DNA of 64,000 nucleotides. It comes from Caulobacter sp. FWC2. Lineage in GTDB: Bacteria; Pseudomonadota; Alphaproteobacteria; Caulobacterales; Caulobacteraceae. Of the stretch, positions 1 through 64,000 are shown one piece after another. The stretch spans positions 4,650,001-4,714,000 of the forward strand of contig NZ_PEBF01000001.1 in the NCBI RefSeq assembly GCF_002742625.1, read 5' to 3'. The notes under the pieces were generated by a model. The model ran no database searches. It saw nothing but the letters and a program-made list of their open reading frames with translations, and had not been told where the DNA came from. A program made the translations under genes and the position numbers. Position 1 is the stretch's first letter; each line of letters opens with the position of its first letter.

Positions 1-1
1 C

Positions 2-925
2 CTGCCGATCCTGCCGCTGTCGATCCTGCTGGAGAACGTGGCGGGCCTGTACACGACCCTGCTGGCCGGCGGCCGCTACCACATTCTTCCGCCTGACCAG
101 CTGGGCCTGACCGACCCGTTCCGCCCGGACCTGCCGCGCCTGGCCGGCGCGATCGCCGACCACCACGCCACCAGCCTGATCCTGGTGCCCGAGCTGCTGC
201 GGGCCTTGATGATGGTGATGACCTTTACCGGCGTTCGCCTGCCAGACCTGAAACTGGTCGCGGTGGGCGGGGCCAAGGTCGCGCCGTCCCTGCTGGCCCG
301 CGCCGATGAACTCGGGCTGCCGGTCTACGAGGGCTACGGCCTCAGCGAATGCGCCTCGGTCGTGGCGCTGAATACGCCCGCAGGCCGCAAGGCCGGGACG
401 GTGGGCCGCCCCCTGCCCCACCTGTCGGTCAGGATCGAGGACGGAGAGATCATCGTCGAGAACGCCGCCTTCCTCGGCTATGCCGGCGGACAGGCGCACG
501 CCGGACCCGTCCGCACGGGCGACCTGGGCGACATCGACGAAGACGGCTTCCTGCGCATTTCCGGGCGCCGCGCCAACACGATCATCACCAGCCATGGCCG
601 CAACGTCGCGCCCGAGTGGGTCGAGAGCGAGCTGACCGCCCAGCCCGAGATCCGCCAGGCCGTGGTGCTGGGCGAGGCCCAGGCCGAGCTTTCGGCCCTG
701 ATCGTCCCGCTCATCCCCGGCATGGACGAGGCCGCCATCGCACAGGCCGTGACCCGCGCCAACGCCAGCCTGCCGCCCTACGCCCAGATCGGCCGCTGGC
801 TGATCCGCGACGCCTTCGACGCGGCCAGCGGCGAACTCACCAACAACGGACGCCCCCGGCGCGCGGCCCTGGCCGCCCGCCACCGGGACTTCATGGAAAA
901 CGCCACGACAGGAGACCTCGCTTGA
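2..925 (+). CDS. AMP-forming acyl-activating ligase, 3' part only
   Basis: The reading frame is already open at base 2, so the gene begins outside the window and only about 307 C-terminal residues are present. The protein belongs to the ANL superfamily, which adenylates a carboxylic acid and usually transfers it to a thiol. Visible signatures are YEGYGLSE (A5-like), the RTGDLG...SGRRAN stretch (A7/A8) and the small C-terminal domain. The C-terminal catalytic lysine region reads LTNNGRPRR; the position normally occupied by lysine in long-chain acyl-CoA synthetases (LTPTxK) appears to be arginine. The stop codon overlaps the TTG start of the next gene, so the two are translationally coupled. 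A fatty-acid-like substrate is an inference from overall resemblance; the substrate-binding half is outside the window. Confidence 0.85.
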   Translation: MPILPLSILLENVAGLYTTLLAGGRYHILPPDQLGLTDPFRPDLPRLAGAIADHHATSLILVPELLRALMMVMTFTGVRLPDLKLVAVGGAKVAPSLLARADELGLPVYEGYGLSECASVVALNTPAGRKAGTVGRPLPHLSVRIEDGEIIVENAAFLGYAGGQAHAGPVRTGDLGDIDEDGFLRISGRRANTIITSHGRNVAPEWVESELTAQPEIRQAVVLGEAQAELSALIVPLIPGMDEAAIAQAVTRANASLPPYAQIGRWLIRDAFDAASGELTNNGRPRRAALAARHRDFMENATTGDLA

Positions 926-1590
926 CCTTCTACCAACGCCTCGTGACCGAGACGGTCGACGGACAGATGGGCCTGGCCTCGGTGCCGCAGATCCAGGACG
1001 GCCTGACGGGCCGCATCTCGCGCGAGACCTACATCGCCTATCTGACCGAGGCCTATCACCACGTGAAGCACACCGTGCCGCTGATGCAGGCGGCGCGGGC
1101 GCGGATGGATCACGACCACCAGCGCTTCGTCGAGGCCCTGGACGAGTACATCACCGAAGAGACCGGCCACGAGCACTGGATCCTCAGCGACATCAAGAAC
1201 TGCGGCGGCGATCCCGTGGCCGTTCGCGACGGCGAGCCCCGGCCGGCCACCCTGGCCATGACCGACTACGCCTATGACTACATCCGTCAGGCCAATCCGA
1301 TGGGCTTCTTCGGCATGGTCTTCGTCCTCGAGGGCACCAGCGTGCGCCTGGCCACCCAGGGCGCCGAAGCCGTGGCCCGCAACCTGGGCCTTGGCCCGGA
1401 GTGCTTCAGCTATCTGAGCTCGCACGGCGCGCTGGACATGGAGCACCTGACCTTCTTCGAGAAACTGATGAACCAGGTCGACGATCCGGCCGACCAGGCC
1501 GCGATCATCGAGGTGGCCAAGGCGATCTTCGAGCGCTTCGCCAACGTCTTCCGCGCGATCCCGCATGTCCGCGAGGCCGCCGATGCTTGA
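922..1590 (+). CDS. Heme-oxygenase-like diiron oxidase/oxygenase family protein (TenA/UndA-like fold)
   Basis: This 222-residue all-helical protein is of the kind annotated as iron-containing redox enzyme or TenA-like. The start is TTG at 922, preceded by GGAG at 911-914 and overlapping the upstream stop (TTGA). The candidate metal ligands are E80-x2-H83, E137 and H168-x3-D172-x2-H175. The last motif, H-x3-D-x2-H, and the spacing between ligand groups match what I recall for the heme-oxygenase-like diiron family, such as the fatty-acid decarboxylase UndA and the N-oxygenase SznF. Such enzymes use O2 at a diiron centre for decarboxylation, hydroxylation or N-oxygenation. Coupling to an acyl ligase in front and a dehydrogenase behind suggests an activated acid or amino-acid derivative as substrate. 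The actual reaction is unknown. Confidence 0.8.
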   Translation: MTFYQRLVTETVDGQMGLASVPQIQDGLTGRISRETYIAYLTEAYHHVKHTVPLMQAARARMDHDHQRFVEALDEYITEETGHEHWILSDIKNCGGDPVAVRDGEPRPATLAMTDYAYDYIRQANPMGFFGMVFVLEGTSVRLATQGAEAVARNLGLGPECFSYLSSHGALDMEHLTFFEKLMNQVDDPADQAAIIEVAKAIFERFANVFRAIPHVREAADA

Positions 1591-2335
1591 GGGCAAGAGG
1601 GTTCTGATCACCGGCGCCTCCGGCGGGCTCGGGAGCCTGGTGGCCGCGCAGTTGGTCGCCGAGGGCGCGCATGTCGTGGCGCTTGGCCGTTCGCGGCCGG
1701 AGGGCGTCGACGGCTTCATGGCGCATGATCTTTCCACCCCGGACGGCATCGAGACCGCCGCCCGCGCCGTTGAAGGCGGTCAGTGGGACATCCTGATCAA
1801 CCTGGCCGGCGTCCAGCATTTCGGTCCGTTCGAGACCGAAGACCCCGCCGAGCTGCTGTCGGGCTATCTCGTGAACCTCGTGGCGCCGGTTCGGCTCTGC
1901 CAGGCGGTCGCGCCGGCCATGAAGGCGCGCGGCGGCGGCCAGATCGTCAACATCGGCTCGATCTTCGGCTCGATCAACTTCGCCCACTTCGCCACCTATT
2001 CCAGCGCGAAGGCGGGACTGCGCGGCTTCAGCCAGGCCTTGCGGCGGGAGCTGGCGGGAACCGGGGTGGACGTGACCTATGTCGCGCCACGCGCGGTCCG
2101 CACCGCCATGGTCTCCGAGCGCGTCCTGGAGTTCGCCAAGCTGACCCAGATGAACATCGATCCGCCGGGAGCCACGGCGCGCCGCATCGTCTCGGCGATC
2201 CGCGCCCGCCGTCGCGACGTCTATCTGGGCTTCCCCGAAACCTTCTTCGTCCGTCTCAACGCCCTGCTGCCGGGCCTCGTCGATCGCGCCCTGTCGGCCA
2301 ACGATCGCAAGGCCGCGCAGCTCTTCGCCCGCTGA
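1583..2335 (+). CDS. Short-chain dehydrogenase/reductase (SDR)
   Basis: This 250-residue classical SDR has the Rossmann motif GASGGLG at residues 11-17, the NLAG motif near 73-76, catalytic Ser126 and Y139-x3-K143. It should oxidise or reduce an alcohol/carbonyl with NAD(P)H in the cytoplasm. The C-terminal part (residues about 180-250) contains a hydrophobic stretch near the end (FPETFFVRLNALLPGLV), seen in SDRs acting on lipid-like substrates. ATG 1583 is chosen because the protein then begins directly before the first beta strand; an in-frame ATG at 1565 would overlap the previous gene further. The overlap of 8 bases with the diiron-protein gene implies one transcript. The substrate cannot be read from sequence. 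Confidence 0.88.
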   Translation: MLEGKRVLITGASGGLGSLVAAQLVAEGAHVVALGRSRPEGVDGFMAHDLSTPDGIETAARAVEGGQWDILINLAGVQHFGPFETEDPAELLSGYLVNLVAPVRLCQAVAPAMKARGGGQIVNIGSIFGSINFAHFATYSSAKAGLRGFSQALRRELAGTGVDVTYVAPRAVRTAMVSERVLEFAKLTQMNIDPPGATARRIVSAIRARRRDVYLGFPETFFVRLNALLPGLVDRALSANDRKAAQLFAR

Positions 2336-2351
2336 AATCCCAGGACATCCC

Positions 2352-3005
2352 ATGCAAACCAAAGCCTTCTTCGCCCTCAGCGCCGCCGTATCCCTGCTGG
2401 CCGGCGCCGCCCATGCCGACGCCCTCGACACCCGCATCGACAGCCTGGCCCGCGACTGGGCGCACGTGAACTACGAGGTCACCGACAAGACCGCCCAGGC
2501 CAGCGGCGCGGCCAAGGTCGCGGGCGAGGCCGACGCCCTGGCCCACCAGAACCCCGGCCGCGCCGAGCCCCTCGTCTGGGAAGCGATCGCCAAGGCCACC
2601 GAAGCCGGCGCGAAAGGCGGCCTGGGCGGCCTCGCTCTGGCCAAGGAATCCAAGGCGCTTCTTGAGAAGGCCGAGAAGATCAATCCGGCCGCCCTGGGCG
2701 ACGGCTCGGTCTATACGAGCCTCGGTTCCCTCTACGCCCAGGTCCCAGGCTTCCCGCTGGGCTTTGGCGATGCGGGCAAGGCGCGGAGCTATCTGCAGAG
2801 GGCCCTGGCGGTGAACCCGAACGGGGTGGATCCCAACTTCTTCTACGGCGATTTCCTGTTCCGCCAGAACGACTACGCCGGCGCATCCAAGGCGCTGCAA
2901 AAGGCGATCGCCGCTCCAGGCCGTCCGGGTCACGAAGTCGCCGACAAGGGTCGCAAGGCCCAGGCTCAGGCCCTGCTCACCCAGGCGCAGGCCAAGGCCC
3001 ACTAG
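2352..3005 (+). CDS. Secreted TPR-like protein
   Basis: This 217-residue protein has a Sec signal peptide (hydrophobic residues 5-20, cleavage likely after AAHA), followed by helical repeats. A TPR-like pair is visible around residues 135-190 (ARSYLQRALAVNPNGVDPNF, then YAGASKALQKAI). It most resembles small periplasmic TPR proteins of the TatT type that accompany transporters or envelope enzymes. It starts 16 bases after the SDR stop and probably closes the operon. TPR proteins bind partners rather than catalyse, so it may organise the preceding pathway at the envelope, but that is inference. Confidence 0.75.
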   Translation: MQTKAFFALSAAVSLLAGAAHADALDTRIDSLARDWAHVNYEVTDKTAQASGAAKVAGEADALAHQNPGRAEPLVWEAIAKATEAGAKGGLGGLALAKESKALLEKAEKINPAALGDGSVYTSLGSLYAQVPGFPLGFGDAGKARSYLQRALAVNPNGVDPNFFYGDFLFRQNDYAGASKALQKAIAAPGRPGHEVADKGRKAQAQALLTQAQAKAH

Positions 3006-3193
3006 GACCGTACAGTTTCGCACCGACATCCGGCGAGTTCGACGAGGTCGAGCTCGCCCCTCGCGCTAGCGTCGCGTCCCGCCGAGACCAATTGCCACGC
3101 GGGGCGGATTCGAAGAAGGATTGCGCCCGCTTGAAATGAAGCCGCAAACTAGGCCAAACGCCGAATAAGGGTGCGCAGCTCAGGGAGGAGCGG

Positions 3194-4162
3194 GTGCCGG
3201 AAACCGTGAAGAAAAGGCATGCCGCCCATGTGCGCGACGTGCTGGCCGACGGTTCCGCGGCGGCGCGATCGGCGCTCGCCGCATCCTGGAAGAGATCGTT
3301 CTCCTGGTATGGCCTGAACCCCGAGGACATGACCGCGCCGCGCGTTCTGAGCGAACGCGAATTGCTGGACGCGCGTGAGCGCATCGAACCCCTCCTCGAC
3401 GCGGCTCAGTCGACGCTCGACAGATTGTTCCTGGCCGTGGGCTCCACCGGTTGCTGCGTTCTGTTCACCGATCGCCAGGGCGTTCCCGTCGATCGGCGCG
3501 GCGCTGACGTCGACGACGAGACCTTCCACCGCTGGGGTCTGTGGACCGGGGCGGTGTGGAGCGAGGAGGCCGAAGGCACCAACGGCATCGGCACCTGCCT
3601 GGCCGAGGAGCGTGCGCTCACCATCCACCGCGATCAGCATTTCCATGCGCGTAACACCGCGCTGAGCTGCACGGTGGCGCCCATCTACGACCACCAGGGA
3701 CGGTTGGCCGGCGCATTGGATGTCTCGTCTTGCCGGGCCGATCTCACGGAAGGTTTCGTCGGCCTGATCTCGGCCGCCGTTGTGGATGCGGCGCGGCGCA
3801 TCGAGCTCGAGCATTTCCGGCGGATGTTCGTCGGGGCCCGACTGCTCGTGGTCGAGGGGACCAAGCACGGCGGCGGCGTGGTGGCGGTCGATCGCGATGA
3901 CCTGGTCATCGGCGCGACCCGCGACGCCCGTCTCAACTATGGCCTGACCGACGCCCGCCTGGCCGGCCGACTGCACGTGGACGAGCTGCTTTTTCCAGAG
4001 TCGGCTCTCGAACAGGACCTGCTGCACCTTGAACGCTCGGGCGTGCAGCGCGCCCTGGCCCTGACCTCCGGCAATGTCTCCGCCGCGGCCAAGGCGTTGG
4101 GCGTCAGCCGGGCGACCTTGCACCGCAAGCTGGCGCGGCTGGGCCTCACGCAACGCCGCTAA
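3194..4162 (+). CDS. GAF-Fis transcriptional regulator, AcoR-like without AAA+ domain
   Basis: This 322-residue regulator starts at GTG 3194, with a GGGAGG Shine-Dalgarno at 3183-3188. Residues about 60-200 form a GAF sensor resembling AcoR-type activators of acetoin/alcohol metabolism ([19 protein letters not shown] is typical). The C-terminus (about 280-320) is a Fis-type helix-turn-helix ([20 protein letters not shown]). The central sigma-54-contacting ATPase domain of AcoR is absent, because the protein runs from the GAF region through about 80 residues into the HTH. It therefore cannot activate sigma-54 RNA polymerase directly and probably acts as a simple repressor/activator. The palindrome at 4171-4192, right behind it and before the aldehyde dehydrogenase gene, is a plausible binding site. 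The sensed ligand may be an aldehyde or alcohol. Confidence 0.85.
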
Positions 4163-4170
4163 CCCGCGAA

Positions 4171-4192
4171 ACTGTCGCACCCATGCGACAGT
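4171..4192. promoter_or_regulatory. Palindromic operator ACTGTCGCA-N4-TGCGACAGT
   Basis: The sequence shows a perfect 9-base inverted repeat (ACTGTCGCA at 4171-4179, TGCGACAGT at 4184-4192) with a 4-base spacer, about 95 bases before the aldehyde dehydrogenase ATG. Fis-type HTH dimers bind such sites. The adjacent GAF-Fis regulator is the natural candidate. A 7-base core copy with the same spacing occurs at 10690-10707. Confidence 0.7.
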
Positions 4193-4286
4193 CGATCTTG
4201 GGGGCTGGGCCCCGCCTCCTGACAAGGTCAAAGCCTTGGCGGATGCTTTCCTCTTGACGCCGAACACGGCGCGACAGGAGGAAGCC

Positions 4287-5804
4287 ATGACCAAAGCCGA
4301 GTTCACGCGCACAGCCAAGCCGCCGTTCAAAGCGCGCTATGGCAACTTCATCGGCGGCCGATGGGTCGAGCCGACCGCGGGCCGTTATTTCGAGAACACT
4401 TCGCCGGTCAACGGCCGCGTCCTCTGCGAGATCGCTCGCTCCGACGCCGCCGACATCGAACTGGCCCTGGACGCCGCGCACGCCGCCAAGGCCGCCTGGG
4501 GCGCGGCCAGCGTCACCGAACGCGCCAATCTGCTGAACCGCATCGCCCAGGTCATGGAAGACAACCTGCCGCTGCTGGCCGCCGCCGAGACCTGGGACAA
4601 CGGCAAGCCGATCCGCGAGACGACCGCCGCCGACCTGCCGCTGGCGATCGACCACTTCCGCTACTTCGCCGGCTGCATCCGCGCCCAGGAGGGCGGCATC
4701 TCCGAGATCGACCAGGATACGGTCGCCTATCATTTCCATGAGCCCCTGGGCGTGGTCGGCCAGATCATCCCGTGGAACTTCCCGCTGCTGATGGCCTGCT
4801 GGAAGCTGGCGCCGGCCCTGGCGGCCGGGAACTGCGTGGTGCTCAAGCCCGCCGAGCAGACGCCGGCCTCGATCCTGGTGCTGGCCGAGCTGATCGCCGA
4901 CATCCTGCCGCCCGGCGTGCTCAACGTCGTCAACGGCTTTGGCCTGGAAGCCGGCAAGCCCCTGGCCTCCAGCCCGCGCATCGCCAAGATCGCCTTCACG
5001 GGCGAGACCTCGACCGGCCGGCAGATCATGCAGTACGCCAGCCAGAACCTGATCCCCGTCACCCTGGAGCTGGGCGGCAAGTCGCCCAACATCTTCTTCA
5101 AGGACGTGATGGCCGAAGACGACGACTATCTCGACAAGGCCATCGAGGGCTTTGTGATGTTCGCCTTCAACCAGGGCGAGGTCTGCACCTGCCCCAGCCG
5201 GGCGCTGATCCACGAGGATATCTACGACGCGTTCATGGCGCGCGCCCTCAAGCGTGTCGAGGCGATCACCCAGGGCGATCCGCTGGACCCGACAACGATG
5301 ATCGGCGCTCAGGCCTCCGGCGAGCAGCTGGAGAAGATCCTCAGCTATATCGACATCGGCCTCGCCGAGGGCGCCGAACTGCTGGCCGGCGGCGCGCGTA
5401 GCGACCTGCCGGGCGATCTGGCCGGCGGCTTCTATGTCAAGCCGACGGTGTTCAAGGGCCACAACCGGATGCGGATCTTCCAGGAGGAGATCTTCGGTCC
5501 GGTGCTGTCGGTCACGACGTTCAAGACCGACGAAGAGGCCCTGGCGATCGCCAATGACACGCTCTACGGCCTCGGCGCCGGGGTCTGGAGCCGGGACGCC
5601 AATCGCTGCTACCGCTTTGGCCGCGCCATCCAGGCGGGCCGGGTGTGGACCAACTGCTATCACGCCTATCCCGCCCACGCGGCGTTCGGCGGCTACAAGT
5701 CGTCAGGCATCGGCCGTGAGAACCACCGGATGATGCTGGACCATTATCAGCAAACCAAGAACATGCTGGTCAGCTATAGTCCCAAGAAGCTCGGCTTCTT
5801 CTAG
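4287..5804 (+). CDS. NAD(P)-dependent aldehyde dehydrogenase (acetaldehyde dehydrogenase, ExaC/AldB type)
   Basis: This 505-residue enzyme oxidises aldehydes, probably acetaldehyde, to acids in the cytoplasm. The start is ATG 4287, preceded by AGGAGGAAG. Family residues are all present: PWNFP (Asn164), Lys187 in the cofactor site, FTGETSTGR, the general base Glu261 in ELGGKSP, and the nucleophile Cys300 in NQGEVCTC. The EVCTCPSR context is characteristic of ExaC/AldB acetaldehyde dehydrogenases. The next genes are an alcohol dehydrogenase and acetyl-CoA synthetase, giving the route ethanol to acetaldehyde to acetate to acetyl-CoA. It is probably controlled by the upstream GAF-Fis regulator through the palindrome between them. 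Confidence 0.93.
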
Positions 5805-5878
5805 CGCGCCGCGCCGACTTGAGGCGGCGTCGGCATAATCCGGCGTCGCAAACCTCTCCGATCCAGAAGGACATCATC

Positions 5879-6913
5879 ATGGCCAAAACCATGAAGGCCG
5901 CCGTCGTGCGCGAATTTGGCAAGCCGCTGATCATCGAGGACGCGCCGATCCCCGAACCGGGTCCCGGCCAGATTCAAGTGCGCATCCAGGCTTCCGGCGT
6001 CTGCCACACCGACCTGCACGCCGCCGAGGGCGACTGGCCCGTGAAGCCCAACCCGCCCTTCATCCCCGGACACGAGGGGGTCGGCTTCGTCTCGGGCGTC
6101 GGCGCCGGGGTCAAGACCGTCAAGGAAGGCGACCGCGTCGGCGTGCCCTGGCTCTACAGCACCTGCGGTCACTGCAAGCATTGCCTGGGCGGCTGGGAAA
6201 CCCTGTGCGAGTCCCAGCAGAACACCGGCTATTCGGTCAATGGCGGCTTCGCCGACTATGTCGTGGCCGATCCCAACTTCGTGGGCCATCTGCCCAAGGC
6301 GATTTCGTTCAACGAGATCGCGCCGGTGCTTTGCGCGGGGGTCACGGTCTACAAGGGCCTGAAGGTGACCGACACCAAGCCCGGCGACTGGGTGGTGATC
6401 TCCGGCGTCGGGGGCCTGGGCCACATGGCGGTGCAATACGCCAAGGCCATGGGCCTGAACGTCGCGGCGGTCGATATCGACGACGCCAAGCTGGACCTGG
6501 CGCGCGCGCTGGGCGCGACCATCACGGTCAATGCCCGGACCGTCGCCGACCCGGCGGCCGAGATCAAGAAACAGACCAGCGGCGGCGCCCAGGGCGTCCT
6601 GGTCACGGCGGTTTCGCCGATCGCCTTCAAGCAGGCGCTGGGCATGGTCTCGCGCGGCGGGACGGTGGCGCTGAACGGACTTCCGCCCGGCGACTTCCCG
6701 CTGTCGATCTTCGACATGGTGCTGAACGGGATCACCGTGCGCGGCTCGATCGTCGGCACCCGCCTCGACCTGCAGGAGGCCCTGGATTTCGCCGCCGACG
6801 GCAAGGTGAAGGCCACGATCAGCACCGCGCGCCTGGACGACGTCAACACGGTCTTCGACCGCATGCGCAACGGCCAGATCGAAGGCCGCGTCGTGCTGGA
6901 CCTCAGCCAGTAA
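5879..6913 (+). CDS. Zinc-dependent alcohol dehydrogenase (AdhP type)
   Basis: This 344-residue medium-chain dehydrogenase interconverts a primary alcohol such as ethanol and its aldehyde with NAD. The ATG at 5879 is chosen because an upstream in-frame start would add a 20-residue low-quality extension. Catalytic zinc ligands are Cys42, His65 and Cys152, with Glu66 beside them. Structural zinc cysteines are 96, 99, 102 and 110. The nucleotide-binding GVGGLG lies at residues 176-181. It follows the aldehyde dehydrogenase by 74 bases and is followed by a strong hairpin before acs, so all three are co-oriented and metabolically consecutive. Confidence 0.93.
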
Positions 6914-6930
6914 AGCGCAGGGCCTCATGA

Positions 6931-6968
6931 GGGGCGTGACGGGGTGCGCCGACGCCCCGTCGCGCCCC
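6931..6968 (+). terminator. Strong hairpin between adh and acs
   Basis: Two 14-base arms (GGGGCGTGACGGGG and CCCCGTCGCGCCCC) pair completely with one G-U and a 10-base loop, beginning 17 bases after the alcohol dehydrogenase stop. Only TT follows, so it may be a weak terminator, an attenuator or an RNA-stability hairpin that lowers acs expression relative to adh. Confidence 0.6.
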
Positions 6969-7006
6969 TTCACTCGTCAGAAAAAATGCCAAAGGGAGTA
7001 GACGGC

Positions 7007-8947
<1,941 letters not shown>

Positions 8948-8971
8948 CGGCGCCTGGGCCCATGACGAGGA

Positions 8972-10525
8972 TCAAAACTCCTCCCAGGCCTTCGCGGCGG
9001 TCGAGGCCGCCACGCCTGGCCTGGCGAAGGCGGCGACCCGCGCCTGGGACTGGGCGACCGGGTTGCGAGCGGGCGCGTGGCGCCCCGGAACGGCGGCTTC
9101 CAGCCGAGGCGCGACAGGCGCGTTCCCGGTTTCGAAGCGCGCCACCAGCCGTTCCAGCTCGCCGGCTTCGGACTTCAGGTTGGAAGCGGCGGCCGTGGCC
9201 TCCTCCACCATGGCGGCGTTCTGCTGGGTGACCTGGTCCATCTGGTTGACGGCGGTGTTGACCTGATTGAGGCCGGTCGCCTGCTCTTGTGACGACTGGG
9301 CGATCTCCGAGACCAGGGCGTCGATTTCGGTGATCTTGCCGACGATGCCCGTCAGCGCCTTGCCCGTGTCGCCGACCAGCTTCACGCCGCGCTCGACCTG
9401 GGCCGTGCTGCTGGCGATCAACCCCTTGATCTCCTTGGCGGCGTCGGCCGACCGTTGAGCCAGGGCCCGGACTTCCTGGGCGACGACGGCGAAGCCGCGA
9501 CCGGCCTCCCCGGCGCGCGCGGCTTCAACGCCGGCGTTGAGCGCCAGAAGATTGGTCTGGAAGGCGATCTCATCGATCACCCCGATGATGTTGGTGATCT
9601 GCTTCGAGCTCTGCTCGATCTCGCCCATCGCGGACACCGCCTCGTTCATCACGTCGCCCGACTTGGCGGCGTCCACGGTGGCGCCGGACGCCGCGGTGGA
9701 GGCCTGCTGGGCGCCGTTGGCGCTGCGTTTGACCGTCGCGGTGATCTCGTCGAGCGCGGCGGCGGTTTCCTCCAGGCTCGCGGCCTGCTGCTCCGTGCGC
9801 CGTGACAGGTCGTCCGAGGCGGCGGCGATTTCGTCCGACCCGGCCCTCAAGCCGCTGGTTGTCGCCGCAATGGCGTTCATCGCCTCGCGCAAGCTGTCGA
9901 TCGCGGCGTTGAAGTCGTCCTTGATCTGCTGGTAGCGCCCGTTGAAGGGGACCGCGATCCGCGCCGTCAGGTCGCCCTGAGCCAGGCGCTTGAGGCTGTC
10001 GGCCAGGGCGTTGACCACCGCGTTCTGTTCTTCGGCGACGGCGAGACGCTCCGCCTCGACGACCGCGCGCTCCTCATCGGCCTTGGCGTTCAGGACCTGG
10101 AAATAGTTGAACATGACGACGCTGGCGTCGGAGAACACTGACTTCATCAGGCTCAGCATCAGTTCGTCGGAATTCTTCTCGTTCCAGCCCTTCTCCTTCA
10201 TCAGACCGGACGCCAGACCAGCGGCGTAGGCCGCGTAGGTCTTGCTGAGATAGGTCGCGAAATCCAGGCTGCTGGAAATGTTTTGGGTAATGACAGCCTG
10301 TTGCTCGAAATACTCGGAAGGAAAGTTCCCCCTGGCAATGAAGGAGAATTTTCTCTTCTCGTTCTCCCAGACGTCCCGCGGCAACGCTTGCAGCGAGGGA
10401 TCAATGACGCGATAGGCATTTAGAAGAGCGCTCTCGAGATGCTTCCCAGCTCTCGTATGAACGATTTCCCCGATGCCTCGATCCTTATCGTTCCAGGTGA
10501 CGATCTTCGTTTTTATATCGGACAC
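8972..10525 (-). CDS. Soluble methyl-accepting chemotaxis protein with a degenerate globin-like sensor domain
   Basis: This 517-residue cytoplasmic chemoreceptor has no membrane segment. The start is GTG 10525. Residues 1 to about 160 form a helical sensor. Residues about 190-245 resemble a HAMP-like linker (LKRLAQGDLTARIAVPFNGR). Residues about 250-465 form the signalling hairpin with the conserved tip ([20 protein letters not shown]), and the protein ends in WEEF, a CheR/CheB-docking-type tail. The sensor aligns without gaps with the globin domain of the HemAT-like receptor at 48063-49673 around residue 103 (TYLSKTYAAYAAGLASGL against TYVKAVRTIGQTHARIGL). The heme-ligating histidine is glycine here, so heme is probably not bound in the normal way. 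The upstream region carries the TGTCGCA palindrome shared with the ethanol module. Confidence 0.88.
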   Translation of the reverse strand: MSDIKTKIVTWNDKDRGIGEIVHTRAGKHLESALLNAYRVIDPSLQALPRDVWENEKRKFSFIARGNFPSEYFEQQAVITQNISSSLDFATYLSKTYAAYAAGLASGLMKEKGWNEKNSDELMLSLMKSVFSDASVVMFNYFQVLNAKADEERAVVEAERLAVAEEQNAVVNALADSLKRLAQGDLTARIAVPFNGRYQQIKDDFNAAIDSLREAMNAIAATTSGLRAGSDEIAAASDDLSRRTEQQAASLEETAAALDEITATVKRSANGAQQASTAASGATVDAAKSGDVMNEAVSAMGEIEQSSKQITNIIGVIDEIAFQTNLLALNAGVEAARAGEAGRGFAVVAQEVRALAQRSADAAKEIKGLIASSTAQVERGVKLVGDTGKALTGIVGKITEIDALVSEIAQSSQEQATGLNQVNTAVNQMDQVTQQNAAMVEEATAAASNLKSEAGELERLVARFETGNAPVAPRLEAAVPGRHAPARNPVAQSQARVAAFARPGVAASTAAKAWEEF

Positions 10526-10689
10526 TGTGGAAACCTTCCCGCCTGAGTTTCAGAATACAGCCCTCGGTGAGCCTTTTGGTCTGTATTGGTGATGATAATT
10601 ATTTTGACGCGAAGCACTTTTTACTTATCTAAACAATCATACTCAAATCGTTATAAGAATCTTAACTGCGAAATCCTCACCTCTTAACC

Positions 10690-10707
10690 TGTCGCATCCG
10701 TGCGACA
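10690..10707. promoter_or_regulatory. TGTCGCA-N4-TGCGACA palindrome upstream of the soluble chemoreceptor
   Basis: A perfect 7-base inverted repeat (10690-10696 and 10701-10707) with a 4-base spacer lies 165 bases upstream of the chemoreceptor start. The surrounding gap (10526-10782) is strikingly AT-rich for this genome, as expected for a promoter. The core and spacing are identical to the site at 4171-4192. No other feature was recognised in this gap. Confidence 0.6.
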
Positions 10708-10782
10708 CCGACGAATTCGCCCATGACTCCGCGCGCCCGGCGACGAGGCGCGGCGTGTGAACCAACCTCTCGGAAATGACGG

Positions 10783-12483
10783 CTAGATCGCCCGGCGTGG
10801 GCAGCGTTCGACGGCGGCCACCAGGCTGCGCATGTCGATCGGCTTTTCGATGAAGCCGGTCATCCCAGCCGCGATCGCCGCGGCGCGCTCGGCCTCGGTG
10901 ATCCCGGCGGTCAGGCATAGGACCGGCAGGTCGCGCAACCTGGCCTGGGCCCGGATGCGGCGGGTGGCTTCCAGGCCATCCATGACCGGCATGTTGAAAT
11001 CGATCAGCACGACGTCGAACGCCTGGGTCTCCAGCAGGCTAAGGGCCGATCGGCCATTCTCGGCCTCGGCGATCTGGCAGCCCAGGGGCGCCAGCATCAT
11101 GGCGACGACCTTTCGGTTGACCGTGTAGTCGTCAACGACGAGCACCCGTTTGCTCGTCGCGGGATCGCTTGCGACTTTGCCAGACGGGGTCTCGCGCAAG
11201 GCGCACGCGAAGGTCAGGGTGACGGTGGAGCCCTTGCCGACGGCGCTCCTGACGGCGACGTCGCCGCCCATCAGATTGGCGATACGGCGCGTGATGCTGA
11301 GGCCCAGGCCGGTGCCGCCCGTCTGGCGCGCGGTGGCCGCGTCGCCCTGTTCGAACGGCTTGAACAGGCGCGAAAGCGTCGAGGCGTCCATGCCGACGCC
11401 CGTGTCGGACACGGCGACCTTGACCAGGAAGCGTTCTGGATCGGGGGCCGGCGCACAGGACACGCGCACCAGGATCTGACCCGCCAGAGTGAACTTCACC
11501 GCATTGGATATGAGGTTGGCCAGGCATTGACGCACCCGCAGCGGATCGAACACCAGCGCGGAGGGGACCGATGGATCGACGACCAGATCGATCGTGGTCC
11601 CCTTCTCGGTCGCCAACGGCAGGTTCAGACGGACGACGCGATCACACAATGCCGCCAGGTCATCGGTGATCGGCGCGATCTCAAGCTTTCCGGCCTCGAT
11701 CTTGGCCAGGTCCAGGACGTCGTTGAGCAGGGCCAGCAGCGTGCGCCCCCCCTCCTCGATCAGTTCGACCTGATCCCTGACCCGAGGCGTGAGCGGCTCG
11801 AGCGTCAGGGTCTGGGCGATGCCGAGCATGGCGTTGAGCGGCGTACGCAACTCATGGCTCATCAGCGCCAGAAACTCGGACTTGGCGGCGTTGGCGCGTT
11901 CGGCCTGGGCGCGGGCGGCTTCCACCGCCCGCCCCCGGCGGACATTGGTGACGGCCGCCTGCGCCGTATAGGACACGAGCATCAGGGCCGCGATCACCAG
12001 CACGACCCGCTGGCTCGGCGCGTAACCGTTGGCCGACACGCAAAGGGCCACCAGGATCGCCGCCGCCCCGCCCCCGACGATCAGTAACAGCAGCTTGGAC
12101 CAGGAGGTGAAGGCCTGGGCGTGAACCAGGAGGGCTGCGAGCAGACAGACCGCCGCCAGCCGGAACGCTTCCTGGCCCGAGGTCCACAGGATGACCACCA
12201 GGCTCCACCAGACGATATTCATCCAGGCGACGGCGGCGACGTAGGCCAGACGCTGTCGCTGCGTGGTGGGCGAGGCGTTGCGTTGCGGGTGGCTCGTGAT
12301 CCACACACCCGCCTCCGCGGAGGCCGCGCCCAGGGCCCAGAGACCGCCGATGGCCGGCCCGATCTGCCAGGCGCAAAGCGCCGCCGAAAGCGCCGAGATC
12401 GTCAGCCGTAGCGCCAGGGTCGGCAGACTGCGAACGGTCACGGAGGTCACGCCCTCGCCGAGCCAGTCGGACCAATCTGACAC
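10783..12483 (-). CDS. Hybrid membrane histidine kinase with C-terminal receiver
   Basis: This 566-residue hybrid sensor kinase probably starts at GTG 12483. The N-terminal about 175 residues contain five or six membrane helices without a recognisable periplasmic domain. Next comes a short coiled segment, then the HisKA domain with phospho-acceptor His210 (FLALMSHELRTPLNAMLG), and the HATPase with N-box Asn327 (NLISNAVKF), DTGVGM and GGTGLGLSI. The C-terminal receiver (about 445-560) has acidic residues DD451-452 and phospho-acceptor Asp495 (VLIDFNMPVMDG). No output domain or cognate histidine phosphotransfer gene is adjacent, so phosphate would have to leave through a distant HPt protein. 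The signal is unknown; the arrangement resembles multi-TM kinases that sense membrane or cytoplasmic cues. Confidence 0.92.
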   Translation of the reverse strand: MSDWSDWLGEGVTSVTVRSLPTLALRLTISALSAALCAWQIGPAIGGLWALGAASAEAGVWITSHPQRNASPTTQRQRLAYVAAVAWMNIVWWSLVVILWTSGQEAFRLAAVCLLAALLVHAQAFTSWSKLLLLIVGGGAAAILVALCVSANGYAPSQRVVLVIAALMLVSYTAQAAVTNVRRGRAVEAARAQAERANAAKSEFLALMSHELRTPLNAMLGIAQTLTLEPLTPRVRDQVELIEEGGRTLLALLNDVLDLAKIEAGKLEIAPITDDLAALCDRVVRLNLPLATEKGTTIDLVVDPSVPSALVFDPLRVRQCLANLISNAVKFTLAGQILVRVSCAPAPDPERFLVKVAVSDTGVGMDASTLSRLFKPFEQGDAATARQTGGTGLGLSITRRIANLMGGDVAVRSAVGKGSTVTLTFACALRETPSGKVASDPATSKRVLVVDDYTVNRKVVAMMLAPLGCQIAEAENGRSALSLLETQAFDVVLIDFNMPVMDGLEATRRIRAQARLRDLPVLCLTAGITEAERAAAIAAGMTGFIEKPIDMRSLVAAVERCPRRAI

Positions 12484-12670
12484 GCGCGCCCCCGCTCACA
12501 TGGACTACCCAGCCACGCTCGCCCGCCGACGGAGTTTCGTTCGATCGGGCCAGACGTCGATGGTCTTGGGTCCGAAGGCGGGCGTCGGCTCGTCCTCGGG
12601 CTTGATGTCCACCTAGACCATGGCGAGCCGTCTTGTCACCTCGTCGGCGGGGCTGGTGACAAACCGCGCT

Positions 12671-12883
12671 TCAGACCTTGGGCGGTGTCGTGAGTATTCG
12701 CCGCGCCAGGCGCGCCTGGATCCGCTCCCAGGTCCCGAGCTTTATCGGCTCGCCCTTGCGCAGCTTGGTCCAGGTCGTCTCGCTGATGCCGTAGACGTCC
12801 GTGAGATGCTCTCGCGTGATCGCCGGCAAGGCGGCCTTGAGCGCTTCGAAGCGCTCGAAGCTGATGGTGATGGTCTGAACCAC
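12671..12883 (-). CDS. Small Cro/C1-like HTH protein
   Basis: This 70-residue protein starts at GTG 12883, supported by GGAG six bases upstream. Residues 22-58 (the stretch around [22 protein letters not shown], continuing to the TWERIQARL helix) have the pattern of a minimal Cro/C1 helix-turn-helix: helix, turn containing YGIS, recognition helix, closing helix. It probably binds DNA as a dimer. It stands alone between the kinase and the amidohydrolase with gaps of 187 and 100 bases. No toxin partner is visible. It may be a regulator or an orphan antitoxin-like protein. Confidence 0.55.
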
Positions 12884-12983
12884 GCCGAACTCCGATGGTC
12901 GCCGAAAGGTGCGCGGCCGGCGCCGCCTCGAGGAGGACGTGGCGGCGCCGGCTGCTAACGATCGCTTTGGGGGAAAGCGACCG

Positions 12984-14468
12984 CTACTCGCGTCCCGAGG
13001 AGGCGGGCTTGCGATAGTCCAGGGCCGGCGGGCGGTCGCCCAGCATGGCCTTGTAGGCGAAGTTGGGGCCGCGGCGCTGGTCCAGTTCGGCCTTGGCCTT
13101 CTTGACGACGTCCGGGTTGGAGAAGAGATCCGCCCCCGTCAGGGCCAGGGTCTTGGCGGCGTTGACCGCGCCCTTGACGCCGATCGACGAGCCGGCGGCG
13201 GCCACGTTCTGCCAGCTGTGGCCGGCCGAGCCCGGCACGAAGGTGGCGGTGCCCAGGCCGACGGTCGGGGTGACCCAGCTGATATCCGAGACGTCGGTCG
13301 AGCCGCCGCCGCCTTCCAGTTCGATCTTGTAGGGCTCGATCGTCTTTACGGTGTCGATCGACGGCGCGCCGGGCAGGCTCTCCTGCATCTTCTTGGCGAA
13401 GGCCTGCTCCTCGGGAGTCCAGGTGATGCCGCCGACCTTGCGCAGGTTGGCGTCCATGACCCGGCCCAGGGTGTCGTTGGGCAGCAGGGCGTAGACGCCG
13501 CCGGTGATCTCCTTGTCGACCGTGGTGCCGGTGGCGAGGGCGGCGCCCTCGGCGGCCTTCTCGACCCGCGACCAGACGTCCTTGACGACCGCCGGGTCCG
13601 GATGGCGGACGTAGTAGTAGACCTCGGCGAAGTCGGGCACGACGTTCGGCGCCGTGCCGCCGGCGGTGATCACGTAGTGGATGCGCGTCTTGTCGGGGGT
13701 GTGCTCGCGCAGGAAGTTGGTGGCGACATCCATAACCTCGACGCCGTCCAGCGCCGAACGACCCTTCTCCGGCGCGCCGGCGGCGTGGGCCGAGACGCCA
13801 TGGAAGCGGAACTTGCCGCTGATATTGGCCATCGACACGCCCGGGACGGCGGAGTTCACATTGGCCGGGTGCCAGTGCAGCGTGGCGTCGACGTCGTTGA
13901 ACAGGCCGTCGCGGACCAGATAGACCTTGCCCGAACCGCCTTCTTCGGCGGGCGTGCCGAACACGCGCAGCTCGCCCTTGATGTTGTTCTTGACCATCCA
14001 GTCCTTGATGGCGACAGCCGCGCCGACCGAGGCGGCGCCGAACAGGTTGTGGCCGCAGCCGTGACCAGCGACCTGGCCGGGGATGCCGGTCTTCACCGGA
14101 GCGGCTGTCTGGGCCAGGCCCGGCAGGGCGTCGAACTCGGCGAGGATGGCGATGACCGGGCCGGCGCCGTTCTTGAAGCTGGCCACGAAAGCGGTGGGCT
14201 CACCGGCGATGCCGGGCTTCACGTCGAAGCCCGCGGTCTTCAGCTGGCCTTGCAGCAGAGTCGAGCTCTTGACCTCCTGGTAGCCGACCTCGGCGAAGCC
14301 CCAGATCTTCAGGGCCGCGTCCTGGATCTGCGGGGCGTCGGCGTCGACAGCCTTCAGGATCTGGGCGCGGCTGGCGTCGGTGAGCGGCGCGGCATGGACC
14401 TGGGTCGCGAGCACGCCCGTCGCCATGCTGGCGGACAGAAGGGCGAGCTTCAGAGCGGAAAGCTTCAT
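12984..14468 (-). CDS. Exported M20-family amidohydrolase (AbgB-like)
   Basis: This 494-residue zinc hydrolase begins at ATG 14468, giving a clean Sec signal peptide ([19 protein letters not shown]..., cleaved near HAAP). Start sites upstream would put 16 charged residues in front of it. Metal-site motifs include [17 protein letters not shown] and [18 protein letters not shown], typical of the aminobenzoyl-glutamate utilisation protein B branch of M20 peptidases. The family cleaves amide bonds of N-acyl amino acids or dipeptides; this exported form would act in the periplasm. A FecI/FecR system lies upstream on the same strand but 117 bases away. The substrate is not predictable. Confidence 0.88.
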
Positions 14469-14584
14469 GGAACGGTTTCCCCGGGTGGCGAAGGACGACG
14501 CCAGACGGGCGCCCACCTATACGACGTGAGGCGGCGACCGCCCCTCACCGGGAATGTGAAAAATTTCCTGGGCTCTGTCCCGCG

Positions 14585-15616
14585 TCAGGCGCGGGGACGC
14601 ACCAGTTCGACCCGCGCTTCGTCGGCGCGGCCGACATCGGCCAGGCCATAGGTCTTGAGCGCGGCCACGAAGGCGTCGATCTGGCCGGTCTTGAAGACGC
14701 CGCTGACCGGCGTGGCGCCCAGGGCCGGATCGGACAGCGCCAGCTTGCGCTCGGAGAAGCGGTTCATCTCGGCGACGACGGCCGACAGCGGCTCGCCGTC
14801 GAACACCAGCCGGCCCTTCAGCCAGGCGGATTCCTTGGCGGTGTCGACCACCGAGATCAGCCAGTCGGCGCGATCGGCGGCCACGAAGCGCGAGCCGGCC
14901 GACATCTCGACGCGGCGCTCGCCTCCCTGTCCATTGGCGGGCGCGTCGGCGGCGATGCGCACGCGCCCCTCGACCAGCGTCACCGACAGCTTGCCCGGGT
15001 CCATGCGCACGTCGAAGGCCGTGCCGACGGCGGTCACCCGCTTGTCGCCGGCCGCGACCACGAAGGGACGCGAGGGATCCTTGGCGACCTGGAAGAAGGC
15101 CTGGCCGCGCAGGAGCGTCAGCCGGCGCTCCTTAGCCCAATGGTTCACCCGCACGGAGGAATCGGTGCTCAGCGTCACGATCGAGTTGTCGGCGAGACGG
15201 AAGGTCGAGCGCTCGCCGACCGCCGTGCTGAAGACCGGCTCATCGGGGGCGGGAGCGGGCGCCACATCGCCGCTCAGCCAGCGCCTGCCGAACACGGCCC
15301 CGCCCACGGCGGCGACCAGGCCAGCGGCCGCCAGCCCCAAGGCGCGTCGATCCAGATGCGGACGCTTGTCGCCCGCGTTCAGCGCATCGGCGCGCAGGGC
15401 CGCGAAGGCCGGATCGCTCTCTAGAGCGGCGACGCTGTTCCAGGTGCGGTTGAGGTCGTCCCACGCGGCGGCGTTGCGAGCGTCGGCCTTCAGCCAGCGC
15501 TCGAACTCCCGCCGATCGCGTGGCGGCATGTCATCGCCTTGCCGTCGCGCGAACCACAGGGCGGCCGCGCTATCCGGGTCGTCGTGTATCTCGTTGCCCG
15601 ACGTGGTCGACGTCAT
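14585..15616 (-). CDS. FecR-family anti-sigma factor/sigma regulator
   Basis: This 343-residue protein has an N-terminal cytoplasmic DUF4880 segment (residues 17-60, LWFARRQGDD...RREFERWL...WDDL), one membrane helix (about 93-112, GLAAAGLVAAVGGAVFG) and a periplasmic FecR domain (about 130-230) followed by an STN-contacting C-terminal region (about 260-343). In FecI/FecR systems it holds the ECF sigma factor until a substrate-loaded TonB receptor with an N-terminal STN domain signals through the periplasm. Its start overlaps the sigma gene by 47 bases, so the two are coupled. The receptor partner is most likely the divergent STN receptor at 16379. Confidence 0.92.
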   Translation of the reverse strand: MTSTTSGNEIHDDPDSAAALWFARRQGDDMPPRDRREFERWLKADARNAAAWDDLNRTWNSVAALESDPAFAALRADALNAGDKRPHLDRRALGLAAAGLVAAVGGAVFGRRWLSGDVAPAPAPDEPVFSTAVGERSTFRLADNSIVTLSTDSSVRVNHWAKERRLTLLRGQAFFQVAKDPSRPFVVAAGDKRVTAVGTAFDVRMDPGKLSVTLVEGRVRIAADAPANGQGGERRVEMSAGSRFVAADRADWLISVVDTAKESAWLKGRLVFDGEPLSAVVAEMNRFSERKLALSDPALGATPVSGVFKTGQIDAFVAALKTYGLADVGRADEARVELVRPRA

Positions 15617-16145
15617 CCTGGTCTCGCAGACGCGCGTGCAGATGACGCAGCGCCTTCATCACATGTTTCTCGACAGCGCTGACGGAGACCCCCAGGCGCT
15701 GGGCGACGAGCTTGTAGCTCATCTCCTCGAAGCGCACGAGAATGAAAACCCGTCGCGTGCGTTCCGGCAGCTCGTTGAGAGCCGCCATGGCGCGCGCCAT
15801 CTGTTCACGTCCCTGTAAGACGCGTTCGGGCGAGACTTCATCAACGGGGTGATGAATTTCTTGCAGTTCGCAGTGATCGGACCGCCGACGGGTGCGGTCG
15901 CGACGGCCGCGATCGATCAGGACATTGGCGGCGACCTCGAAGAGATAGCCCTCGACATTGGTGACGACAGCGCCCGGTTGGCGCTTCTGGATCCGGAGGA
16001 GAACCTCCTGCACCAGATCCTCGACATCGTTGGCGTGCGCCCGACGGGAGAAGAACGCGCGCAGCGCCGGCGTGAAGCGCGCGCCGCTGTCCGACAGGTC
16101 GCGAACCTGCTCGGGAGGCTCGGCGGGCTTGCGACCCCAGATCAT
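15570..16145 (-). CDS. ECF sigma factor, FecI type
   Basis: This 191-residue sigma factor has region 2 around residues 30-85 (FFSRRAHANDVEDLVQEVLLRI, with the typical D-x2-D-x3-Q core) and region 4 around residues 120-170 (ALNELPERTRRVFILVRFE, then YKLVAQRLGVSVSAVEKHV). It would redirect RNA polymerase to the promoter of the TonB receptor it serves. It is divergent from the STN receptor gene across a 233-base gap that must contain both promoters. It is followed by, and overlaps, the fecR-like gene. Confidence 0.93.
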   Translation of the reverse strand: MIWGRKPAEPPEQVRDLSDSGARFTPALRAFFSRRAHANDVEDLVQEVLLRIQKRQPGAVVTNVEGYLFEVAANVLIDRGRRDRTRRRSDHCELQEIHHPVDEVSPERVLQGREQMARAMAALNELPERTRRVFILVRFEEMSYKLVAQRLGVSVSAVEKHVMKALRHLHARLRDQDDVDHVGQRDTRRPG

Positions 16146-16378
16146 TGTTTACGCCCCGACATGACAGTCAGGTGAAATCGCGGTCTCGCCTCTGTCAAGG
16201 GCGGTTCCCCGGGTGTGGCGGCAATGACGCAACCTGTGACCAGTTGCCTATTGCCTATGCAACGAGCGATCTTCCGCCGTCAGGCCGCGCCGCGAAGCAC
16301 GGCGGGCCGGCGAAGTAAGGCATGGTGCGCGCCCTCGACGGCGTGAGGTTCCAGGCCGCCAGGGGAGGTCGGAGTTCG

Positions 16379-18949
16379 GTGTTGCCCAGGGTCAGAGGCT
16401 TGGAAGCGTGCGCGACACGCGGCGCCGTCTTGGCCCTGCTGTGCGCCACGGCCCTGACCGCGACGGCGGCCGCCGCGCCGCGACGGCCGGAGGCCGCCTT
16501 CCGCTTTGACCTCCCAGCCCAACCGCTTGGCCAGGCCCTGAACCAGCTGGCGCTGCGCAGCGACCGCGAGATCCTGTTCTCGCCCGCCCTGACTCAGGGC
16601 AAGCGCAGCGACAGCCTGAGCGGCGTGTTCACGGCCGAGGCGGCGCTGGAGCGCCTGCTGGCCGGCTCCGGCCTGACCGTTCAGCTCGAGGGGCGCAGCT
16701 TCCTGGTGGTGCCGGCCGCCCCGCCCGCCAAGGCCCCTGCCCCCAATGCGGCGTCGGTCGCGCCACCGGACCCGCCGCCTCGGCCGGTCGAGATCGATTC
16801 GGTCGTCGTCACCGCGCTGAAGCGATCCAGCCTCGTCCAGCAGACGCCCATCAGCATGACCGTGATCCCCGGCGAGTCGTTGTCGCGCCTGGGCGTCTTC
16901 GACCTGGACAAGGCCGCGCCGCTGCTGCCGGGGCTCAAGCTGGCGTCCACCGCCTTTGGCCGACGCCTGGCGCTGCGTGGCGTCTATGGCGCGGGCGAAG
17001 CGACGACCGGGCTCTATTACGACGAGACACCGATGACCGGCCCGGTCGGCACCACCTCCGATCCGGGTGTGATGGCGCCGGAACTGGCCTTGGTCGATGT
17101 GGACCGCGTCGAGCTTCTGCGCGGACCGCAGGGCACGCTGTACGGCTCCGGCGCGATGGGCGGGGCGCTGCGGATCCTGTTCAAGCGACCGGACCTCTCG
17201 CGGGACACGGCCTCGATCGGCGCCTCTCTGTCCTCCGCCGCGCACGGCGGGCAAGGCGGCGGGGCGAACGCCGCGCTGAACGCCGTCGTGATCCCCGAGA
17301 CCCTGGCCGTTCGCCTGACCGCCTACGACCAGCACCAACCCGGCGTCGTCGACAATGTCCGGCTAGGCTTGAAGGACGTCGACGCCTCCCGCGTGCGGGG
17401 CGTGCGGTTGGCGGCGTTGTGGGCGCCGGGATCGCGGCTGTCGGCCCTGCTGTCGGCCACCCACCAGGCCAGCCATCGCGACGACATCTCGGCCTGGAAC
17501 GATACGGCCGGCCCGTGGCGGACCGTCCACGCCGCCCGCGCGCCCTTCGACGGCGACATCGACCTGGCGGCGACGACCGTGAAATGGCGCGGCGACGCCG
17601 TGGACCTGACGGCGGTGTCGTCCTGGTACCGCTGGCGACTGACCCGCCGCTCCGATTACAGCGGCGTGCTGCTGGGCGAGCGGACCAACGCGGCGGGCTG
17701 CGTGCGGATGTTCACCCTGGCCCAAGCTTGCGACGCCACGCAGATGGCCAGCTACTCGGCCTATGTCGACAGCGTCTATCCGGCGATCCTGAACCAGCCG
17801 GCGGAGCTGACCGCCCAGATCCACGAAATCCGGGCCTCGTCCGTCGGCGAGGGTCCGCTGAGCTGGACGCTGGGCGCCTATCGCGAGGTGCGCGGCGACA
17901 CCATCGACAGCCAGGTCCGGCACGTGGATCCCGATACCGGCGCCCTGACCGAGCCGCCGGTGCTGATCGGCCGCCGCGACATCGAGAACCACCTCTCGCA
18001 GAGCGCGGTCTTCGGCGAGATCGCCTACGCCCTCGCGCCCCAGACCCAGCTGACCCTGGGCGCGCGGCGCTTCAACTACGTCAAGCGGGACCGGGGCGGG
18101 GTGCAGGTGGCCAATGTCGTGTCCGGCACCTGGGCCGACTATGCGATCGACGCGCGGAACCAGGAGCAGGGCTGGAGCCTGAAGGCCCTGGCCAGCCGCC
18201 AGTTCGCGCCAGGGGTATTCGGCTACGCCCAAGTCTCGCAAGGCTACCGTCCCGGCGGCGTCAATGTGGTGCCCGGCCTGCCCGAGACCCTGGCGGTCTA
18301 TCGCTCGGATCGCCTGAACAACTACGAGCTGGGCCTGAAGGGGCAAAGCGCCGACCGGCGCTTCACGGCCAATGTGGCCCTCTATCGGATCGACTGGCGG
18401 GACATGCAGTACGCCGCCCAGACCCAGAACCGCGCCTTCAACTACGTCACCAATATCGGCGCGGCGCGTATCCACGGGCTGGAGGTCGAGGCCGCGGCCC
18501 AGCGCGTGATGGGATGGAATCTCGCCGGCGCACTGACCCTGACCGACGCGCGCCTGACCGCCGACCAGCTGACCAACGCCGCGATCGGCCTGGGGCTGGA
18601 GGGAGACCGCCTGCCGGTCGTGCCCCGGATGACGGCCTCGGCCTCCATGGAGCGCCGCTGGACCCTGCCCGGCGACCTCGTCGGCCGCCTGCGGTTCGAC
18701 GGCTCCTATGCCGGGCTCGCGCGGTCGGCGTTCAACGCCGGCAACAGCGACTATCTGAAGATGGGCGGTTACGCGCTCTTCGGCGCCAGCTTCAGCCTGG
18801 AGCATCGCGCCTGGATCCTGGACCTGTCGGTCGACAACCTGCTGGACCGGGCCGGCCGCGCCACCGCCGCGCGCAACACCTCGGGTCCGGTCGAGTACTT
18901 CGGCGTGGCGCCGCGCACCCTGCGCCTGGGCGTCGAACGCCGCTTCTGA
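16379..18949 (+). CDS. TonB-dependent receptor with N-terminal STN signalling domain
   Basis: This outer-membrane transporter of about 856 residues starts at GTG 16379, where AGGGGAGG precedes it and the signal peptide begins shortly after. ATG 16322 would add 19 residues without a ribosome-binding site. After the signal peptide (ending near TAAAAP) lies an STN/secretin-like domain (FDLPAQPLGQALNQLALRSDREILF), a Pro/Ala linker, the plug (VVVTALKRSS..., RGPQGTLYGSGAMGG) and a 22-strand barrel ending in aromatic F. The STN domain couples substrate binding to FecR, and the divergent FecI/FecR pair is adjacent. The downstream receptor shares its plug motifs (LYYDETP, LYGSGxMGG). The ligand is unknown; the plug does not identify siderophore or sugar. 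Confidence 0.92.
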   Translation: MLPRVRGLEACATRGAVLALLCATALTATAAAAPRRPEAAFRFDLPAQPLGQALNQLALRSDREILFSPALTQGKRSDSLSGVFTAEAALERLLAGSGLTVQLEGRSFLVVPAAPPAKAPAPNAASVAPPDPPPRPVEIDSVVVTALKRSSLVQQTPISMTVIPGESLSRLGVFDLDKAAPLLPGLKLASTAFGRRLALRGVYGAGEATTGLYYDETPMTGPVGTTSDPGVMAPELALVDVDRVELLRGPQGTLYGSGAMGGALRILFKRPDLSRDTASIGASLSSAAHGGQGGGANAALNAVVIPETLAVRLTAYDQHQPGVVDNVRLGLKDVDASRVRGVRLAALWAPGSRLSALLSATHQASHRDDISAWNDTAGPWRTVHAARAPFDGDIDLAATTVKWRGDAVDLTAVSSWYRWRLTRRSDYSGVLLGERTNAAGCVRMFTLAQACDATQMASYSAYVDSVYPAILNQPAELTAQIHEIRASSVGEGPLSWTLGAYREVRGDTIDSQVRHVDPDTGALTEPPVLIGRRDIENHLSQSAVFGEIAYALAPQTQLTLGARRFNYVKRDRGGVQVANVVSGTWADYAIDARNQEQGWSLKALASRQFAPGVFGYAQVSQGYRPGGVNVVPGLPETLAVYRSDRLNNYELGLKGQSADRRFTANVALYRIDWRDMQYAAQTQNRAFNYVTNIGAARIHGLEVEAAAQRVMGWNLAGALTLTDARLTADQLTNAAIGLGLEGDRLPVVPRMTASASMERRWTLPGDLVGRLRFDGSYAGLARSAFNAGNSDYLKMGGYALFGASFSLEHRAWILDLSVDNLLDRAGRATAARNTSGPVEYFGVAPRTLRLGVERRF

Positions 18950-19052
18950 GGCGCCCCGCCCTTTTTCCCGCGCGTCAAGGTGAGGGAGCGTCTCGCCCTT
19001 GCGTCTGATCCTACAGGCCGCCGTCGAGCGCGCCGACAATAGGGGATCTACA

Positions 19053-21362
19053 ATGATGCAGTTTCGAGGCCTTCGCGCCCTGGCCCTGGGCGCCAGCGCC
19101 CTGACGAGCCTGGTCGCCGGCCAGGCGTTCGCCCAGTCGAGCGAACCCAAGGACGCCGGCACGATCGAGGAAGTGATCGTCACCGCGCTGAAGCGCTCCA
19201 CCACCGTCCAGACCACCCCGATCAGCGTCAGCGCGGTCACCGAGAAGTCGCTGCAGGCGCTGGGCGCCCAGGGCATCCAGGACTATTTCCGCACGGTCCC
19301 GAACCTGCAGGTCGACGGCAACTCGCCGACCAGCCGCCGCCTGACCCTGCGCGGCGTGCGCAGCGCCGGTGAAGCCACCGTCGGCCTCTACTACGACGAA
19401 ACCCCGCTGACGGGCCCGGCCGGCACGACCGCCGACGCGAGCTCGACCAGCGCCGACGTCAACCTGTTCGACGCCGAGCGCGTCGAGGTCCTGCGCGGTC
19501 CGCAAGGCACGCTGTACGGCTCGGGCTCGATGGGCGGCACCCTGCGCGTGATCCTCAACAAGCCCGACACCAGCCGCTACGCCGGCGCCGTCGAGGCCCA
19601 GGGAACCAGCACCAAGGGCGGCAGCAACGGCTACTCGGTCAAGGGCATGGTCAATGTGCCGCTGATCGAGGACAAGCTGGCCGCGCGCCTGGTGCTCTAC
19701 AAGACCGAAGGCGGCGGCTATGTCGACGACGTCCTGCTGAACAAGAAGGACATCAACGACCAGCACTCCAGCGGCGGTCGCCTGATGCTGGGCTTCACGC
19801 CCACCGAAAACCTGACGATCAACGCCTCGGGCCTGTACCAGAAGACCACCCTGGACGGTCAGAACAGCTGGTATCCGGCTCTGGGCAAGGGCGAGTACAA
19901 GACCAACGCCCGCGTCATCGCCCCGACCAGCGACAACCTGCGCATGTACAACGTCACGGGCAAGTGGGACCTCGGTTTCGCGACCCTGACCGGCACGTCG
20001 TCCTACTACAAGTGGACGCTGCTGCGGAATTCCGACTACAGCCCCACCCTGTCGGGCAGCCGCGCCAACGCCACCTCGTGCCGCAACTGGGTCGCTGGCG
20101 GTCCGGCCGCGACGGGCGCGACCAACCCGGCCTGTACGGCGACGCAGCTGACGGCCTACACCGCCTATGCCGACAGCCGCACCCCGGGCGCGCTCTATCA
20201 GCCGATGGGCCTGACCTCGTGGAACCACGAACTGCGCATGACCGGCTCGCTGCTCGACGACAAGCTCGACTGGACGGCCGGCGCCTATCTCGAAAAGCGC
20301 GAGGACTATATCGAGAGCAAGGTGGCCAAGGGCGACGCGACCACCGGCGTCATCAATCCCAACGACCTGACCGCCTGGCGCCACGTCGGCACCGACACCA
20401 AGCAGACCGCCTTCTTCGGTGAAGTGTCCTACAAGCCGATCGACAAGCTGACCCTGACCGGCGGCCTGCGCCGCTTCAAGTACGACAAGACGGTCTCGGG
20501 CCAGGTCCTGATCAGCAACTTCATCACCCAGTCCTATGTGGGTCCGGCCGCCCAGGTCGACGCCGGCGCCGACGGCTGGGTCAGCAAGCTGAACGCCTCC
20601 TACCAGGTCACGTCGGACGTCATGGTCTACGCCGTGGCGGCCAAGGGCTTCCGCCCCGGCGGCGCCAACAACGTGCCGGGTCTGGCCAGCGCCCTGCTGG
20701 GCTACGCGCCCGACAGCCTCTGGAACTACGAAGGCGGCATCAAGAGCCAGTGGTTCGACCGTCGCCTGACGCTGAACGCGGCCGTCTACCAGATCGACTG
20801 GTCGAACATGCAGATCTCGGCGACCAGCGCCAACGGCGCCTTCAGCTACCTGACCAACGCCGGCAAGGCGCGGATCAAGGGCTTCGAGATCGAGGCGACG
20901 GCGCGTCCGATCTCCGGCCTGACGATCAGCGGCACCGCCGCCATCGTCGACGCCAAGCTGACGGAAGACCAGGCGAACTCGACCATCCTGATCACCGGCT
21001 CCACCGGCCTGCGCGGCGACGAATTCCCGAACGTGGCCAAGTACAGCGGTTCGGCGGCGGTCGAATACACCTGGCCGCTGAACGGCGACCTGAACGGCCT
21101 GCTCCGCGCCGACTACGCCTATGTCGGCGAGTCCGCCTCGCAGTTCCGTCCGACCTACGTCTACTACGAGAAGCAGGGCGACTACGGCTACGCCAACCTC
21201 CGCGCCGGCGTGGAAGGCGCCGACTGGGGCGCGTACCTCTTCGTCAACAACGTGACCGATGAAGTCGGGCTGATGAGCGTGACCTCGGCGGTGAACAACA
21301 AGCAGCAGGTGGTGAGCATCAATCCGCGCACGGCCGGCTTCCAGGTCCGGAAGCGCTTCTAG
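19053..21362 (+). CDS. TonB-dependent receptor, paralogue of the preceding one without STN domain
   Basis: This 769-residue outer-membrane receptor starts at ATG 19053, with AGGGGA six bases upstream and a signal peptide cleaved near QAFAQ. The TonB-box/plug start (EEVIVTALKRSTTVQTTPISV), RGVRSAGEATVGLYYDETPLTG and the barrel follow the upstream receptor closely, indicating tandem duplication with loss (or separate gain) of the STN domain. It ends in a C-terminal phenylalanine (VRKRF), the BAM signal. The 104-base gap to the upstream gene contains no clear terminator, so co-transcription is possible, making it a second client of the FecI-like sigma factor. A perfect terminator follows. Confidence 0.92.
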   Translation: MMQFRGLRALALGASALTSLVAGQAFAQSSEPKDAGTIEEVIVTALKRSTTVQTTPISVSAVTEKSLQALGAQGIQDYFRTVPNLQVDGNSPTSRRLTLRGVRSAGEATVGLYYDETPLTGPAGTTADASSTSADVNLFDAERVEVLRGPQGTLYGSGSMGGTLRVILNKPDTSRYAGAVEAQGTSTKGGSNGYSVKGMVNVPLIEDKLAARLVLYKTEGGGYVDDVLLNKKDINDQHSSGGRLMLGFTPTENLTINASGLYQKTTLDGQNSWYPALGKGEYKTNARVIAPTSDNLRMYNVTGKWDLGFATLTGTSSYYKWTLLRNSDYSPTLSGSRANATSCRNWVAGGPAATGATNPACTATQLTAYTAYADSRTPGALYQPMGLTSWNHELRMTGSLLDDKLDWTAGAYLEKREDYIESKVAKGDATTGVINPNDLTAWRHVGTDTKQTAFFGEVSYKPIDKLTLTGGLRRFKYDKTVSGQVLISNFITQSYVGPAAQVDAGADGWVSKLNASYQVTSDVMVYAVAAKGFRPGGANNVPGLASALLGYAPDSLWNYEGGIKSQWFDRRLTLNAAVYQIDWSNMQISATSANGAFSYLTNAGKARIKGFEIEATARPISGLTISGTAAIVDAKLTEDQANSTILITGSTGLRGDEFPNVAKYSGSAAVEYTWPLNGDLNGLLRADYAYVGESASQFRPTYVYYEKQGDYGYANLRAGVEGADWGAYLFVNNVTDEVGLMSVTSAVNNKQQVVSINPRTAGFQVRKRF

Positions 21363-21369
21363 GACGGAC

Positions 21370-21394
21370 GGGCGGGCGGACTTTCCGCCCGCCC
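21370..21394 (+). terminator. Perfect 11-bp terminator hairpin
   Basis: GGGCGGGCGGA, a CTT loop and TCCGCCCGCCC pair perfectly, followed by TTTCAC. The hairpin is 8 bases behind the receptor stop and 26 bases beyond the stop of the convergent PTS gene, so it can serve both, although the T-run favours the + strand. Confidence 0.8.
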
Positions 21395-21419
21395 TTTCAC
21401 CTCGGCCAAGGCCATTTGT

Positions 21420-23177
21420 CTAAGACAGATGGCGGCGCATCACCTCTCCGACCCGCTCGGCGTCGGGGCCGAGGACGAGGTGGACGACGTGGTCGCCGAT
21501 GCGGACGAGGCCGCGGGCGCCGAGGGTCTTCAGGGCCGGCTCGTCCAGCGCGCCGGGGTCGGCGACGACCAGGCGTAGGCGGCTGGAGCAGGTTCCGACG
21601 CTCGTCAGGTTGGCCGCGCCGCCGAGGGCGGCCAGCAGCGCCTTGGCCTTGCGGTCGTCGTCGACGGTCGGCAGCACGGAGGGCGCGGGCTTGGCGGCGG
21701 CGACGGGCTTGGCGGGAGCCGGAGCGCCACCGACACCCTGACTCAGGGCCGCGCGGATCTCGCCCGCGACCCCGTCGGCGATGGGGCCGAGCACGACCTG
21801 CAGCGCGTTGGCGGAGGGCTTGACGATCCCGCGCGCGCCCAGGGCCTTCAGGGCCGGCGCGTTGACCGCGTCCTGGTCGACGACGATCAGGCGCAGACGG
21901 GTGGTGCAGGCGTCGACGGTGGTGAGATTGCCCGCGCCGCCCAGGGCCGCCACGAAGTCCGCGCCGCGTCCGCCGCCGGTGGTGACGGTCTCGACGGCGA
22001 CAGTGTCCTCGTCCTCGCGGCCCGGGGTCTTGAGGTCGAACTTCTGGATGAAGAACCGGAACAGGCCGTAATAGACCGCGCCATAGACGAGGCCGACCGG
22101 GATCAGCAGCCACGGGTTCGTGGCCTTGCCGAAGTTCAGCACATAGTCGAACAGGCCGGCCGAGAAGGTGAAGCCCAGCTTCACGTTCAAGAGGTTCATC
22201 AGCGCCATGGCCACGCCCGTCAGCACCGCGTGCACGGCAAAGAGCACGGGGGCCAGGAACATGAAGCTGAACTCGATCGGCTCGGTCACGCCCGTCAGGA
22301 ACGAGGTCAGGGCCAGCGAGAACAGCATGCCGCCGACGGCCTTTTTCTTCTCGGGCCGGGCGGTGTGGTACATGGCCAGGCAGGCGGCCGGCAGGCCGAA
22401 CATCATCACCGGGAAGAAGCCGCTCATGAACGCCCCGGCGCTGGGGTCGTCGGCGAAGAAGCGGCGCAGATCCCCGGTCGCGCCGTGATAGTCGCCGACC
22501 ACGAACCAGGCGATATTGTTGAGCACATGGTGCAGGCCGGTGACGATCAGGATCCGGTTGAGGAACCCGAACACCAGCAGGCCGATCTCGCCCGAGCCGA
22601 CCACGGCGCGGCTGGCGGCGTCGACCGCGCCGTTGATGCCGTCATAGCCCAGGCCAATCAGTACGGCCATGACCAGGCCGGCCAGGCCCGCGATCATCGG
22701 CACGAACCGCCGGCCGCTGAAGAAGGCCAGATATTCCGGCAGCTTGAAGGTCGAGAAGCGGTTGTAGAACAGCCCGCCGATCACGCCCGAGAGGATGCCG
22801 ATCGGGGCGCTCAGCTTGGCCAGGGCCTTGGCCTTGTAGGCCGCGCCCGCCAGGTCGGCATGGGCCTTGACGAGGTTGGCCGTGACCTCGGCCGGGACGT
22901 GCAGCAGGGTCTTGGCGCCCTCGGTGGCGATCAGGAAGCAGACGACACCGGCCAGGCCGGCCGCGCCGTTGTTCTCGCGCGCCAGACCCACGGCGACGCC
23001 GATGGCGAACAGCAGGCCGAGGTTGGAGAAGATCGCGTCGCCGGCGGCGGCCATGAAGCCGATGTTCAGCAGGTCGGGCTGGCCCAGGCGCAGCAACAGG
23101 CCCGCCACCGGCAGCACCGCGATCGGCAGCATCAGGGCCCGGCCCAGGGGCTGGAGGATCTCGAGCGGAGACTTCAT
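21420..23177 (-). CDS. nagE: PTS N-acetylglucosamine permease EIIC-EIIB-EIIB
   Basis: This 585-residue inner-membrane transporter imports GlcNAc and phosphorylates it at C6. Residues 1-380 are the membrane EIIC domain of the glucose/GlcNAc family, including GLHHVLNN (His216-217) and TEPIEF (Glu299). Two EIIB domains follow in tandem. The first spans about 405-480 with phospho-cysteine Cys424 in DACTTRLR. An Ala/Pro hinge follows (about 481-505), then the second EIIB, about 508-583, with Cys530 in GTCSSRLR. Family members normally carry one EIIB. No EIIA is attached; that domain lies on the EI fusion encoded 5 bases upstream. It is the last gene of the hexosaminidase-EI-EIIC transcription unit. 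Confidence 0.93.
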   Translation of the reverse strand: MKSPLEILQPLGRALMLPIAVLPVAGLLLRLGQPDLLNIGFMAAAGDAIFSNLGLLFAIGVAVGLARENNGAAGLAGVVCFLIATEGAKTLLHVPAEVTANLVKAHADLAGAAYKAKALAKLSAPIGILSGVIGGLFYNRFSTFKLPEYLAFFSGRRFVPMIAGLAGLVMAVLIGLGYDGINGAVDAASRAVVGSGEIGLLVFGFLNRILIVTGLHHVLNNIAWFVVGDYHGATGDLRRFFADDPSAGAFMSGFFPVMMFGLPAACLAMYHTARPEKKKAVGGMLFSLALTSFLTGVTEPIEFSFMFLAPVLFAVHAVLTGVAMALMNLLNVKLGFTFSAGLFDYVLNFGKATNPWLLIPVGLVYGAVYYGLFRFFIQKFDLKTPGREDEDTVAVETVTTGGGRGADFVAALGGAGNLTTVDACTTRLRLIVVDQDAVNAPALKALGARGIVKPSANALQVVLGPIADGVAGEIRAALSQGVGGAPAPAKPVAAAKPAPSVLPTVDDDRKAKALLAALGGAANLTSVGTCSSRLRLVVADPGALDEPALKTLGARGLVRIGDHVVHLVLGPDAERVGEVMRRHLS

Positions 23178-23182
23178 GGGCG

Positions 23183-25720
23183 TCAGGCTCCTGCCCCAAT
23201 AGAAAGATGAGACTTCACGAGGGCCCGGACCGCCTCGGGAGACGTCTGGCCCAGCGCCTGCCGGGCCAGGTCACGACAGGCCTCGAGCGAGAGGCCGCGC
23301 ACGCGGGCCTTCACCTCAGGGGCGATCGAGGCCGTGGTCGACAGCTCCGTGACGCCCAGGCCCAGCAGGATCGGCGTGGCGGCGACCTCGGAGGCCAGCC
23401 CCCCGCAGACGCCGACCCAGCGCTGATGCTTCTGCGCCCCACGGCAGGTCTGGTCGATCATCCGCAGCACCGCCGGATGCAGGGCGTCGATGCGGGCGGC
23501 CAGCTCCGGATTGCCCCGGTCCATGGCCAGCACATATTGGGTCAGGTCGTTGGTGCCGATCGACAGGAAGTCGGCCTCGGCGGCGAGCAGGTCGGCGGTG
23601 ACGGCGGCGGCGGGCGTCTCGATCATCACGCCAAGCTCGACCCTGTCGGTGACGCCCAGCTCGCGCTTGGCCTCTTCCAGCACGGCGCGGACGGCGCGCA
23701 GCTCGTCCAGGCTGGCGATCATCGGGACCATGATCTTGCATTGGCCGAAAGGTCGAACGCGCAGGATGGCGCGCAGCTGGGTCTTCAGCAGGTGCGGCCG
23801 CCACAGGCTGACGCGGACGCCGCGCAGGCCCAGCGCCGGGTTCTCCTCGGCCGGGATCGGCAGGTAGGGCGCGGCCTTGTCGCCGCCGACGTCCAGCGTG
23901 CGGATGATCAGCGGCCGACCTTCCAGGGCGTCGGCGATGGCCTGGTACTGGCGGGCCTGCTCGTCCTCGTCCGGCGGGGTGTCGCGCTCCAGGAACAGAA
24001 ACTCGGTGCGGAGAAGACCGCAGCCTTCGGCGCCATGGGCCACGGCGGCCAGGGCGTCGCTGACCGAGCCGGTGTTGGCGAACACCTCAATGCGGACGCC
24101 GTCCTGGGTGACACACGCCTCGTGGGCGGCGGCCTGGGCGGCGGCGCGGCGTTCCTGGCGTTGGGCCAGGGCGGTCTGGGCGGCTTCCAGAGCGGGCGCA
24201 TCGGGCGCGACCCGCAAGGTCCCGCCGTCGGCGTCCAGGATCAGCGCGGCGCCGTCCTTGACCTTCAGCAGCGCGCCGCCAAGGGCCACCAGCGCCGGGA
24301 TACCCATGGCCGCAGCCAGGATCGCCACGTGCGAGGTCGGACCGCCGCGCGCGGTGGCGAAGCCCGCCACGGCGGCGGGATCCACGCCCATCAACTGCGA
24401 GGGCAGCAGTTCGTCGGCCAGCAGGATCGAACCGGGCGGCAGGACCGCGCCTTCGTCTTCTTCGCCAGTGAGCGCGCGAAGGACCTGGCGCTCGAGGTCG
24501 ACGAGGTCGTCTACGCGCTCGGCCAGGCGGCGGTCGCCCAGGCCGCGCAGGGCTTCGACATAACCGCCGACCGCCGATCGCCAGGCAAAACCGGCGCTCT
24601 TGCCTTCGCCGATCAGGCGGCGGGCGCCGGCGGAGAGTTCAGGATCTTCGAGGAAGGCCAGGTGGGCGCCGAGAATCGCCTTGCGGGCCTTGTCGCCTTT
24701 GGCGGCGTTGGCTTCGATCTTCGATCGGACGGTGTCGAGGGCGGCGGCCAGAGCGGCCTCCTCGTGGGCGACGCCTTCGCCGGCTTCGCGCACGACGATG
24801 TCGGCGGCCGCCAGGCGCACGGCCTTGCCGATCGCCAGGCCCGGCGCGGCCAGCACGCCCTTCAGCACGCCGTCACGCGGCAGTTCGGCCGGCGCCACAG
24901 GCGTCTCGGTCTCGACGGGCGGGGCGCTCTGGGCGGCCACCGGACCGCCCTCGCCCATGCCGCCTTCGATCAGGTCTGCCACCGCCTGGATCGCCGCCTC
25001 GGCGTCCAGCCCCGAGGCCACGACCTGGAGGGCGTCGCCATGGCGGATGGCCAGGGACATCACGCCCACCGGGCTCTTGGCGCTGGCGCGGCGGTTGACC
25101 GCCACCAGCGCGACCTCGGCCTCGAACTGGCGAGCCGTCTCGGCGATGCGGGCGGCGGGACGGGCGTGGATGCCATGGACCAGGGGAACAACAACCTCGC
25201 GAGAGATCTCGCCGGCGCTGACCGGGCTGGCGGCCACCGCGCCGCCCTCCCCTGGAAGATTGGCTGGCGACAACTCCATCAGGAAGTCGCCGACGCTCAG
25301 CGCGCGATCCTGGTCGCGGCGGACGATCTGGAAGGCGTCCAGATTGGTGATCACCACCGGGGTGATCAGGCTGCGGGCCTTCTGGGCCAGCAGGTCGAGG
25401 TCGAACCCCAGCAGCGTGTCGCCGGCCTTCACGCTCTGGCCGTCCTGGACGAAGACACTGAAGCCCTCGCCGTTCAGGGCCACGGTCTCCAGCCCCACAT
25501 GCATCAGGATCTCGGCCCCGTTGGCCGCCCGCAGCGTCACGGCGTGGCGGGCGCGATGCACGGTGACGACCACCGCGTCGCACGGCGCGTGCAAGGTCGA
25601 ACCGAACGGATCAATCGCCAACCCGTCCCCCAGCATCCGCTCGGCGAACACCGCATCCGGCGCCTCATCCAGCGGCGCAATCCAGCCGTTCAGCGGCGAG
25701 GTGAGTACGAGGTTGGACAC
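23183..25720 (-). CDS. nagF: PTS EIIA-HPr-EI fusion protein
   Basis: This 845-residue cytoplasmic protein combines all soluble PTS steps for GlcNAc. The EIIA-Glc-type domain is residues 1 to about 150, with active His74 (ILMHVGLETV). HPr is about 175-255, with His185 (HGIHARPAA). Enzyme I is about 285-845, with phospho-histidine His464 (GGPTSH). Phosphate would flow from PEP through EI, HPr and EIIA to EIIB/EIIC encoded immediately downstream (5-base gap). The regulatory serine-phosphorylation motif of Gram-positive HPr is not evident. It lies 22 bases behind the hexosaminidase gene. The name nagF is used for this domain order in proteobacterial GlcNAc clusters. Confidence 0.95.
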   Translation of the reverse strand: MSNLVLTSPLNGWIAPLDEAPDAVFAERMLGDGLAIDPFGSTLHAPCDAVVVTVHRARHAVTLRAANGAEILMHVGLETVALNGEGFSVFVQDGQSVKAGDTLLGFDLDLLAQKARSLITPVVITNLDAFQIVRRDQDRALSVGDFLMELSPANLPGEGGAVAASPVSAGEISREVVVPLVHGIHARPAARIAETARQFEAEVALVAVNRRASAKSPVGVMSLAIRHGDALQVVASGLDAEAAIQAVADLIEGGMGEGGPVAAQSAPPVETETPVAPAELPRDGVLKGVLAAPGLAIGKAVRLAAADIVVREAGEGVAHEEAALAAALDTVRSKIEANAAKGDKARKAILGAHLAFLEDPELSAGARRLIGEGKSAGFAWRSAVGGYVEALRGLGDRRLAERVDDLVDLERQVLRALTGEEDEGAVLPPGSILLADELLPSQLMGVDPAAVAGFATARGGPTSHVAILAAAMGIPALVALGGALLKVKDGAALILDADGGTLRVAPDAPALEAAQTALAQRQERRAAAQAAAHEACVTQDGVRIEVFANTGSVSDALAAVAHGAEGCGLLRTEFLFLERDTPPDEDEQARQYQAIADALEGRPLIIRTLDVGGDKAAPYLPIPAEENPALGLRGVRVSLWRPHLLKTQLRAILRVRPFGQCKIMVPMIASLDELRAVRAVLEEAKRELGVTDRVELGVMIETPAAAVTADLLAAEADFLSIGTNDLTQYVLAMDRGNPELAARIDALHPAVLRMIDQTCRGAQKHQRWVGVCGGLASEVAATPILLGLGVTELSTTASIAPEVKARVRGLSLEACRDLARQALGQTSPEAVRALVKSHLSIGAGA

Positions 25721-25742
25721 GGGCGCTACTCTTCCTCGGACT

Positions 25743-28028
25743 TCAGTTCGCGGGCTTCAGGGTCACGCGCTCGATCACCCAGAAGGGATCGAGGGTCTTG
25801 GACGTGAAGGTCAAGCACAGATCGGTCTTGCCCGCGCGCGCCGGCAAAGGCGCCGTCACCGTGGACAGGCCCGCGTTCCTGGCGGCGTCGCCCAGCGGGA
25901 TCGCGGCGATGCGCTCGCCCACGCAGCCCAGGCGCACCTCCAGCTCGCCGCCCGGCGTGGCCGGCGGGCGGAGCGGGATGTTGCCGCGCTCCTTGCCAAC
26001 TTGGAAGTTAAACGGGATCTGGGTGATCCGGGCGGTCAGCACCGCGCCCTTGTCCAGCTTGGCGCCTTCCCAGATCCAGCACGGGTTGAAGATGTCGACC
26101 ACCATCATCGGCCGCTTGTCGAAGGCGGCGGGCGCATCGTCGATCAGGGTCAGCGGCACCTTTTCGGTGCAGAGCTTCAGCTGGCCGCTGACGCGGGTGT
26201 CCAGCAGGGCGGGCGTGATCGTCCACGACCGCGCGCGGCCCAGGGCCTGGCCGTCGACGAAGGTCTGGGCCTTCACCGTCGCGCCGCTGGCCAGCGTCAG
26301 GGCGCCGGCATAGGGCGTCGAGGTCGCCGTCGGGGCCATGCCATCGGTTGTGTAGCGGATCTCGCCGATGCCGAGGCCGTTCGAGAGGGCGATCTGGGTC
26401 TTGCCCCCCTCCCCTTCCGAAGGCGAACCTTGCGGCTCGAACGGCACGGTATTGGCGGCGACGCCCAGGATCTGGAGGCGCGCCATTTCTGCCGGCATGC
26501 GGCGGGCGAAGTCGTCCCAGTTCGCGGCCGCTTCCGACGACCAGCCGCGCTCGGCCAGGGCCACGGCGCGCGGGAAGGCCATCAGCTCCATGCGCATGTC
26601 GGTCTGCATGTGCTCGGTCCAGACATTGGCCTGGACGCCCAGGATGTGCTTGCGCTCGTCCGGGGTCAGCTGAGCCGGGGCCGGATCGAAGGCGTAGACG
26701 TCCTTCAGGCTGGAGACGTGGCCGCGACCGGTCGGCTCCTCGGGCGACTTGCTCTGGCGGTTGTCGAGATAGAGCGTCGGATGCGGCGACAGCACCGTAT
26801 CGTGGCCCTGCTTGGCGGCGGCGATGGCGCCGTCGATGCCGCGCCACGACATCACGGTCGCATTCGGAGCAAGGCCGCCTTCGAGGATCTCGTCCCAGCC
26901 GATCAGGCGGCGGCCGCGTTTGTCCAGCGTCTTGCCGACCCGCTGGATGAACCAGCTCTGCAGCTCGTGCTCGTCCTTGAGGCCGAGCTCCTTAATCTTG
27001 GCCTGGATCTTTGGACTGGCCTTCCACTGGTCCTTGACCGCCTCGTCGCCGCCGATGTGGATGAAGGTCGACGGGAAGATATCCATCACCTCGTTCAGCA
27101 CGTCGTCGAGGAAGGCGAAGGTCGCGTCGTCGGTGTTGTAGAGCCAGGGGAACACGCCCCAGTCCCCCATGCGCGAGGCGTCCGGCGCGGCCGTGCCCAG
27201 GCCCGGATAGGCGACGATCGGCGCCAGGGCGTGGCCGGGCGTCTCGATCTCCGGCACGACGGTGATGTTGCGGGCGGCGGCGTAGGCCACCAGCTCGCGC
27301 GCCTGCTCCTGGGTGTAGAAGCCGCCGTACCTCGGATAGGCGCGCGCCGCGCCCGGATCAGTGCGCCAGGCGCCGACCTGGGTCAGCTTCGGATATTTCT
27401 TGATCTCCAGCCGCCAGCCCTGGTCGTCCACCAGGTGCCAGTGGAAGGTGTTGAGCTTATGGGCCGCCATGGCGTCGATGACCGCCTTCAGCGTGTCGAG
27501 CGACTGATAGTGACGAGCGCTGTCGACCATCAGCCCCCGCCAGGCGAAGCGCGGGGCGTCCTCGATCGACGCGGCGGGCAAGGCGACCGGGCCCTTGGCC
27601 GCGTCCGGCGTCGCCAGCTGCCACAGCGACATGGCGCCGTAGAACAGGCCCGCGCGCTTGGCGGCGGCGATGGTCACGGTCGTCGAAGAGACGTCCAGTT
27701 TGTAGGCCTCGCCCGCAGGCCCTTCGCGGGTCAGGACGATGGCGGCTTCACCGACGGCGGGCGGGCCTTCCACCACGGCGGGTTTGAAGCCGCGCGAGCG
27801 CTGGATGAGGTCGGCTAGCTGTTGCGCGACGCCTCGCGCCTCGACATCGCCCTTCGCCACATGGATGCGCGTGGCGGCGGAGAGCTTGAAGGCCCCTTCG
27901 GCGCGAACCGCCTTGGCCGGCGCGGGGGTCAGGGTCAGGCCGGCGGAGTCGGCCATGGCGCTCGTCGCTAGTACGGCAGCCAGGGCAAACGCCGAGACGG
28001 CGATGATGCGGAGCGGGGTCTTGGTCAC
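25743..28028 (-). CDS. Exported beta-N-acetylhexosaminidase (GH20)
   Basis: This protein of about 761 residues releases GlcNAc from chitooligosaccharides or muropeptide-derived sugars in the periplasm or at the outer membrane. GTG 28028 with GAGG before it is preferred over TTG 28055. A signal peptide with a core AVSAFALAAVLATSAMA follows. An N-terminal GH20b-type domain comes first, then the GH20 barrel. The catalytic pair is visible in HIGGDEA (Asp-Glu). Substrate-binding motifs are FHWHLVDDQGWRLEIKKYP and WDEILEGG. A C-terminal beta-sandwich (chitobiase-like) covers about the last 200 residues. It is the first gene of the unit with the PTS genes. A terminator-like hairpin lies only 33 bases before its start, suggesting controlled read-through from the TonB receptor gene. 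Confidence 0.93.
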   Translation of the reverse strand: MTKTPLRIIAVSAFALAAVLATSAMADSAGLTLTPAPAKAVRAEGAFKLSAATRIHVAKGDVEARGVAQQLADLIQRSRGFKPAVVEGPPAVGEAAIVLTREGPAGEAYKLDVSSTTVTIAAAKRAGLFYGAMSLWQLATPDAAKGPVALPAASIEDAPRFAWRGLMVDSARHYQSLDTLKAVIDAMAAHKLNTFHWHLVDDQGWRLEIKKYPKLTQVGAWRTDPGAARAYPRYGGFYTQEQARELVAYAAARNITVVPEIETPGHALAPIVAYPGLGTAAPDASRMGDWGVFPWLYNTDDATFAFLDDVLNEVMDIFPSTFIHIGGDEAVKDQWKASPKIQAKIKELGLKDEHELQSWFIQRVGKTLDKRGRRLIGWDEILEGGLAPNATVMSWRGIDGAIAAAKQGHDTVLSPHPTLYLDNRQSKSPEEPTGRGHVSSLKDVYAFDPAPAQLTPDERKHILGVQANVWTEHMQTDMRMELMAFPRAVALAERGWSSEAAANWDDFARRMPAEMARLQILGVAANTVPFEPQGSPSEGEGGKTQIALSNGLGIGEIRYTTDGMAPTATSTPYAGALTLASGATVKAQTFVDGQALGRARSWTITPALLDTRVSGQLKLCTEKVPLTLIDDAPAAFDKRPMMVVDIFNPCWIWEGAKLDKGAVLTARITQIPFNFQVGKERGNIPLRPPATPGGELEVRLGCVGERIAAIPLGDAARNAGLSTVTAPLPARAGKTDLCLTFTSKTLDPFWVIERVTLKPAN

Positions 28029-28060
28029 GCGGCCTCGCAAGGAAACAGGCGGCAAAAAGC

Positions 28061-28087
28061 GGGCGGGACAGCCAGGCTGCCCCGCCC
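28061..28087 (-). terminator. Intrinsic terminator or attenuator before hexosaminidase
   Basis: Read on the - strand, GGGCGGGGCAG and CTGTCCCGCCC form an 11-bp stem (one G-U) with a 5-base loop, followed by GC and TTTTT. This is a canonical Rho-independent terminator, lying between the receptor stop (28177) and the hexosaminidase start (28028). Confidence 0.75.
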
Positions 28088-28135
28088 CAGCTCCATGCTT
28101 GCAGTCAGGAGGGGTTCAATCAATGCGCCGTGGCC

Positions 28136-28163
28136 GGCGGAGGCCCCAGGGGGAGCCCCCGCC
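28136..28163 (-). terminator. Hairpin directly behind the TonB receptor gene
   Basis: Arms GGCGGAGGCCCC and GGAGCCCCCGCC (28136-28147, 28152-28163) pair over 12 bases with two G-U pairs on the - strand, 14 bases behind the receptor stop. There is no T-run, so it may stabilise the 3' end or be the first half of a double terminator with 28061-28087. Confidence 0.5.
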
Positions 28164-28176
28164 GCTGAATGCCAGC

Positions 28177-30843
28177 CTAGAAGCTGACGTTCAGCGTGGC
28201 CTGCAGCTTGCGGCCGGTGCGGTAGACGCCGCGCGGCAGGGCCGTGGTGTTGGCGTAGGCGTAGTACTCGCTGTCCAGCAGGTTCTGGCCCGAGACCGAC
28301 ATGGTGATGTTCTGGTTGATCGCGTAGCCGACCGTCGCATCCAGGGTCTTCGACGCCTTGACGAACATGTCGTCGCCGCGATCGACACCCGTGAAGTACT
28401 TCGAGCGCCAGTTGAACGTCGCCCGGGCCGAGAACGGACCGTGTTCATAGAAGGGGCTGAGGTTGATCTGGTTCTTCGAGTTGTACGGCAGCGGCGCGCC
28501 GCCCTGGCCGGAGCCGTCGGCGTAGGTGTAGTTGGCCAGCAGGCCGAAGCCGTAGGCAAAGTTCTGCTGATAGGCGACCGCCAGGCCCTTCACTTCGGCC
28601 GAGCCCGCGTTGAACGGACGGCTGATCTGATAGGTCGTGACCTTGCCTTGCGACTGGTTGAAGTAGGATTCCGGCTGCGTGCGCGTCAGGATGTAGTTCG
28701 AGATGTCCTTGTAGAACACTTCGGCCGACAGGATGGCTTGCGGCTGGAAGTACCACTCGGCCGAGGCGTTGACGTTGCTCGACTTGTAGGGCTCCAGCGC
28801 CGGGTTGCCGCCGCCGCCCGTCAGGATGCCGTCCGACAGCCAGAAGTAGTTGGTCATGTCGGCATAGTTCGGGCGGGCGATCACCTGGGCGGCCGCGAAG
28901 CGGAACACCAGGTCCTGGCGGGCGTCGACGATGATGTTCACGCTGGGCAGGACGTTGTCGTAGCTCTTCTTCGTCGTCGCCCAGGTCCAGTCGGCGGCGG
29001 CGTTGCAGGCCGCGCCGGGCTTGCAGACATAGCCGGCGCTGTTCACCGAGGTCTTCACGTAGCGGACGCCGAAGTTGCCGCGCACGTTGTCGGCCTTGAA
29101 GTTGGCCTGGGCGTACAGCGCGTCAATGTTTTCTTCGATGTTCCAGTTGCCGGCCGTGAACTCGGCGGCGGCGAAGATCGACGGCTTGGGCATGGCGGCG
29201 CCCGGAGCCAGCCACTTGCCGCTGTCGACGTACGAGACCATCGACTGGCCGTCGATGCGGAAGCGGTTCGACATCTGCTCGCCGACGCCGTCGAAGCCCT
29301 TCAGGTAGTTGCTGGGCACGGTCGACGGGTTGAACAGCGAGGCCGGGGCGGCGACGCCGGTGATGGCGATGCCCGAATACTGCTGGCCGGTCTGGTGCTC
29401 ACGACGCTTGTAGCCGACCTGGACGCGCTGGATGACGCCGTCGAAGTCCTTGCCCAGGTCGACCTGGGCGTACTTTTCTTCGTCGCTGGTCGGCTTGCTG
29501 ACCAGGTTGCCGCTCCAGCCCGGATCGGTCGCAAAGGCCGACGGGTTGCCCATGACGTTGGTCGTGTAGGTCAGGCTGCCCGGGCTCTTGGGCGCGCCGC
29601 TGATGTCGACGGTGTAGTTGGCCCAGTTCAGGAACTCGAGGAAGACCTGGCGCTTGGTGCCGCCGTCGGCGGTCGACTTGCCGATCTCGCCCGACACGTC
29701 CCAGCCGTCGGCCTTGTACTGGCCCTTCAGGTGGTAGGTGTCGGATTTCAGCTCGGCTTCGCGATACTGCACGTCCAGCACGCTCAGCGCGTTGTTGAAC
29801 GAGGCCTTGCTGACGACGCCGTTGTTGACCGTCAGGCCCGTCAGGGCCCCCAGGCTGTTCCAGGTGTTGCCCTGGAAGGCGTACATCGACTGGTTGGTGT
29901 TGTCGTAGTCAGCCTTGATCTTCATCCAGTTGAAGTCGAACGACAGGGCGTCGGTCGGCTTCCACTGCAGGGCCGTGGTGTAGGTGGTGCGGGTGCGGTC
30001 CTGCTCGAAGTACGAGGCGCCGAAGGCGTTCGGGCTGCGGGCCGTCAGGTTCGAGGTCAGGGTCGTGGCGCACGAGCCGGTGCAGCCCCTGGTCCGCGAG
30101 TCGACCGGGTTGTCCGGGTTGCCGCCGGCCCACTGGTTGGCGGCCATGGTGCCGTAGCTTTCGACGCCGTCGCGGCGCAGCTGGTCCTTGGCGCGCTGCA
30201 CCGAGACGCTGGCCCCGAAGGTCTGGGCGTCGTTCTTCCAGCTCAGCAGCAGCGAGCCCTGGGCGTCGCCCTTCTTGGAGCGGTCGGTGTAAAGATAGCT
30301 CACCGCGCCAGCAACCAGGCCCGCCTTCAGGTCCAGCGGCTTGCGGGTATTGACGATGACCGTGCCGCCGATGCTGCCTTCGTCGATGCGCGCTTCGGGG
30401 GATTTGAAGACCTCGACCTTGCCGACGATCTGCGGGGCCAGCAGGGCGTAGTTGAACGTACGGCCCGGAGAATCCAGGATGAACCAGTCGGCGGACGCGA
30501 CGGTCTGGCCGTTGAGCAGGGTGCGGTTCAGCGCCGGGTCCGTGCCCAGGATGCCGACCTTTTCACCTTGACCAAAGGCGCGGTCGACGGTGACGCCGGG
30601 AACGATGGTCAGGGCTTCGGCGACGTTGGAGCTTGGAAACTTGCCCACGTCCTCGGCGGTGACGACGTCGACGATGGCGTTGGCGCGGCGTTTGGACTCT
30701 ATGGATTGCAGCAGCGAGGCGCGGATGCCGGTGACGACCACCTCATCGACGGTGCTGTTATCTTGCGCCAGCGCCGGCGCGGCGGCCATGACGGCCATGG
30801 CGCTGACCGATACGGCCAGCACGGATTTGCGGAAATTAGACAT
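28177..30843 (-). CDS. TonB-dependent receptor for GlcNAc/chitooligosaccharides
   Basis: This outer-membrane transporter of 888 residues starts at ATG 30843, where a GGGGAG lies 10 bases upstream and the signal peptide starts (MSNFRKSVLAVSVSAMAV..., ending ALAQ). Upstream starts lie within the promoter. The plug starts with TVDEVVVTGIRASLLQSIESKR and contains LNGQTVASADWF. The barrel ends NVSF with a C-terminal phenylalanine. The VVTGIRASL...KR.A..IVDVV opening marks the large Caulobacter/Xanthomonas-type sugar receptors. It is divergent from the GntR regulator and heads the left arm of the GlcNAc cluster, so import of GlcNAc or oligomers is inferred from context. Regulation by the GntR protein through sites in the 266-base intergenic region is likely. 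Confidence 0.92.
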   Translation of the reverse strand: MSNFRKSVLAVSVSAMAVMAAAPALAQDNSTVDEVVVTGIRASLLQSIESKRRANAIVDVVTAEDVGKFPSSNVAEALTIVPGVTVDRAFGQGEKVGILGTDPALNRTLLNGQTVASADWFILDSPGRTFNYALLAPQIVGKVEVFKSPEARIDEGSIGGTVIVNTRKPLDLKAGLVAGAVSYLYTDRSKKGDAQGSLLLSWKNDAQTFGASVSVQRAKDQLRRDGVESYGTMAANQWAGGNPDNPVDSRTRGCTGSCATTLTSNLTARSPNAFGASYFEQDRTRTTYTTALQWKPTDALSFDFNWMKIKADYDNTNQSMYAFQGNTWNSLGALTGLTVNNGVVSKASFNNALSVLDVQYREAELKSDTYHLKGQYKADGWDVSGEIGKSTADGGTKRQVFLEFLNWANYTVDISGAPKSPGSLTYTTNVMGNPSAFATDPGWSGNLVSKPTSDEEKYAQVDLGKDFDGVIQRVQVGYKRREHQTGQQYSGIAITGVAAPASLFNPSTVPSNYLKGFDGVGEQMSNRFRIDGQSMVSYVDSGKWLAPGAAMPKPSIFAAAEFTAGNWNIEENIDALYAQANFKADNVRGNFGVRYVKTSVNSAGYVCKPGAACNAAADWTWATTKKSYDNVLPSVNIIVDARQDLVFRFAAAQVIARPNYADMTNYFWLSDGILTGGGGNPALEPYKSSNVNASAEWYFQPQAILSAEVFYKDISNYILTRTQPESYFNQSQGKVTTYQISRPFNAGSAEVKGLAVAYQQNFAYGFGLLANYTYADGSGQGGAPLPYNSKNQINLSPFYEHGPFSARATFNWRSKYFTGVDRGDDMFVKASKTLDATVGYAINQNITMSVSGQNLLDSEYYAYANTTALPRGVYRTGRKLQATLNVSF

Positions 30844-30906
30844 AACTCGGCTTCTCCCCATTTTTGCCGGGCCTACTGGACCGGAGCCGAACCCCAAAGC
30901 CCAATA

Positions 30907-31037
30907 TGATACCAATTTTCTGGGAGGTTCCGCAGAAAGTGGTACTTCTCAGGCCTCGGGAGAGAACTGTGACGGAAATTTTGCGGATGACAAGGCCAAA
31001 AAGAAACCAATTGCAGACCACACTCATATTGGTATGA
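30907..31037. promoter_or_regulatory. Divergent control region with two oppositely oriented ATTGGTAT(C/G)A sites
   Basis: Between the TonB receptor and gntR, ATTGGTATCA reads on the - strand at 30907-30916, and ATTGGTATGA on the + strand at 31028-31037. Each faces one of the divergent genes. The region around them is AT-rich. GntR/HutC-type regulators such as NagQ and DasR bind GGT-containing sites, so these are candidate operators. I saw no copy before the hexosaminidase gene. Confidence 0.5.
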
Positions 31038-31109
31038 AAATGGTTATAGGCTATCGCGAGCAGGTATCGGGGCGCCATGATTTGCGCGGCATGGGCGGGG
31101 AGGCTGTAA

Positions 31110-31853
31110 ATGACGTTTGCTGAACGGATCGGGCGGCTCGACGCCAAGGACGATCACGCGCCGCTCTACAAGCAACTGCAGCGCGCTCTGCGAGAGGCCA
31201 TCCAGACAAAGGTCCTCGCGCCCGACGACGCCCTGCCCGCCGAGCGGGATCTAGCCGAGGAGTTCAGCATCTCGCGCATCACCGTGCGCAAGGCGCTGGA
31301 CGGCTTGGTCAGCGAAGGCCTGCTGACGCGCCGACAAGGCGCCGGCACCTTCGTCGCCGCACGCGTGGAAAAGAGCTTCTCCAAGCTGTCGTCCTTCACC
31401 GAGGACATGATCTCGCGCGGCCGCACGCCTCGCAGCGAATGGATCAGCCGCGCCGAGGGCCAGGTCACCCCCGAGGAGTCGCTGACCCTTGGCCTGTCGC
31501 CCGGCACGCCGGTCTATCGCTTCGCCCGGATCCGCTATGCGGACGGCGCGCCGATGGCCGTGGAGTACACCACCATCGCGGCCTTCGCCCTGGCCTCCAC
31601 CGAAGTCGTCGGCGTGTCGCTGTACGAGGCGCTGGAGGCCACCGGCCACCGTCCCGTGCGCGCGCTGCAACGCCTGCGCGCGGTGCTGTTCCAGGCCGAG
31701 CAGGCTGACCTGCTGGGCGTGCCCGTCAAGGACGCCGGCCTGCTGATCGAGCGGCGCGGCTTCCTGAAGGACGGCCGGGCCGTGGAGGTCACCCAATCCT
31801 ACTATCGCGGCGATGCATACGACTTCGTCGCGGAACTGAACGCCCTGTCGTGA
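31110..31853 (+). CDS. nagQ: GntR/HutC-family regulator of GlcNAc genes
   Basis: This 247-residue regulator has an N-terminal winged helix (about 17-85: PLYKQLQRALREAI, then LPAERDLAEEFSISRITVRKALDGLVSEGLLTRRQGAGTF, read in pieces) and a C-terminal UTRA effector domain (about 100-240). HutC-type proteins of this kind bind phosphorylated amino sugars, typically GlcNAc-6-phosphate or glucosamine-6-phosphate, and then leave DNA. It is divergent from the TonB receptor and upstream of nagB-II and nagA, so it most likely represses both arms. The start ATG 31110 lies shortly before the HTH. The name follows proteobacterial GlcNAc regulons where a GntR member is called NagQ. Confidence 0.88.
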   Translation: MTFAERIGRLDAKDDHAPLYKQLQRALREAIQTKVLAPDDALPAERDLAEEFSISRITVRKALDGLVSEGLLTRRQGAGTFVAARVEKSFSKLSSFTEDMISRGRTPRSEWISRAEGQVTPEESLTLGLSPGTPVYRFARIRYADGAPMAVEYTTIAAFALASTEVVGVSLYEALEATGHRPVRALQRLRAVLFQAEQADLLGVPVKDAGLLIERRGFLKDGRAVEVTQSYYRGDAYDFVAELNALS

Positions 31854-31892
31854 GCGTCAGTCTTGAGTGTCTTGAGTCCTGAGGAGTAGAGC

Positions 31893-32984
31893 TTGGAGGC
31901 GACTGTCTTGATCCGTCCTGAGACCCCCGCGCCCGCGAGGTTGTCGCCTGAAGCCACGCGCATGTTCCTGGAAGCGGGCGAGGCCTCGGCGGTCGTGGCC
32001 GCGCAGCTGGCGGCCAACGCCGGCGCGATCGAGGCCCTGGCCGAGCGGCTGCGGGCCAATCCGCCGCGCGTGGTGGTGACCTGCGCGCGCGGCAGCAGCG
32101 ACCACGCCGCCACCTTCGCCCGCTACCTGATCGAGACCAGGGCCGGGGTGCTGACCTCGTCGGCGGGCCTGTCGGTCAGCTCGGTCTATGACGCCTCGCC
32201 CAATCTGGACGGCGCGCTGGTTCTGGCCATCTCGCAGTCGGGCAAGAGCCCCGACCTGCTGGCCTCGGTGAAGGCGGCCAAGGCGGCCGGCGCCTATGCC
32301 GTGGCCCTGGTCAATGTGGTCGACTCGCCGCTGGCCCAGCTGGCCGACGCGGTGATCCCGCTGCACGCCGGTCCCGAGCTGTCGGTGGCCGCCACCAAGT
32401 CATATATCGCCGCCCTCGCGGCCATCACCCAGCTGATCGCCGCCTGGAGGCAGGACGATGAGCTGACCCAGGCTCTGGCGACCCTGCCCGACGCCCTGGC
32501 GCAGGCCTGGGCCCTGGACTGGACCCCGGCCGTCGAGCGCCTGACGCCGGCCCGCAACCTCTACGTCCTGGGCCGCGGCGTCGGCTTCGCCGTCGCCCTG
32601 GAGGCGGCCCTGAAGTTCAAGGAGACCTGCGGCCTGCACGCCGAGGCCTTCAGCGCCGCCGAGGTGCTGCATGGCCCCATGGCCCTGGTCAAGGACGGCT
32701 TCCCCGTCCTGGTCTTCGCCCAGAACGACGAGAGCCGCGCCAGCGTCGACGACATGGCCACGGGCCTGCGCGAGCGCGGCGCCGACGTGCTGATCGCCGC
32801 GCCCAATCGAACGGAAATGGGCGAGGCCGGCGGCGGCGTGCTGCCGACCCTGTCCAGCCACCCGGTCCTCGAGCCGATCCTGATGATCCAGAGCTTCTAC
32901 CGCATGGCCAACGCCCTGTCGGTGGCGCGCGGCTACGACCCCGACAGCCCGCCCCACCTCAACAAGGTCACCGAAACCCTCTGA
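31893..32984 (+). CDS. Glucosamine-6-phosphate deaminase, SIS-domain type (NagB-II)
   Basis: This 363-residue enzyme converts glucosamine-6-phosphate to fructose-6-phosphate and ammonia. It starts at TTG 31893, with GAGGAG six bases upstream. It has two sugar-isomerase (SIS) domains. The first (about 45-180) has CARGSSDHAA and the SQSGKSPD phosphosugar-binding motif. The second (about 210-345) has GRGVGFAVALEAALKFKET, and HAEAFSAAEVLHGPMALV as in the isomerase half of GlmS. It lacks the glutaminase domain of GlmS, the hallmark of NagB-II. It lies 39 bases behind gntR and overlaps nagA by one base (TGATG), completing the pathway after NagA. Confidence 0.93.
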   Translation: MEATVLIRPETPAPARLSPEATRMFLEAGEASAVVAAQLAANAGAIEALAERLRANPPRVVVTCARGSSDHAATFARYLIETRAGVLTSSAGLSVSSVYDASPNLDGALVLAISQSGKSPDLLASVKAAKAAGAYAVALVNVVDSPLAQLADAVIPLHAGPELSVAATKSYIAALAAITQLIAAWRQDDELTQALATLPDALAQAWALDWTPAVERLTPARNLYVLGRGVGFAVALEAALKFKETCGLHAEAFSAAEVLHGPMALVKDGFPVLVFAQNDESRASVDDMATGLRERGADVLIAAPNRTEMGEAGGGVLPTLSSHPVLEPILMIQSFYRMANALSVARGYDPDSPPHLNKVTETL

Positions 32985-34120
32985 TGCTGGCCTCGCTTGT
33001 AAATGGCCGCGTCCTGACGGAAGCCGGCGTCGTCGACGGCAAGGCCGTGCTGGTCGAGAACGGCGTGATCGCCGGCGTCGTCGAGGCGGGCGCGGTTCCG
33101 CCAGGGGCCAAGCGGCGAGACCTTAACGGCGGCCTTCTGGTCCCCGGCTATATCGACACCCAGGTCAATGGCGGCGGCGGGGTGCTGTTCAACGACTCGC
33201 CCACGCCCGAGGCCATCGCCGCGATCGGCGCGGCCCACCGCGCCTATGGCACGACCGGGTTCCTGCCGACCCTGATCAGCGACGACCTCTCGGTGGTCGA
33301 CCGGGCCATGCGGGCCACCGAAGCCGCCATCGAACAGGGCGTCCCCGGCGTGCTGGGCATCCACATCGAGGGCCCGTTCCTCAATCCCAAGCGCAAGGGC
33401 ATCCATGACGAGGGCAAGTTCCGCGTCATCGACGAAGACGCCCTGGCCCTGCTGACCTCGCTGAAGGTCGGCCAGACCCTGGTCACCCTGGCCCCGGAGC
33501 GCACGACGCCGGAGATGATCCAGCGCCTGGCCGACGCCGGCGTGCGCGTCGCCGCCGGCCACACCAACGCGCTCTACAAGACCATGCGCCAGGCGCTGGA
33601 CCACGGCGTGACCGGCTTCACCCACCTGTTCAACGCCATGTCGCCCCTGACCAGCCGCGAGCCGGGCGCGGTGGGCGCGGCGCTGGAGAGCACGAGCGCC
33701 TGGTGCGGCATCATCGTCGACGGCCGCCACGTCGACCCGACGACGCTGAAGATCGCCCTGCGCACCCGGCCGCTGGATCGGTTCATGCTAGTGACCGACG
33801 CCATGCCGACCGTGGGCATGGCCGACAAGCGGTTCGTCCTGCAGGGGCGCCAGATCGTCGTGCGCGACGGCGTCTGCGTCGACGATCACGGCACCCTGGC
33901 CGGCTCCGACCTCGACATGGCCGGCGCGGTGCGCAACGCCGTGGCGATGCTGGGCGTCAGCCTGGAAGACGCCGTGACCATGGCCTCGGCCGCCCCCGCC
34001 GCGTTCCTGGGCCTCGGCGCCCAGCGCGGCAAGATCGCCAAGGGTTATGCGGCCGACTTCTGCTTGCTGGATGAGCGGCTGAACGTCACGGCCACCTGGA
34101 TCGATGGTATCGCGCGCTAA
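32984..34120 (+). CDS. nagA: N-acetylglucosamine-6-phosphate deacetylase
   Basis: This 378-residue amidohydrolase removes acetate from GlcNAc-6-phosphate delivered by the PTS. Family motifs include the PGYIDTQVNGGGG entry, HIEGPFLNPKRKG, GHTNA, THLFNAMSPL and VTDAM with the catalytic aspartate. Length matches the family (about 380). The ATG overlaps the stop of nagB-II. The acetate released could feed the acetyl-CoA synthetase pathway, while the product glucosamine-6-phosphate goes to NagB-II. It is followed by a bidirectional terminator and a convergent TonB receptor. Confidence 0.96.
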   Translation: MLASLVNGRVLTEAGVVDGKAVLVENGVIAGVVEAGAVPPGAKRRDLNGGLLVPGYIDTQVNGGGGVLFNDSPTPEAIAAIGAAHRAYGTTGFLPTLISDDLSVVDRAMRATEAAIEQGVPGVLGIHIEGPFLNPKRKGIHDEGKFRVIDEDALALLTSLKVGQTLVTLAPERTTPEMIQRLADAGVRVAAGHTNALYKTMRQALDHGVTGFTHLFNAMSPLTSREPGAVGAALESTSAWCGIIVDGRHVDPTTLKIALRTRPLDRFMLVTDAMPTVGMADKRFVLQGRQIVVRDGVCVDDHGTLAGSDLDMAGAVRNAVAMLGVSLEDAVTMASAAPAAFLGLGAQRGKIAKGYAADFCLLDERLNVTATWIDGIAR

Positions 34121-34146
34121 CCCTCCGCCCCCAACGGACAAAAGAA

Positions 34147-34176
34147 AAGGGCGCTGACCTAGCGGTCAGCGCCCTT
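34147..34176. terminator. Bidirectional 13-bp terminator
   Basis: AAGGGCGCTGACC, loop TAGC and GGTCAGCGCCCTT pair perfectly. CCTTTT follows on the + strand and TTCTTTTG on the - strand. It ends nagA and the convergent TonB receptor gene. Confidence 0.92.
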
Positions 34177-34203
34177 CCTTTTAGGCCCGAGAGCCGTGGA
34201 AGC

Positions 34204-37200
34204 TTAGAACTTCCACTTCACGCCCAGATAGTACTGACGGCCGTAGTGTACGTACTCTTCCGAGATCATGCGGGTCGAGTCGTCGACCTTGCTGTCTTCC
34301 TGGTCGGTCAGGTTGATGCCTTCCAGGGTGATGGTGAAGTTCTTGAAGTTGTAGCTGATCTGGGTGTCCAGGTTGAAGGTCTTTTCCTTGATCCGGACGT
34401 CGTTGTTGTTGGTCGCCGACGGGGCCACCTGGATCAGATACGGGTCGCGATACGAGCCCGAGATACGCGCCTTGAACGGACCCTTTTCGTAGTAGAGCGT
34501 CGCGTTGAACGCGTCCGGCGACAGGTTCAGCAGCGGCTGGGTCAGCAGCACGGCCGGCGCCGTCTGAACGCGCGGCGTGCCGGCGTAGGTCGGGTTCTTG
34601 ATCACGTACTCGATGTCGCTGGTGACATGCGTGTAGTTCACGATGCCGCCGAAGCCGTCGAAGGGCTCGGGCAGGAACGTGAACGGACGCTGCAGCGAGA
34701 CCTCGAAGCCCTTCAGCTTGCCGCCGGGGGTGTTGATCTGGGTCGTGACCGTGAACAGCGTGTCCGGCGTGTTGCCGTTGGTCAGCAGCGAGGTCGGCAG
34801 TTCCGTTTCCGAGTACGGCATCGTGACGGCCGACGTCTGGATGTAGGACTTGATGTCCTTCTGGAAGAAGCCGATCGAGAACAGGGTTTCCTTGTCCGGA
34901 TACCACTCGAAGCTGATGTCCAGATTGTTGGACAGCATCGGGTTCAGTTCGGGATTGCCGCGCGTCAGCGTCTGCGCCGACTGGCTGACGGCGGTGTAGC
35001 CCGGCGTCAGGTTCGGCAGCTGCGGACGCGTCATCGCCTTGGCGGCGGCGAAGCGGATGTAGAAGTTGTCGAACGGCTGGGCCGACATGTTCAGCGACGG
35101 CAGCGTGTTGGTGTACTCACGCGACACGGTCTGGACGGCGTCGGTCGGGACCGATTCCGAAATGTTGCCGAACGGCGTAGCGACGGTCGTAACAACCGCG
35201 CCCGCGTTGTAGTGGCCGGTCGCCGTCTGGTCGGTCTTGATCCAGCGCACGCCGACATTGCCGCGCACCGGGATGTTGAAAATGTCGTAGTCGAAGTCGC
35301 CTTGCAGGTAGAAGGCGGTGTCCTTCTCGGTGATCTGACGCAGGGCGCCCAGCTGGTTCAGGACGCTGAGACGGAAGTCGCCGTTGGCGTTGATGCAGTT
35401 GCAGTCGTAGCCAAGCTTGGACTGCAGCTTGCCGAGGTCCGGGGCCAGCCACGAGGTCGGCACGCCGGACGGCAGGTTCAGGCCACGGCCGAAGCCGCTG
35501 ATCACTTGCGAGACGTCGGCGATGGTGACGCCGGCCGGCAGGCCGAAGGCGGCTTCCGAGGTGAAGGTCGTGCCGGTCGTCGCGAGGTTACGCGAATACA
35601 GGCGCTGCTCCCACGAGCTGAAGCCGTATTCCTTGTAGTCGCCGCCGTAGCGCAGCTTGAAGCCGTTCAGGATCTCGTAGTCGACATCGGCGCGGAAGGT
35701 CTTGAAGGTGTTGACCGCCTTGCTGGGACGCATGCGCAGCAGCGACGGGTCGCCCAGGGCGTTGCTGGGGCTGTAGACGTAGTTGGCCGGGTTCGTCGCA
35801 TCGAAGCCGTAGTTGAAGTTCGGCAGCTTGTCGTTGGCCGAGTAGTCGTAGCTGTAGCCGTCGGTGTCGTAGCGATCGAACGAGAAGGTCGTCTGGACCG
35901 GGTTGTCCTGGATCGAACGCGACTGGCCGTAGGTGGCCGAGAAGTGGCCCGACTCGCCGAACTTGGTCTCGTAGGTCAGGGCCAGCTGGTTGAACTCGGT
36001 CTTCAGCTCGTCGTGGCGATACTCGACGCGGGCGTCGACGTCGTCGAACGAACCCTTGATCAGCGAGCCCTTGCTGTCGGCCGTGAAGCTGGTCACATCC
36101 GTTTGCGGCAGGCCAGCGCCCGAGCGGCTGAACGAGATGATTTCCAGGTAGGTTTCGTCGCGGTTGTTGGTGAACTTGGCCAGCATCGCGTCGAGAGTCA
36201 GCGTCGAGTTCGCGGTCGGGCGCCATTGCAGCGAGCCGGTCACGCCCAGGCGCTTTTGATCGTAGTCCAGGCGGCCGTAGCGCGGGATACGCGGGTGCCA
36301 CAGGTTGTTGGCGGTGCCGGCGGCGGCCGTGGTGGTCGGCGTGGTGCCGCCGACGGTCGTGCCGATCTGCGCGCAGCTAAGGGCCGGGCCGCTGACCGGG
36401 TTATAGGCCGCGCCCGAGCACGGGAAGGCGGTGGCCGAGTTGGCGGCGACCGACGGGTTTTCCCAGCGACCGGTCGAGGAGCCTTCTTCGCGTTGCTTGC
36501 GGGTGGCGTAGGCCACCGACAGCAGGGCGCCGACTTCACCGATGCCGGTGTCCCAGCGGTTGCTGACCAGGAAGGTGTAGCGTGGGTCGCTCTTCCGCGA
36601 GAGGTCGTTCCAGCCGATCTTGCCCGAGGCGCTCATGGCGAACTGGCCGAAGTCGAACGGGCGCGCGGCCTGCAGGTCGACGATCGCGCCCAGCGAGCCT
36701 TCCTCGTTCATGGCCGAGATCGACTTGCGCACGGTGACGCTGTTGAACAGTTCCGAAGCGAAGATCGAGAAGTCGAACTGGCGGCCGCGGTTGGCGCCGC
36801 CCGAGCTGTCCTTGCCGCCCGTGGTGGCCAGGGCTTCCAGGCCGTTCAGGCGCACGACGGTGAAGTCGGGACCCAGGCCGCGAACGGTAATAGTGCGGCC
36901 TTCGCCGCCGTCACGGTCGATCGACACGCCCGGCACGCGCTGAAGCGATTCAGCCAGGTTCAGGTCGGGGAAATCCGCGATGTCCTGGGCCTTGATGACG
37001 TCGACCAGGTCGTTCTCGCGACGCTTGATGTCGAGGGCGTTGGCCAGCGAGGCGCGGAAACCGGTGACGACGACAGCTTCGACTTCGTCGGTCGCGGCCG
37101 GAGCAGCAGGCGTCTCCTGGGCCGAAGCGGCGCCAGCGAAGACCATCGCCAGGGCCAGGGCGCTCGCGGACACGCCGTATTGCAGGGCGCGCACGCGTCC

Positions 37201-37218
37201 CGTGTTATTCTTGGACAT
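34204..37218 (-). CDS. Large TonB-dependent receptor, GlcNAc-cluster associated
   Basis: This 1004-residue outer-membrane transporter starts at ATG 37218 (MSKNNTGRVRALQYGVSASALALAMVF..., cleaved near ASAQE). The upstream in-frame start at 37242 lacks a ribosome-binding site. The plug opens with EAVVVTGFRASLANALDIKRR and contains RVPGVSIDRDGGEGRTITVRG. The barrel ends GVKWKF. This oversized carbohydrate-receptor family is abundant in Caulobacter, and the equivalent gene flanks nagA there. It converges on nagA. Its upstream region contains two 14-base palindromes typical of LacI-type operators, so it may answer to a regulator other than the local GntR protein. Chitin-derived or other oligosaccharides are plausible ligands. 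Confidence 0.92.
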   Translation of the reverse strand: MSKNNTGRVRALQYGVSASALALAMVFAGAASAQETPAAPAATDEVEAVVVTGFRASLANALDIKRRENDLVDVIKAQDIADFPDLNLAESLQRVPGVSIDRDGGEGRTITVRGLGPDFTVVRLNGLEALATTGGKDSSGGANRGRQFDFSIFASELFNSVTVRKSISAMNEEGSLGAIVDLQAARPFDFGQFAMSASGKIGWNDLSRKSDPRYTFLVSNRWDTGIGEVGALLSVAYATRKQREEGSSTGRWENPSVAANSATAFPCSGAAYNPVSGPALSCAQIGTTVGGTTPTTTAAAGTANNLWHPRIPRYGRLDYDQKRLGVTGSLQWRPTANSTLTLDAMLAKFTNNRDETYLEIISFSRSGAGLPQTDVTSFTADSKGSLIKGSFDDVDARVEYRHDELKTEFNQLALTYETKFGESGHFSATYGQSRSIQDNPVQTTFSFDRYDTDGYSYDYSANDKLPNFNYGFDATNPANYVYSPSNALGDPSLLRMRPSKAVNTFKTFRADVDYEILNGFKLRYGGDYKEYGFSSWEQRLYSRNLATTGTTFTSEAAFGLPAGVTIADVSQVISGFGRGLNLPSGVPTSWLAPDLGKLQSKLGYDCNCINANGDFRLSVLNQLGALRQITEKDTAFYLQGDFDYDIFNIPVRGNVGVRWIKTDQTATGHYNAGAVVTTVATPFGNISESVPTDAVQTVSREYTNTLPSLNMSAQPFDNFYIRFAAAKAMTRPQLPNLTPGYTAVSQSAQTLTRGNPELNPMLSNNLDISFEWYPDKETLFSIGFFQKDIKSYIQTSAVTMPYSETELPTSLLTNGNTPDTLFTVTTQINTPGGKLKGFEVSLQRPFTFLPEPFDGFGGIVNYTHVTSDIEYVIKNPTYAGTPRVQTAPAVLLTQPLLNLSPDAFNATLYYEKGPFKARISGSYRDPYLIQVAPSATNNNDVRIKEKTFNLDTQISYNFKNFTITLEGINLTDQEDSKVDDSTRMISEEYVHYGRQYYLGVKWKF

Positions 37219-37331
37219 AGAACCTCCTCCCGATGAGACCATTTGGAGACGGCGTCACCGCCGCCCTTGGCCTTCGTTCCGACTTCGCGCCCTTCCCACG
37301 AAGCCGTTCCCCGGCCTTAGATCTTGATTTT

Positions 37332-37377
37332 TGCCACCGGTGTCAGAAGCAGACACTCGTTTTTGACACCGGTATCA
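37332..37377. promoter_or_regulatory. Two tandem LacI-type palindromes TGnCACCGGTnTCA
   Basis: TGCCACCGGTGTCA (37332-37345) and TGACACCGGTATCA (37364-37377) are near-perfect palindromes centred 32 bases apart, about three helical turns. They lie 114-159 bases upstream of the TonB receptor ATG. Such CG-centred palindromes are typical of LacI-family operators. No lacI gene is in the window. In the same gap (37219-37489) a short palindrome GTGACG-GTT-CGTCAC (37467-37481) follows cheE. Confidence 0.65.
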
Positions 37378-37489
37378 GAGCACTAACAAAGCGATTGGCG
37401 GCCGACAAGGCCACAAAGCGGACACAACCTCAGAGACTCTTACCGCCGTTGCGTTTCCGACACATGGTGACGGTTCGTCACAGTCCCGA

Positions 37490-37960
37490 TCAGGCCTCGT
37501 GGGGACGGTAGTGGCTGACCTGATAGAGTCCTTCCAGCATGGCCTCGCGTTGCACGGCCGGCAGCTGGGCGCCCATCGCGCGTAGCAACTTAAACGCGTT
37601 GAGATGGACGTCGACCGCATCCCAGCGCCAGACCCCGGCTTCCGCCAGGCTGTCGGCCAGGGTGCACAGGGACACCGCCGCCTTGTCGACCCCGCTGTCG
37701 GAGACGAACTGGCCAACGTCGATGACCCGCGAGCCGAGCAGGTAAAGCGCGTCGAAAGGCTCGCTGTCGCGGCCTTCGGCGGTCTTGCCGAAGCGGCGCT
37801 CGATCTCCGCGAGCGTCTCGTCCAGAGCGGCCAACGAAGACTCGCGCAGGCTCTCGACGCCTGCCTCGGCGGCGATGATGGCGTCCTGGGCCAGGATGCC
37901 GCCCCGCTCCTTGATCATGCTGGCGAGTCGGTTGGGCGGACGGAATTTACGGACGGTCAT
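37490..37960 (-). CDS. cheE: Chemotaxis protein CheE
   Basis: This 156-residue protein at the end of the che operon starts at ATG 37960, overlapping the cheYIII stop (ATGA). It is largely helical with no transmembrane segment. A central stretch (about 90-130) contains SLCTLADSLAEAGVWRWDAVDVHLNAFKLL read as two helices. It is recognised from its position as last gene of the Caulobacter che operon; no enzymatic motif is visible. The biochemical role is not established; adaptor or phosphate-flow roles have been considered for such alphaproteobacterial accessory proteins. Confidence 0.8.
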   Translation of the reverse strand: MTVRKFRPPNRLASMIKERGGILAQDAIIAAEAGVESLRESSLAALDETLAEIERRFGKTAEGRDSEPFDALYLLGSRVIDVGQFVSDSGVDKAAVSLCTLADSLAEAGVWRWDAVDVHLNAFKLLRAMGAQLPAVQREAMLEGLYQVSHYRPHEA

Positions 37961-38559
37961 ATCTGCACCTTTGCTGGGCGCATCAGGTTGGCGATTTCGT
38001 CATCCGACATGTTGGGCGTCTGCGCATCGCCCACCTCCGCCGGGAGGTCATCCTTCCGCCGTCCATCCGTCCCCGGCGGCGGTCCCTCGTGTTTGAAACG
38101 TCGATCGGGCCCTATGTAGGTGTCGCATTCGATGAACTGCCGCTCCTCGCGCGCCACCCAGACGATGCGCTCCAGCAGCACCTTGGGAGTGATCGGCTTG
38201 GCCACGACATAGTTCGATCCCGCGTCGCGCAGCTTGAAGATCTGCGAGGTGCGGGTGTGGCCAGTGACCAGGATGACCGGAACGTAGCGGTTGTTCTCGC
38301 CGCCTTCCTTCCGCAGCCATTCGATGAACTCGATGCCGTCGGTGACGGGCATCTGCACGTCGCTGATGACCAGGTCGAAGATCTTGGTGCGGATCAAGGT
38401 CTGCGCGTCCGCGACACTCTCGGCGCGGAGCAGTTGCTTGACGCCAAAGCCCGAGACCACCTGAGACAGAATGTCCAGCGAGGCGCCGTTGTCGTCCAGG
38501 ACCAGCACCGTGGCCTTTTCGAGATTAATCCGCGTCGAGGGAAGGAGCGGTTCTGGCAT
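37957..38559 (-). CDS. cheYIII: CheY-like response regulator with Arg-rich C-terminal extension (CheYIII, CleA-like)
   Basis: This 200-residue protein has a receiver domain, residues 15-135, with DD22-23, phospho-acceptor Asp67 (VISDVQMP), Thr99 in VTGH and Lys121. A 65-residue extension has basic clusters (GPDRR at 150-154, RRKDD at 167-171) like the c-di-GMP-binding Cle proteins of Caulobacter, which steer the flagellar motor. The last residues, MSDDEIANLM (184-193), resemble the N-terminal CheY-binding peptide of the motor-switch protein FliM (consensus SQxEIDALL). It lies between cheU and cheE and overlaps cheE by 4 bases. Assignment as a Cle protein is from family knowledge and operon position. 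Confidence 0.85.
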   Translation of the reverse strand: MPEPLLPSTRINLEKATVLVLDDNGASLDILSQVVSGFGVKQLLRAESVADAQTLIRTKIFDLVISDVQMPVTDGIEFIEWLRKEGGENNRYVPVILVTGHTRTSQIFKLRDAGSNYVVAKPITPKVLLERIVWVAREERQFIECDTYIGPDRRFKHEGPPPGTDGRRKDDLPAEVGDAQTPNMSDDEIANLMRPAKVQI

Positions 38560-38566
38560 CGGGCGC

Positions 38567-38962
38567 CTAGAAGAAGTCCAGTTCGCCCGGATCGACGCGC
38601 TCGCCCATCCGTTCTTCGGCGCGCAGCCGCTCGACCATGTCAGACAGGCCCAGGCCCCTCAGCAGCGGCTCGATCGAGACGCTCCATTCGCCCGAGGCGT
38701 GCTGACCGATCCGCTCCAGCACCTCGGAAAGGCCATGCAGGCGCTGGGTCAGTTCGTCCAGCGACTGCAGGCGCGTGAGGTTCTCCAGCGTCGCCCCGCC
38801 CTTGGCGAGATCGCCGGCCACATGCTCGCAGTCCCGACACAGGGCCGCAGCCGAAGCCAGCTCCGCAGCCAGGCGACGCGACAGCTCCCCAACCGGCAAG
38901 TGCTCGGCCGGCAAGGGCTCGGCCGCTGCGATCGTCGGCGTCTGGAGCTGAAGAGCGGCCAT
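38567..38962 (-). CDS. cheU: Chemotaxis protein CheU
   Basis: This 131-residue, mainly helical accessory protein lies 5 bases after cheD and 7 before cheYIII. Residues 23-53 and 57-88 form two long predicted helices. The second contains SLDELTQRLHGLSEVLERI with D69-x3-Q73, the spacing of the catalytic Asp and Gln of CheZ-type CheY phosphatases. The protein ends ELDFF, an acidic-aromatic tail. CheU is known by position in Caulobacter che operons, but its function is not settled. No CheZ, FliY or CheC gene is present in this operon, so a phosphatase role is possible. This is inference from motif only. Confidence 0.82.
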   Translation of the reverse strand: MAALQLQTPTIAAAEPLPAEHLPVGELSRRLAAELASAAALCRDCEHVAGDLAKGGATLENLTRLQSLDELTQRLHGLSEVLERIGQHASGEWSVSIEPLLRGLGLSDMVERLRAEERMGERVDPGELDFF

Positions 38963-38967
38963 CAGGC

Positions 38968-39534
38968 TCAGAACAGATCCACGTCGCCGCTGGCCACGGC
39001 CGGCATCGGCGGCGGCGTGGGACGACGAACGTCCTGCGGCGCATTGTCGACGGCCACCAGGCGCTGGCGCACCCGGCCCGAGGTCGGCCAGAACTCGACG
39101 CGACGGGCCGAGACCCCGCCGGTGCTGGACGAGACGATCGGGATGCCTTCGTCGCGCAGGAAGCGTTCAGCGAAGGCGGCGTTGCTGGCGCCGACGTCCG
39201 AGAGGCCGTCGAACAGCTTGGCCCCGCCGAAGATCTTGGCCTCCATCCGCTCGCGGCGGGCGCCCTTCTTCAGCAGATCGTTGATCAGCACTTCCATGGC
39301 GTAGGCGCCGTAGCGCACGGCGTCGCCGCCGGTCCGGCCGTCGCCGGAATCCGGCAGCAGGAAGTGGTTCATGCCGCCGACACCGGCCTGCGGGTCGCGA
39401 ATGCACGCGGCGATGCACGACCCCAGCACGGTGGTCATCACCACCTGCGGATCGCCCGTCACATGGCTTTCGCCCTGGGTCACGTGAACCTTGATCGCCC
39501 GTTCCGGGTCGTCGTGGTGGGAGAATTGCGTCAT
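38968..39534 (-). CDS. cheD: Chemoreceptor glutamine deamidase CheD
   Basis: This 188-residue enzyme deamidates specific glutamines on chemoreceptors. The start is ATG 39534, overlapping the cheYII stop (ATGA); the longer frame beginning at 39600 would lie inside cheYII. The catalytic triad is recognisable: Thr34, Cys40 in TTVLGSC, and His57 in GGMNHFLLP. The protein ends GDVDLF, resembling the ELDFF tail of CheU. In organisms with CheC, CheD also stimulates CheY-P dephosphorylation, but no cheC is present here. Confidence 0.94.
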
Positions 39535-39920
39535 GTCAGCTGCCCGAACACCTGTTCGATCTTCTCTTTCAAGCCCTGAACCGTGAACGGTTTGACGCAA
39601 TAGTTATTGACGCCGAACTGCACGGCGCGCTGGACCAGTTCACGGTCGGCGCGGCCTGTTAGCATGACGAAGGCGGTCTGGCGGATCGGCGGATGCGAGC
39701 GCACCGCGCGCAACAGCGCCAAGCCGTCCATCTTCGGCATGTTGAAGTCGGAAATGACGAGGTTGGCGGGCTTGGCCAGGAGGTTCTTCAGAGCCTCCTC
39801 GCCGTCCGGCGCCTCACGAATGTCCTTGAAGCCGATCTGCTGCAGCGCATTGCGGATCAGAGCCCGCATGGTGAGCTGGTCGTCGACCACGAGTACGGAG
39901 ATGGTGCTAGCTTGCGGCAT
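39531..39920 (-). CDS. cheYII: Chemotaxis response regulator CheY (second copy)
   Basis: This 129-residue single receiver has DD13-14, phospho-acceptor Asp58 ([12 protein letters not shown]), a threonine in MLTGRAD and lysine in VKPF. Compared with the first CheY (44680-45045) it is closest to the motor-binding type in sequence ([22 protein letters not shown]). It starts 3 bases after cheB and overlaps cheD. In the Caulobacter operon it is one of three CheY proteins that receive phosphate from CheA. Confidence 0.93.
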
Positions 39921-39923
39921 GGT

Positions 39924-40958
39924 TCAGCGCCTCGCGGAGGCTAGATCGAGAATGGATTGGCCCATGTGGGACAGGGAAACCTGCTTCTCCACAGCGCCAA
40001 TTTCGAAGGCGGAGCGCGGCATGCCGTAGACGACGCAAGAGGCTTCGTCCTGGCCCAACGTCTTGGCGCCGGCCTTGCGCATGGTCAGGAGGCCCTGGGC
40101 GCCGTCGCGGCCCATGCCGGTCAGGATGGCCCCGACAGCCTTGTCGCCGACCGCGGCCGCCACCGAGTTGAACAGCACGTCCACCGACGGGCGGTGGCCG
40201 CTGACCGGGTCGCCCTGGACCAGGCGGCAACGCAGGCCCGCCGAGCGAACGACCGTCAGGTGCGTGGCGCCGCCGGGGGCGACATAGACCTTGCCAGGCT
40301 CCAGCAGGGCGCCGTCGGTGGCTTCCTGCACCTTGGCCCCGCTGGCGCGGTCGAGGCGCGCGGCGAAGCTGGCGGTGAAGGTCGCCGGCATGTGCTGGGT
40401 GATGACCGTCGGCGGGCAGGTCTCAGGGAACAGGGTCAGGATCGACAGCAGGGCTTCCACCCCGCCGGTCGACGAGCCGATCGCCACGATGTCACCCGAC
40501 GGCATGAAGTCCTTGCGGCGCACAGGCGCGGCGCTTGGCGCGGCGCCGGCGTTGGTCCGGACCGAGGCGCGAGCCGCGATCTTCACCTTGGCGACGATCT
40601 CGGCCAGGGCTTCCTGGGTGCCGGTGGCGTCGGCGGGCTTGCCCACGCAGTCCACCGCGCCCAGTTCCAGGGCCCGCAGAGTCATCTCCGCGCCCGCCTG
40701 GGTCAGGGTCGAGACCATGACCACCGGCATGGGCCGCAGGCGCATGATCTTCTCGAGGAACTCGATGCCGTTCATGTTCGGCATCTCGATGTCGAGCGTG
40801 ACGACGTCGGGGTTCAAGGCCTTGATCATGCCGCGAGCCTCGAACGGGTCGCCGGCGCCGCCGACCACCTCGATCTCCGGGTCACGCGAGAGGGCCGCCG
40901 TGATCAGGCTCCGCATGGTGGCGGAGTCGTCGACGACGAGAACACGGATCTTAGGCAT
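39924..40958 (-). CDS. cheB: Protein-glutamate methylesterase CheB
   Basis: This 344-residue adaptation enzyme removes methyl groups from (and deamidates) chemoreceptors when phosphorylated by CheA. The receiver is residues 1 to about 120 with Asp56. A linker follows, then the esterase domain (about 155-344) with catalytic Ser163 (IGSSTGG), His189 (QHMP) and Asp285 (GMGRDG), at nearly the same positions as in the enterobacterial enzyme. The ATG overlaps the cheR stop by one base (TGATG). Confidence 0.97.
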
Positions 40959-41836
40959 CAGCGACCCACCTTTCGATAGGCGGTCAAGCCGCAGCTTTCG
41001 AACGCGGTGATGTTGGCGCTCACGCGCTCGGAGTGGCCGACATACAGTCGGCCGCCTGGCGCGACGAGCGGCGCGAAGCGGCTCCAGACGCGTTCCTGAG
41101 TAGGTTCATCGAAATAGATCACGACATTCCGGCAGAAGATTGCGTCAAAAGGCCCCTTCATAGGCCACGACGGACCATTGAGATTTAGTTCCCGGAACGC
41201 GACCAGGCTGCGGGCCGCGTCGCAAACGCGCCAGGCGCGACGATCCGACGCATCACGCTCGAAAAACTGGCTGCGCGCCGAGGCCGGAATCCCTTCCAGC
41301 AGCGACTCGTCGTAGACGGCCTCGCGACCGGTGGCGAGCACGTTGGTGTCGATGTCCGTGCCCAGGATCCGGATGTCCAGATCAGCCGCGTTCGGCCATA
41401 CCGACAGCACCGTGAAGGCCATCGAATAGGGCTCCTGGCCCGACGAGCTGGCGGCCGACCACAGGCGCAGGCGGCCCCCGGCGCGCACTCTGTCGACGAC
41501 CGGCTCCAGCACATTGGCGCGCAGGTCGTCGAAGTGGTGCGGCTCGCGGAAGAAGCGCGTGACGTTCGTCGTCAGCGCCCGGAGCATCTCCTGGCTTTCG
41601 TCGTGGCCCTTGTCGCTGGCGACGAAGGCGCAGTAGTCGGTGAACGTCCGCAGACCCAGGGTCCGCAGGCGCTTGGCCAGGCGGGAATAAACCAGCGTCG
41701 CCTTGCTGTCGGGCAGGCTGATGCCGGCCAGGTCGTACAGCAGCGCGGCGATGCGCTTGAAATCCTGATTGGTGAACGCGAACTCGCCATCGACGATGGC
41801 TTCGCGGCGTTCTGAGGTGGTAGCGGAACTCGTCAT
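40958..41836 (-). CDS. cheR: Chemoreceptor methyltransferase CheR
   Basis: This 292-residue SAM-dependent methyltransferase adds methyl groups to receptor glutamates. An N-terminal helical domain (about 20-100) carries the basic segment [13 protein letters not shown]. The methyltransferase domain has [16 protein letters not shown] (glycine-poor form of motif I), [10 protein letters not shown], and the [18 protein letters not shown] segment typical of CheR. The beta-subdomain that can bind receptor C-terminal pentapeptides is present; the three receptors here end in WEEF. One-base overlaps with cheW and cheB show tight coupling. Confidence 0.96.
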
Positions 41837-42303
41837 CAGGCGGCCAAGGCCTCCCGTTCAGGCAGGATACGGTCCAAGGAAATCTCGCTGATCATGCGGC
41901 CCTCGATCGAGATGATGCCGCGGACGAAGTTGCGGACGGTGTCGCAGGCCATGTCGGGGGTCGGCTGGATCATGTCGTCATTGACCGACAGGATGTCCGA
42001 AACCGCGTCGACCAGCAGGCCGACAGTGCGGTCCCCCGCCTTGACCACGATGAAGACGCTGCGGACGGTCGGTTCGATCACCGGCATGCCCAGACGGCAG
42101 GCCAGGTCCATGATCGGCAACACCGCGCCGCGCAGATTGATGACACCGCGCATGAAACCGGGCGATTGCGGCAGCACCGTCGCCGGGCTCCAGCCGCGGA
42201 TCTCGCGGACCGCCATGATGTCCACGCAGTACTCCTGGTCCCCCACGCGGAAGGAAATCAGTTCCCGGCGGTCGATCCCCGTGGCGGCGGCATGGTCAGT
42301 CAT
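41836..42303 (-). CDS. cheW: Chemotaxis coupling protein CheW
   Basis: This 155-residue SH3-like scaffold links receptors to CheA. Conserved segments include [21 protein letters not shown], the [16 protein letters not shown] stretch with receptor-binding arginine, and [12 protein letters not shown]. It begins 3 bases after the cheA stop and overlaps cheR by one base. Confidence 0.97.
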
Positions 42304-42306
42304 GAC

Positions 42307-44595
42307 TTACTCCGCTGCGATGAGGGTGGGTTCTGTCGGGCGCGGCGCGCCGCCGTCCCGGCGACGCATGGCGATCGTGGCGTCCACGTCGAGGATCAGA
42401 GCGACGCGGCCGTCGCCCAGGATGGTCGCGGCGGCGACGCCCTCGACCTGCTGATAGTTCTGCTCCAGCGACTTGATGACGACCTGGCGCTGACCGTGGA
42501 TGGCGTCGGCCACCAGGGCGGCGCGCGAGCCGTCCTCGCCCTCGACCAGCAGCACCACGCCGTCGGTCGGGTGCGGAGAATGGGTGCGGTAGCCCAGGGC
42601 CTGACCGACGTCGATCAGCGGCACGAAGCTGTCGCGGACGGCCAGCACCGAGCCGACCGGACCCAGCGGGCGAACTTCTTCCGGCTTCGGGCGCAGGCTC
42701 TCGACGATGGCGGCCAGCGGCACGACCAGGGTCTCGCCGGCGACGTCGACCACCATGCCGTCCAGGACGGCCAGGGTCAGCGGCAGGCTGAGCGTGAAGG
42801 TCGAGCCCAGACCCGGGCGCGAGGTGATCGAGATGCGACCGCCCAGGGCCTGGACCGAACGCTTGACCACGTCCATGCCGACGCCGCGACCCGACACGTC
42901 CGAGATCTTGTCGGCGGTCGAGAAGCCCGGAAGGAAGATCAGGTTGTCGATCTCTTCGTCGGTCAGGGTCAGGTCGGGCGCGATCAGGCCCTTCTTGACC
43001 GCGATCGAGAGGACCCGCTCGCGGTTGATGCCCTTGCCGTCGTCCGAGACCTCGATGACGATCCGGCCGCTGCGGTGCAGGGCGGCCAGGCGCACGACGC
43101 CTTCGGGATTCTTGCCGGCAGCCTTGCGCTCCTCGGGCGATTCCAGCCCGTGGTCGATGGCGTTGCGCAGCATGTGGGTGATCGGGTCGGACAGACGCTC
43201 GATGACCGTCTTGTCGACCTCGGTGTTCTCGCCGTCCATGACCAGGCGAGCCTGCTTGTGCGTCATGTTGGCGACTTCGCGGACCAGGCGCGGCATGCGC
43301 TGGAACACCGACTTCACCGGCTGGGCGCGGATGGCCATGACGCTGTCCTGGATCTCGCGGGTGAGCTGTTCCAGCTCATCCAGACCCATGGCCAGGTTGG
43401 AGGACGGTGCGATGCCGTATTCGCCGACGCGCTGCGCCAGCATGGCCTGATTGATCACCAGCTCGCCGACCAGGTCGATCAGACGGTCGATGCGCTCGGG
43501 ATCGACGCGGATCACCGATTGGCCGGGACCCGGGACTTCGACCTGGGTGGCCTTGGGCGTGGCGGCGGCGGGCTTGGCGGCCTCGGCCGCCGGCGCGGGC
43601 GTCGGCGCGACGGCCGCGACCTCGGCGACGGGCGCTGCGACCGCTTCAGCGGCGGGAATTTCGATAACGGCCGGAGCGACGGGCTCGACGGCCATTTCAG
43701 ATGCGGCGGCGGGCGCCTCGGCGACCGTCAGCAGCGAGGCCAGCGCATCCTCGACTGCGGCTTCGCCACGGGTGATTTCCAGGTCGCAGTCGCCGTCGAC
43801 GAATTCGAAGACTTCGCGGATCGCGGCTTCGTCGTCCTCGGTCTCGAGGCGGACGCTCCAGGTCACGAAGGCCGCTTCCGGATCCAGGTCTTCCAGGGAC
43901 GGCAGGGCGCGGTCGTCGAGGGTCGCCTTGATCGGACCCAGGCGGTTCAGCTCGCGCAGCAGCAGCGCCGTCTCGTTGGCCTTGCGATACAGGTCCGACT
44001 TCGGACGGATTGACACCGTCCAGACGTTCGAGGGGATCAGATCGGCGTCGGCGGCCTGCGCCTCGACCGAGATGGTCTGCGGCACGAAGGTGAAGCCGAG
44101 GTCGTCGTCATCCATCGCGTCTTCGGCGGCGACGTCAGAAACGCTGGCGGCGGCGGAAGCCGTCTCCTCGACCGCCACCGGAGCAGCGGCGGCCGGGGCC
44201 GGGGCGGCGTTCGGGTCGGTCCAGGTCTCGAGCTCGGCGGCCATGGCGGCCGAGGCGGCCATGTCGACGTCACCCAGGCCGCGCGCGGCGCTGACGTGGT
44301 CGGCCAGGATGTCGGAGGCGCGCAGCAGGACGGCGGCCAGTTCGACCGTGTTGGGCACAGAACCGGCCCGCACGGCGTCCAGCAGGGTCTCGAACACGTG
44401 GGCGAAGCGCACCAGCGGCTCGAGGCCGAAGGCGCCGGCGCCGCCCTTGATCGAGTGGACGGCGCGGAACACGGCGTTGACCGTCTCGCTGTCGCCGGCC
44501 CCTTCCTGCATGGCCAGGAGACCGCCCTCGAGGTCGGCGAGAAGCTCCTCGCATTCCTGGAAGAAGGTGACCTTGATGGCCTCTAGCTCGTCCAT
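42307..44595 (-). CDS. cheA: Chemotaxis histidine kinase CheA
   Basis: This 762-residue kinase has a P1 domain with phospho-acceptor His47 (AVHSIKGGAGAF). A long Ala/Pro/Glu-rich linker surrounds a P2-like CheY/CheB docking domain (about 200-270). P3 dimerisation begins near 370 (VIRVDPERIDRLIDLVGELVINQ in pieces). The P4 kinase has HMLRNAIDHGLE, VSDDGKGI and GRGVGMDVVK, and a CheW-like P5 domain runs to the end. It phosphorylates the CheYs and CheB. It lies 84 bases after cheYI; a weak GC hairpin in that gap is the only feature seen there. Confidence 0.97.
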   Translation of the reverse strand: MDELEAIKVTFFQECEELLADLEGGLLAMQEGAGDSETVNAVFRAVHSIKGGAGAFGLEPLVRFAHVFETLLDAVRAGSVPNTVELAAVLLRASDILADHVSAARGLGDVDMAASAAMAAELETWTDPNAAPAPAAAAPVAVEETASAAASVSDVAAEDAMDDDDLGFTFVPQTISVEAQAADADLIPSNVWTVSIRPKSDLYRKANETALLLRELNRLGPIKATLDDRALPSLEDLDPEAAFVTWSVRLETEDDEAAIREVFEFVDGDCDLEITRGEAAVEDALASLLTVAEAPAAASEMAVEPVAPAVIEIPAAEAVAAPVAEVAAVAPTPAPAAEAAKPAAATPKATQVEVPGPGQSVIRVDPERIDRLIDLVGELVINQAMLAQRVGEYGIAPSSNLAMGLDELEQLTREIQDSVMAIRAQPVKSVFQRMPRLVREVANMTHKQARLVMDGENTEVDKTVIERLSDPITHMLRNAIDHGLESPEERKAAGKNPEGVVRLAALHRSGRIVIEVSDDGKGINRERVLSIAVKKGLIAPDLTLTDEEIDNLIFLPGFSTADKISDVSGRGVGMDVVKRSVQALGGRISITSRPGLGSTFTLSLPLTLAVLDGMVVDVAGETLVVPLAAIVESLRPKPEEVRPLGPVGSVLAVRDSFVPLIDVGQALGYRTHSPHPTDGVVLLVEGEDGSRAALVADAIHGQRQVVIKSLEQNYQQVEGVAAATILGDGRVALILDVDATIAMRRRDGGAPRPTEPTLIAAE

Positions 44596-44679
44596 ATCCC
44601 GTACGTCCTAATTCGCGTCTAGCAACGGGTAGTCAAAGTTCGGTACGCGGTACTGGCCGGGCTTAAGCGGCCCAAACCC

Positions 44680-45045
44680 TTAGGCGGCGACGCGACGGAT
44701 CGCGTCGACCAGCTTTTCCGGGTTGAACGGCTTGACGATCCAGCCCGTCGCGCCGGCTTCGCGAGCCCGCTGCTTCTTGGCCGGGTCGCTTTCCGTGGTC
44801 AGGACCAGGATCGGGATGGCGCGATAGTCGTCGTCGACCCGCACCGCCTCGATGAAGCCGAAGCCGTCCAGCTTGGGCATGTTGATATCTGTGATGATGA
44901 TGTCGGGGCGATGGGCGGAGAGAACCTCCAGACCATGCTCGCCGTCGACAGCCTCGACCACATTGAACCCGGCGCCGACCAGAGCCATGCGCAGCATGTC
45001 CCTCATGGTGCGGGAATCATCGACCGTGAGAACCGTACGCGTCAC
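44680..45045 (-). CDS. cheYI: Chemotaxis response regulator CheY (first copy)
   Basis: This 121-residue receiver has DD9-10, phospho-acceptor Asp53 (ITDINMPKLDG), Thr83 in LTTES and Lys105 in VKPF. It starts at GTG 45045 and overlaps the cheX stop (GTGA). The LTTESDPAKKQRAREAGATGWIVKPF region (in pieces) is typical of the CheY usually placed before cheA in alphaproteobacteria, often a phosphate sink or adaptor rather than the main motor CheY. That role is inferred. Confidence 0.95.
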   Translation of the reverse strand: MTRTVLTVDDSRTMRDMLRMALVGAGFNVVEAVDGEHGLEVLSAHRPDIIITDINMPKLDGFGFIEAVRVDDDYRAIPILVLTTESDPAKKQRAREAGATGWIVKPFNPEKLVDAIRRVAA

Positions 45046-45329
45046 GATTCAGCTCCTTGGAATTCCGCCGAGAGGAGCGCCCCTTCGGCGCCGAAAAGAC
45101 GGGTGGTTTCAACGAAGGCCTGGGAAGGCCCCTTGATGGAAAAGGCTTGGCCATCCCGGTCCCACGCCTTGCGGGCGGCCAGCAGCACCTGCAGGCACAG
45201 ACCGCCGAGGCGACGGACCTGGTCGGCTTCCACGGTGATCGCCGCGCCGCGGCGTTCGAGGAAGGCAGCCTTGAGCGGGGCCGCGGCCTTCAGATCCAGG
45301 GTTTCAGGTAGCGCGATCGCGGCGGCCAT
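45042..45329 (-). CDS. cheX: STAS-domain chemotaxis protein CheX (operon name)
   Basis: This 95-residue protein starts at ATG 45329, overlapping the mcpA stop (TGATG) and preceded by GGGAGG inside mcpA. The fold pattern (beta-helix alternation, TVEADQVRRLGGLCLQVLLAARKAW) is a STAS domain as in anti-sigma antagonists, not the phosphatase CheX of Thermotoga. The phosphorylatable serine of SpoIIAA (usually in a D-S/T-S/A-G motif) is replaced by RRLGGL, so it is probably a non-phosphorylated binding module. It stands between receptor and cheYI in the Caulobacter order. Confidence 0.88.
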   Translation of the reverse strand: MAAAIALPETLDLKAAAPLKAAFLERRGAAITVEADQVRRLGGLCLQVLLAARKAWDRDGQAFSIKGPSQAFVETTRLFGAEGALLSAEFQGAES

Positions 45330-47302
45330 CAGAATTCCTCCCAACCTTCGGTGGCGGGGGCCTGGGCCACGGCCGCCGAACCACTGCTCCGGCCCGGACG
45401 GGCGAAGGTGTTCAGGCGAGCCTGCTGCTCGGCCACCGGATTGCGCGCCGGAGCGTGCTGCGTCGCGTCGGCCATGGCCGGTCGGGCGTAGGTCGAAGAC
45501 CCATTGCCCACCTGGAAGCGGGCCATCAGGCGGACCAGTTCGCCGGTCTCACCCTTCAGCGAGTGCGTCGCGGCGGTCGATTGCTCGACCATGGCGGCGT
45601 TCTGCTGCGTGACCTGATCCATCTGGTTCACGGCCGTGTTGACTTCGTTCAGACCCGTCGCCTGCTCCGCGGCCGAAGCCGCGATCTCGGTGACCAGGGC
45701 GTCGATCTCGCCGACCTTCGTCACGATCCGCTGCAGCGCCTCGCCCGTCTGGCCGACAAGGCTGACGCCCTGGCTGACCTGCTGGGTCGAGCTGGAGATC
45801 AGGGCCTTGATCTCCTTGGCCGCTTCAGCCGAGCGCTGGGCCAGGGCCCGGACTTCCTGGGCGACGACCGCGAAGCCGCGGCCGGCTTCGCCCGCCCGCG
45901 CGGCTTCGACGCCGGCGTTCAGGGCCAGGAGGTTGGTCTGGAAGGCGATTTCGTCGATGACGCCGATGATCTGACTGATCTGCTTCGACGAGTTTTCGAT
46001 CTCGCCCATGGCGGACACTGCCTGATGCACGACCTGGCCGCTATGCGTCGCTTCGCCACGTGTCGTGGAGACGACATCCGAGGCCTGGCGAGCGCCGGAG
46101 GCCGTGCGGCGCACGGTGGCGGTCAGTTCGTCGAGGGCGGCGGCGGTCTGTTCCAGGCTGGCGGCCTGTTGCTCGGTGCGGCGCGACAGGTCGTCCGAGG
46201 CGTGGGCGATCTCGTCGGCGCCGGTGCGCAGGCCGTCGGTCGAGGCGGCGATGACCTTCATCGTCTCCTGCAGCGAACCCATGGCGCCGTTGAAGTCGTC
46301 CTTCAGCTTGCGGTACTCGCCGGGGAATTCGGCGGTGACGCGGAAGGTCAGGTCCCCCGAGGCCAGCTTCTCCAGGCCCTGGGCCAGGTTGCTGACGACG
46401 GTGGAGGCCTCCTGGGCGGCGGCGGCGGCGGCGGCTTCCTTGGCGCGACGCTCGTCGGCCGTAAGGGCGGCCGACTTCTCCTGCTCGGCGCGCAGCGTGT
46501 CGAGGTGCAGCTGGTTGTCGCGGAAGACCTTCAGCGCCGAGACAATGGCGCCCAGCTCGTCGCCGCGCGTCATCTTCTCGAGGTCGATGGTGTTGTCGCC
46601 CTTCGACAGCTTGTCAGTGGCGCCGGCGATGTCGTTGATCGACTTGCGGGTCGTCATGACCGTGAACCAGGCCAGGCCAGCAACGGCGGCCAGGGTGATC
46701 AGCGACATCACGATCGTGACGCTCATGGCGGCGGTGGCTTCAGCCTGGCGCTTGGCGCTCTCGGCCTCGACCCGCTGGTTGGCGGCGGTGACGACCTGGT
46801 CGAGCGTACCGGTCATCTTGGCGTATTGTTCTTCGAACGGCGCGATGAAGCCCACGGCCATGTTGAAGTCGACGCCGATCATCCCGCTGACCGTGTCGAT
46901 GGCGCTGCGGCACTCGTCCAGCTGCTTGATCAGCTCGGCGATCTTCGGCTGTTCGGCGGCCGGAAGCTTGGCCTTCAGCGAGGCCAGTTCCTTCTTCACC
47001 GCGTCGGTCTCGGTCAGGATCGCCGCCATGCGGGCGTCGTTCTTGGCCAGATCGATGTTGCCGGCCTTGTGGGTCAGCACGGTGTAGAGTTCACCGTTGA
47101 TGTTCGAGATGCGCTTGGAGATCTTCTGGATCGCCATGTTTTCGCGCATGTCGCTTTCAACGACCTGCTTCAAAGCGGCCGACTGGCTTTTCTGAACGAC
47201 GATGGCGCCGCCGGCCATGAGAGCCAGCATCAGAAGCGCGAAAGCCGGCGCAAAGCCGATCTTGATGATCAACGGCAGATCGACAAGACGTATCCGTTTC
47301 AT
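45329..47302 (-). CDS. mcpA: Methyl-accepting chemotaxis protein McpA
   Basis: This 657-residue transmembrane chemoreceptor starts at ATG 47302, with GGAGGG before it; upstream in-frame starts would add 27 residues of promoter sequence. TM1 is about residues 12-35. A periplasmic four-helix-type sensor runs to about 190, and TM2 ([18 protein letters not shown]) follows. A HAMP domain and a second HAMP-like segment (about 320-370, [19 protein letters not shown]) lead to the signalling hairpin with the conserved tip [20 protein letters not shown]. The C-terminus is GWEEF. McpA in C. crescentus has its C-terminus involved in cell-cycle proteolysis. It heads the che operon. Confidence 0.95.
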
Positions 47303-47648
47303 CGCGAGGTACCCTCCAACCAGCGCTCCGTGCCCCCGGATCGCCAACATTGAACCCGGATAATCCCGATAGATTCCTAACAACCTCTGACTTGGTTAAA
47401 GGGAATTCGACATAACCTGCTCTGATAGGGCCCAGATGGTCATTTGGCCGCAGGTGCACGGGCGCTGAATCTATAAAGCGGGCCTCGCATAACAAGAGTC
47501 CCCGAAAGGCGAAGCGATGGTTACCCGGAAGTAAACTACAATATTATTCGGCGACTCAGATTCTCTTAACTCGCTTCTGCGAGAAAGCTCCTGCGTCCGG
47601 ATGGCGCGTCGTCCACAGGACGTGACACTTTTACTTGGGAGCAGCGGG
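47303..47648. promoter_or_regulatory. Divergent promoter region mcpA / TonB-C-like gene
   Basis: This 346-base gene-free stretch contains the promoters of the che operon (- strand) and the small secreted protein (+ strand). It is less GC-rich than its surroundings, notably 47370-47430 and 47520-47580. TTAA half-sites occur at several places, but no well-spaced TTAA-N7-TTAA CtrA box was found. No hairpin or RNA gene was recognised. Confidence 0.5.
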
Positions 47649-47960
47649 ATGAAATATCCGATCGCTATTGCCGCGGGAATCGCTGGCAGCTTTTTCGTCG
47701 CTCAGGCCGCTTCGGCCGCCGGCGGTTTTGAAGACCAAATGGGCCGTTGCCTGCAGCAGTTCGCGAACACCCGCGACGCCGCTCAGGTGATGCTGGAATG
47801 CACCGCCGACGCTGGCAAGCTGTCGGACTGCAAGGTCGTCGACAACAGCGCGGCCGGCAAGGGCTTCGACAAGGCCGCCATGTGCATCGCCGAGAAGCTC
47901 CCGATGGGCGCCAAGACCGGCACCGTGAAGGTCCCGTTCCGCTTCCCGGGCGGCGCGTAA
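47649..47960 (+). CDS. Small secreted protein resembling a stand-alone TonB C-terminal domain
   Basis: This 103-residue protein starts at ATG 47649 with a Sec signal peptide (cleavage near ASAAG), leaving about 80 residues. The mature part follows the TonB C-terminal pattern of Caulobacter proteins: a beta strand with VMLECTADAGKLSDCKVVDNSA, helix GFDKAAMCIAEKLPM, and a final strand TVKVPFRFPGG. Cysteines at 34, 51, 61 and 79 could form two disulfides. There is no membrane anchor or Pro-rich span, so it cannot transduce energy as TonB does. It is divergent from mcpA and ends at a strong terminator. The function is unknown; binding of periplasmic or receptor peptides is possible. Confidence 0.72.
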   Translation: MKYPIAIAAGIAGSFFVAQAASAAGGFEDQMGRCLQQFANTRDAAQVMLECTADAGKLSDCKVVDNSAAGKGFDKAAMCIAEKLPMGAKTGTVKVPFRFPGGA

Positions 47961-47986
47961 GCGTCAATCCCTTCCGGGGAACACAA

Positions 47987-48019
47987 AACGCCCTCGCCGA
48001 CACCGTCGGCGGGGGCGTT
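47987..48019. terminator. 15-bp terminator between convergent genes
   Basis: The arms (47987-48001 and 48005-48019) pair over 15 bases with one G-U and an ACC loop. On the - strand it runs into TTTTGTG, so it mainly terminates the HemAT-like gene, and it also follows the small secreted-protein gene. Confidence 0.85.
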
Positions 48020-48062
48020 CTGCTGTCGGCAGGTCAAGATTCGTAGCCGACCGCCGCGTTAC

Positions 48063-49673
48063 TCAGAATTCTTCCCACTCTTCTTTGAGCGCCACGGCCG
48101 TATTGCCGCGCGCCACCGGAACCTGGGCGCTCGGGTTGCCGCCCGGCCGGCTTGTCGGACGAGCGACAGGCGGCGCGCGGGTCGGCGCCACGGGTGCGAC
48201 CGGCGCGGCGGCCTTCTGACGCGCCGAGATCGAGAACGCCGACACCTGTTTGACCAACTCCGCCGTCTGCCCCTTTAGGGAATGGGTCGCGGCGGTCGTC
48301 TGCTCCACCATCGCGGCGTTCTGCTGAGTGACCTGGTCCATCTGGTTGACGGCCGTGTTCACCTCGTTGAGCCCCTGAGCCTGCTCCTGGGCCGAGCAAG
48401 CGATCTCCACGATCAGGGCGTCGATTTCGGCCACCTTGCCGACGATGCCGCGCAGGGTCTCGCCGGTCTGGCCGACCAACCCGACACCGGCCTCGACCTG
48501 CTTGGTCGAAGCGCTGATCAGGGTCTTGATCTCCTTGGCCGCGTCCGCCGAGCGTTGGGCCAGCGCGCGGACTTCCTGGGCCACGACCGCGAAGCCGCGA
48601 CCCGCCTCCCCGGCCCGCGCCGCCTCGACGCCTGCGTTGAGCGCCAGCAGGTTGGTCTGGAAGGCGATCTCGTCGATCACCCCGATGATGTTGCCGATCG
48701 AACGCGAGCTGGTCTCGATCTCGCCCATGGCCGCCACGGCCTGGTCGACGACGATCCCAGACTTCTCGGCCTCGGCCTTGGCGCCGGCCACGACGTCCTG
48801 GGCCTGCTTGGCGCCGGACGCCGAACGGCGGACGGTCGAGGTGATCTCGTCCAGGGCCGCGGCCGTCTCTTCGAGGCTGGCGGCCTGTTGCTCGGTGCGG
48901 CGCGACAGGTCGTCCGCCGCGGCGCCGATCTCGTCGGCGCCCGAGCGGATCCCGTCGGTGGCTTCGGCCACCCGGCTCATCGCCTGCTCCAGGATGCCGA
49001 CGGCGTTGTTGAAGTCGTCCTTCAGCTTCTGGAACTCGGACTTCACGTCGGTGTCGAGCCGCCCCACCAGATCCCCGCGGGCCAGCCTATCCAGGGCCTC
49101 GCCGAGCGCGGCGACCATATGGGCCTGGCAGGCCTCATTCTCACGTCGTTCCGCTTCCAGTCGCTGACGTTCGAGCTCAATGGTCTCCAAGTAGATCGAG
49201 ATGGCGAAGTCCATGTCCAGCATGACCGCCTTCATCAGCGCGCTGACCGCGTCGCCGGCCTTGCTCGGGTCGCCCTTGGCCATGAAGCCCTTGGGCCACT
49301 GGTCGTTGATCACCGCGCGGATCAGGTGCTCGCTGACCACCGCATAGCCGCCGATGTACCAGCGCGGCTCCAGGCCGATCCGGGCATGGGTCTGGCCGAT
49401 GGTGCGCACGGCCTTGACGTAGGTCTCGTCAAAGTCGCCGTGCGAGATCACGTCCCAGTGGCTCTGCTGGCGGCTCGAGGCGGCCTGCATGTGCTTTTCG
49501 TCGCTGAAGAAATTGCGGGTCTCGGGCGTGGCCCGGACCTTGGCGTAGAACGCCTCGAGGGCAGGCCCGATGTTTTTTCGGATGACAGGCTGGAGCTCGC
49601 GCAGGGCGGCCCGCGCCTTGTCGTCCAAACCCATAAACGCCACGCGTTCGTTGATAGCGTGATCCTGGCTCAT
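48063..49673 (-). CDS. Globin-coupled (HemAT-like) aerotaxis receptor
   Basis: This 536-residue soluble receptor has a protoglobin sensor (residues about 15-165) in which His96 in TIGQTHARIGLEPRWYIGGY (the conserved H-x-R-I-G-L) is the proximal heme ligand. A coiled linker (about 170-200, LETIELERQRLEAERRENE) and a HAMP-like stretch (LDRLARGDLVGRLD) lead to the signalling hairpin (tip [20 protein letters not shown]) and the tail EEWEEF. Heme-bound O2 would alter CheA activity, giving aerotaxis. It is separated from the che operon only by the small secreted-protein gene. It shares layout and tail with the receptor at 8972-10525, whose globin has lost the heme histidine. Confidence 0.93.
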   Translation of the reverse strand: MSQDHAINERVAFMGLDDKARAALRELQPVIRKNIGPALEAFYAKVRATPETRNFFSDEKHMQAASSRQQSHWDVISHGDFDETYVKAVRTIGQTHARIGLEPRWYIGGYAVVSEHLIRAVINDQWPKGFMAKGDPSKAGDAVSALMKAVMLDMDFAISIYLETIELERQRLEAERRENEACQAHMVAALGEALDRLARGDLVGRLDTDVKSEFQKLKDDFNNAVGILEQAMSRVAEATDGIRSGADEIGAAADDLSRRTEQQAASLEETAAALDEITSTVRRSASGAKQAQDVVAGAKAEAEKSGIVVDQAVAAMGEIETSSRSIGNIIGVIDEIAFQTNLLALNAGVEAARAGEAGRGFAVVAQEVRALAQRSADAAKEIKTLISASTKQVEAGVGLVGQTGETLRGIVGKVAEIDALIVEIACSAQEQAQGLNEVNTAVNQMDQVTQQNAAMVEQTTAATHSLKGQTAELVKQVSAFSISARQKAAAPVAPVAPTRAPPVARPTSRPGGNPSAQVPVARGNTAVALKEEWEEF

Positions 49674-49901
49674 GGCCGCCCCCGTTCCAAATCAGGAACC
49701 AGCCTCGCCGCGCATACTTAATGCCGGCTTAAATATTCGCGGGGTGCGAGCGACAGGATGACGCACTCCCTTGAAGGTCGTGCACACGCCCTTGAGTAGC
49801 GGTGTCCTGGAAAATATTGGCGCGCACTGAATAGATCCGCCGCCCATGCGGCGTGACGCCACGGCTCTACGGAAAGACCGGGCGCGACATCCCGCCGCAG
49901 C

Positions 49902-51050
49902 CTAGCCGCCGCGCTTCAAGGTCTCGCGGGCGATGACCAACTGCTGGATCTGGCTGGTGCCCTCATAGATCCGGAAGATCCGCACGTCGCGATAGAGACG
50001 CTCGATCCCATAGTCGGCGACATAGCCCGCCCCGCCGAAGATCTGCACCGCCCGGTCGGCGACCCGCCCGACCATTTCCGAGGCGAACAGCTTGGACGCC
50101 GCCGCTTCCAGCACGATGCCGGCCCCGCCGTCGCGCTTGCGAGCGGTTTCTAGAACCAGCGCCCTGGCCGCCAGAGCCTCGGTCTTGCTGTCGGCGATCA
50201 TGGCCTGGATCAGCTGGAAGCTGGCGATCGGCTGGCCAAACTGCTTGCGCTCGCTGGCATAGGCCACGCAGTCGGCGATCAGCCGCTCGGCCACGCCCAC
50301 GCAGACGGCGGCGATGTGCAGGCGACCGCGGTCCAGCACCTGCATGGCGACCTTGAAACCCTCGCCTTCCTCGCCCAGCCGGTTCCAGGCCGGGACGCGG
50401 ACATTGTCGAAGGTGACGTCGTGGATATGGGCGCCCTGCTGGCCCATCTTCTTCTCGGGCTTGCTCACCGAAAGACCTGGCAGGTCGCGCGGGACCAGGA
50501 AGGCCGACACGCCGCCCCCGCCCTTCACGTCGGGGTTGCTGCGGGCCATCACCGTGAACAGCGAGGCCTTGCCGGCATTGGTGATGTAGCGCTTGGCGCC
50601 GTTCAGGACGTAGTGATCGCCGTCCAGCGTGGCGCGGGTCTGCACCGCGGCGCTATCAGAGCCGGCTTCCGGCTCGGTCAGGGCGAACGAGGTGATGATC
50701 TCGCCGGACGCGATGCCCGGCAGCCACTTGGCCTTCTGCGCGTCGTTGCCGAACATCACCAGGCCCTGGCTGCCGATGCCGACATTGGTGCCGAACACCG
50801 AGCGGAAGGCTGGCGAGGCGCGGCCCAGCTCGATGGCCACCAGCGCCTCTTCCTCCATGTTGAGGCCGAGGCCGCCGAACTCCTCGGGGATCGACAGGCC
50901 GAACAGGCCCAGGCCCTTCATGTCCTCGATGACGTCGGCGGGCACCGCGTCGTCCTCGGCGACCTTGGCCTCGATCGGGCGCAGGCGCTCGGAGACGAAG
51001 CGGGCCACCGTCTCGATCAGCTGTTCACGGGTTTCCAGATCGAGGGCCAT
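49902..51050 (-). CDS. Acyl-CoA dehydrogenase
   Basis: This 382-residue FAD-dependent enzyme introduces a trans-2 double bond into acyl-CoA. Signatures are FALTEPEAGSD (FAD/substrate contact), YITNAG, RxQFGQPIASFQLIQ, and QIFGGAGYVADYGIERLYRDVRIFRIYEGTSQIQ in pieces, where the glutamate of YEGTS is the catalytic base. The short/medium- or branched-chain type is likely from length and sequence. It stands alone, 71 bases before the permease gene on the same strand, with no other beta-oxidation gene nearby. The 228-base gap behind it toward the receptor has no recognisable feature. Confidence 0.95.
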   Translation of the reverse strand: MALDLETREQLIETVARFVSERLRPIEAKVAEDDAVPADVIEDMKGLGLFGLSIPEEFGGLGLNMEEEALVAIELGRASPAFRSVFGTNVGIGSQGLVMFGNDAQKAKWLPGIASGEIITSFALTEPEAGSDSAAVQTRATLDGDHYVLNGAKRYITNAGKASLFTVMARSNPDVKGGGGVSAFLVPRDLPGLSVSKPEKKMGQQGAHIHDVTFDNVRVPAWNRLGEEGEGFKVAMQVLDRGRLHIAAVCVGVAERLIADCVAYASERKQFGQPIASFQLIQAMIADSKTEALAARALVLETARKRDGGAGIVLEAAASKLFASEMVGRVADRAVQIFGGAGYVADYGIERLYRDVRIFRIYEGTSQIQQLVIARETLKRGG

Positions 51051-51121
51051 GCGCTTCTTCTCCCGACATCAAACGCTTGTTTTGACGCCGACTGTAGCGA
51101 TGGCTCTCGGGAATGGAAGCC

Positions 51122-52564
51122 TTACCCTGCGGCCCTCTCTGCCTGGGCCAGCACGCTCTTGCGGATGCCGTAGGCGAAATAGACGACCGCCCCGATGATG
51201 TGGGCGAACAGGAAGTAGAGCTGGGTCTTGGCCGGCAGGCTGTAGAACAGATAGAGGCACCCCAGGATGCCGGCCGGGGCCACGATCTGCCAGAGCGGGG
51301 TCGAGAAGACGCGCGGGCGGTTGGGCTCGCGGCGGCGCAGCACGATCACCGACAGGCCCACGGCGATGAAGGCCGCCAGGGTGCCGGCATTGGCCAGCTC
51401 GGCGATGTCCTTCAGCGACAGGAAGCCCGACAGCACCGCCGACAGGGCGCCGGTCAGCAGGGTCATGACCACCGGCGTGCCGGTCTTGGCGTTGACCTTC
51501 GACAGGGCGCGCGGCAGCAGGCCGTCGCGGGCCATGACGAAGAAGATCCGGCTCTGGCCGTACATGAACGCCAGGATCACGGTCGGCAGGGCGACGACGG
51601 CGGCCAGGGCCACCAGCTGGGCCATCTTGCCGTGTTGCAGGCTCTCCAGGATGAAGACCAGCGGGGCCTCGCTCTTGGAGAAGATCTCGGTGCGCGAGGC
51701 GCCGATAGAGGCGGCGGCGACGATCATGTAGATGGCCGTGCAGGCGGCCATCGAGCCGACGATGCCGATGGTCAGGTCGCGCTTGGGGTTTTTGGTCTCC
51801 TCGGCGGCGGTCGAGACCGCGTCGAAGCCGTAGAAGGCGAAGAAGATCAAGCTGGCGGCGGCCATGACGCCAATCTTGGCGCCATCCGGACCGGCGCCGG
51901 CGGGCACATGGGCCGAGAAGCCGTTGGGCATGAACGGGGTGAAGTGGCTGGCGTCGAAGGCCGGCAGGCACAGCACCACGAAGACGATCAGGGCGATGAT
52001 CTTCACGAAAACGAGGACCATGTTGACGGTGGCGCTCTCGCGGGTGCCGAGGGCCAGCAGGCCGGCCACCGCCATCGAGATGATCACGGCCGGCAGGTTG
52101 ACCACGCCGCCGGCGTGCGGTCCGGCCAGCAGGTAGTCGGGGAAGCCCGCCATCTTGAACAGGCCGTGGGCGTGGGCCGACCAGCCGACGGCGACCGCCG
52201 CGCAGACCAGGGTGTATTCGAGGATCAGGCTCCAGCCGACGAACCAGGCGACCGGCTCGCCCATCGCCGCGTAGCTGTAGGTGTAGGCGCTGCCCGCTGC
52301 CGGCATCAGGGTCGACAGCTCGGCGTAGCACAGGGCGGCGCAGGCGCAGACCGCCCCGGCGATCAGGAACGACAGGATCACGCCCGGCCCGGCCAGGCCC
52401 GCGCCGACGCCGGTCAGGGTGTAGATCCCCGTGCCGACGATGGCCCCGACGCCCAGGGCGACCAGGTGATACCAGCTGAGGGTCTTCTTCAGCTGATGGC
52501 TGTCCGCGTGGCCCGCGGTGATGGTGTCGATCGACTTGCGTCGCGTCCAGAAGCTCAAAACCAC
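51122..52564 (-). CDS. APC-family amino-acid permease (cationic amino-acid transporter type)
   Basis: This 480-residue integral membrane protein has about 12 helices. The start is GTG 52564; TTG two codons later is an alternative with better spacing to GGAGGG. The N-terminal VALGVGAIVGTGIYTLTG is the APC substrate-site motif. GSAYTYSYAAMGEPVAWFVGWSLILEY (in pieces) and YGFDAVSTAAEETKNPKRD are typical of the YfnA/CAT branch. It imports amino acids with protons or sodium. Two hairpins lie between it and the upstream YeiH-type gene. Confidence 0.92.
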   Translation of the reverse strand: MVLSFWTRRKSIDTITAGHADSHQLKKTLSWYHLVALGVGAIVGTGIYTLTGVGAGLAGPGVILSFLIAGAVCACAALCYAELSTLMPAAGSAYTYSYAAMGEPVAWFVGWSLILEYTLVCAAVAVGWSAHAHGLFKMAGFPDYLLAGPHAGGVVNLPAVIISMAVAGLLALGTRESATVNMVLVFVKIIALIVFVVLCLPAFDASHFTPFMPNGFSAHVPAGAGPDGAKIGVMAAASLIFFAFYGFDAVSTAAEETKNPKRDLTIGIVGSMAACTAIYMIVAAASIGASRTEIFSKSEAPLVFILESLQHGKMAQLVALAAVVALPTVILAFMYGQSRIFFVMARDGLLPRALSKVNAKTGTPVVMTLLTGALSAVLSGFLSLKDIAELANAGTLAAFIAVGLSVIVLRRREPNRPRVFSTPLWQIVAPAGILGCLYLFYSLPAKTQLYFLFAHIIGAVVYFAYGIRKSVLAQAERAAG

Positions 52565-52575
52565 GTCCCTCCGAC

Positions 52576-52653
52576 CAGAGCATGGCTCGCGCCATGCTCT
52601 GCACTTTCTTGGCGAGCTTGTTTATCCGTCTCGACTGATTCCAGTCGAGACGG
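52576..52653. repeat. Two adjacent perfect hairpins in the YeiH-permease gap
   Basis: Hairpin one: CAGAGCATGGC, TCGC loop, GCCATGCTCTG (52576-52601). Hairpin two: CCGTCTCGACTG, ATTC loop, CAGTCGAGACGG (52626-52653), flanked by GAGCTTG and CAAGCTC that extend it. There are no long T-runs. They may be terminators, RNA-stability elements or intergenic palindromic repeats. Confidence 0.65.
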
Positions 52654-52709
52654 ACAAGCTCTTGAACGGGACCATGAAGCGGGTTTCGTTCCCCGCCAAG
52701 AGCTTCTGG

Positions 52710-53726
52710 TTAGAAGAATATTCTCGTCAGGGCGTAGGCCAGGACCGCGACGGCCAGTGTGACCGTTCCCAGCATGATGGCCAGCTTCGGCTTGACCTCG
52801 AGCAGGGCCTTGGGACCCAGCTTGGCCGAAATGGCCCCAACGCCGGCCAGCAGCAGGAAGCTGGAGCAGGTCGCCATGGTTGCGACCAGGGCCGGCGGGA
52901 TCAGGCCCAAGCCCCGGCAGGCGGCGAGCGCCGCGAAGCCTAGAACAAAGAGCGGCGGGGCCTTGAGCCCGCCGACCACGCCGCCCTCCTTGGAGCGGCT
53001 CAGCATCAGGCCGATCAGGATGACCGCCGGGCCCAGCCAGACGATGCGGGCCAGCTTGGCCAGGGCCGCCGTGCTGGCCGTCTCGGGCGAGACCGAGGCC
53101 CCGGCCCCGGCGACCTGGGCAACGTCGTGGATCGAGAGGCCGAAAAACACGCCGGCCTGGTGAGCGGTCAGGCCCAGGGCGTGGGCGATCGGCGGATAGG
53201 CCAGCATGGCCACGGTCGACAGCAGGTTGACCCCGACGATGACCAGCGCCGTCGTGCGCTGGTTGGCCGGGCTGGCCGGCGCGGCCTGTGACGCCGCGAG
53301 CGCGGCCGACGCCCCGCAGATCGAGCAGGCGGCGGCGGCGATCAGGGACTCGGCGAACGGCAGGCCCAGCGCGGTCCCGGCCAGCGCCCCGATCCCTAAG
53401 CCGCCCAGCACCACGGCGCCGCTGGCGACGATGGCCGGACCGCCCAGGGCGGCGAACTCGCTCCAGCTGATCTGGGCGCCCATCATGGCCACGCCCAGCC
53501 GCAGGCCGGGCTTGGCGAAGACGTCCAGACCCGCGCCCAGCTGGGCCTGCAGGCCCAGCGCCCCGAGCATCATGCCCAGGATCACCGCGACCAGCGGGGC
53601 CGGGGCGTGCAGGGTCGAGGCCAGCAGCTTGGCCAGGATGGCCAGCAGCAGGCCAGCGACCAGGCCCGGCGCCAGCTTGCCGGCCCCGTTGCGCAGCGCG
53701 TCCAGCCGGATCGCGGCGGTCGTCAT
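52710..53726 (-). CDS. YeiH/UPF0324-family membrane protein
   Basis: This 338-residue integral membrane protein has about ten helices and starts at ATG 53726, overlapping the DUF6356 stop (ATGA). Family-type segments include GMMLGALGLQAQLGAGLDVFAKPGLRLGVAMMGAQIS (in pieces), CSICGASAA and FFGLSIHDVAQVAGAG. YeiH proteins are putative anion exporters or transporters (sulfonate/sulfate-linked in some species) with no established substrate. The divergent Lrp-type regulator probably controls it. Confidence 0.9.
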   Translation of the reverse strand: MTTAAIRLDALRNGAGKLAPGLVAGLLLAILAKLLASTLHAPAPLVAVILGMMLGALGLQAQLGAGLDVFAKPGLRLGVAMMGAQISWSEFAALGGPAIVASGAVVLGGLGIGALAGTALGLPFAESLIAAAACSICGASAALAASQAAPASPANQRTTALVIVGVNLLSTVAMLAYPPIAHALGLTAHQAGVFFGLSIHDVAQVAGAGASVSPETASTAALAKLARIVWLGPAVILIGLMLSRSKEGGVVGGLKAPPLFVLGFAALAACRGLGLIPPALVATMATCSSFLLLAGVGAISAKLGPKALLEVKPKLAIMLGTVTLAVAVLAYALTRIFF

Positions 53727-53983
53727 CCGCGAACGGTCTCGCCCGAGATCTGCGTGGAACCGGCGAAATGCGCGTCGGCCTTGGCGCAGCGGTTCGACAG
53801 CCGCTCGTTCAGGCGGCGCACCGTCTGGCTGCCGGTGCGCTCGAAGGCGAACGGCAGGATGCCGTGGACGATGCAGGCCAGGCCCGCGCCCAGCAGGGTG
53901 AAGCCGAAGCTCCAGGCCACGCCCATGTGCTGACCATAGCTCTCGCCGACCGACTTGGGATGACGCGTGAAGGACAGGTCCAT
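53723..53983 (-). CDS. DUF6356 family protein
   Basis: This 86-residue protein has a hydrophobic central helix (about 25-45, WSFGFTLLGAGLACIVHGILPF), the opening HPKSVGESYGQHMGVAWSFG typical of the family, and TGSQTVRRLNER behind the helix. It is likely a small single-span inner-membrane protein of unknown function. The stop overlaps the YeiH-type start, so the two are translated together. Confidence 0.85.
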   Translation of the reverse strand: MDLSFTRHPKSVGESYGQHMGVAWSFGFTLLGAGLACIVHGILPFAFERTGSQTVRRLNERLSNRCAKADAHFAGSTQISGETVRG

Positions 53984-54069
53984 CGGAGCCTCGCTGAATT
54001 TCCGAGCTTCCTAGGATGACGCGGATTCGAAGAAAGACATGGTTTGAAAGGTTACCATTCGCGGGATAA

Positions 54070-54086
54070 GGAGAATTCCATTCTCC
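54070..54086. promoter_or_regulatory. Palindrome GGAGAAT-TCC-ATTCTCC before the Lrp gene
   Basis: A perfect 7-base inverted repeat with a 3-base spacer ends 18 bases before the Lrp ATG, inside the divergent promoter region. Lrp/AsnC regulators commonly autoregulate through such sites, so it is a likely operator for both the regulator and the DUF6356-YeiH pair. Confidence 0.6.
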
Positions 54087-54104
54087 AAACGACGGGGTAG
54101 CGAG

Positions 54105-54572
54105 ATGATTGATCTCGATCAAATCGACCGCCGCCTGCTGGCCATCCTGCAGGAGGACGCCACCGTCGCCATCGCCGAGCTGGCCGAGCGGGTCGGCCTC
54201 AGCCAGACCCCGTGCTGGAAGCGGGTCAAGCGCCTGCAGGACGCCGGCGTCATCACCGCCCGCGTCGCCCTGCTGGACCGCGCGGCCCTGGACCTGAACC
54301 TGACCGTCTTCGTGGCCGTGAAGACCGGCCGCCACGACGAGGACTGGCTGACCCAGTTCGCGGCCGGGGCCAGTTCCCTGCCCGAGGTCGTCGAGTTCTA
54401 CCGGATGAGCGGCGACGTCGACTATCTGCTCAAGGTCGTGGTCAAGGACATCGCCGCCTATGACCGCTTCTACAAGCGCCTGATCGCCACCGCCCCGCTG
54501 ACCGACGTCTCGTCCAGCTTCGCCATGGAGCAGATCAAGTTCACGACCGCCCTGCCGATCTGCCCGAGCTGA
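54105..54572 (+). CDS. Lrp/AsnC-family transcriptional regulator
   Basis: This 155-residue regulator has an N-terminal HTH (about 3-50: LDQIDRRLLAILQEDATVAIAELAERVGLSQTPCWKRVKRLQ in pieces) and a C-terminal RAM ligand-binding domain (about 65-150; SGDVDYLLKVVVKDIAAYDRF). Members form octamers and sense amino acids. It is divergent from the DUF6356-YeiH pair, suggesting it controls export or import of a small amino-acid-like compound or anion. A palindrome lies just upstream. Confidence 0.94.
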   Translation: MIDLDQIDRRLLAILQEDATVAIAELAERVGLSQTPCWKRVKRLQDAGVITARVALLDRAALDLNLTVFVAVKTGRHDEDWLTQFAAGASSLPEVVEFYRMSGDVDYLLKVVVKDIAAYDRFYKRLIATAPLTDVSSSFAMEQIKFTTALPICPS

Positions 54573-55170
54573 TCTCCCTTCCCCCTCGATGGGGAGGAAC
54601 GTGTTTCATCGACCTCGCGCCGAGCGGCTGCGAGTGGGTATGGGGAGGCGACGGAGCGGCCGGGCGAACCCGGGGACCGTAATGGTTTGTGTGTGTTTCG
54701 GCTCGCTGACCGCTCCGCCAGGCTGTTCTTGCCCGTGAGGATGGGGGGCGTGAGCGTATTTCAGCTCGGGACCCCATTTGCCCCCGGACGGGCGCGGACC
54801 AAGTCGATCGGCTACATCCGTCTCGACCCCGACGATCCACGATAGGCGGCTTGTACGATCACCGCCCTGTCGCTCCGCTGATGGCTTGGCCCCGGACGGC
54901 TCCGTCACCCGCGTGCGCTCCTAAAGAGTAAGCGACGTGGCGCGATGGCTCCGCCAGGAACCGCCAGCGGCCCCGCTCAACCTACCCCCGCCGCCGTCTT
55001 GGGCCGGATCCAAACGCCCTCCCCCGCGACGGGGACAGCTCTGAGTATGCGGCGGTGTTGAACGCCGATGATCCAGGGGCGCGAAAAAGTGGGAAGGGAT
55101 TGATTTCGTGAGGTTCGGCGCCGCGAGCGCCGGGGATAGAGGCCGCCCAATCCTCGCGAGGGCGCCTTTT

Positions 55171-55364
55171 GAAACCCTCTCTCTTTGAGAGAGGGAGGGG
55201 CCCACGCCTGCGGCGTGGGAGGGTGAGAGGTTACACCCTCTCCGGACAAGGCGCCGACGAAACGCGCGGCGGAACGGTCCAGGCTTCCCCGGCCAACAGT
55301 GAAACCTCTCACCCTCCCACCGCTACGCGGCGGGCCCCGCCCTCTCTCAAAGAGAGAGGGTTTC
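55171..55364. repeat. Inverted pair of about 62-base REP-like elements
   Basis: The left element 55171-55232 and the right element 55301-55364 are near-identical inverted copies. Each begins GAAACCCTCTCTCTTTGAGA and ends GTGGGAGGGTGAGAGGTT. Each contains two internal palindromes: CCCTCTC...GAGAGGG, and a second (perfect CCCACGCC...GGCGTGGG in the left copy, less regular in the right). A 68-base spacer separates them. Confidence 0.8.
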
Positions 55365-55443
55365 CGGTGCGCGCCCCCTTCCCGTCCAAGCCGCCCTTCC
55401 GCCCCGGAAGAGCGCCCCCCTTACCTCTCACGGCGAGACGATC

Positions 55444-55531
55444 GCAGGGCTGTCCAGGTCACTCAGGGACCGCCCTCCGGGCGGCCGCACGCGGCGGCGA
55501 AGCCGTCCTTGACTGACCTGGACAGCCCTGC
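55444..55531. repeat. Long hairpin with 27-base arms
   Basis: GCAGGGCTGTCCAGGTCA (55444-55461) and its perfect reverse complement (55514-55531) extend inward to 27-base arms with two mismatches, around a 34-base loop that itself holds CCGCCCTCCGGGCGG. It could be a MITE/REP relic, a terminator or a structured small RNA. Confidence 0.7.
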
Positions 55532-55639
55532 ACGCTGCAGCCTCCAAGAGATCTAAGGCGGGCTCCCGACGCGGGTATAATTCCGGGCACCGCGACGCGA
55601 TGGCCAGCGCGAGCTAGACCTAGCGCTGCAACTACAAAG

Positions 55640-56143
55640 TCAAAGGGCCGGAAGGGGAACCGGCGTACCAATTTCCCGAAGTCTATCCCAGAGGGCTTTG
55701 GCAAGATCCATACGCTCAGGCGTCGCTTTTTGCGGCTTCCGTCTCGCGGTCTCTCCCCACCAATCTTGGACACCCGAAACTTTTAGGAATGCAGCGGTAG
55801 CGGCAAGCTCTAAGGTCACAGAATCGCTGGAGCAAGCTACGGCAACAATCTCTCGGGACTTTTCATCCACGTCGCCATTGTAAGATGTGGTGAAAACCGA
55901 GAATGTACCGCCCCATTGAGCGACACTTTCAGTCTCCGCAATAAGATCGTCAAGAATGGCGTCTTTAGTCGCAGTCGCGACTTCCTCGCTGTAAGGACCA
56001 TAGTAATGGTAAGTATAGGAGAAATCGGGGCTCAAACCAGCGATCTTCAGAATATATGCCGTTTTTTGAAGACGGGTTTTCCCAACCAAGCGCCCACCGG
56101 CTGCAGCGATAACGTTTCTGACAGCAGTTTCATGTTCGGTCAT
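55640..56143 (-). CDS. YwgA/Panacea-like protein
   Basis: This 167-residue soluble protein starts at ATG 56143, overlapping the HD gene stop (ATGA). Residues 20-33 (VGKTRLQKTAYILK) and 45-55 (YHYYGPYSEEV) give the helix-plus-YGPYS pattern of YwgA and of the distantly similar Panacea (SocA-type) domain. Panacea domains often neutralise toxins, and in Bacillus ywgA lies near the HD-phosphohydrolase gene ywfO. The partner here is also an HD phosphohydrolase. Third codon positions are visibly richer in A/T than in neighbouring genes, suggesting acquisition. It may be a regulatory or antitoxin-like partner of the HD enzyme; function is not established. Confidence 0.75.
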   Translation of the reverse strand: MTEHETAVRNVIAAAGGRLVGKTRLQKTAYILKIAGLSPDFSYTYHYYGPYSEEVATATKDAILDDLIAETESVAQWGGTFSVFTTSYNGDVDEKSREIVAVACSSDSVTLELAATAAFLKVSGVQDWWGETARRKPQKATPERMDLAKALWDRLREIGTPVPLPAL

Positions 56144-57498
56144 TTGCGTGCCTCGGTTATCAGGTCTTGCACTAGAGCTCTGGCCACATCGTCGTCTTGG
56201 CTGACGTAAAGCCGGTACCCGTGAAAGGGCTGAAGCGCTTGGACAACGTCGGACACATCCGCCAGGTCCATCGGGAGATCGTTTTCCAGAATGTGGATTC
56301 GTTCCATCCCGCCCTTTGTCGTTTCGTAGCCTCGTCGTTTGTACGGATTGCGCTCGAACTTATCGATCAGGATTCGGTGAACCAAAGATTGATCTGATGC
56401 GACCTTCTCTTGCCAAAGCCGCTTGAACTTGAGGACTCGTTGATCGATCTCGCGCCCCGCGTTCAAACGTCCATCACCCAGACCTCTGCGAACGTCGATT
56501 GCCTTACACAATGTGCGTGTGCGGAGCCTTTGCGCTGATTCGGCGATAATCGGATCGGAAGACTGCGCCAACAGCGCCAACGCCCCCCACACGACCGAGT
56601 CATCTAAATCGGCATAGTTAACAAGCGTCTTTCTATCTCGGAGATAGCGGACGAGCGGATGTGCGGCAGAAAGACCTGTCTGGTCGACCCCGCCTTCTTC
56701 AATCCGAGACTTCAGGGCGCGCATTAATGAGGAGAATACTTTCTCGGCCCCTCGGGTGGTTTTGTGAAGATAGACTGCAGGATAGAGATGGAAAAGCGAG
56801 AGCACGTAACTTTCTCCCGCCCATAGCGCTTTCGGACCGAGAACAAAAGTCGATATTTCCGCGAACTTCTGATCGTCCGAACCGATCTCGATATTACGAA
56901 CCTCAAGATTTCTGATCAACCAAGTGAAATCTATACCACCAAGCTGGGTGCCACTCATCATCCGGTCCCGACGCATGTAGTCAAGACGGTCAGCGTCGAA
57001 CTGACTAGACACTACAGAAGAATAGATATCTGGTGACGATTCACTCGTGAAGATCGAAGCGACCTCTTCTCCGAAGCCGGCCCGATAACTATTGAGCCTG
57101 TCGTAGATCGCAGTTTCGCGAATGAACCGCAGCGTCCATTCTTCGTGCCGACCAACCTCACCGAGAGCATCTTCGAACGCGTGACTGAACGGTCCATGCC
57201 CTAGGTCATGTATCAGAGCCGCAGCGATGGCGACGTCCGCACGGTCTCGATTGAAGTCATTACCAAGCTTCTCTTCCAAGACTCTGCATAAGAGCCTCGC
57301 CGTGTGGAAAACTCCAACGCTGTGAGCGAACCGGGAGTGTGTTGCACCGGGAAATACGAAATCTGAGAAGCCTAACTGTCGGATGCGTCGTAATCTTTGG
57401 AACTCGGGGCTCTCCAGCAGGCTCCAGATCATCCGTTCAAAATGCGTATCCGCGAACTCAATGAGGTCGTGGACCGGGTCTCTCAAGCGTTGAAACAT
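56140..57498 (-). CDS. HD-domain phosphohydrolase, SAMHD1/YwfO-like
   Basis: This 452-residue enzyme probably starts at ATG 57498, directly before the family opening QRLRDPVHDLIEF; a TTG at 57630 would add 44 atypical residues. Metal and catalytic residues follow the SAMHD1 pattern: His59 (RFAHSVGV), His97-Asp98 with His101 and His106 (IHDLGHGPFSHAFE), and Asp168 (SSQFDADRLDYMRRD). The family hydrolyses dNTPs to nucleosides and triphosphate; some members defend against phage by depleting dNTPs. Codon use is visibly AT-richer than the surroundings. It forms an operon with the YwgA-like gene. Immunity, toxin or nucleotide housekeeping are all possible. Confidence 0.88.
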   Translation of the reverse strand: MFQRLRDPVHDLIEFADTHFERMIWSLLESPEFQRLRRIRQLGFSDFVFPGATHSRFAHSVGVFHTARLLCRVLEEKLGNDFNRDRADVAIAAALIHDLGHGPFSHAFEDALGEVGRHEEWTLRFIRETAIYDRLNSYRAGFGEEVASIFTSESSPDIYSSVVSSQFDADRLDYMRRDRMMSGTQLGGIDFTWLIRNLEVRNIEIGSDDQKFAEISTFVLGPKALWAGESYVLSLFHLYPAVYLHKTTRGAEKVFSSLMRALKSRIEEGGVDQTGLSAAHPLVRYLRDRKTLVNYADLDDSVVWGALALLAQSSDPIIAESAQRLRTRTLCKAIDVRRGLGDGRLNAGREIDQRVLKFKRLWQEKVASDQSLVHRILIDKFERNPYKRRGYETTKGGMERIHILENDLPMDLADVSDVVQALQPFHGYRLYVSQDDDVARALVQDLITEARK

Positions 57499-57639
57499 TT
57501 CGATCCGATTCGCGCGTAGCGGGTACGTCACGGTAATCAATCTTTCTAGTGACAGTAACAAAAATGCGCGAAACAGATCCCGAGATATCTGTTCTCTTTT
57601 TGTTCTATTTCGAAATTCCCATGAGGGCAAGCCCCCCCC

Positions 57640-58269
57640 CTACTCCGGCCACAAATCCTGCACATCGCCCTTCCTATTCAGCATGTGCGTGGCCCGCTTG
57701 ATCAGCATCAGCAGGCGCTCTTTCCGGCCGTCCTTGTCGTAGGTCAGGGTCGTGCGCGCCAGGCCCTCCAGCATGAACCTCGCCAAGTCGCGGCTGGCCT
57801 GGAACCTCGGACCCGCCCCGGCGTGGAGGATCTTCAGGAAGTGGTCGCCGGCCTGGGCGCGGTCGAACTCGGCCTGGGCCGGGGCCAGCAGGGCGTGGAT
57901 GGCCGGGTCGGTGCGGCCGGCGTCCTCGAGCTCGCCAAAGGCCTGGAACGGCACGCTGTGCAGCAGGTCCCAGTAGCTGTCGATCGCGTGCTCGGTGACG
58001 TCGGCGCCGGCGGGCAGGTTCTCGGCGGCGGCGCGGAACAGGGTCGAGCGCTCGGCCTGGATGTGGGCCACGGCGGCCTCGACCAGGGCCTCGCGGGTGG
58101 GGAAGTGATAGAGCATCGCCCCGCGCGTCAGGCCGGCGGCGTCGGCGATCACCGGGTTGGTGGCGGCGTGGTAGCCGATCTCGGCGATCAGGCGCATGGC
58201 CTGGTCCAGAATCCGCGCGCGGGTCTTCTGGGATTTCGGCGTGTCCTTGGCGAGGCGGGCGGCGTCCAT
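57640..58269 (-). CDS. TetR-family transcriptional regulator
   Basis: This 209-residue repressor has an N-terminal HTH (about 15-62: TRARILDQAMRLIAEIGYHAATN, then ADAAGLTRGAMLYHFPTREALVEA in pieces) and a variable C-terminal ligand-binding domain. It ends right at a run of nine C residues (57632-57640). The neighbouring HD gene is in the same direction but 141 bases away, and plcP is divergent across 294 bases. No clear palindromic operator was seen, so its target is not identified. Confidence 0.93.
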   Translation of the reverse strand: MDAARLAKDTPKSQKTRARILDQAMRLIAEIGYHAATNPVIADAAGLTRGAMLYHFPTREALVEAAVAHIQAERSTLFRAAAENLPAGADVTEHAIDSYWDLLHSVPFQAFGELEDAGRTDPAIHALLAPAQAEFDRAQAGDHFLKILHAGAGPRFQASRDLARFMLEGLARTTLTYDKDGRKERLLMLIKRATHMLNRKGDVQDLWPE

Positions 58270-58460
58270 GCCGGTGATCTAATGGCCGCGATGCTGCACC
58301 GCAACAGGCTTGCCGCGCTTGAGCAACCCCAAGCGCCAAAAGGGATTGCTTAACGGTCCAGAATTTTGACGATGACGTCGAAACTGCGCGTTTCGCGGGC
58401 AGACGACGGACGGTCGCCGGCGCGCCGCGCCTTAACGACCGGTAAATTCGCCGCGGCCCC

Positions 58461-58478
58461 ATTTCATCAAAGCGACAT
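58461..58478 (+). promoter_or_regulatory. Candidate Pho box upstream of plcP
   Basis: ATTTCAT-N4-GCGACAT has the 7-4-7 layout of the PhoB site CTGTCAT-N4-CTGTCAT, with 9 of 14 consensus positions matching, including both CAT triplets. It lies 86 bases before plcP. It is a moderate match, strengthened by the phosphate-linked function of the downstream pair. Otherwise the 294-base gap (58270-58563) has no recognised feature. Confidence 0.4.
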
Positions 58479-58563
58479 GCAATCAGCTTAATCGCCTGCC
58501 GTTGGCCGCCATCTTCCGATCCGGGGACGGAATGATCTGGCGGCGCCACAACGGGGGTTCGAC

Positions 58564-59409
58564 ATGAGCGCCGACGTCGCCGTTCGCCACTACCGCTCCA
58601 TCTTCATCAGCGACCTGCATCTGGGCACGCGCGGGTGCCAGGCCGAGCTGCTGCTGGACTTCATCCGCCATGTCGAGTGCGACAAGCTCTATCTGGTCGG
58701 CGACATCATCGACGGCTGGAAGCTGCGCAGCGGCTGGTACTGGCCCCAGGCCCACAACGACGTGGTCCAGAAGATCCTGCGCATGGCGCGCAAGGGCACC
58801 GAGGTGATCTACGTCCCCGGCAATCACGACGACCGGATCCGCGACTTCTGCGGCGTCCACTTCGGCGGGGTGATCGTGGCGCGCGACGTGATCCACGAGG
58901 CGGCCGACGGCAAGCGCTACTTGGTTGTCCACGGCGACGAGTTCGACGGCGTCGTCCAGCACGCCAAGTGGCTCGCCTTCCTCGGGGATTGGTCCTATAG
59001 AACCATCCTCATGCTGAACACTCTGGTGAATCGCCTTCGGCGCCGCCTAGGGTTCGGTTACTGGAGTCTCTCGGCCTATCTGAAGGTCAAGGTGAAGAAC
59101 GCGTTGCAGTTCATCGAGAACTTCGAGGCCGCCGTGGCCGATGAAGCGCGACGTCGGGGGGTGGACGGCGTGATCTGTGGTCACATCCACAAGGCCGAGA
59201 TGCGCGACATCGACGGCATCCGCTACATCAACGACGGCGACTGGGTCGAAAGCTGCACGGCCCTGGCCGAGCACGCGGACGGCCATCTCGAGATCCTGGA
59301 ATGGGCCAAGCTGCGCTCGTGGTCGGTGATCGACCGCGCCCGGTCCGTCGTTCCGTCCCAAGCCGCTGAAGCCGCCGACGAGCCGTTGCCGGAGCCTGCC
59401 GCCGCCTGA
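58564..59409 (+). CDS. plcP: Metallophosphoesterase, PlcP-like phospholipase C
   Basis: This 281-residue calcineurin-type enzyme has the metal motifs ISDLHLG (residues 14-20), GDIIDGW, GNHDD and GHIHKAEM. Such proteins are often labelled UDP-2,3-diacylglucosamine hydrolase. Next to an Agt-like glycosyltransferase the better fit is PlcP, which cleaves phospholipids to diacylglycerol and head group under phosphate limitation. The stop overlaps the agt start by one base (TGATG). A Pho box candidate lies upstream. LpxH-type activity in lipid A synthesis remains the alternative. Confidence 0.75.
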   Translation: MSADVAVRHYRSIFISDLHLGTRGCQAELLLDFIRHVECDKLYLVGDIIDGWKLRSGWYWPQAHNDVVQKILRMARKGTEVIYVPGNHDDRIRDFCGVHFGGVIVARDVIHEAADGKRYLVVHGDEFDGVVQHAKWLAFLGDWSYRTILMLNTLVNRLRRRLGFGYWSLSAYLKVKVKNALQFIENFEAAVADEARRRGVDGVICGHIHKAEMRDIDGIRYINDGDWVESCTALAEHADGHLEILEWAKLRSWSVIDRARSVVPSQAAEAADEPLPEPAAA

Positions 59410-60500
59410 TGCGAATTCTGCTAGCGACCGATGCCTGGGAACCTCAAGTCAACGGGGTGGTCCGCACCCTGAGCCGGGTGACCGAAGAACTGCGTCTGAT
59501 GGGCCACGAGGTCGACGTCGTCAGCCCCGAGCAGTTCCCGACCTTCCCGCTGCCGACCTACCCGGAGATCAAGCTGGCGATCGGCGCCTATGAGCCGGTG
59601 CAGGAGCGCTTCAAGCAGTTCGAGCCCGAGGCGATCCACATCGCCACCGAGGGGCCGATCGGCCTGGCCGCGCGCCGCATCTGCCTGGAGTGGAAGCTGC
59701 CGTTCACGACCAGCTACCACACCAAGTTCCCGGAATATGTCTCGGCCCGCCTGCCGCTGCCGCTGGCGGCCGGCTACACCTACATGCGCTGGTTCCACAA
59801 GCCGTCGGGCCGCCTGATGGTGGCCACGCCGACCATGCGCGACGAACTGGCCAAGCACGGCTTCCGCAACCTGTCGCCCTGGTCGCGGGGGGTGGACACC
59901 GACATCTTCAAGCCGCGCGTGGAGGGCGATCCCGACCCGTTCGAGGGCCTGCCGCGCCCGATCTTCCTCAATGTCGGCCGCGTCGCCGTCGAGAAGAACA
60001 TCGAGGCCTTCGCCAGCCTCGACCTGCCGGGCACCAAGGTCGTCATCGGCGACGGCCCCCAGCGCGAGGAGCTGGCCGAGAAATATCCCGAGGTGAAGTT
60101 CCTGGGCGCCAAGTTCGGCGACGAGCTGGCCCGCTACTTCGGCGGGGCGGACGTGTTCTGCTTCCCGTCCCTGACCGACACCTTCGGCCTGGTGATCCTG
60201 GAGGCCATGGCCGCCGGCGTGCCGGTGGCGGCGTTCTCGGCCCCGGGTCCGGTGGACATCATCCCCGGCTCCGACGCCGGCGTCCTGGCCCCCGGCCAGA
60301 CGGACGGCCTCAAGGAAGCGTGCCTCGCCTGCCTGGACCTGGACCGCGCGGCGGTCCGCAAGTTCGCCGAGAAGTTCTCGTGGCGCGCCTGCGCCGAGGA
60401 GTTCTTCCGCAACCTGCAGCCCTATCCGGAACCGGAAAAGACCCGCTTCTGGCGGCGCCTGCGACGGCTGGCGCGGCTGCGGAAGAAGACGGCGGCTTAA
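59409..60500 (+). CDS. agt: GT4 glycosyltransferase, Agt-like glycolipid synthase
   Basis: This 363-residue GT-B enzyme starts MRILLATDAWEPQVNGVVRT, the opening of the alphaproteobacterial diacylglycerol glycosyltransferase Agt. Further motifs are TTSYHTKFPEYV, SRGVDTDIFKP and the donor-binding FCFPSLTDTFGLVILEAMAAGVPV (E-x7-E motif). It would add glucose, galactose or glucuronate to the diacylglycerol produced by PlcP, replacing phospholipids when phosphate is scarce. The C-terminus is very basic (RRLRRLARLRKK), fitting membrane association. It is coupled to plcP by overlap. Confidence 0.78.
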   Translation: MRILLATDAWEPQVNGVVRTLSRVTEELRLMGHEVDVVSPEQFPTFPLPTYPEIKLAIGAYEPVQERFKQFEPEAIHIATEGPIGLAARRICLEWKLPFTTSYHTKFPEYVSARLPLPLAAGYTYMRWFHKPSGRLMVATPTMRDELAKHGFRNLSPWSRGVDTDIFKPRVEGDPDPFEGLPRPIFLNVGRVAVEKNIEAFASLDLPGTKVVIGDGPQREELAEKYPEVKFLGAKFGDELARYFGGADVFCFPSLTDTFGLVILEAMAAGVPVAAFSAPGPVDIIPGSDAGVLAPGQTDGLKEACLACLDLDRAAVRKFAEKFSWRACAEEFFRNLQPYPEPEKTRFWRRLRRLARLRKKTAA

Positions 60501-60548
60501 CAGCTTCCGGTGCTGGCATCGCTGCGGGCGTGGCTAGGAGCGACGTGG

Positions 60549-61268
60549 TCAGCCAAGAGGCGACCGTCGAAAATCCGGAACGTTAAACGTGAGCTCTCCG
60601 GGGACTGTCACCTGGCGGCTTCGTACGTTGGGATCGGCGAGGAGAGGCGCCAGGCAAGGCAGCTTGGCCTCGATGCCGCGCGTGACAGGATCGGAAGTTC
60701 TTTCGATCCAAGCGCCGACTATGCGCGCACCGCCACCCAGCACCGACGCGACCTCACTGGGCAGGACCAGTCGCATGGTTGACTTGTCCGTGACATCGTC
60801 AAAGACGACGATGGTCGGCAGGTCCCTTAGAGGGACTGCAACCCGCCTCCTCACCGGGCCGGGAAGCGGAACGTCCACGAACCGCTCGTAAAACCCGATT
60901 TTTCCGCGGCCAAGAAACGGAGTCGGATCCCAAGCGTCCCCCGTCCCATAGATGGCTTGGCGAAGCAAAATGAACAGCGTCGGCGCCCCAGGCGCCTCGA
61001 TCCAGATGGCGTCGCCCAAGGTCCCAGTATGGTAGACCGTCCAAGCGTTTGGGAGCCCGATCACTTCTCCCGCGATAAATTCGCGAACACCCTGCCCGAC
61101 GTATCGCCTCCCACCGACCTCGACTTCGATCGACAGCCGGTAGCGGTAGCCCTCCTCTTTCAGCGTACAGCCACTGACGCCCAGGAGGGCGGGGCCCAAA
61201 CCGCAGCAGATCGCTCTCCTGCTCACGCCGCGTCTTTTACGCGGCCCAGTAAAATCACCTTCGCGCAT
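60549..61268 (-). CDS. Putative lipoprotein of unknown function
   Basis: This 239-residue protein starts at ATG 61268. The N-terminus has SRRAICCGLGPALLGVSGC: a twin-arginine-like pair before a hydrophobic stretch and a lipobox ending at Cys34. The mature part is mostly beta and has no motif I recognise. It converges on agt across 48 bases. It is less GC-biased than its neighbours. Confidence 0.65.
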   Translation of the reverse strand: MREGDFTGPRKRRGVSRRAICCGLGPALLGVSGCTLKEEGYRYRLSIEVEVGGRRYVGQGVREFIAGEVIGLPNAWTVYHTGTLGDAIWIEAPGAPTLFILLRQAIYGTGDAWDPTPFLGRGKIGFYERFVDVPLPGPVRRRVAVPLRDLPTIVVFDDVTDKSTMRLVLPSEVASVLGGGARIVGAWIERTSDPVTRGIEAKLPCLAPLLADPNVRSRQVTVPGELTFNVPDFRRSPLG

Positions 61269-61372
61269 CAAGCCGCCTCCACCCATGCGCGAAACTCGTA
61301 ACCTACGATGAATCTGCCGGCTAGGCGGCCCCCAAGCTCTCGCTAGAACATCCGACGGCGTAACTTAGGACT

Positions 61373-61789
61373 TCACCCCAGGGCGTCCGCGACGAGTTCC
61401 TCGAATACGGCCAGATCCACGTCCTTCACGGACCGGAACTTGATGCAGTAGCCGGTGACCTTGGCCTTGCCGAGCCGCGCGCCATAGGTCTGGGACAGGT
61501 AGGTCTTGTCCTTGAGGCCCATGACATAGACCGACAGGCCGGCCGTGTTGGCGCTGAGGCCGAGCTTGTAGAACGGCCGCGAGCCGCCGTCGGCATAGCT
61601 CAGTGTCTCGGCCCCGTAGCCGATGTTCGGATTGGTCACGACCTTGCCGGTCTCGTCCCGGCCGTCGAGGAACCAGAGCTGGGCGGCGGGCGCGATCGTC
61701 AGGATGCGCTGGTCCAGATCGCGCAGCTCGGCGCGCTTGGCCGGCGGCTGGGCCTCGATATAGCGGTCGATCTGTTCGCGCACGGTCAT
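61373..61789 (-). CDS. DUF1801 domain protein
   Basis: This 138-residue soluble protein starts at ATG 61789, with GGGAG upstream; longer frames reach into the HTTM gene. The opening TVREQIDRYIEAQPPAKRAELRDLDQRIL and a middle segment with LSYADGGSRPFYKLGLS are typical of DUF1801/YdhG-like proteins with an iron-sulfur-free alpha-beta fold. Function is unknown. It follows the HTTM gene by 61 bases. Confidence 0.8.
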   Translation of the reverse strand: MTVREQIDRYIEAQPPAKRAELRDLDQRILTIAPAAQLWFLDGRDETGKVVTNPNIGYGAETLSYADGGSRPFYKLGLSANTAGLSVYVMGLKDKTYLSQTYGARLGKAKVTGYCIKFRSVKDVDLAVFEELVADALG

Positions 61790-61850
61790 GCCGACGGTCT
61801 CCCTTTCCTTGAAGACGCTCGTCCCGTCCGCGAACCGACACCGCCTCGAC

Positions 61851-62531
61851 TTAAAACACGCGCCCTTGCAGCCACAGGATCGCCGGATAGGTCGCCAGCC
61901 AGGTCCAGAAGAAACGGTTGAGGCCGAACAGGCAGGCATTGGCCAGGTGGAAGGTCGCCGCTATGGCCAGCCCGGCGATCAGGGCCGGCTTCCACAGCAG
62001 GGTCAGCGGAAAGGCCAGCTCGAAGCCCATCACCGCCCACGACATCACCAGCAGCAGCCGGGGCCGCTGCGCCCAGCGGCGCAGGCCTTGCGAGACCGGA
62101 TAGGACGAGAACTGGAAGACGTCGCGCAGCGCCCGGCCCGAACGCCAGTCGGGGTTCACGATCTTGACCCCGCCGGAGATGAAGTAGCTGAGCATCAGCT
62201 GCGCGCCGAGATAGCCGAACGACAGCTCCTTCAGCGCCGGGGTCGGCAGCAGGCGGGTCAGGACCAGGCACCACAGCGCCAGGAGGCCCATGCGGTCGCT
62301 GCCGCCGTTATAGGGTCCCTGGAAGCGCTCGAGGATGACCAGCGAGACCAGCGCCAGGCCGACCAGCGGCCAGGGCGCGGCGATCCCGCTGGCCACCAGG
62401 ACGCAGAGCAGGATCCGGATCGCGAACAGCGGCCGCTCGCCGGGCAGGCCGCGCAGGTGCTCCAGGCTCTGCTGGATCAGGGCCAGCGCCAGCAGGATCT
62501 CGGTCAGGCGAACGGCGGCTTCTAGGCTCAT
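61851..62531 (-). CDS. HTTM-domain membrane protein (vitamin K carboxylase-like)
   Basis: This 226-residue protein starts at ATG 62531, overlapping the upstream gene (ATGA). About six hydrophobic helices are visible. The HTTM pattern includes LERFQGPYNGGSDRMGLL, YFISGGVKIVNPDWRSG and FQFSSYPVSQ. This is the membrane fold of vitamin K-dependent gamma-carboxylase; bacterial members seldom have a known substrate. It is translated with the 152-residue protein before it, which may be its partner. Confidence 0.8.
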   Translation of the reverse strand: MSLEAAVRLTEILLALALIQQSLEHLRGLPGERPLFAIRILLCVLVASGIAAPWPLVGLALVSLVILERFQGPYNGGSDRMGLLALWCLVLTRLLPTPALKELSFGYLGAQLMLSYFISGGVKIVNPDWRSGRALRDVFQFSSYPVSQGLRRWAQRPRLLLVMSWAVMGFELAFPLTLLWKPALIAGLAIAATFHLANACLFGLNRFFWTWLATYPAILWLQGRVF

Positions 62532-62986
62532 CGGACGTCGACGTCCTTGAGCAGCCGCGGCGCGGGCTGGACCATGACCTCCTCGGTCAACGCCTCGCCG
62601 TCCCGGCTGACGAAGACCAGGCGAAAGCACAGCCACGGCCGCGCCGGGTCTTGCGGCTCGACGGCGAGATCGGCGGCGATGCGCTTGAACAGCTCGGCCT
62701 CGCTATGGGCCGGCGTGCGATCCTCGGCCAGGCGCTCGGCGCAGCTCATCACGAATAGGGTCTGGTTCCAGCGCGGATTCCAGACCAGGCGCTTCAGCAG
62801 GGTCGCGAGCGAGACGTGCTCCGGCCGGGGGCGAAACTCCCGCCAGGTCCCGGTCGTGTCACCCGGCGAGGCCAGCAGCGCGTACTCCACACGCGGCGCC
62901 GGCGCGATCACGTCGAAGAAGTTCCACGACGGGATCAGGGCGGGCAGCAGAAGCTTCAGCGTCGAGAGCGGACTGCCGGTCGTCAT
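62528..62986 (-). CDS. Hypothetical protein paired with HTTM protein
   Basis: This 152-residue soluble-looking protein starts at ATG 62986, with GGAGGAGGGG upstream. It begins with a short hydrophobic stretch (TLKLLLPALIPSWNFFDVI) that may anchor it. Tryptophan/arginine-rich motifs include GTWREFRPRPEHVSLATLL and WNPRWNQTLFVMSCAERL. No family function is recognised, but the pattern recurs beside HTTM genes. It overlaps the HTTM gene by 4 bases. Confidence 0.75.
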   Translation of the reverse strand: MTTGSPLSTLKLLLPALIPSWNFFDVIAPAPRVEYALLASPGDTTGTWREFRPRPEHVSLATLLKRLVWNPRWNQTLFVMSCAERLAEDRTPAHSEAELFKRIAADLAVEPQDPARPWLCFRLVFVSRDGEALTEEVMVQPAPRLLKDVDVR

Positions 62987-63004
62987 GCTCCCCTCCTCCC
63001 GGCG

Positions 63005-63220
63005 CTACTTCAGCCCATCCTGCGCCAAGGTGTGCGCGACCACGGCGTTGGCGTGCCCATGGCCCATGCCGTGCTGACCCTTCAGAATCGCGACCAGTTC
63101 CATGTGCCGGGCGGGATAACCGTCCCGCACGATCTGCTGCCAATGGGCGATCGGCTGACCGTACGTCTTCTCGATCGACGGAAAATAGGACGCCGGTCCC
63201 TTCACGGGGTCTTGGGTCAT
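63005..63220 (-). CDS. DUF4287 family protein
   Basis: This 71-residue protein starts at ATG 63220, preceded by GGAGGTG. GPASYFPSIEKTYGQPIAHW and HMELVAILKGQHGMGHGHANAVVAHTL are the DUF4287 signature. Function is unknown. It is the first gene of the small operon with the two HTTM-linked genes (18-base gap). Confidence 0.88.
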   Translation of the reverse strand: MTQDPVKGPASYFPSIEKTYGQPIAHWQQIVRDGYPARHMELVAILKGQHGMGHGHANAVVAHTLAQDGLK

Positions 63221-63278
63221 GAGCACCTCCTGATCGCCCCGATATCGCACTGGGCGACGGGGGTCCGCAACGGGCGAG

Positions 63279-63448
63279 GAGCGGACGTTGGCTCAGAAGC
63301 GCCCCCTCCGTCTCGATGCGTATCCGCATCGATCCACCTCCCCCGCAAGCGGGGCAGGAGGATGCGGCTTCCTCCTCACCCGTGAAACGGGGGAGGTGGC
63401 GCGACGCCGATAGGCGACGTGACGGAGGGGGCGCTACAACGTCCGCTC
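63279..63448. repeat. Nested inverted-repeat element
   Basis: Outer arms GAGCGGACGTTG (63279-63290) and CAACGTCCGCTC (63437-63448), and inner arms AGCGCCCCCTCCGTC (63298-63312) and GACGGAGGGGGCGCT (63421-63435), are all perfect. The interior contains further CCTCC/GGAGG palindromes. The whole is a 170-base structured intergenic element in the gap between the DUF4287 gene and the DsbA-like gene. Confidence 0.8.
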
Positions 63449-63488
63449 GGGGTCGGAAGCAGAACTCCGCCCTCACCCACAAACCCGC

Positions 63489-63596
63489 CATCCCGCGCTT
63501 TATGCGCGGGACCTATCTGTCCGCCGCAGGTGCGGAGCGGAAGAAAGCTCGCACGTTGAAATTGAACCATGGGTCCCGCGCATGAAGCGCGGGATG
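63489..63596. repeat. Inverted pair of 25-base REP elements
   Basis: 63489-63513 and 63572-63596 are inverted copies (24 of 25 bases). Each holds the palindrome TCCCGCGC-N5-GCGCGGGA. This is a typical alphaproteobacterial REP sequence arranged as a pair with a 58-base spacer. Nothing else was recognised in 63449-63670. Confidence 0.8.
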
Positions 63597-63670
63597 ACGA
63601 CCAGGGTGGGGCCGCCGCTATAGGCCGATCGCAGATCGCCTGGTTCAGCGGCGCCCCTTCGTCGCGTCGC

Positions 63671-64000
63671 CTAGGCCGCAGGCCGCTTCACCGCGCGGAT
63701 CTTCTCGACCACGTCCTTCAACTGCTCTTCCGACAGGGCGCCGCGGATCAGGTAGCCGTTGATCACCAGGCCCGGCGTGCCTTGCAGCGCCAGGAGGCCG
63801 GCCTCGCGGGCGTTGCGCGCCAGCACGGCGTCGATATCGCGGCCGTGGGTCTTCAGGTCACTTGTCAGCCTGGTCCAGTCGACGCCCGCCTGCTTGGCGA
63901 CGGTGTCGACCATGTCCGTGTCGCTCAGCCGCGTGGGCGAGAGCATGAAGGCCCGATGCACCGCCTCGTACCGGCCCTGATAGGTCGCGGCCAGCGCCAC
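63671..64000 (-). CDS. DsbA-family thiol:disulfide oxidoreductase, C-terminal part
   Basis: The gene continues beyond the window end, and 109 C-terminal residues are seen. ALQGTPGLVINGYLIRGAL is the cis-proline region of periplasmic DsbA/BdbD-like thioredoxin-fold proteins, followed by the final helix EEQLKDVVEKIRAV. The active-site CxxC lies outside the window. The stop is TAG at 63671-63673. Periplasmic disulfide exchange is inferred. Confidence 0.82.
   Translation of the reverse strand: MALAATYQGRYEAVHRAFMLSPTRLSDTDMVDTVAKQAGVDWTRLTSDLKTHGRDIDAVLARNAREAGLLALQGTPGLVINGYLIRGALSEEQLKDVVEKIRAVKRPAA

Follow-up and report, generated by a model that had tools for sequence, protein, structure and literature searches.

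What is the function of a short, AT-rich pair of overlapping genes in the 5.5-Mb genome of Caulobacter sp. FWC2 (G000 in our genome set)? The sequence-only reading of this DNA had proposed an immunity or toxin-antitoxin module in which a SAMHD1-like HD phosphohydrolase is encoded together with a YwgA/Panacea-like partner. We analyzed the pair within a stretch of 64,000 nucleotides, hereafter the window, in which the following features are relevant (window coordinates):

54105..54572, plus strand: AsnC/Lrp-family regulator, the conserved left flank (Pfam; placed in relatives)
55165..55575, no strand: dispersed non-coding repeat bordering the cargo, with 66-nt and 30-nt inverted repeats inside
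55576..57634, no strand: variable cargo, absent from the nearest relative G033 (identity break)
55640..56143, minus strand: partner gene of the YwgA family (167 aa), its product predicted to fold like the C-terminal domain of DarG
56140..56143, minus strand: stop/start overlap of the HD and partner genes, 4 bases, ATGA (sequence)
56140..57498, minus strand: gene for a predicted HD-domain dNTPase of 452 aa, EF1143/SAMHD1 branch (Pfam, PDB, model, active site)
57499..57631, minus strand: AT-rich leader preceding the probable start of HD
57632..57640, no strand: run of nine C at the right border, beside the stop codon of TetR
57640..58269, minus strand: TetR-family regulator, the conserved right flank (Pfam; placed in relatives)

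Both open reading frames are present on the minus strand with the overlap described earlier, and chance open reading frames are ruled out by their conservation and by 673 homologues of the partner and 7915 of the HD protein (7995 candidates scored). As listed, the HD frame begins with a TTG at 57630, but the likely start is the ATG at 57498, since the homologues start at or near that position; this choice gives the residue numbering H59, H97-D98 and D168 used in the sequence-only reading. That reading had also called the genes AT-richer than their neighbors, which the computed composition bears out: GC is 0.52 in the pair versus 0.67 in the window, and GC at third codon positions (GC3) is 0.58 in the HD gene and 0.48 in the partner versus 0.96, 0.95, and 0.89 in three flanking genes. 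No clear promoter motif was found in the leader, where a promoter scan did no better than shuffles, and a terminator scan also did no better than shuffles.

The repeat-rich, gene-free region and the run of nine C reported beside the pair are both there. The genome contains 58 matches to the repeat (about 400 bp), counting its own copy and inverted self-matches, and five other copies are near full length at 77-94% identity. The left border of the cargo lies close to the end of this repeat. In the nearest relative, G033, whose TetR gene is 99% identical, identity to the window breaks off near 55575 and returns near 57635, and an unrelated 541-aa frame without a Pfam match occupies the site (L107:820-2445). 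Part of the dispersed repeat also lies beside the cargo in G033. The flanking TetR gene was found in 34 of the 60 genomes searched; AsnC lies on the same contig 0.15 to 3.9 kb away in 15 of these and 21 to 23 kb away in 5, while it is on another contig in 4 and has no match at threshold in 10. The interval between AsnC and TetR (window 54573-57639) is a variable slot of 0.15 to 3.9 kb in at least 15 relatives (L107-L121). Among the 60 other genomes of the genus, the pair itself occurs only in G025, at a different site and far off in the tree, on a long branch whose placement is unsure. With its odd composition and patchy presence the pair looks like foreign cargo, and it is not syntenic in all close relatives.

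The HD protein matches Pfam HD (4.5e-11) and HD_assoc_2 (2.4e-6). By sequence its best solved relative in the PDB is EF1143 (E 4e-52), other best ones being a Bacteroides phosphohydrolase (BT4208), an Aquifex protein, and SAMHD1. The structure model, built from 39 sequences (pLDDT 91.2, pTM 0.90), ranks EF1143 chains as its first ten fold matches, then BT4208, and then fungal SAMHD1, the Aquifex protein, and human SAMHD1; against 2o6i, 4lrl, and 3irh the E-values are 4e-22 to 5e-20 with TMq of 0.75-0.79, so that the family fold is matched over the full length. The earlier claims of a SAMHD1-like identity and a complete dNTPase site both stand, and sequence and predicted fold alike place the enzyme with the SAMHD1/EF1143 dNTPases. 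In an alignment of 72 pairs, the metal site and catalytic histidines expected of such enzymes are conserved: H97, D98, H101, H106, and D168 are invariant (72/72) and H59 is present in 71, the exception being a gap. Position 29, where SAMHD1 has its guanine-reading Asp, is occupied by E in the window enzyme and by Q in 54 of the 72 pairs. Against the curated anti-phage dGTPase model NF041026, the protein falls short (24.1 of 400 bits). One further weak HD-profile match in the host (C1:3472265-3472579, E 5e-5), of a kind found in 97 of 101 genomes searched, is probably an ordinary dGTPase. EF1143 is described as a tetrameric dNTPase able to deplete dNTP pools (PMC8177086, PMC12042053). That the window enzyme hydrolyzes dNTPs is accordingly a well-founded prediction.

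The partner is where our results depart from the sequence-only reading. It has no Pfam match above cut-off and none to Panacea (PF13274) at E 1; an hhalign comparison with Panacea gave a probability of 17%, and the likeness is limited to a weak LQK..Y...GP motif. Panacea membership is therefore not supported, and no Panacea domain was found in the host genome at 1e-10. The protein does belong to the YwgA family: it is detected at 7.8e-10 with a profile built from 121 YwgA hits of Bacillaceae type, and several of its relatives carry the name YwgA in their source annotation. The protein is closer to the C-terminal domain of DarG than to Panacea (Foldseek E-value for DarG 0.005), in a match that covers most of the protein, and the fold assignments of both proteins rest on confident models. 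The toxin-antitoxin idea therefore loses its Panacea route and survives through the antitoxin domain of DarG, the better match. A fold search against viral proteins gave no match with E <0.001, the two best being archaeal-virus proteins. In a PADLOC scan the notable matches of the pair were limited to a weak one to dGTPase and a partial one to DarG, and on this basis we rejected membership in a known defense system.

The N-terminal half of the partner also resembles winged-helix regulators, so the protein might be an autorepressor of the operon that does not touch the enzyme. We consider this very unlikely, since the DarG match, which spans most of the partner, has almost double the strength, the repressor gene would sit downstream of the gene it controls, and no operator-like inverted repeat was reported in the leader.

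The two genes are tightly linked across phyla. A survey with the partner profile found 98 loci, of which we kept 80, and in 74 of these an HD gene lies directly upstream on the same strand. The genes overlap in 69 of the 74, by exactly 4 bases in 19, and the HD frame is partial or split in six (L012, L017, L027, L036, L058, L077). In four of the six loci without an upstream HD gene the partner lies within 283 bases of the contig start, while L062 and L074 have room for one; in the former the partner (L062:6144-6692) comes after an ABC/AAA ATPase, and in the latter (L074:4543-5118) it adjoins a chorismatase-like gene. The single strain Inquilinus limosus DSM 16000 has the pair twice, in clearly distinct versions (L034, L037). 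For the 72 pairs that remain when loci without HD or with a best HD frame under 380 aa are left out, HD and partner distances correlate at 0.87, compared with 0.25 at most in 2000 permutations, although common descent without interaction would also give a high correlation. The co-occurrence of the two families that had been suggested for survey is thus that of a conserved unit.

The same unit shows signs of movement. The tree of these 72 rows mixes orders and phyla, with 35 label changes for 16 groups where the minimum is 15 (26 changes with unassigned rows left out). Kinship still shows in the tree, since the shuffled mean is 47.3. Either protein led to six IMG/VR contigs, three of which carry both genes, and of the 28 open reading frames beside these pairs two match phage integrases and others anti-repressors and repressors. 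We are highly confident that the unit is genuine and conserved and that it is transferred horizontally as well.

Starting from the HD enzyme, 15 of 385 genomes of the class match at a threshold of 1e-25. The five with the highest scores are paired (in G191 the pair spans a contig break) and three distant ones have a diverged YwgA after HD, while in seven the partner was undetected, six of these scoring above the three most distant paired genomes. A search of the same 385 genomes with the partner matched six, five of them paired; the other, G465, has a partner match of 50.6 bits and no HD match at 1e-25. The pair is present in 8 of the 385 genomes, that of the host included. Because seven of 15 HD genomes lack a detected partner, this HD branch need not be toxic when unguarded. 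These partnerless relatives are compatible with a partner that is a sensor or activating subunit, recognizing a phage product and turning the dNTPase on, and overlapping genes and co-inheritance would fit any dedicated subunit. The one outstanding structural match of the partner is however a domain that neutralizes a toxin, which leads us to regard an activator as rather improbable.

Annotated phage and plasmid records gave HD matches in 11 and 40 cases, none above 60% identity, and partner matches in neither. We examined seven of the 40 plasmid records and one of the 11 phage records: three have HD in a cassette with a radical SAM protein, one (Priestia) has HD and YwgA, and four have no detected YwgA. 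In the phage record OR846587.1 (L179) and the plasmid record NZ_CP030101.1 (L087), the HD hits are surrounded by ordinary bacterial genes or belong to a "plasmid" of 2.9 Mb, and both records probably hold chromosomal DNA. The recurring cassette consists of a radical SAM protein, a 3'-5' exonuclease, an AAA protein, and a related HD protein (L085:3626-7413, L086:3788-7407, L090:3622-7413) on plasmids of Sinorhizobium meliloti, Labrenzia, and Rhizobium; the radical SAM label is from annotation, and the L085 copy has no Pfam match. Around it we noted a DncV-like nucleotidyltransferase and a ThiF gene (L085), a DNA methylase (L086), and an ABC three-component system (L090). This cassette looks like a separate defense system with a SAMHD1-type enzyme.

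Location in defense islands had been proposed as a check on the pair itself. Neighboring genes were called with a simple purpose-made caller (at least 120 aa, at most two per side), and 268 of 274 were scanned, three over 1300 aa and three more being left out; the control was 135 of 144 frames from 16 arbitrary stretches, which are not matched sites. In the first neighbor set, type I methylases match five of 135 frames (among 25 of 47 PADLOC families listed), and in the second (133 frames; 25 of 121 families listed) there are three DrmA, two DrmMI, two GajB, and two type IIG enzymes. None of these families occurs in the 135 control frames, where ten families, mad3 included, have one member each. 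The enrichment is modest (10/268 versus 0/135, Fisher p 0.016), with the 10 assuming distinct proteins and including GajB models that may catch ordinary UvrD helicases. Some loci do adjoin restriction, DISARM, or Gabija-type genes, so the island idea holds in part, but the window and several other sites have ordinary neighbors, in several cases metabolic genes.

The sequence-only reading had cited a proximity of ywgA and ywfO in Bacillus as a sign of an old association, and a pair in the Bacillaceae agrees with this. Priestia megaterium, our stand-in for Bacillus subtilis, has a divergent pair in which a YwgA gene (1.9e-19 with the A6 profile) lies 23 bases downstream of an HD gene, which we take to be YwfO. 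This HD protein is 32% identical to that of the window over 70% of the query, and the neighbors are ordinary-looking genes (pta, lipoate-ligase, tautomerase, site-2 protease, YwhD). YwgA names occur in many Bacillaceae among the 120 hits listed. In the Listeria, Staphylococcus, Paenibacillus, and Enterococcus-type records examined, HD is likewise beside ordinary genes, with no YwgA detected next to it. An ordinary setting as in Priestia suits nucleotide homeostasis, and the pair might be a unit for dNTP pools in which the partner tunes a metabolic dNTPase and has no immune role, the alphaproteobacterial copies being often transferred. One proposal for YwfO is that it cleans up non-standard dNTPs or mRNA 5' ends (PMC4993169). 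The pair in the class is however patchy, with foreign GC3 and a different frame at its site in G033, it occurs on predicted viral contigs, and the host has a second HD-profile match; on balance we find a homeostasis unit unlikely.

What we favor, at a little short of an even chance, is a two-gene cassette in which the predicted dNTPase is held off by its DarG-C-fold partner until phage infection. The best-studied member of this fold binds and so blocks a toxin directed at DNA, and together with the logic of Clover this makes a caged dNTPase the most economical reading. In this reading the hydrolysis of dNTPs, the binding and inhibition of the enzyme by its partner, the phage trigger, and the role in defense are all inferred. 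The YwgA/DarG-C protein would bind the HD enzyme and keep it off in the healthy cell, and infection would free the enzyme, whose dNTP hydrolysis would starve phage DNA synthesis; the trigger could equally be loss of a short-lived partner or a phage product. Against caging, likeness to DarG does not make HD its target, and the Foldseek E-value is only 0.005. Its main weaknesses are the seven partnerless HD relatives, the ordinary setting in Priestia, and the winged-helix-like N-terminal half of the partner.

Among the matches listed from open-licence papers we found no description of an HD-YwgA defense pair; one paper that mentions YwgA has the gene in a table only, and the terms HD domain and phosphohydrolase are absent from two papers on Panacea antitoxins. 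More tentatively, the pair may be an undescribed antiviral system, a SAMHD1-type dNTPase caged by a stand-alone DarG-C/YwgA protein, with the neutralizing domain of DarTG as one branch of an ancient enzyme-caging family whose older partner was the SAMHD1-type dNTPase. Antiviral dNTPases need to be held off in healthy cells, for which Clover uses a nucleotide signal. If true, DarG-C-type caging would be a second solution, protein caging would join nucleotide signals as a means of controlling SAMHD1-like immunity in bacteria, the widespread YwgA family would have a function, and SAMHD1-type immunity would be linked to DarTG.

Compared with known systems, the window enzyme shares the fold, metal site, and HD-associated region of the EF1143/SAMHD1 dNTPases, but has a tightly linked second gene where the EF1143-type records examined had none detected. 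The Bacillaceae YwfO-YwgA pair has the same order of HD gene and then YwgA gene (in Priestia megaterium, YwgA being from source annotations), but lies among ordinary genes whereas the window pair occupies a variable slot. With Panacea antitoxins the partner shares the weak motif and not the Pfam membership. With DarTG the pair shares a partner that matches the toxin-sequestering C-terminal domain of DarG, but this 167-aa protein has no fused macrodomain, and its neighbor is an HD enzyme rather than DarT. In Clover, the CloA dNTPase is potently toxic alone, the CloB nucleotidyltransferase restrains it, and dTTP raised by phage is the trigger (PMC12265719). Clover is likewise a two-gene unit of an HD dNTPase and a dedicated partner, which there prevents toxicity. 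It differs in that the window HD is of the EF1143/SAMHD1 branch with weak dGTPase family matches, and in that the partner has the predicted DarG-C fold instead of being a Pol-beta nucleotidyltransferase; searches of Pfam, NCBIfam, PADLOC, and PHROGs that admitted E-values up to 1 gave no nucleotidyltransferase family for it. By analogy, the pair may be a variant of the partner-controlled antiviral dNTPase, as in Clover.
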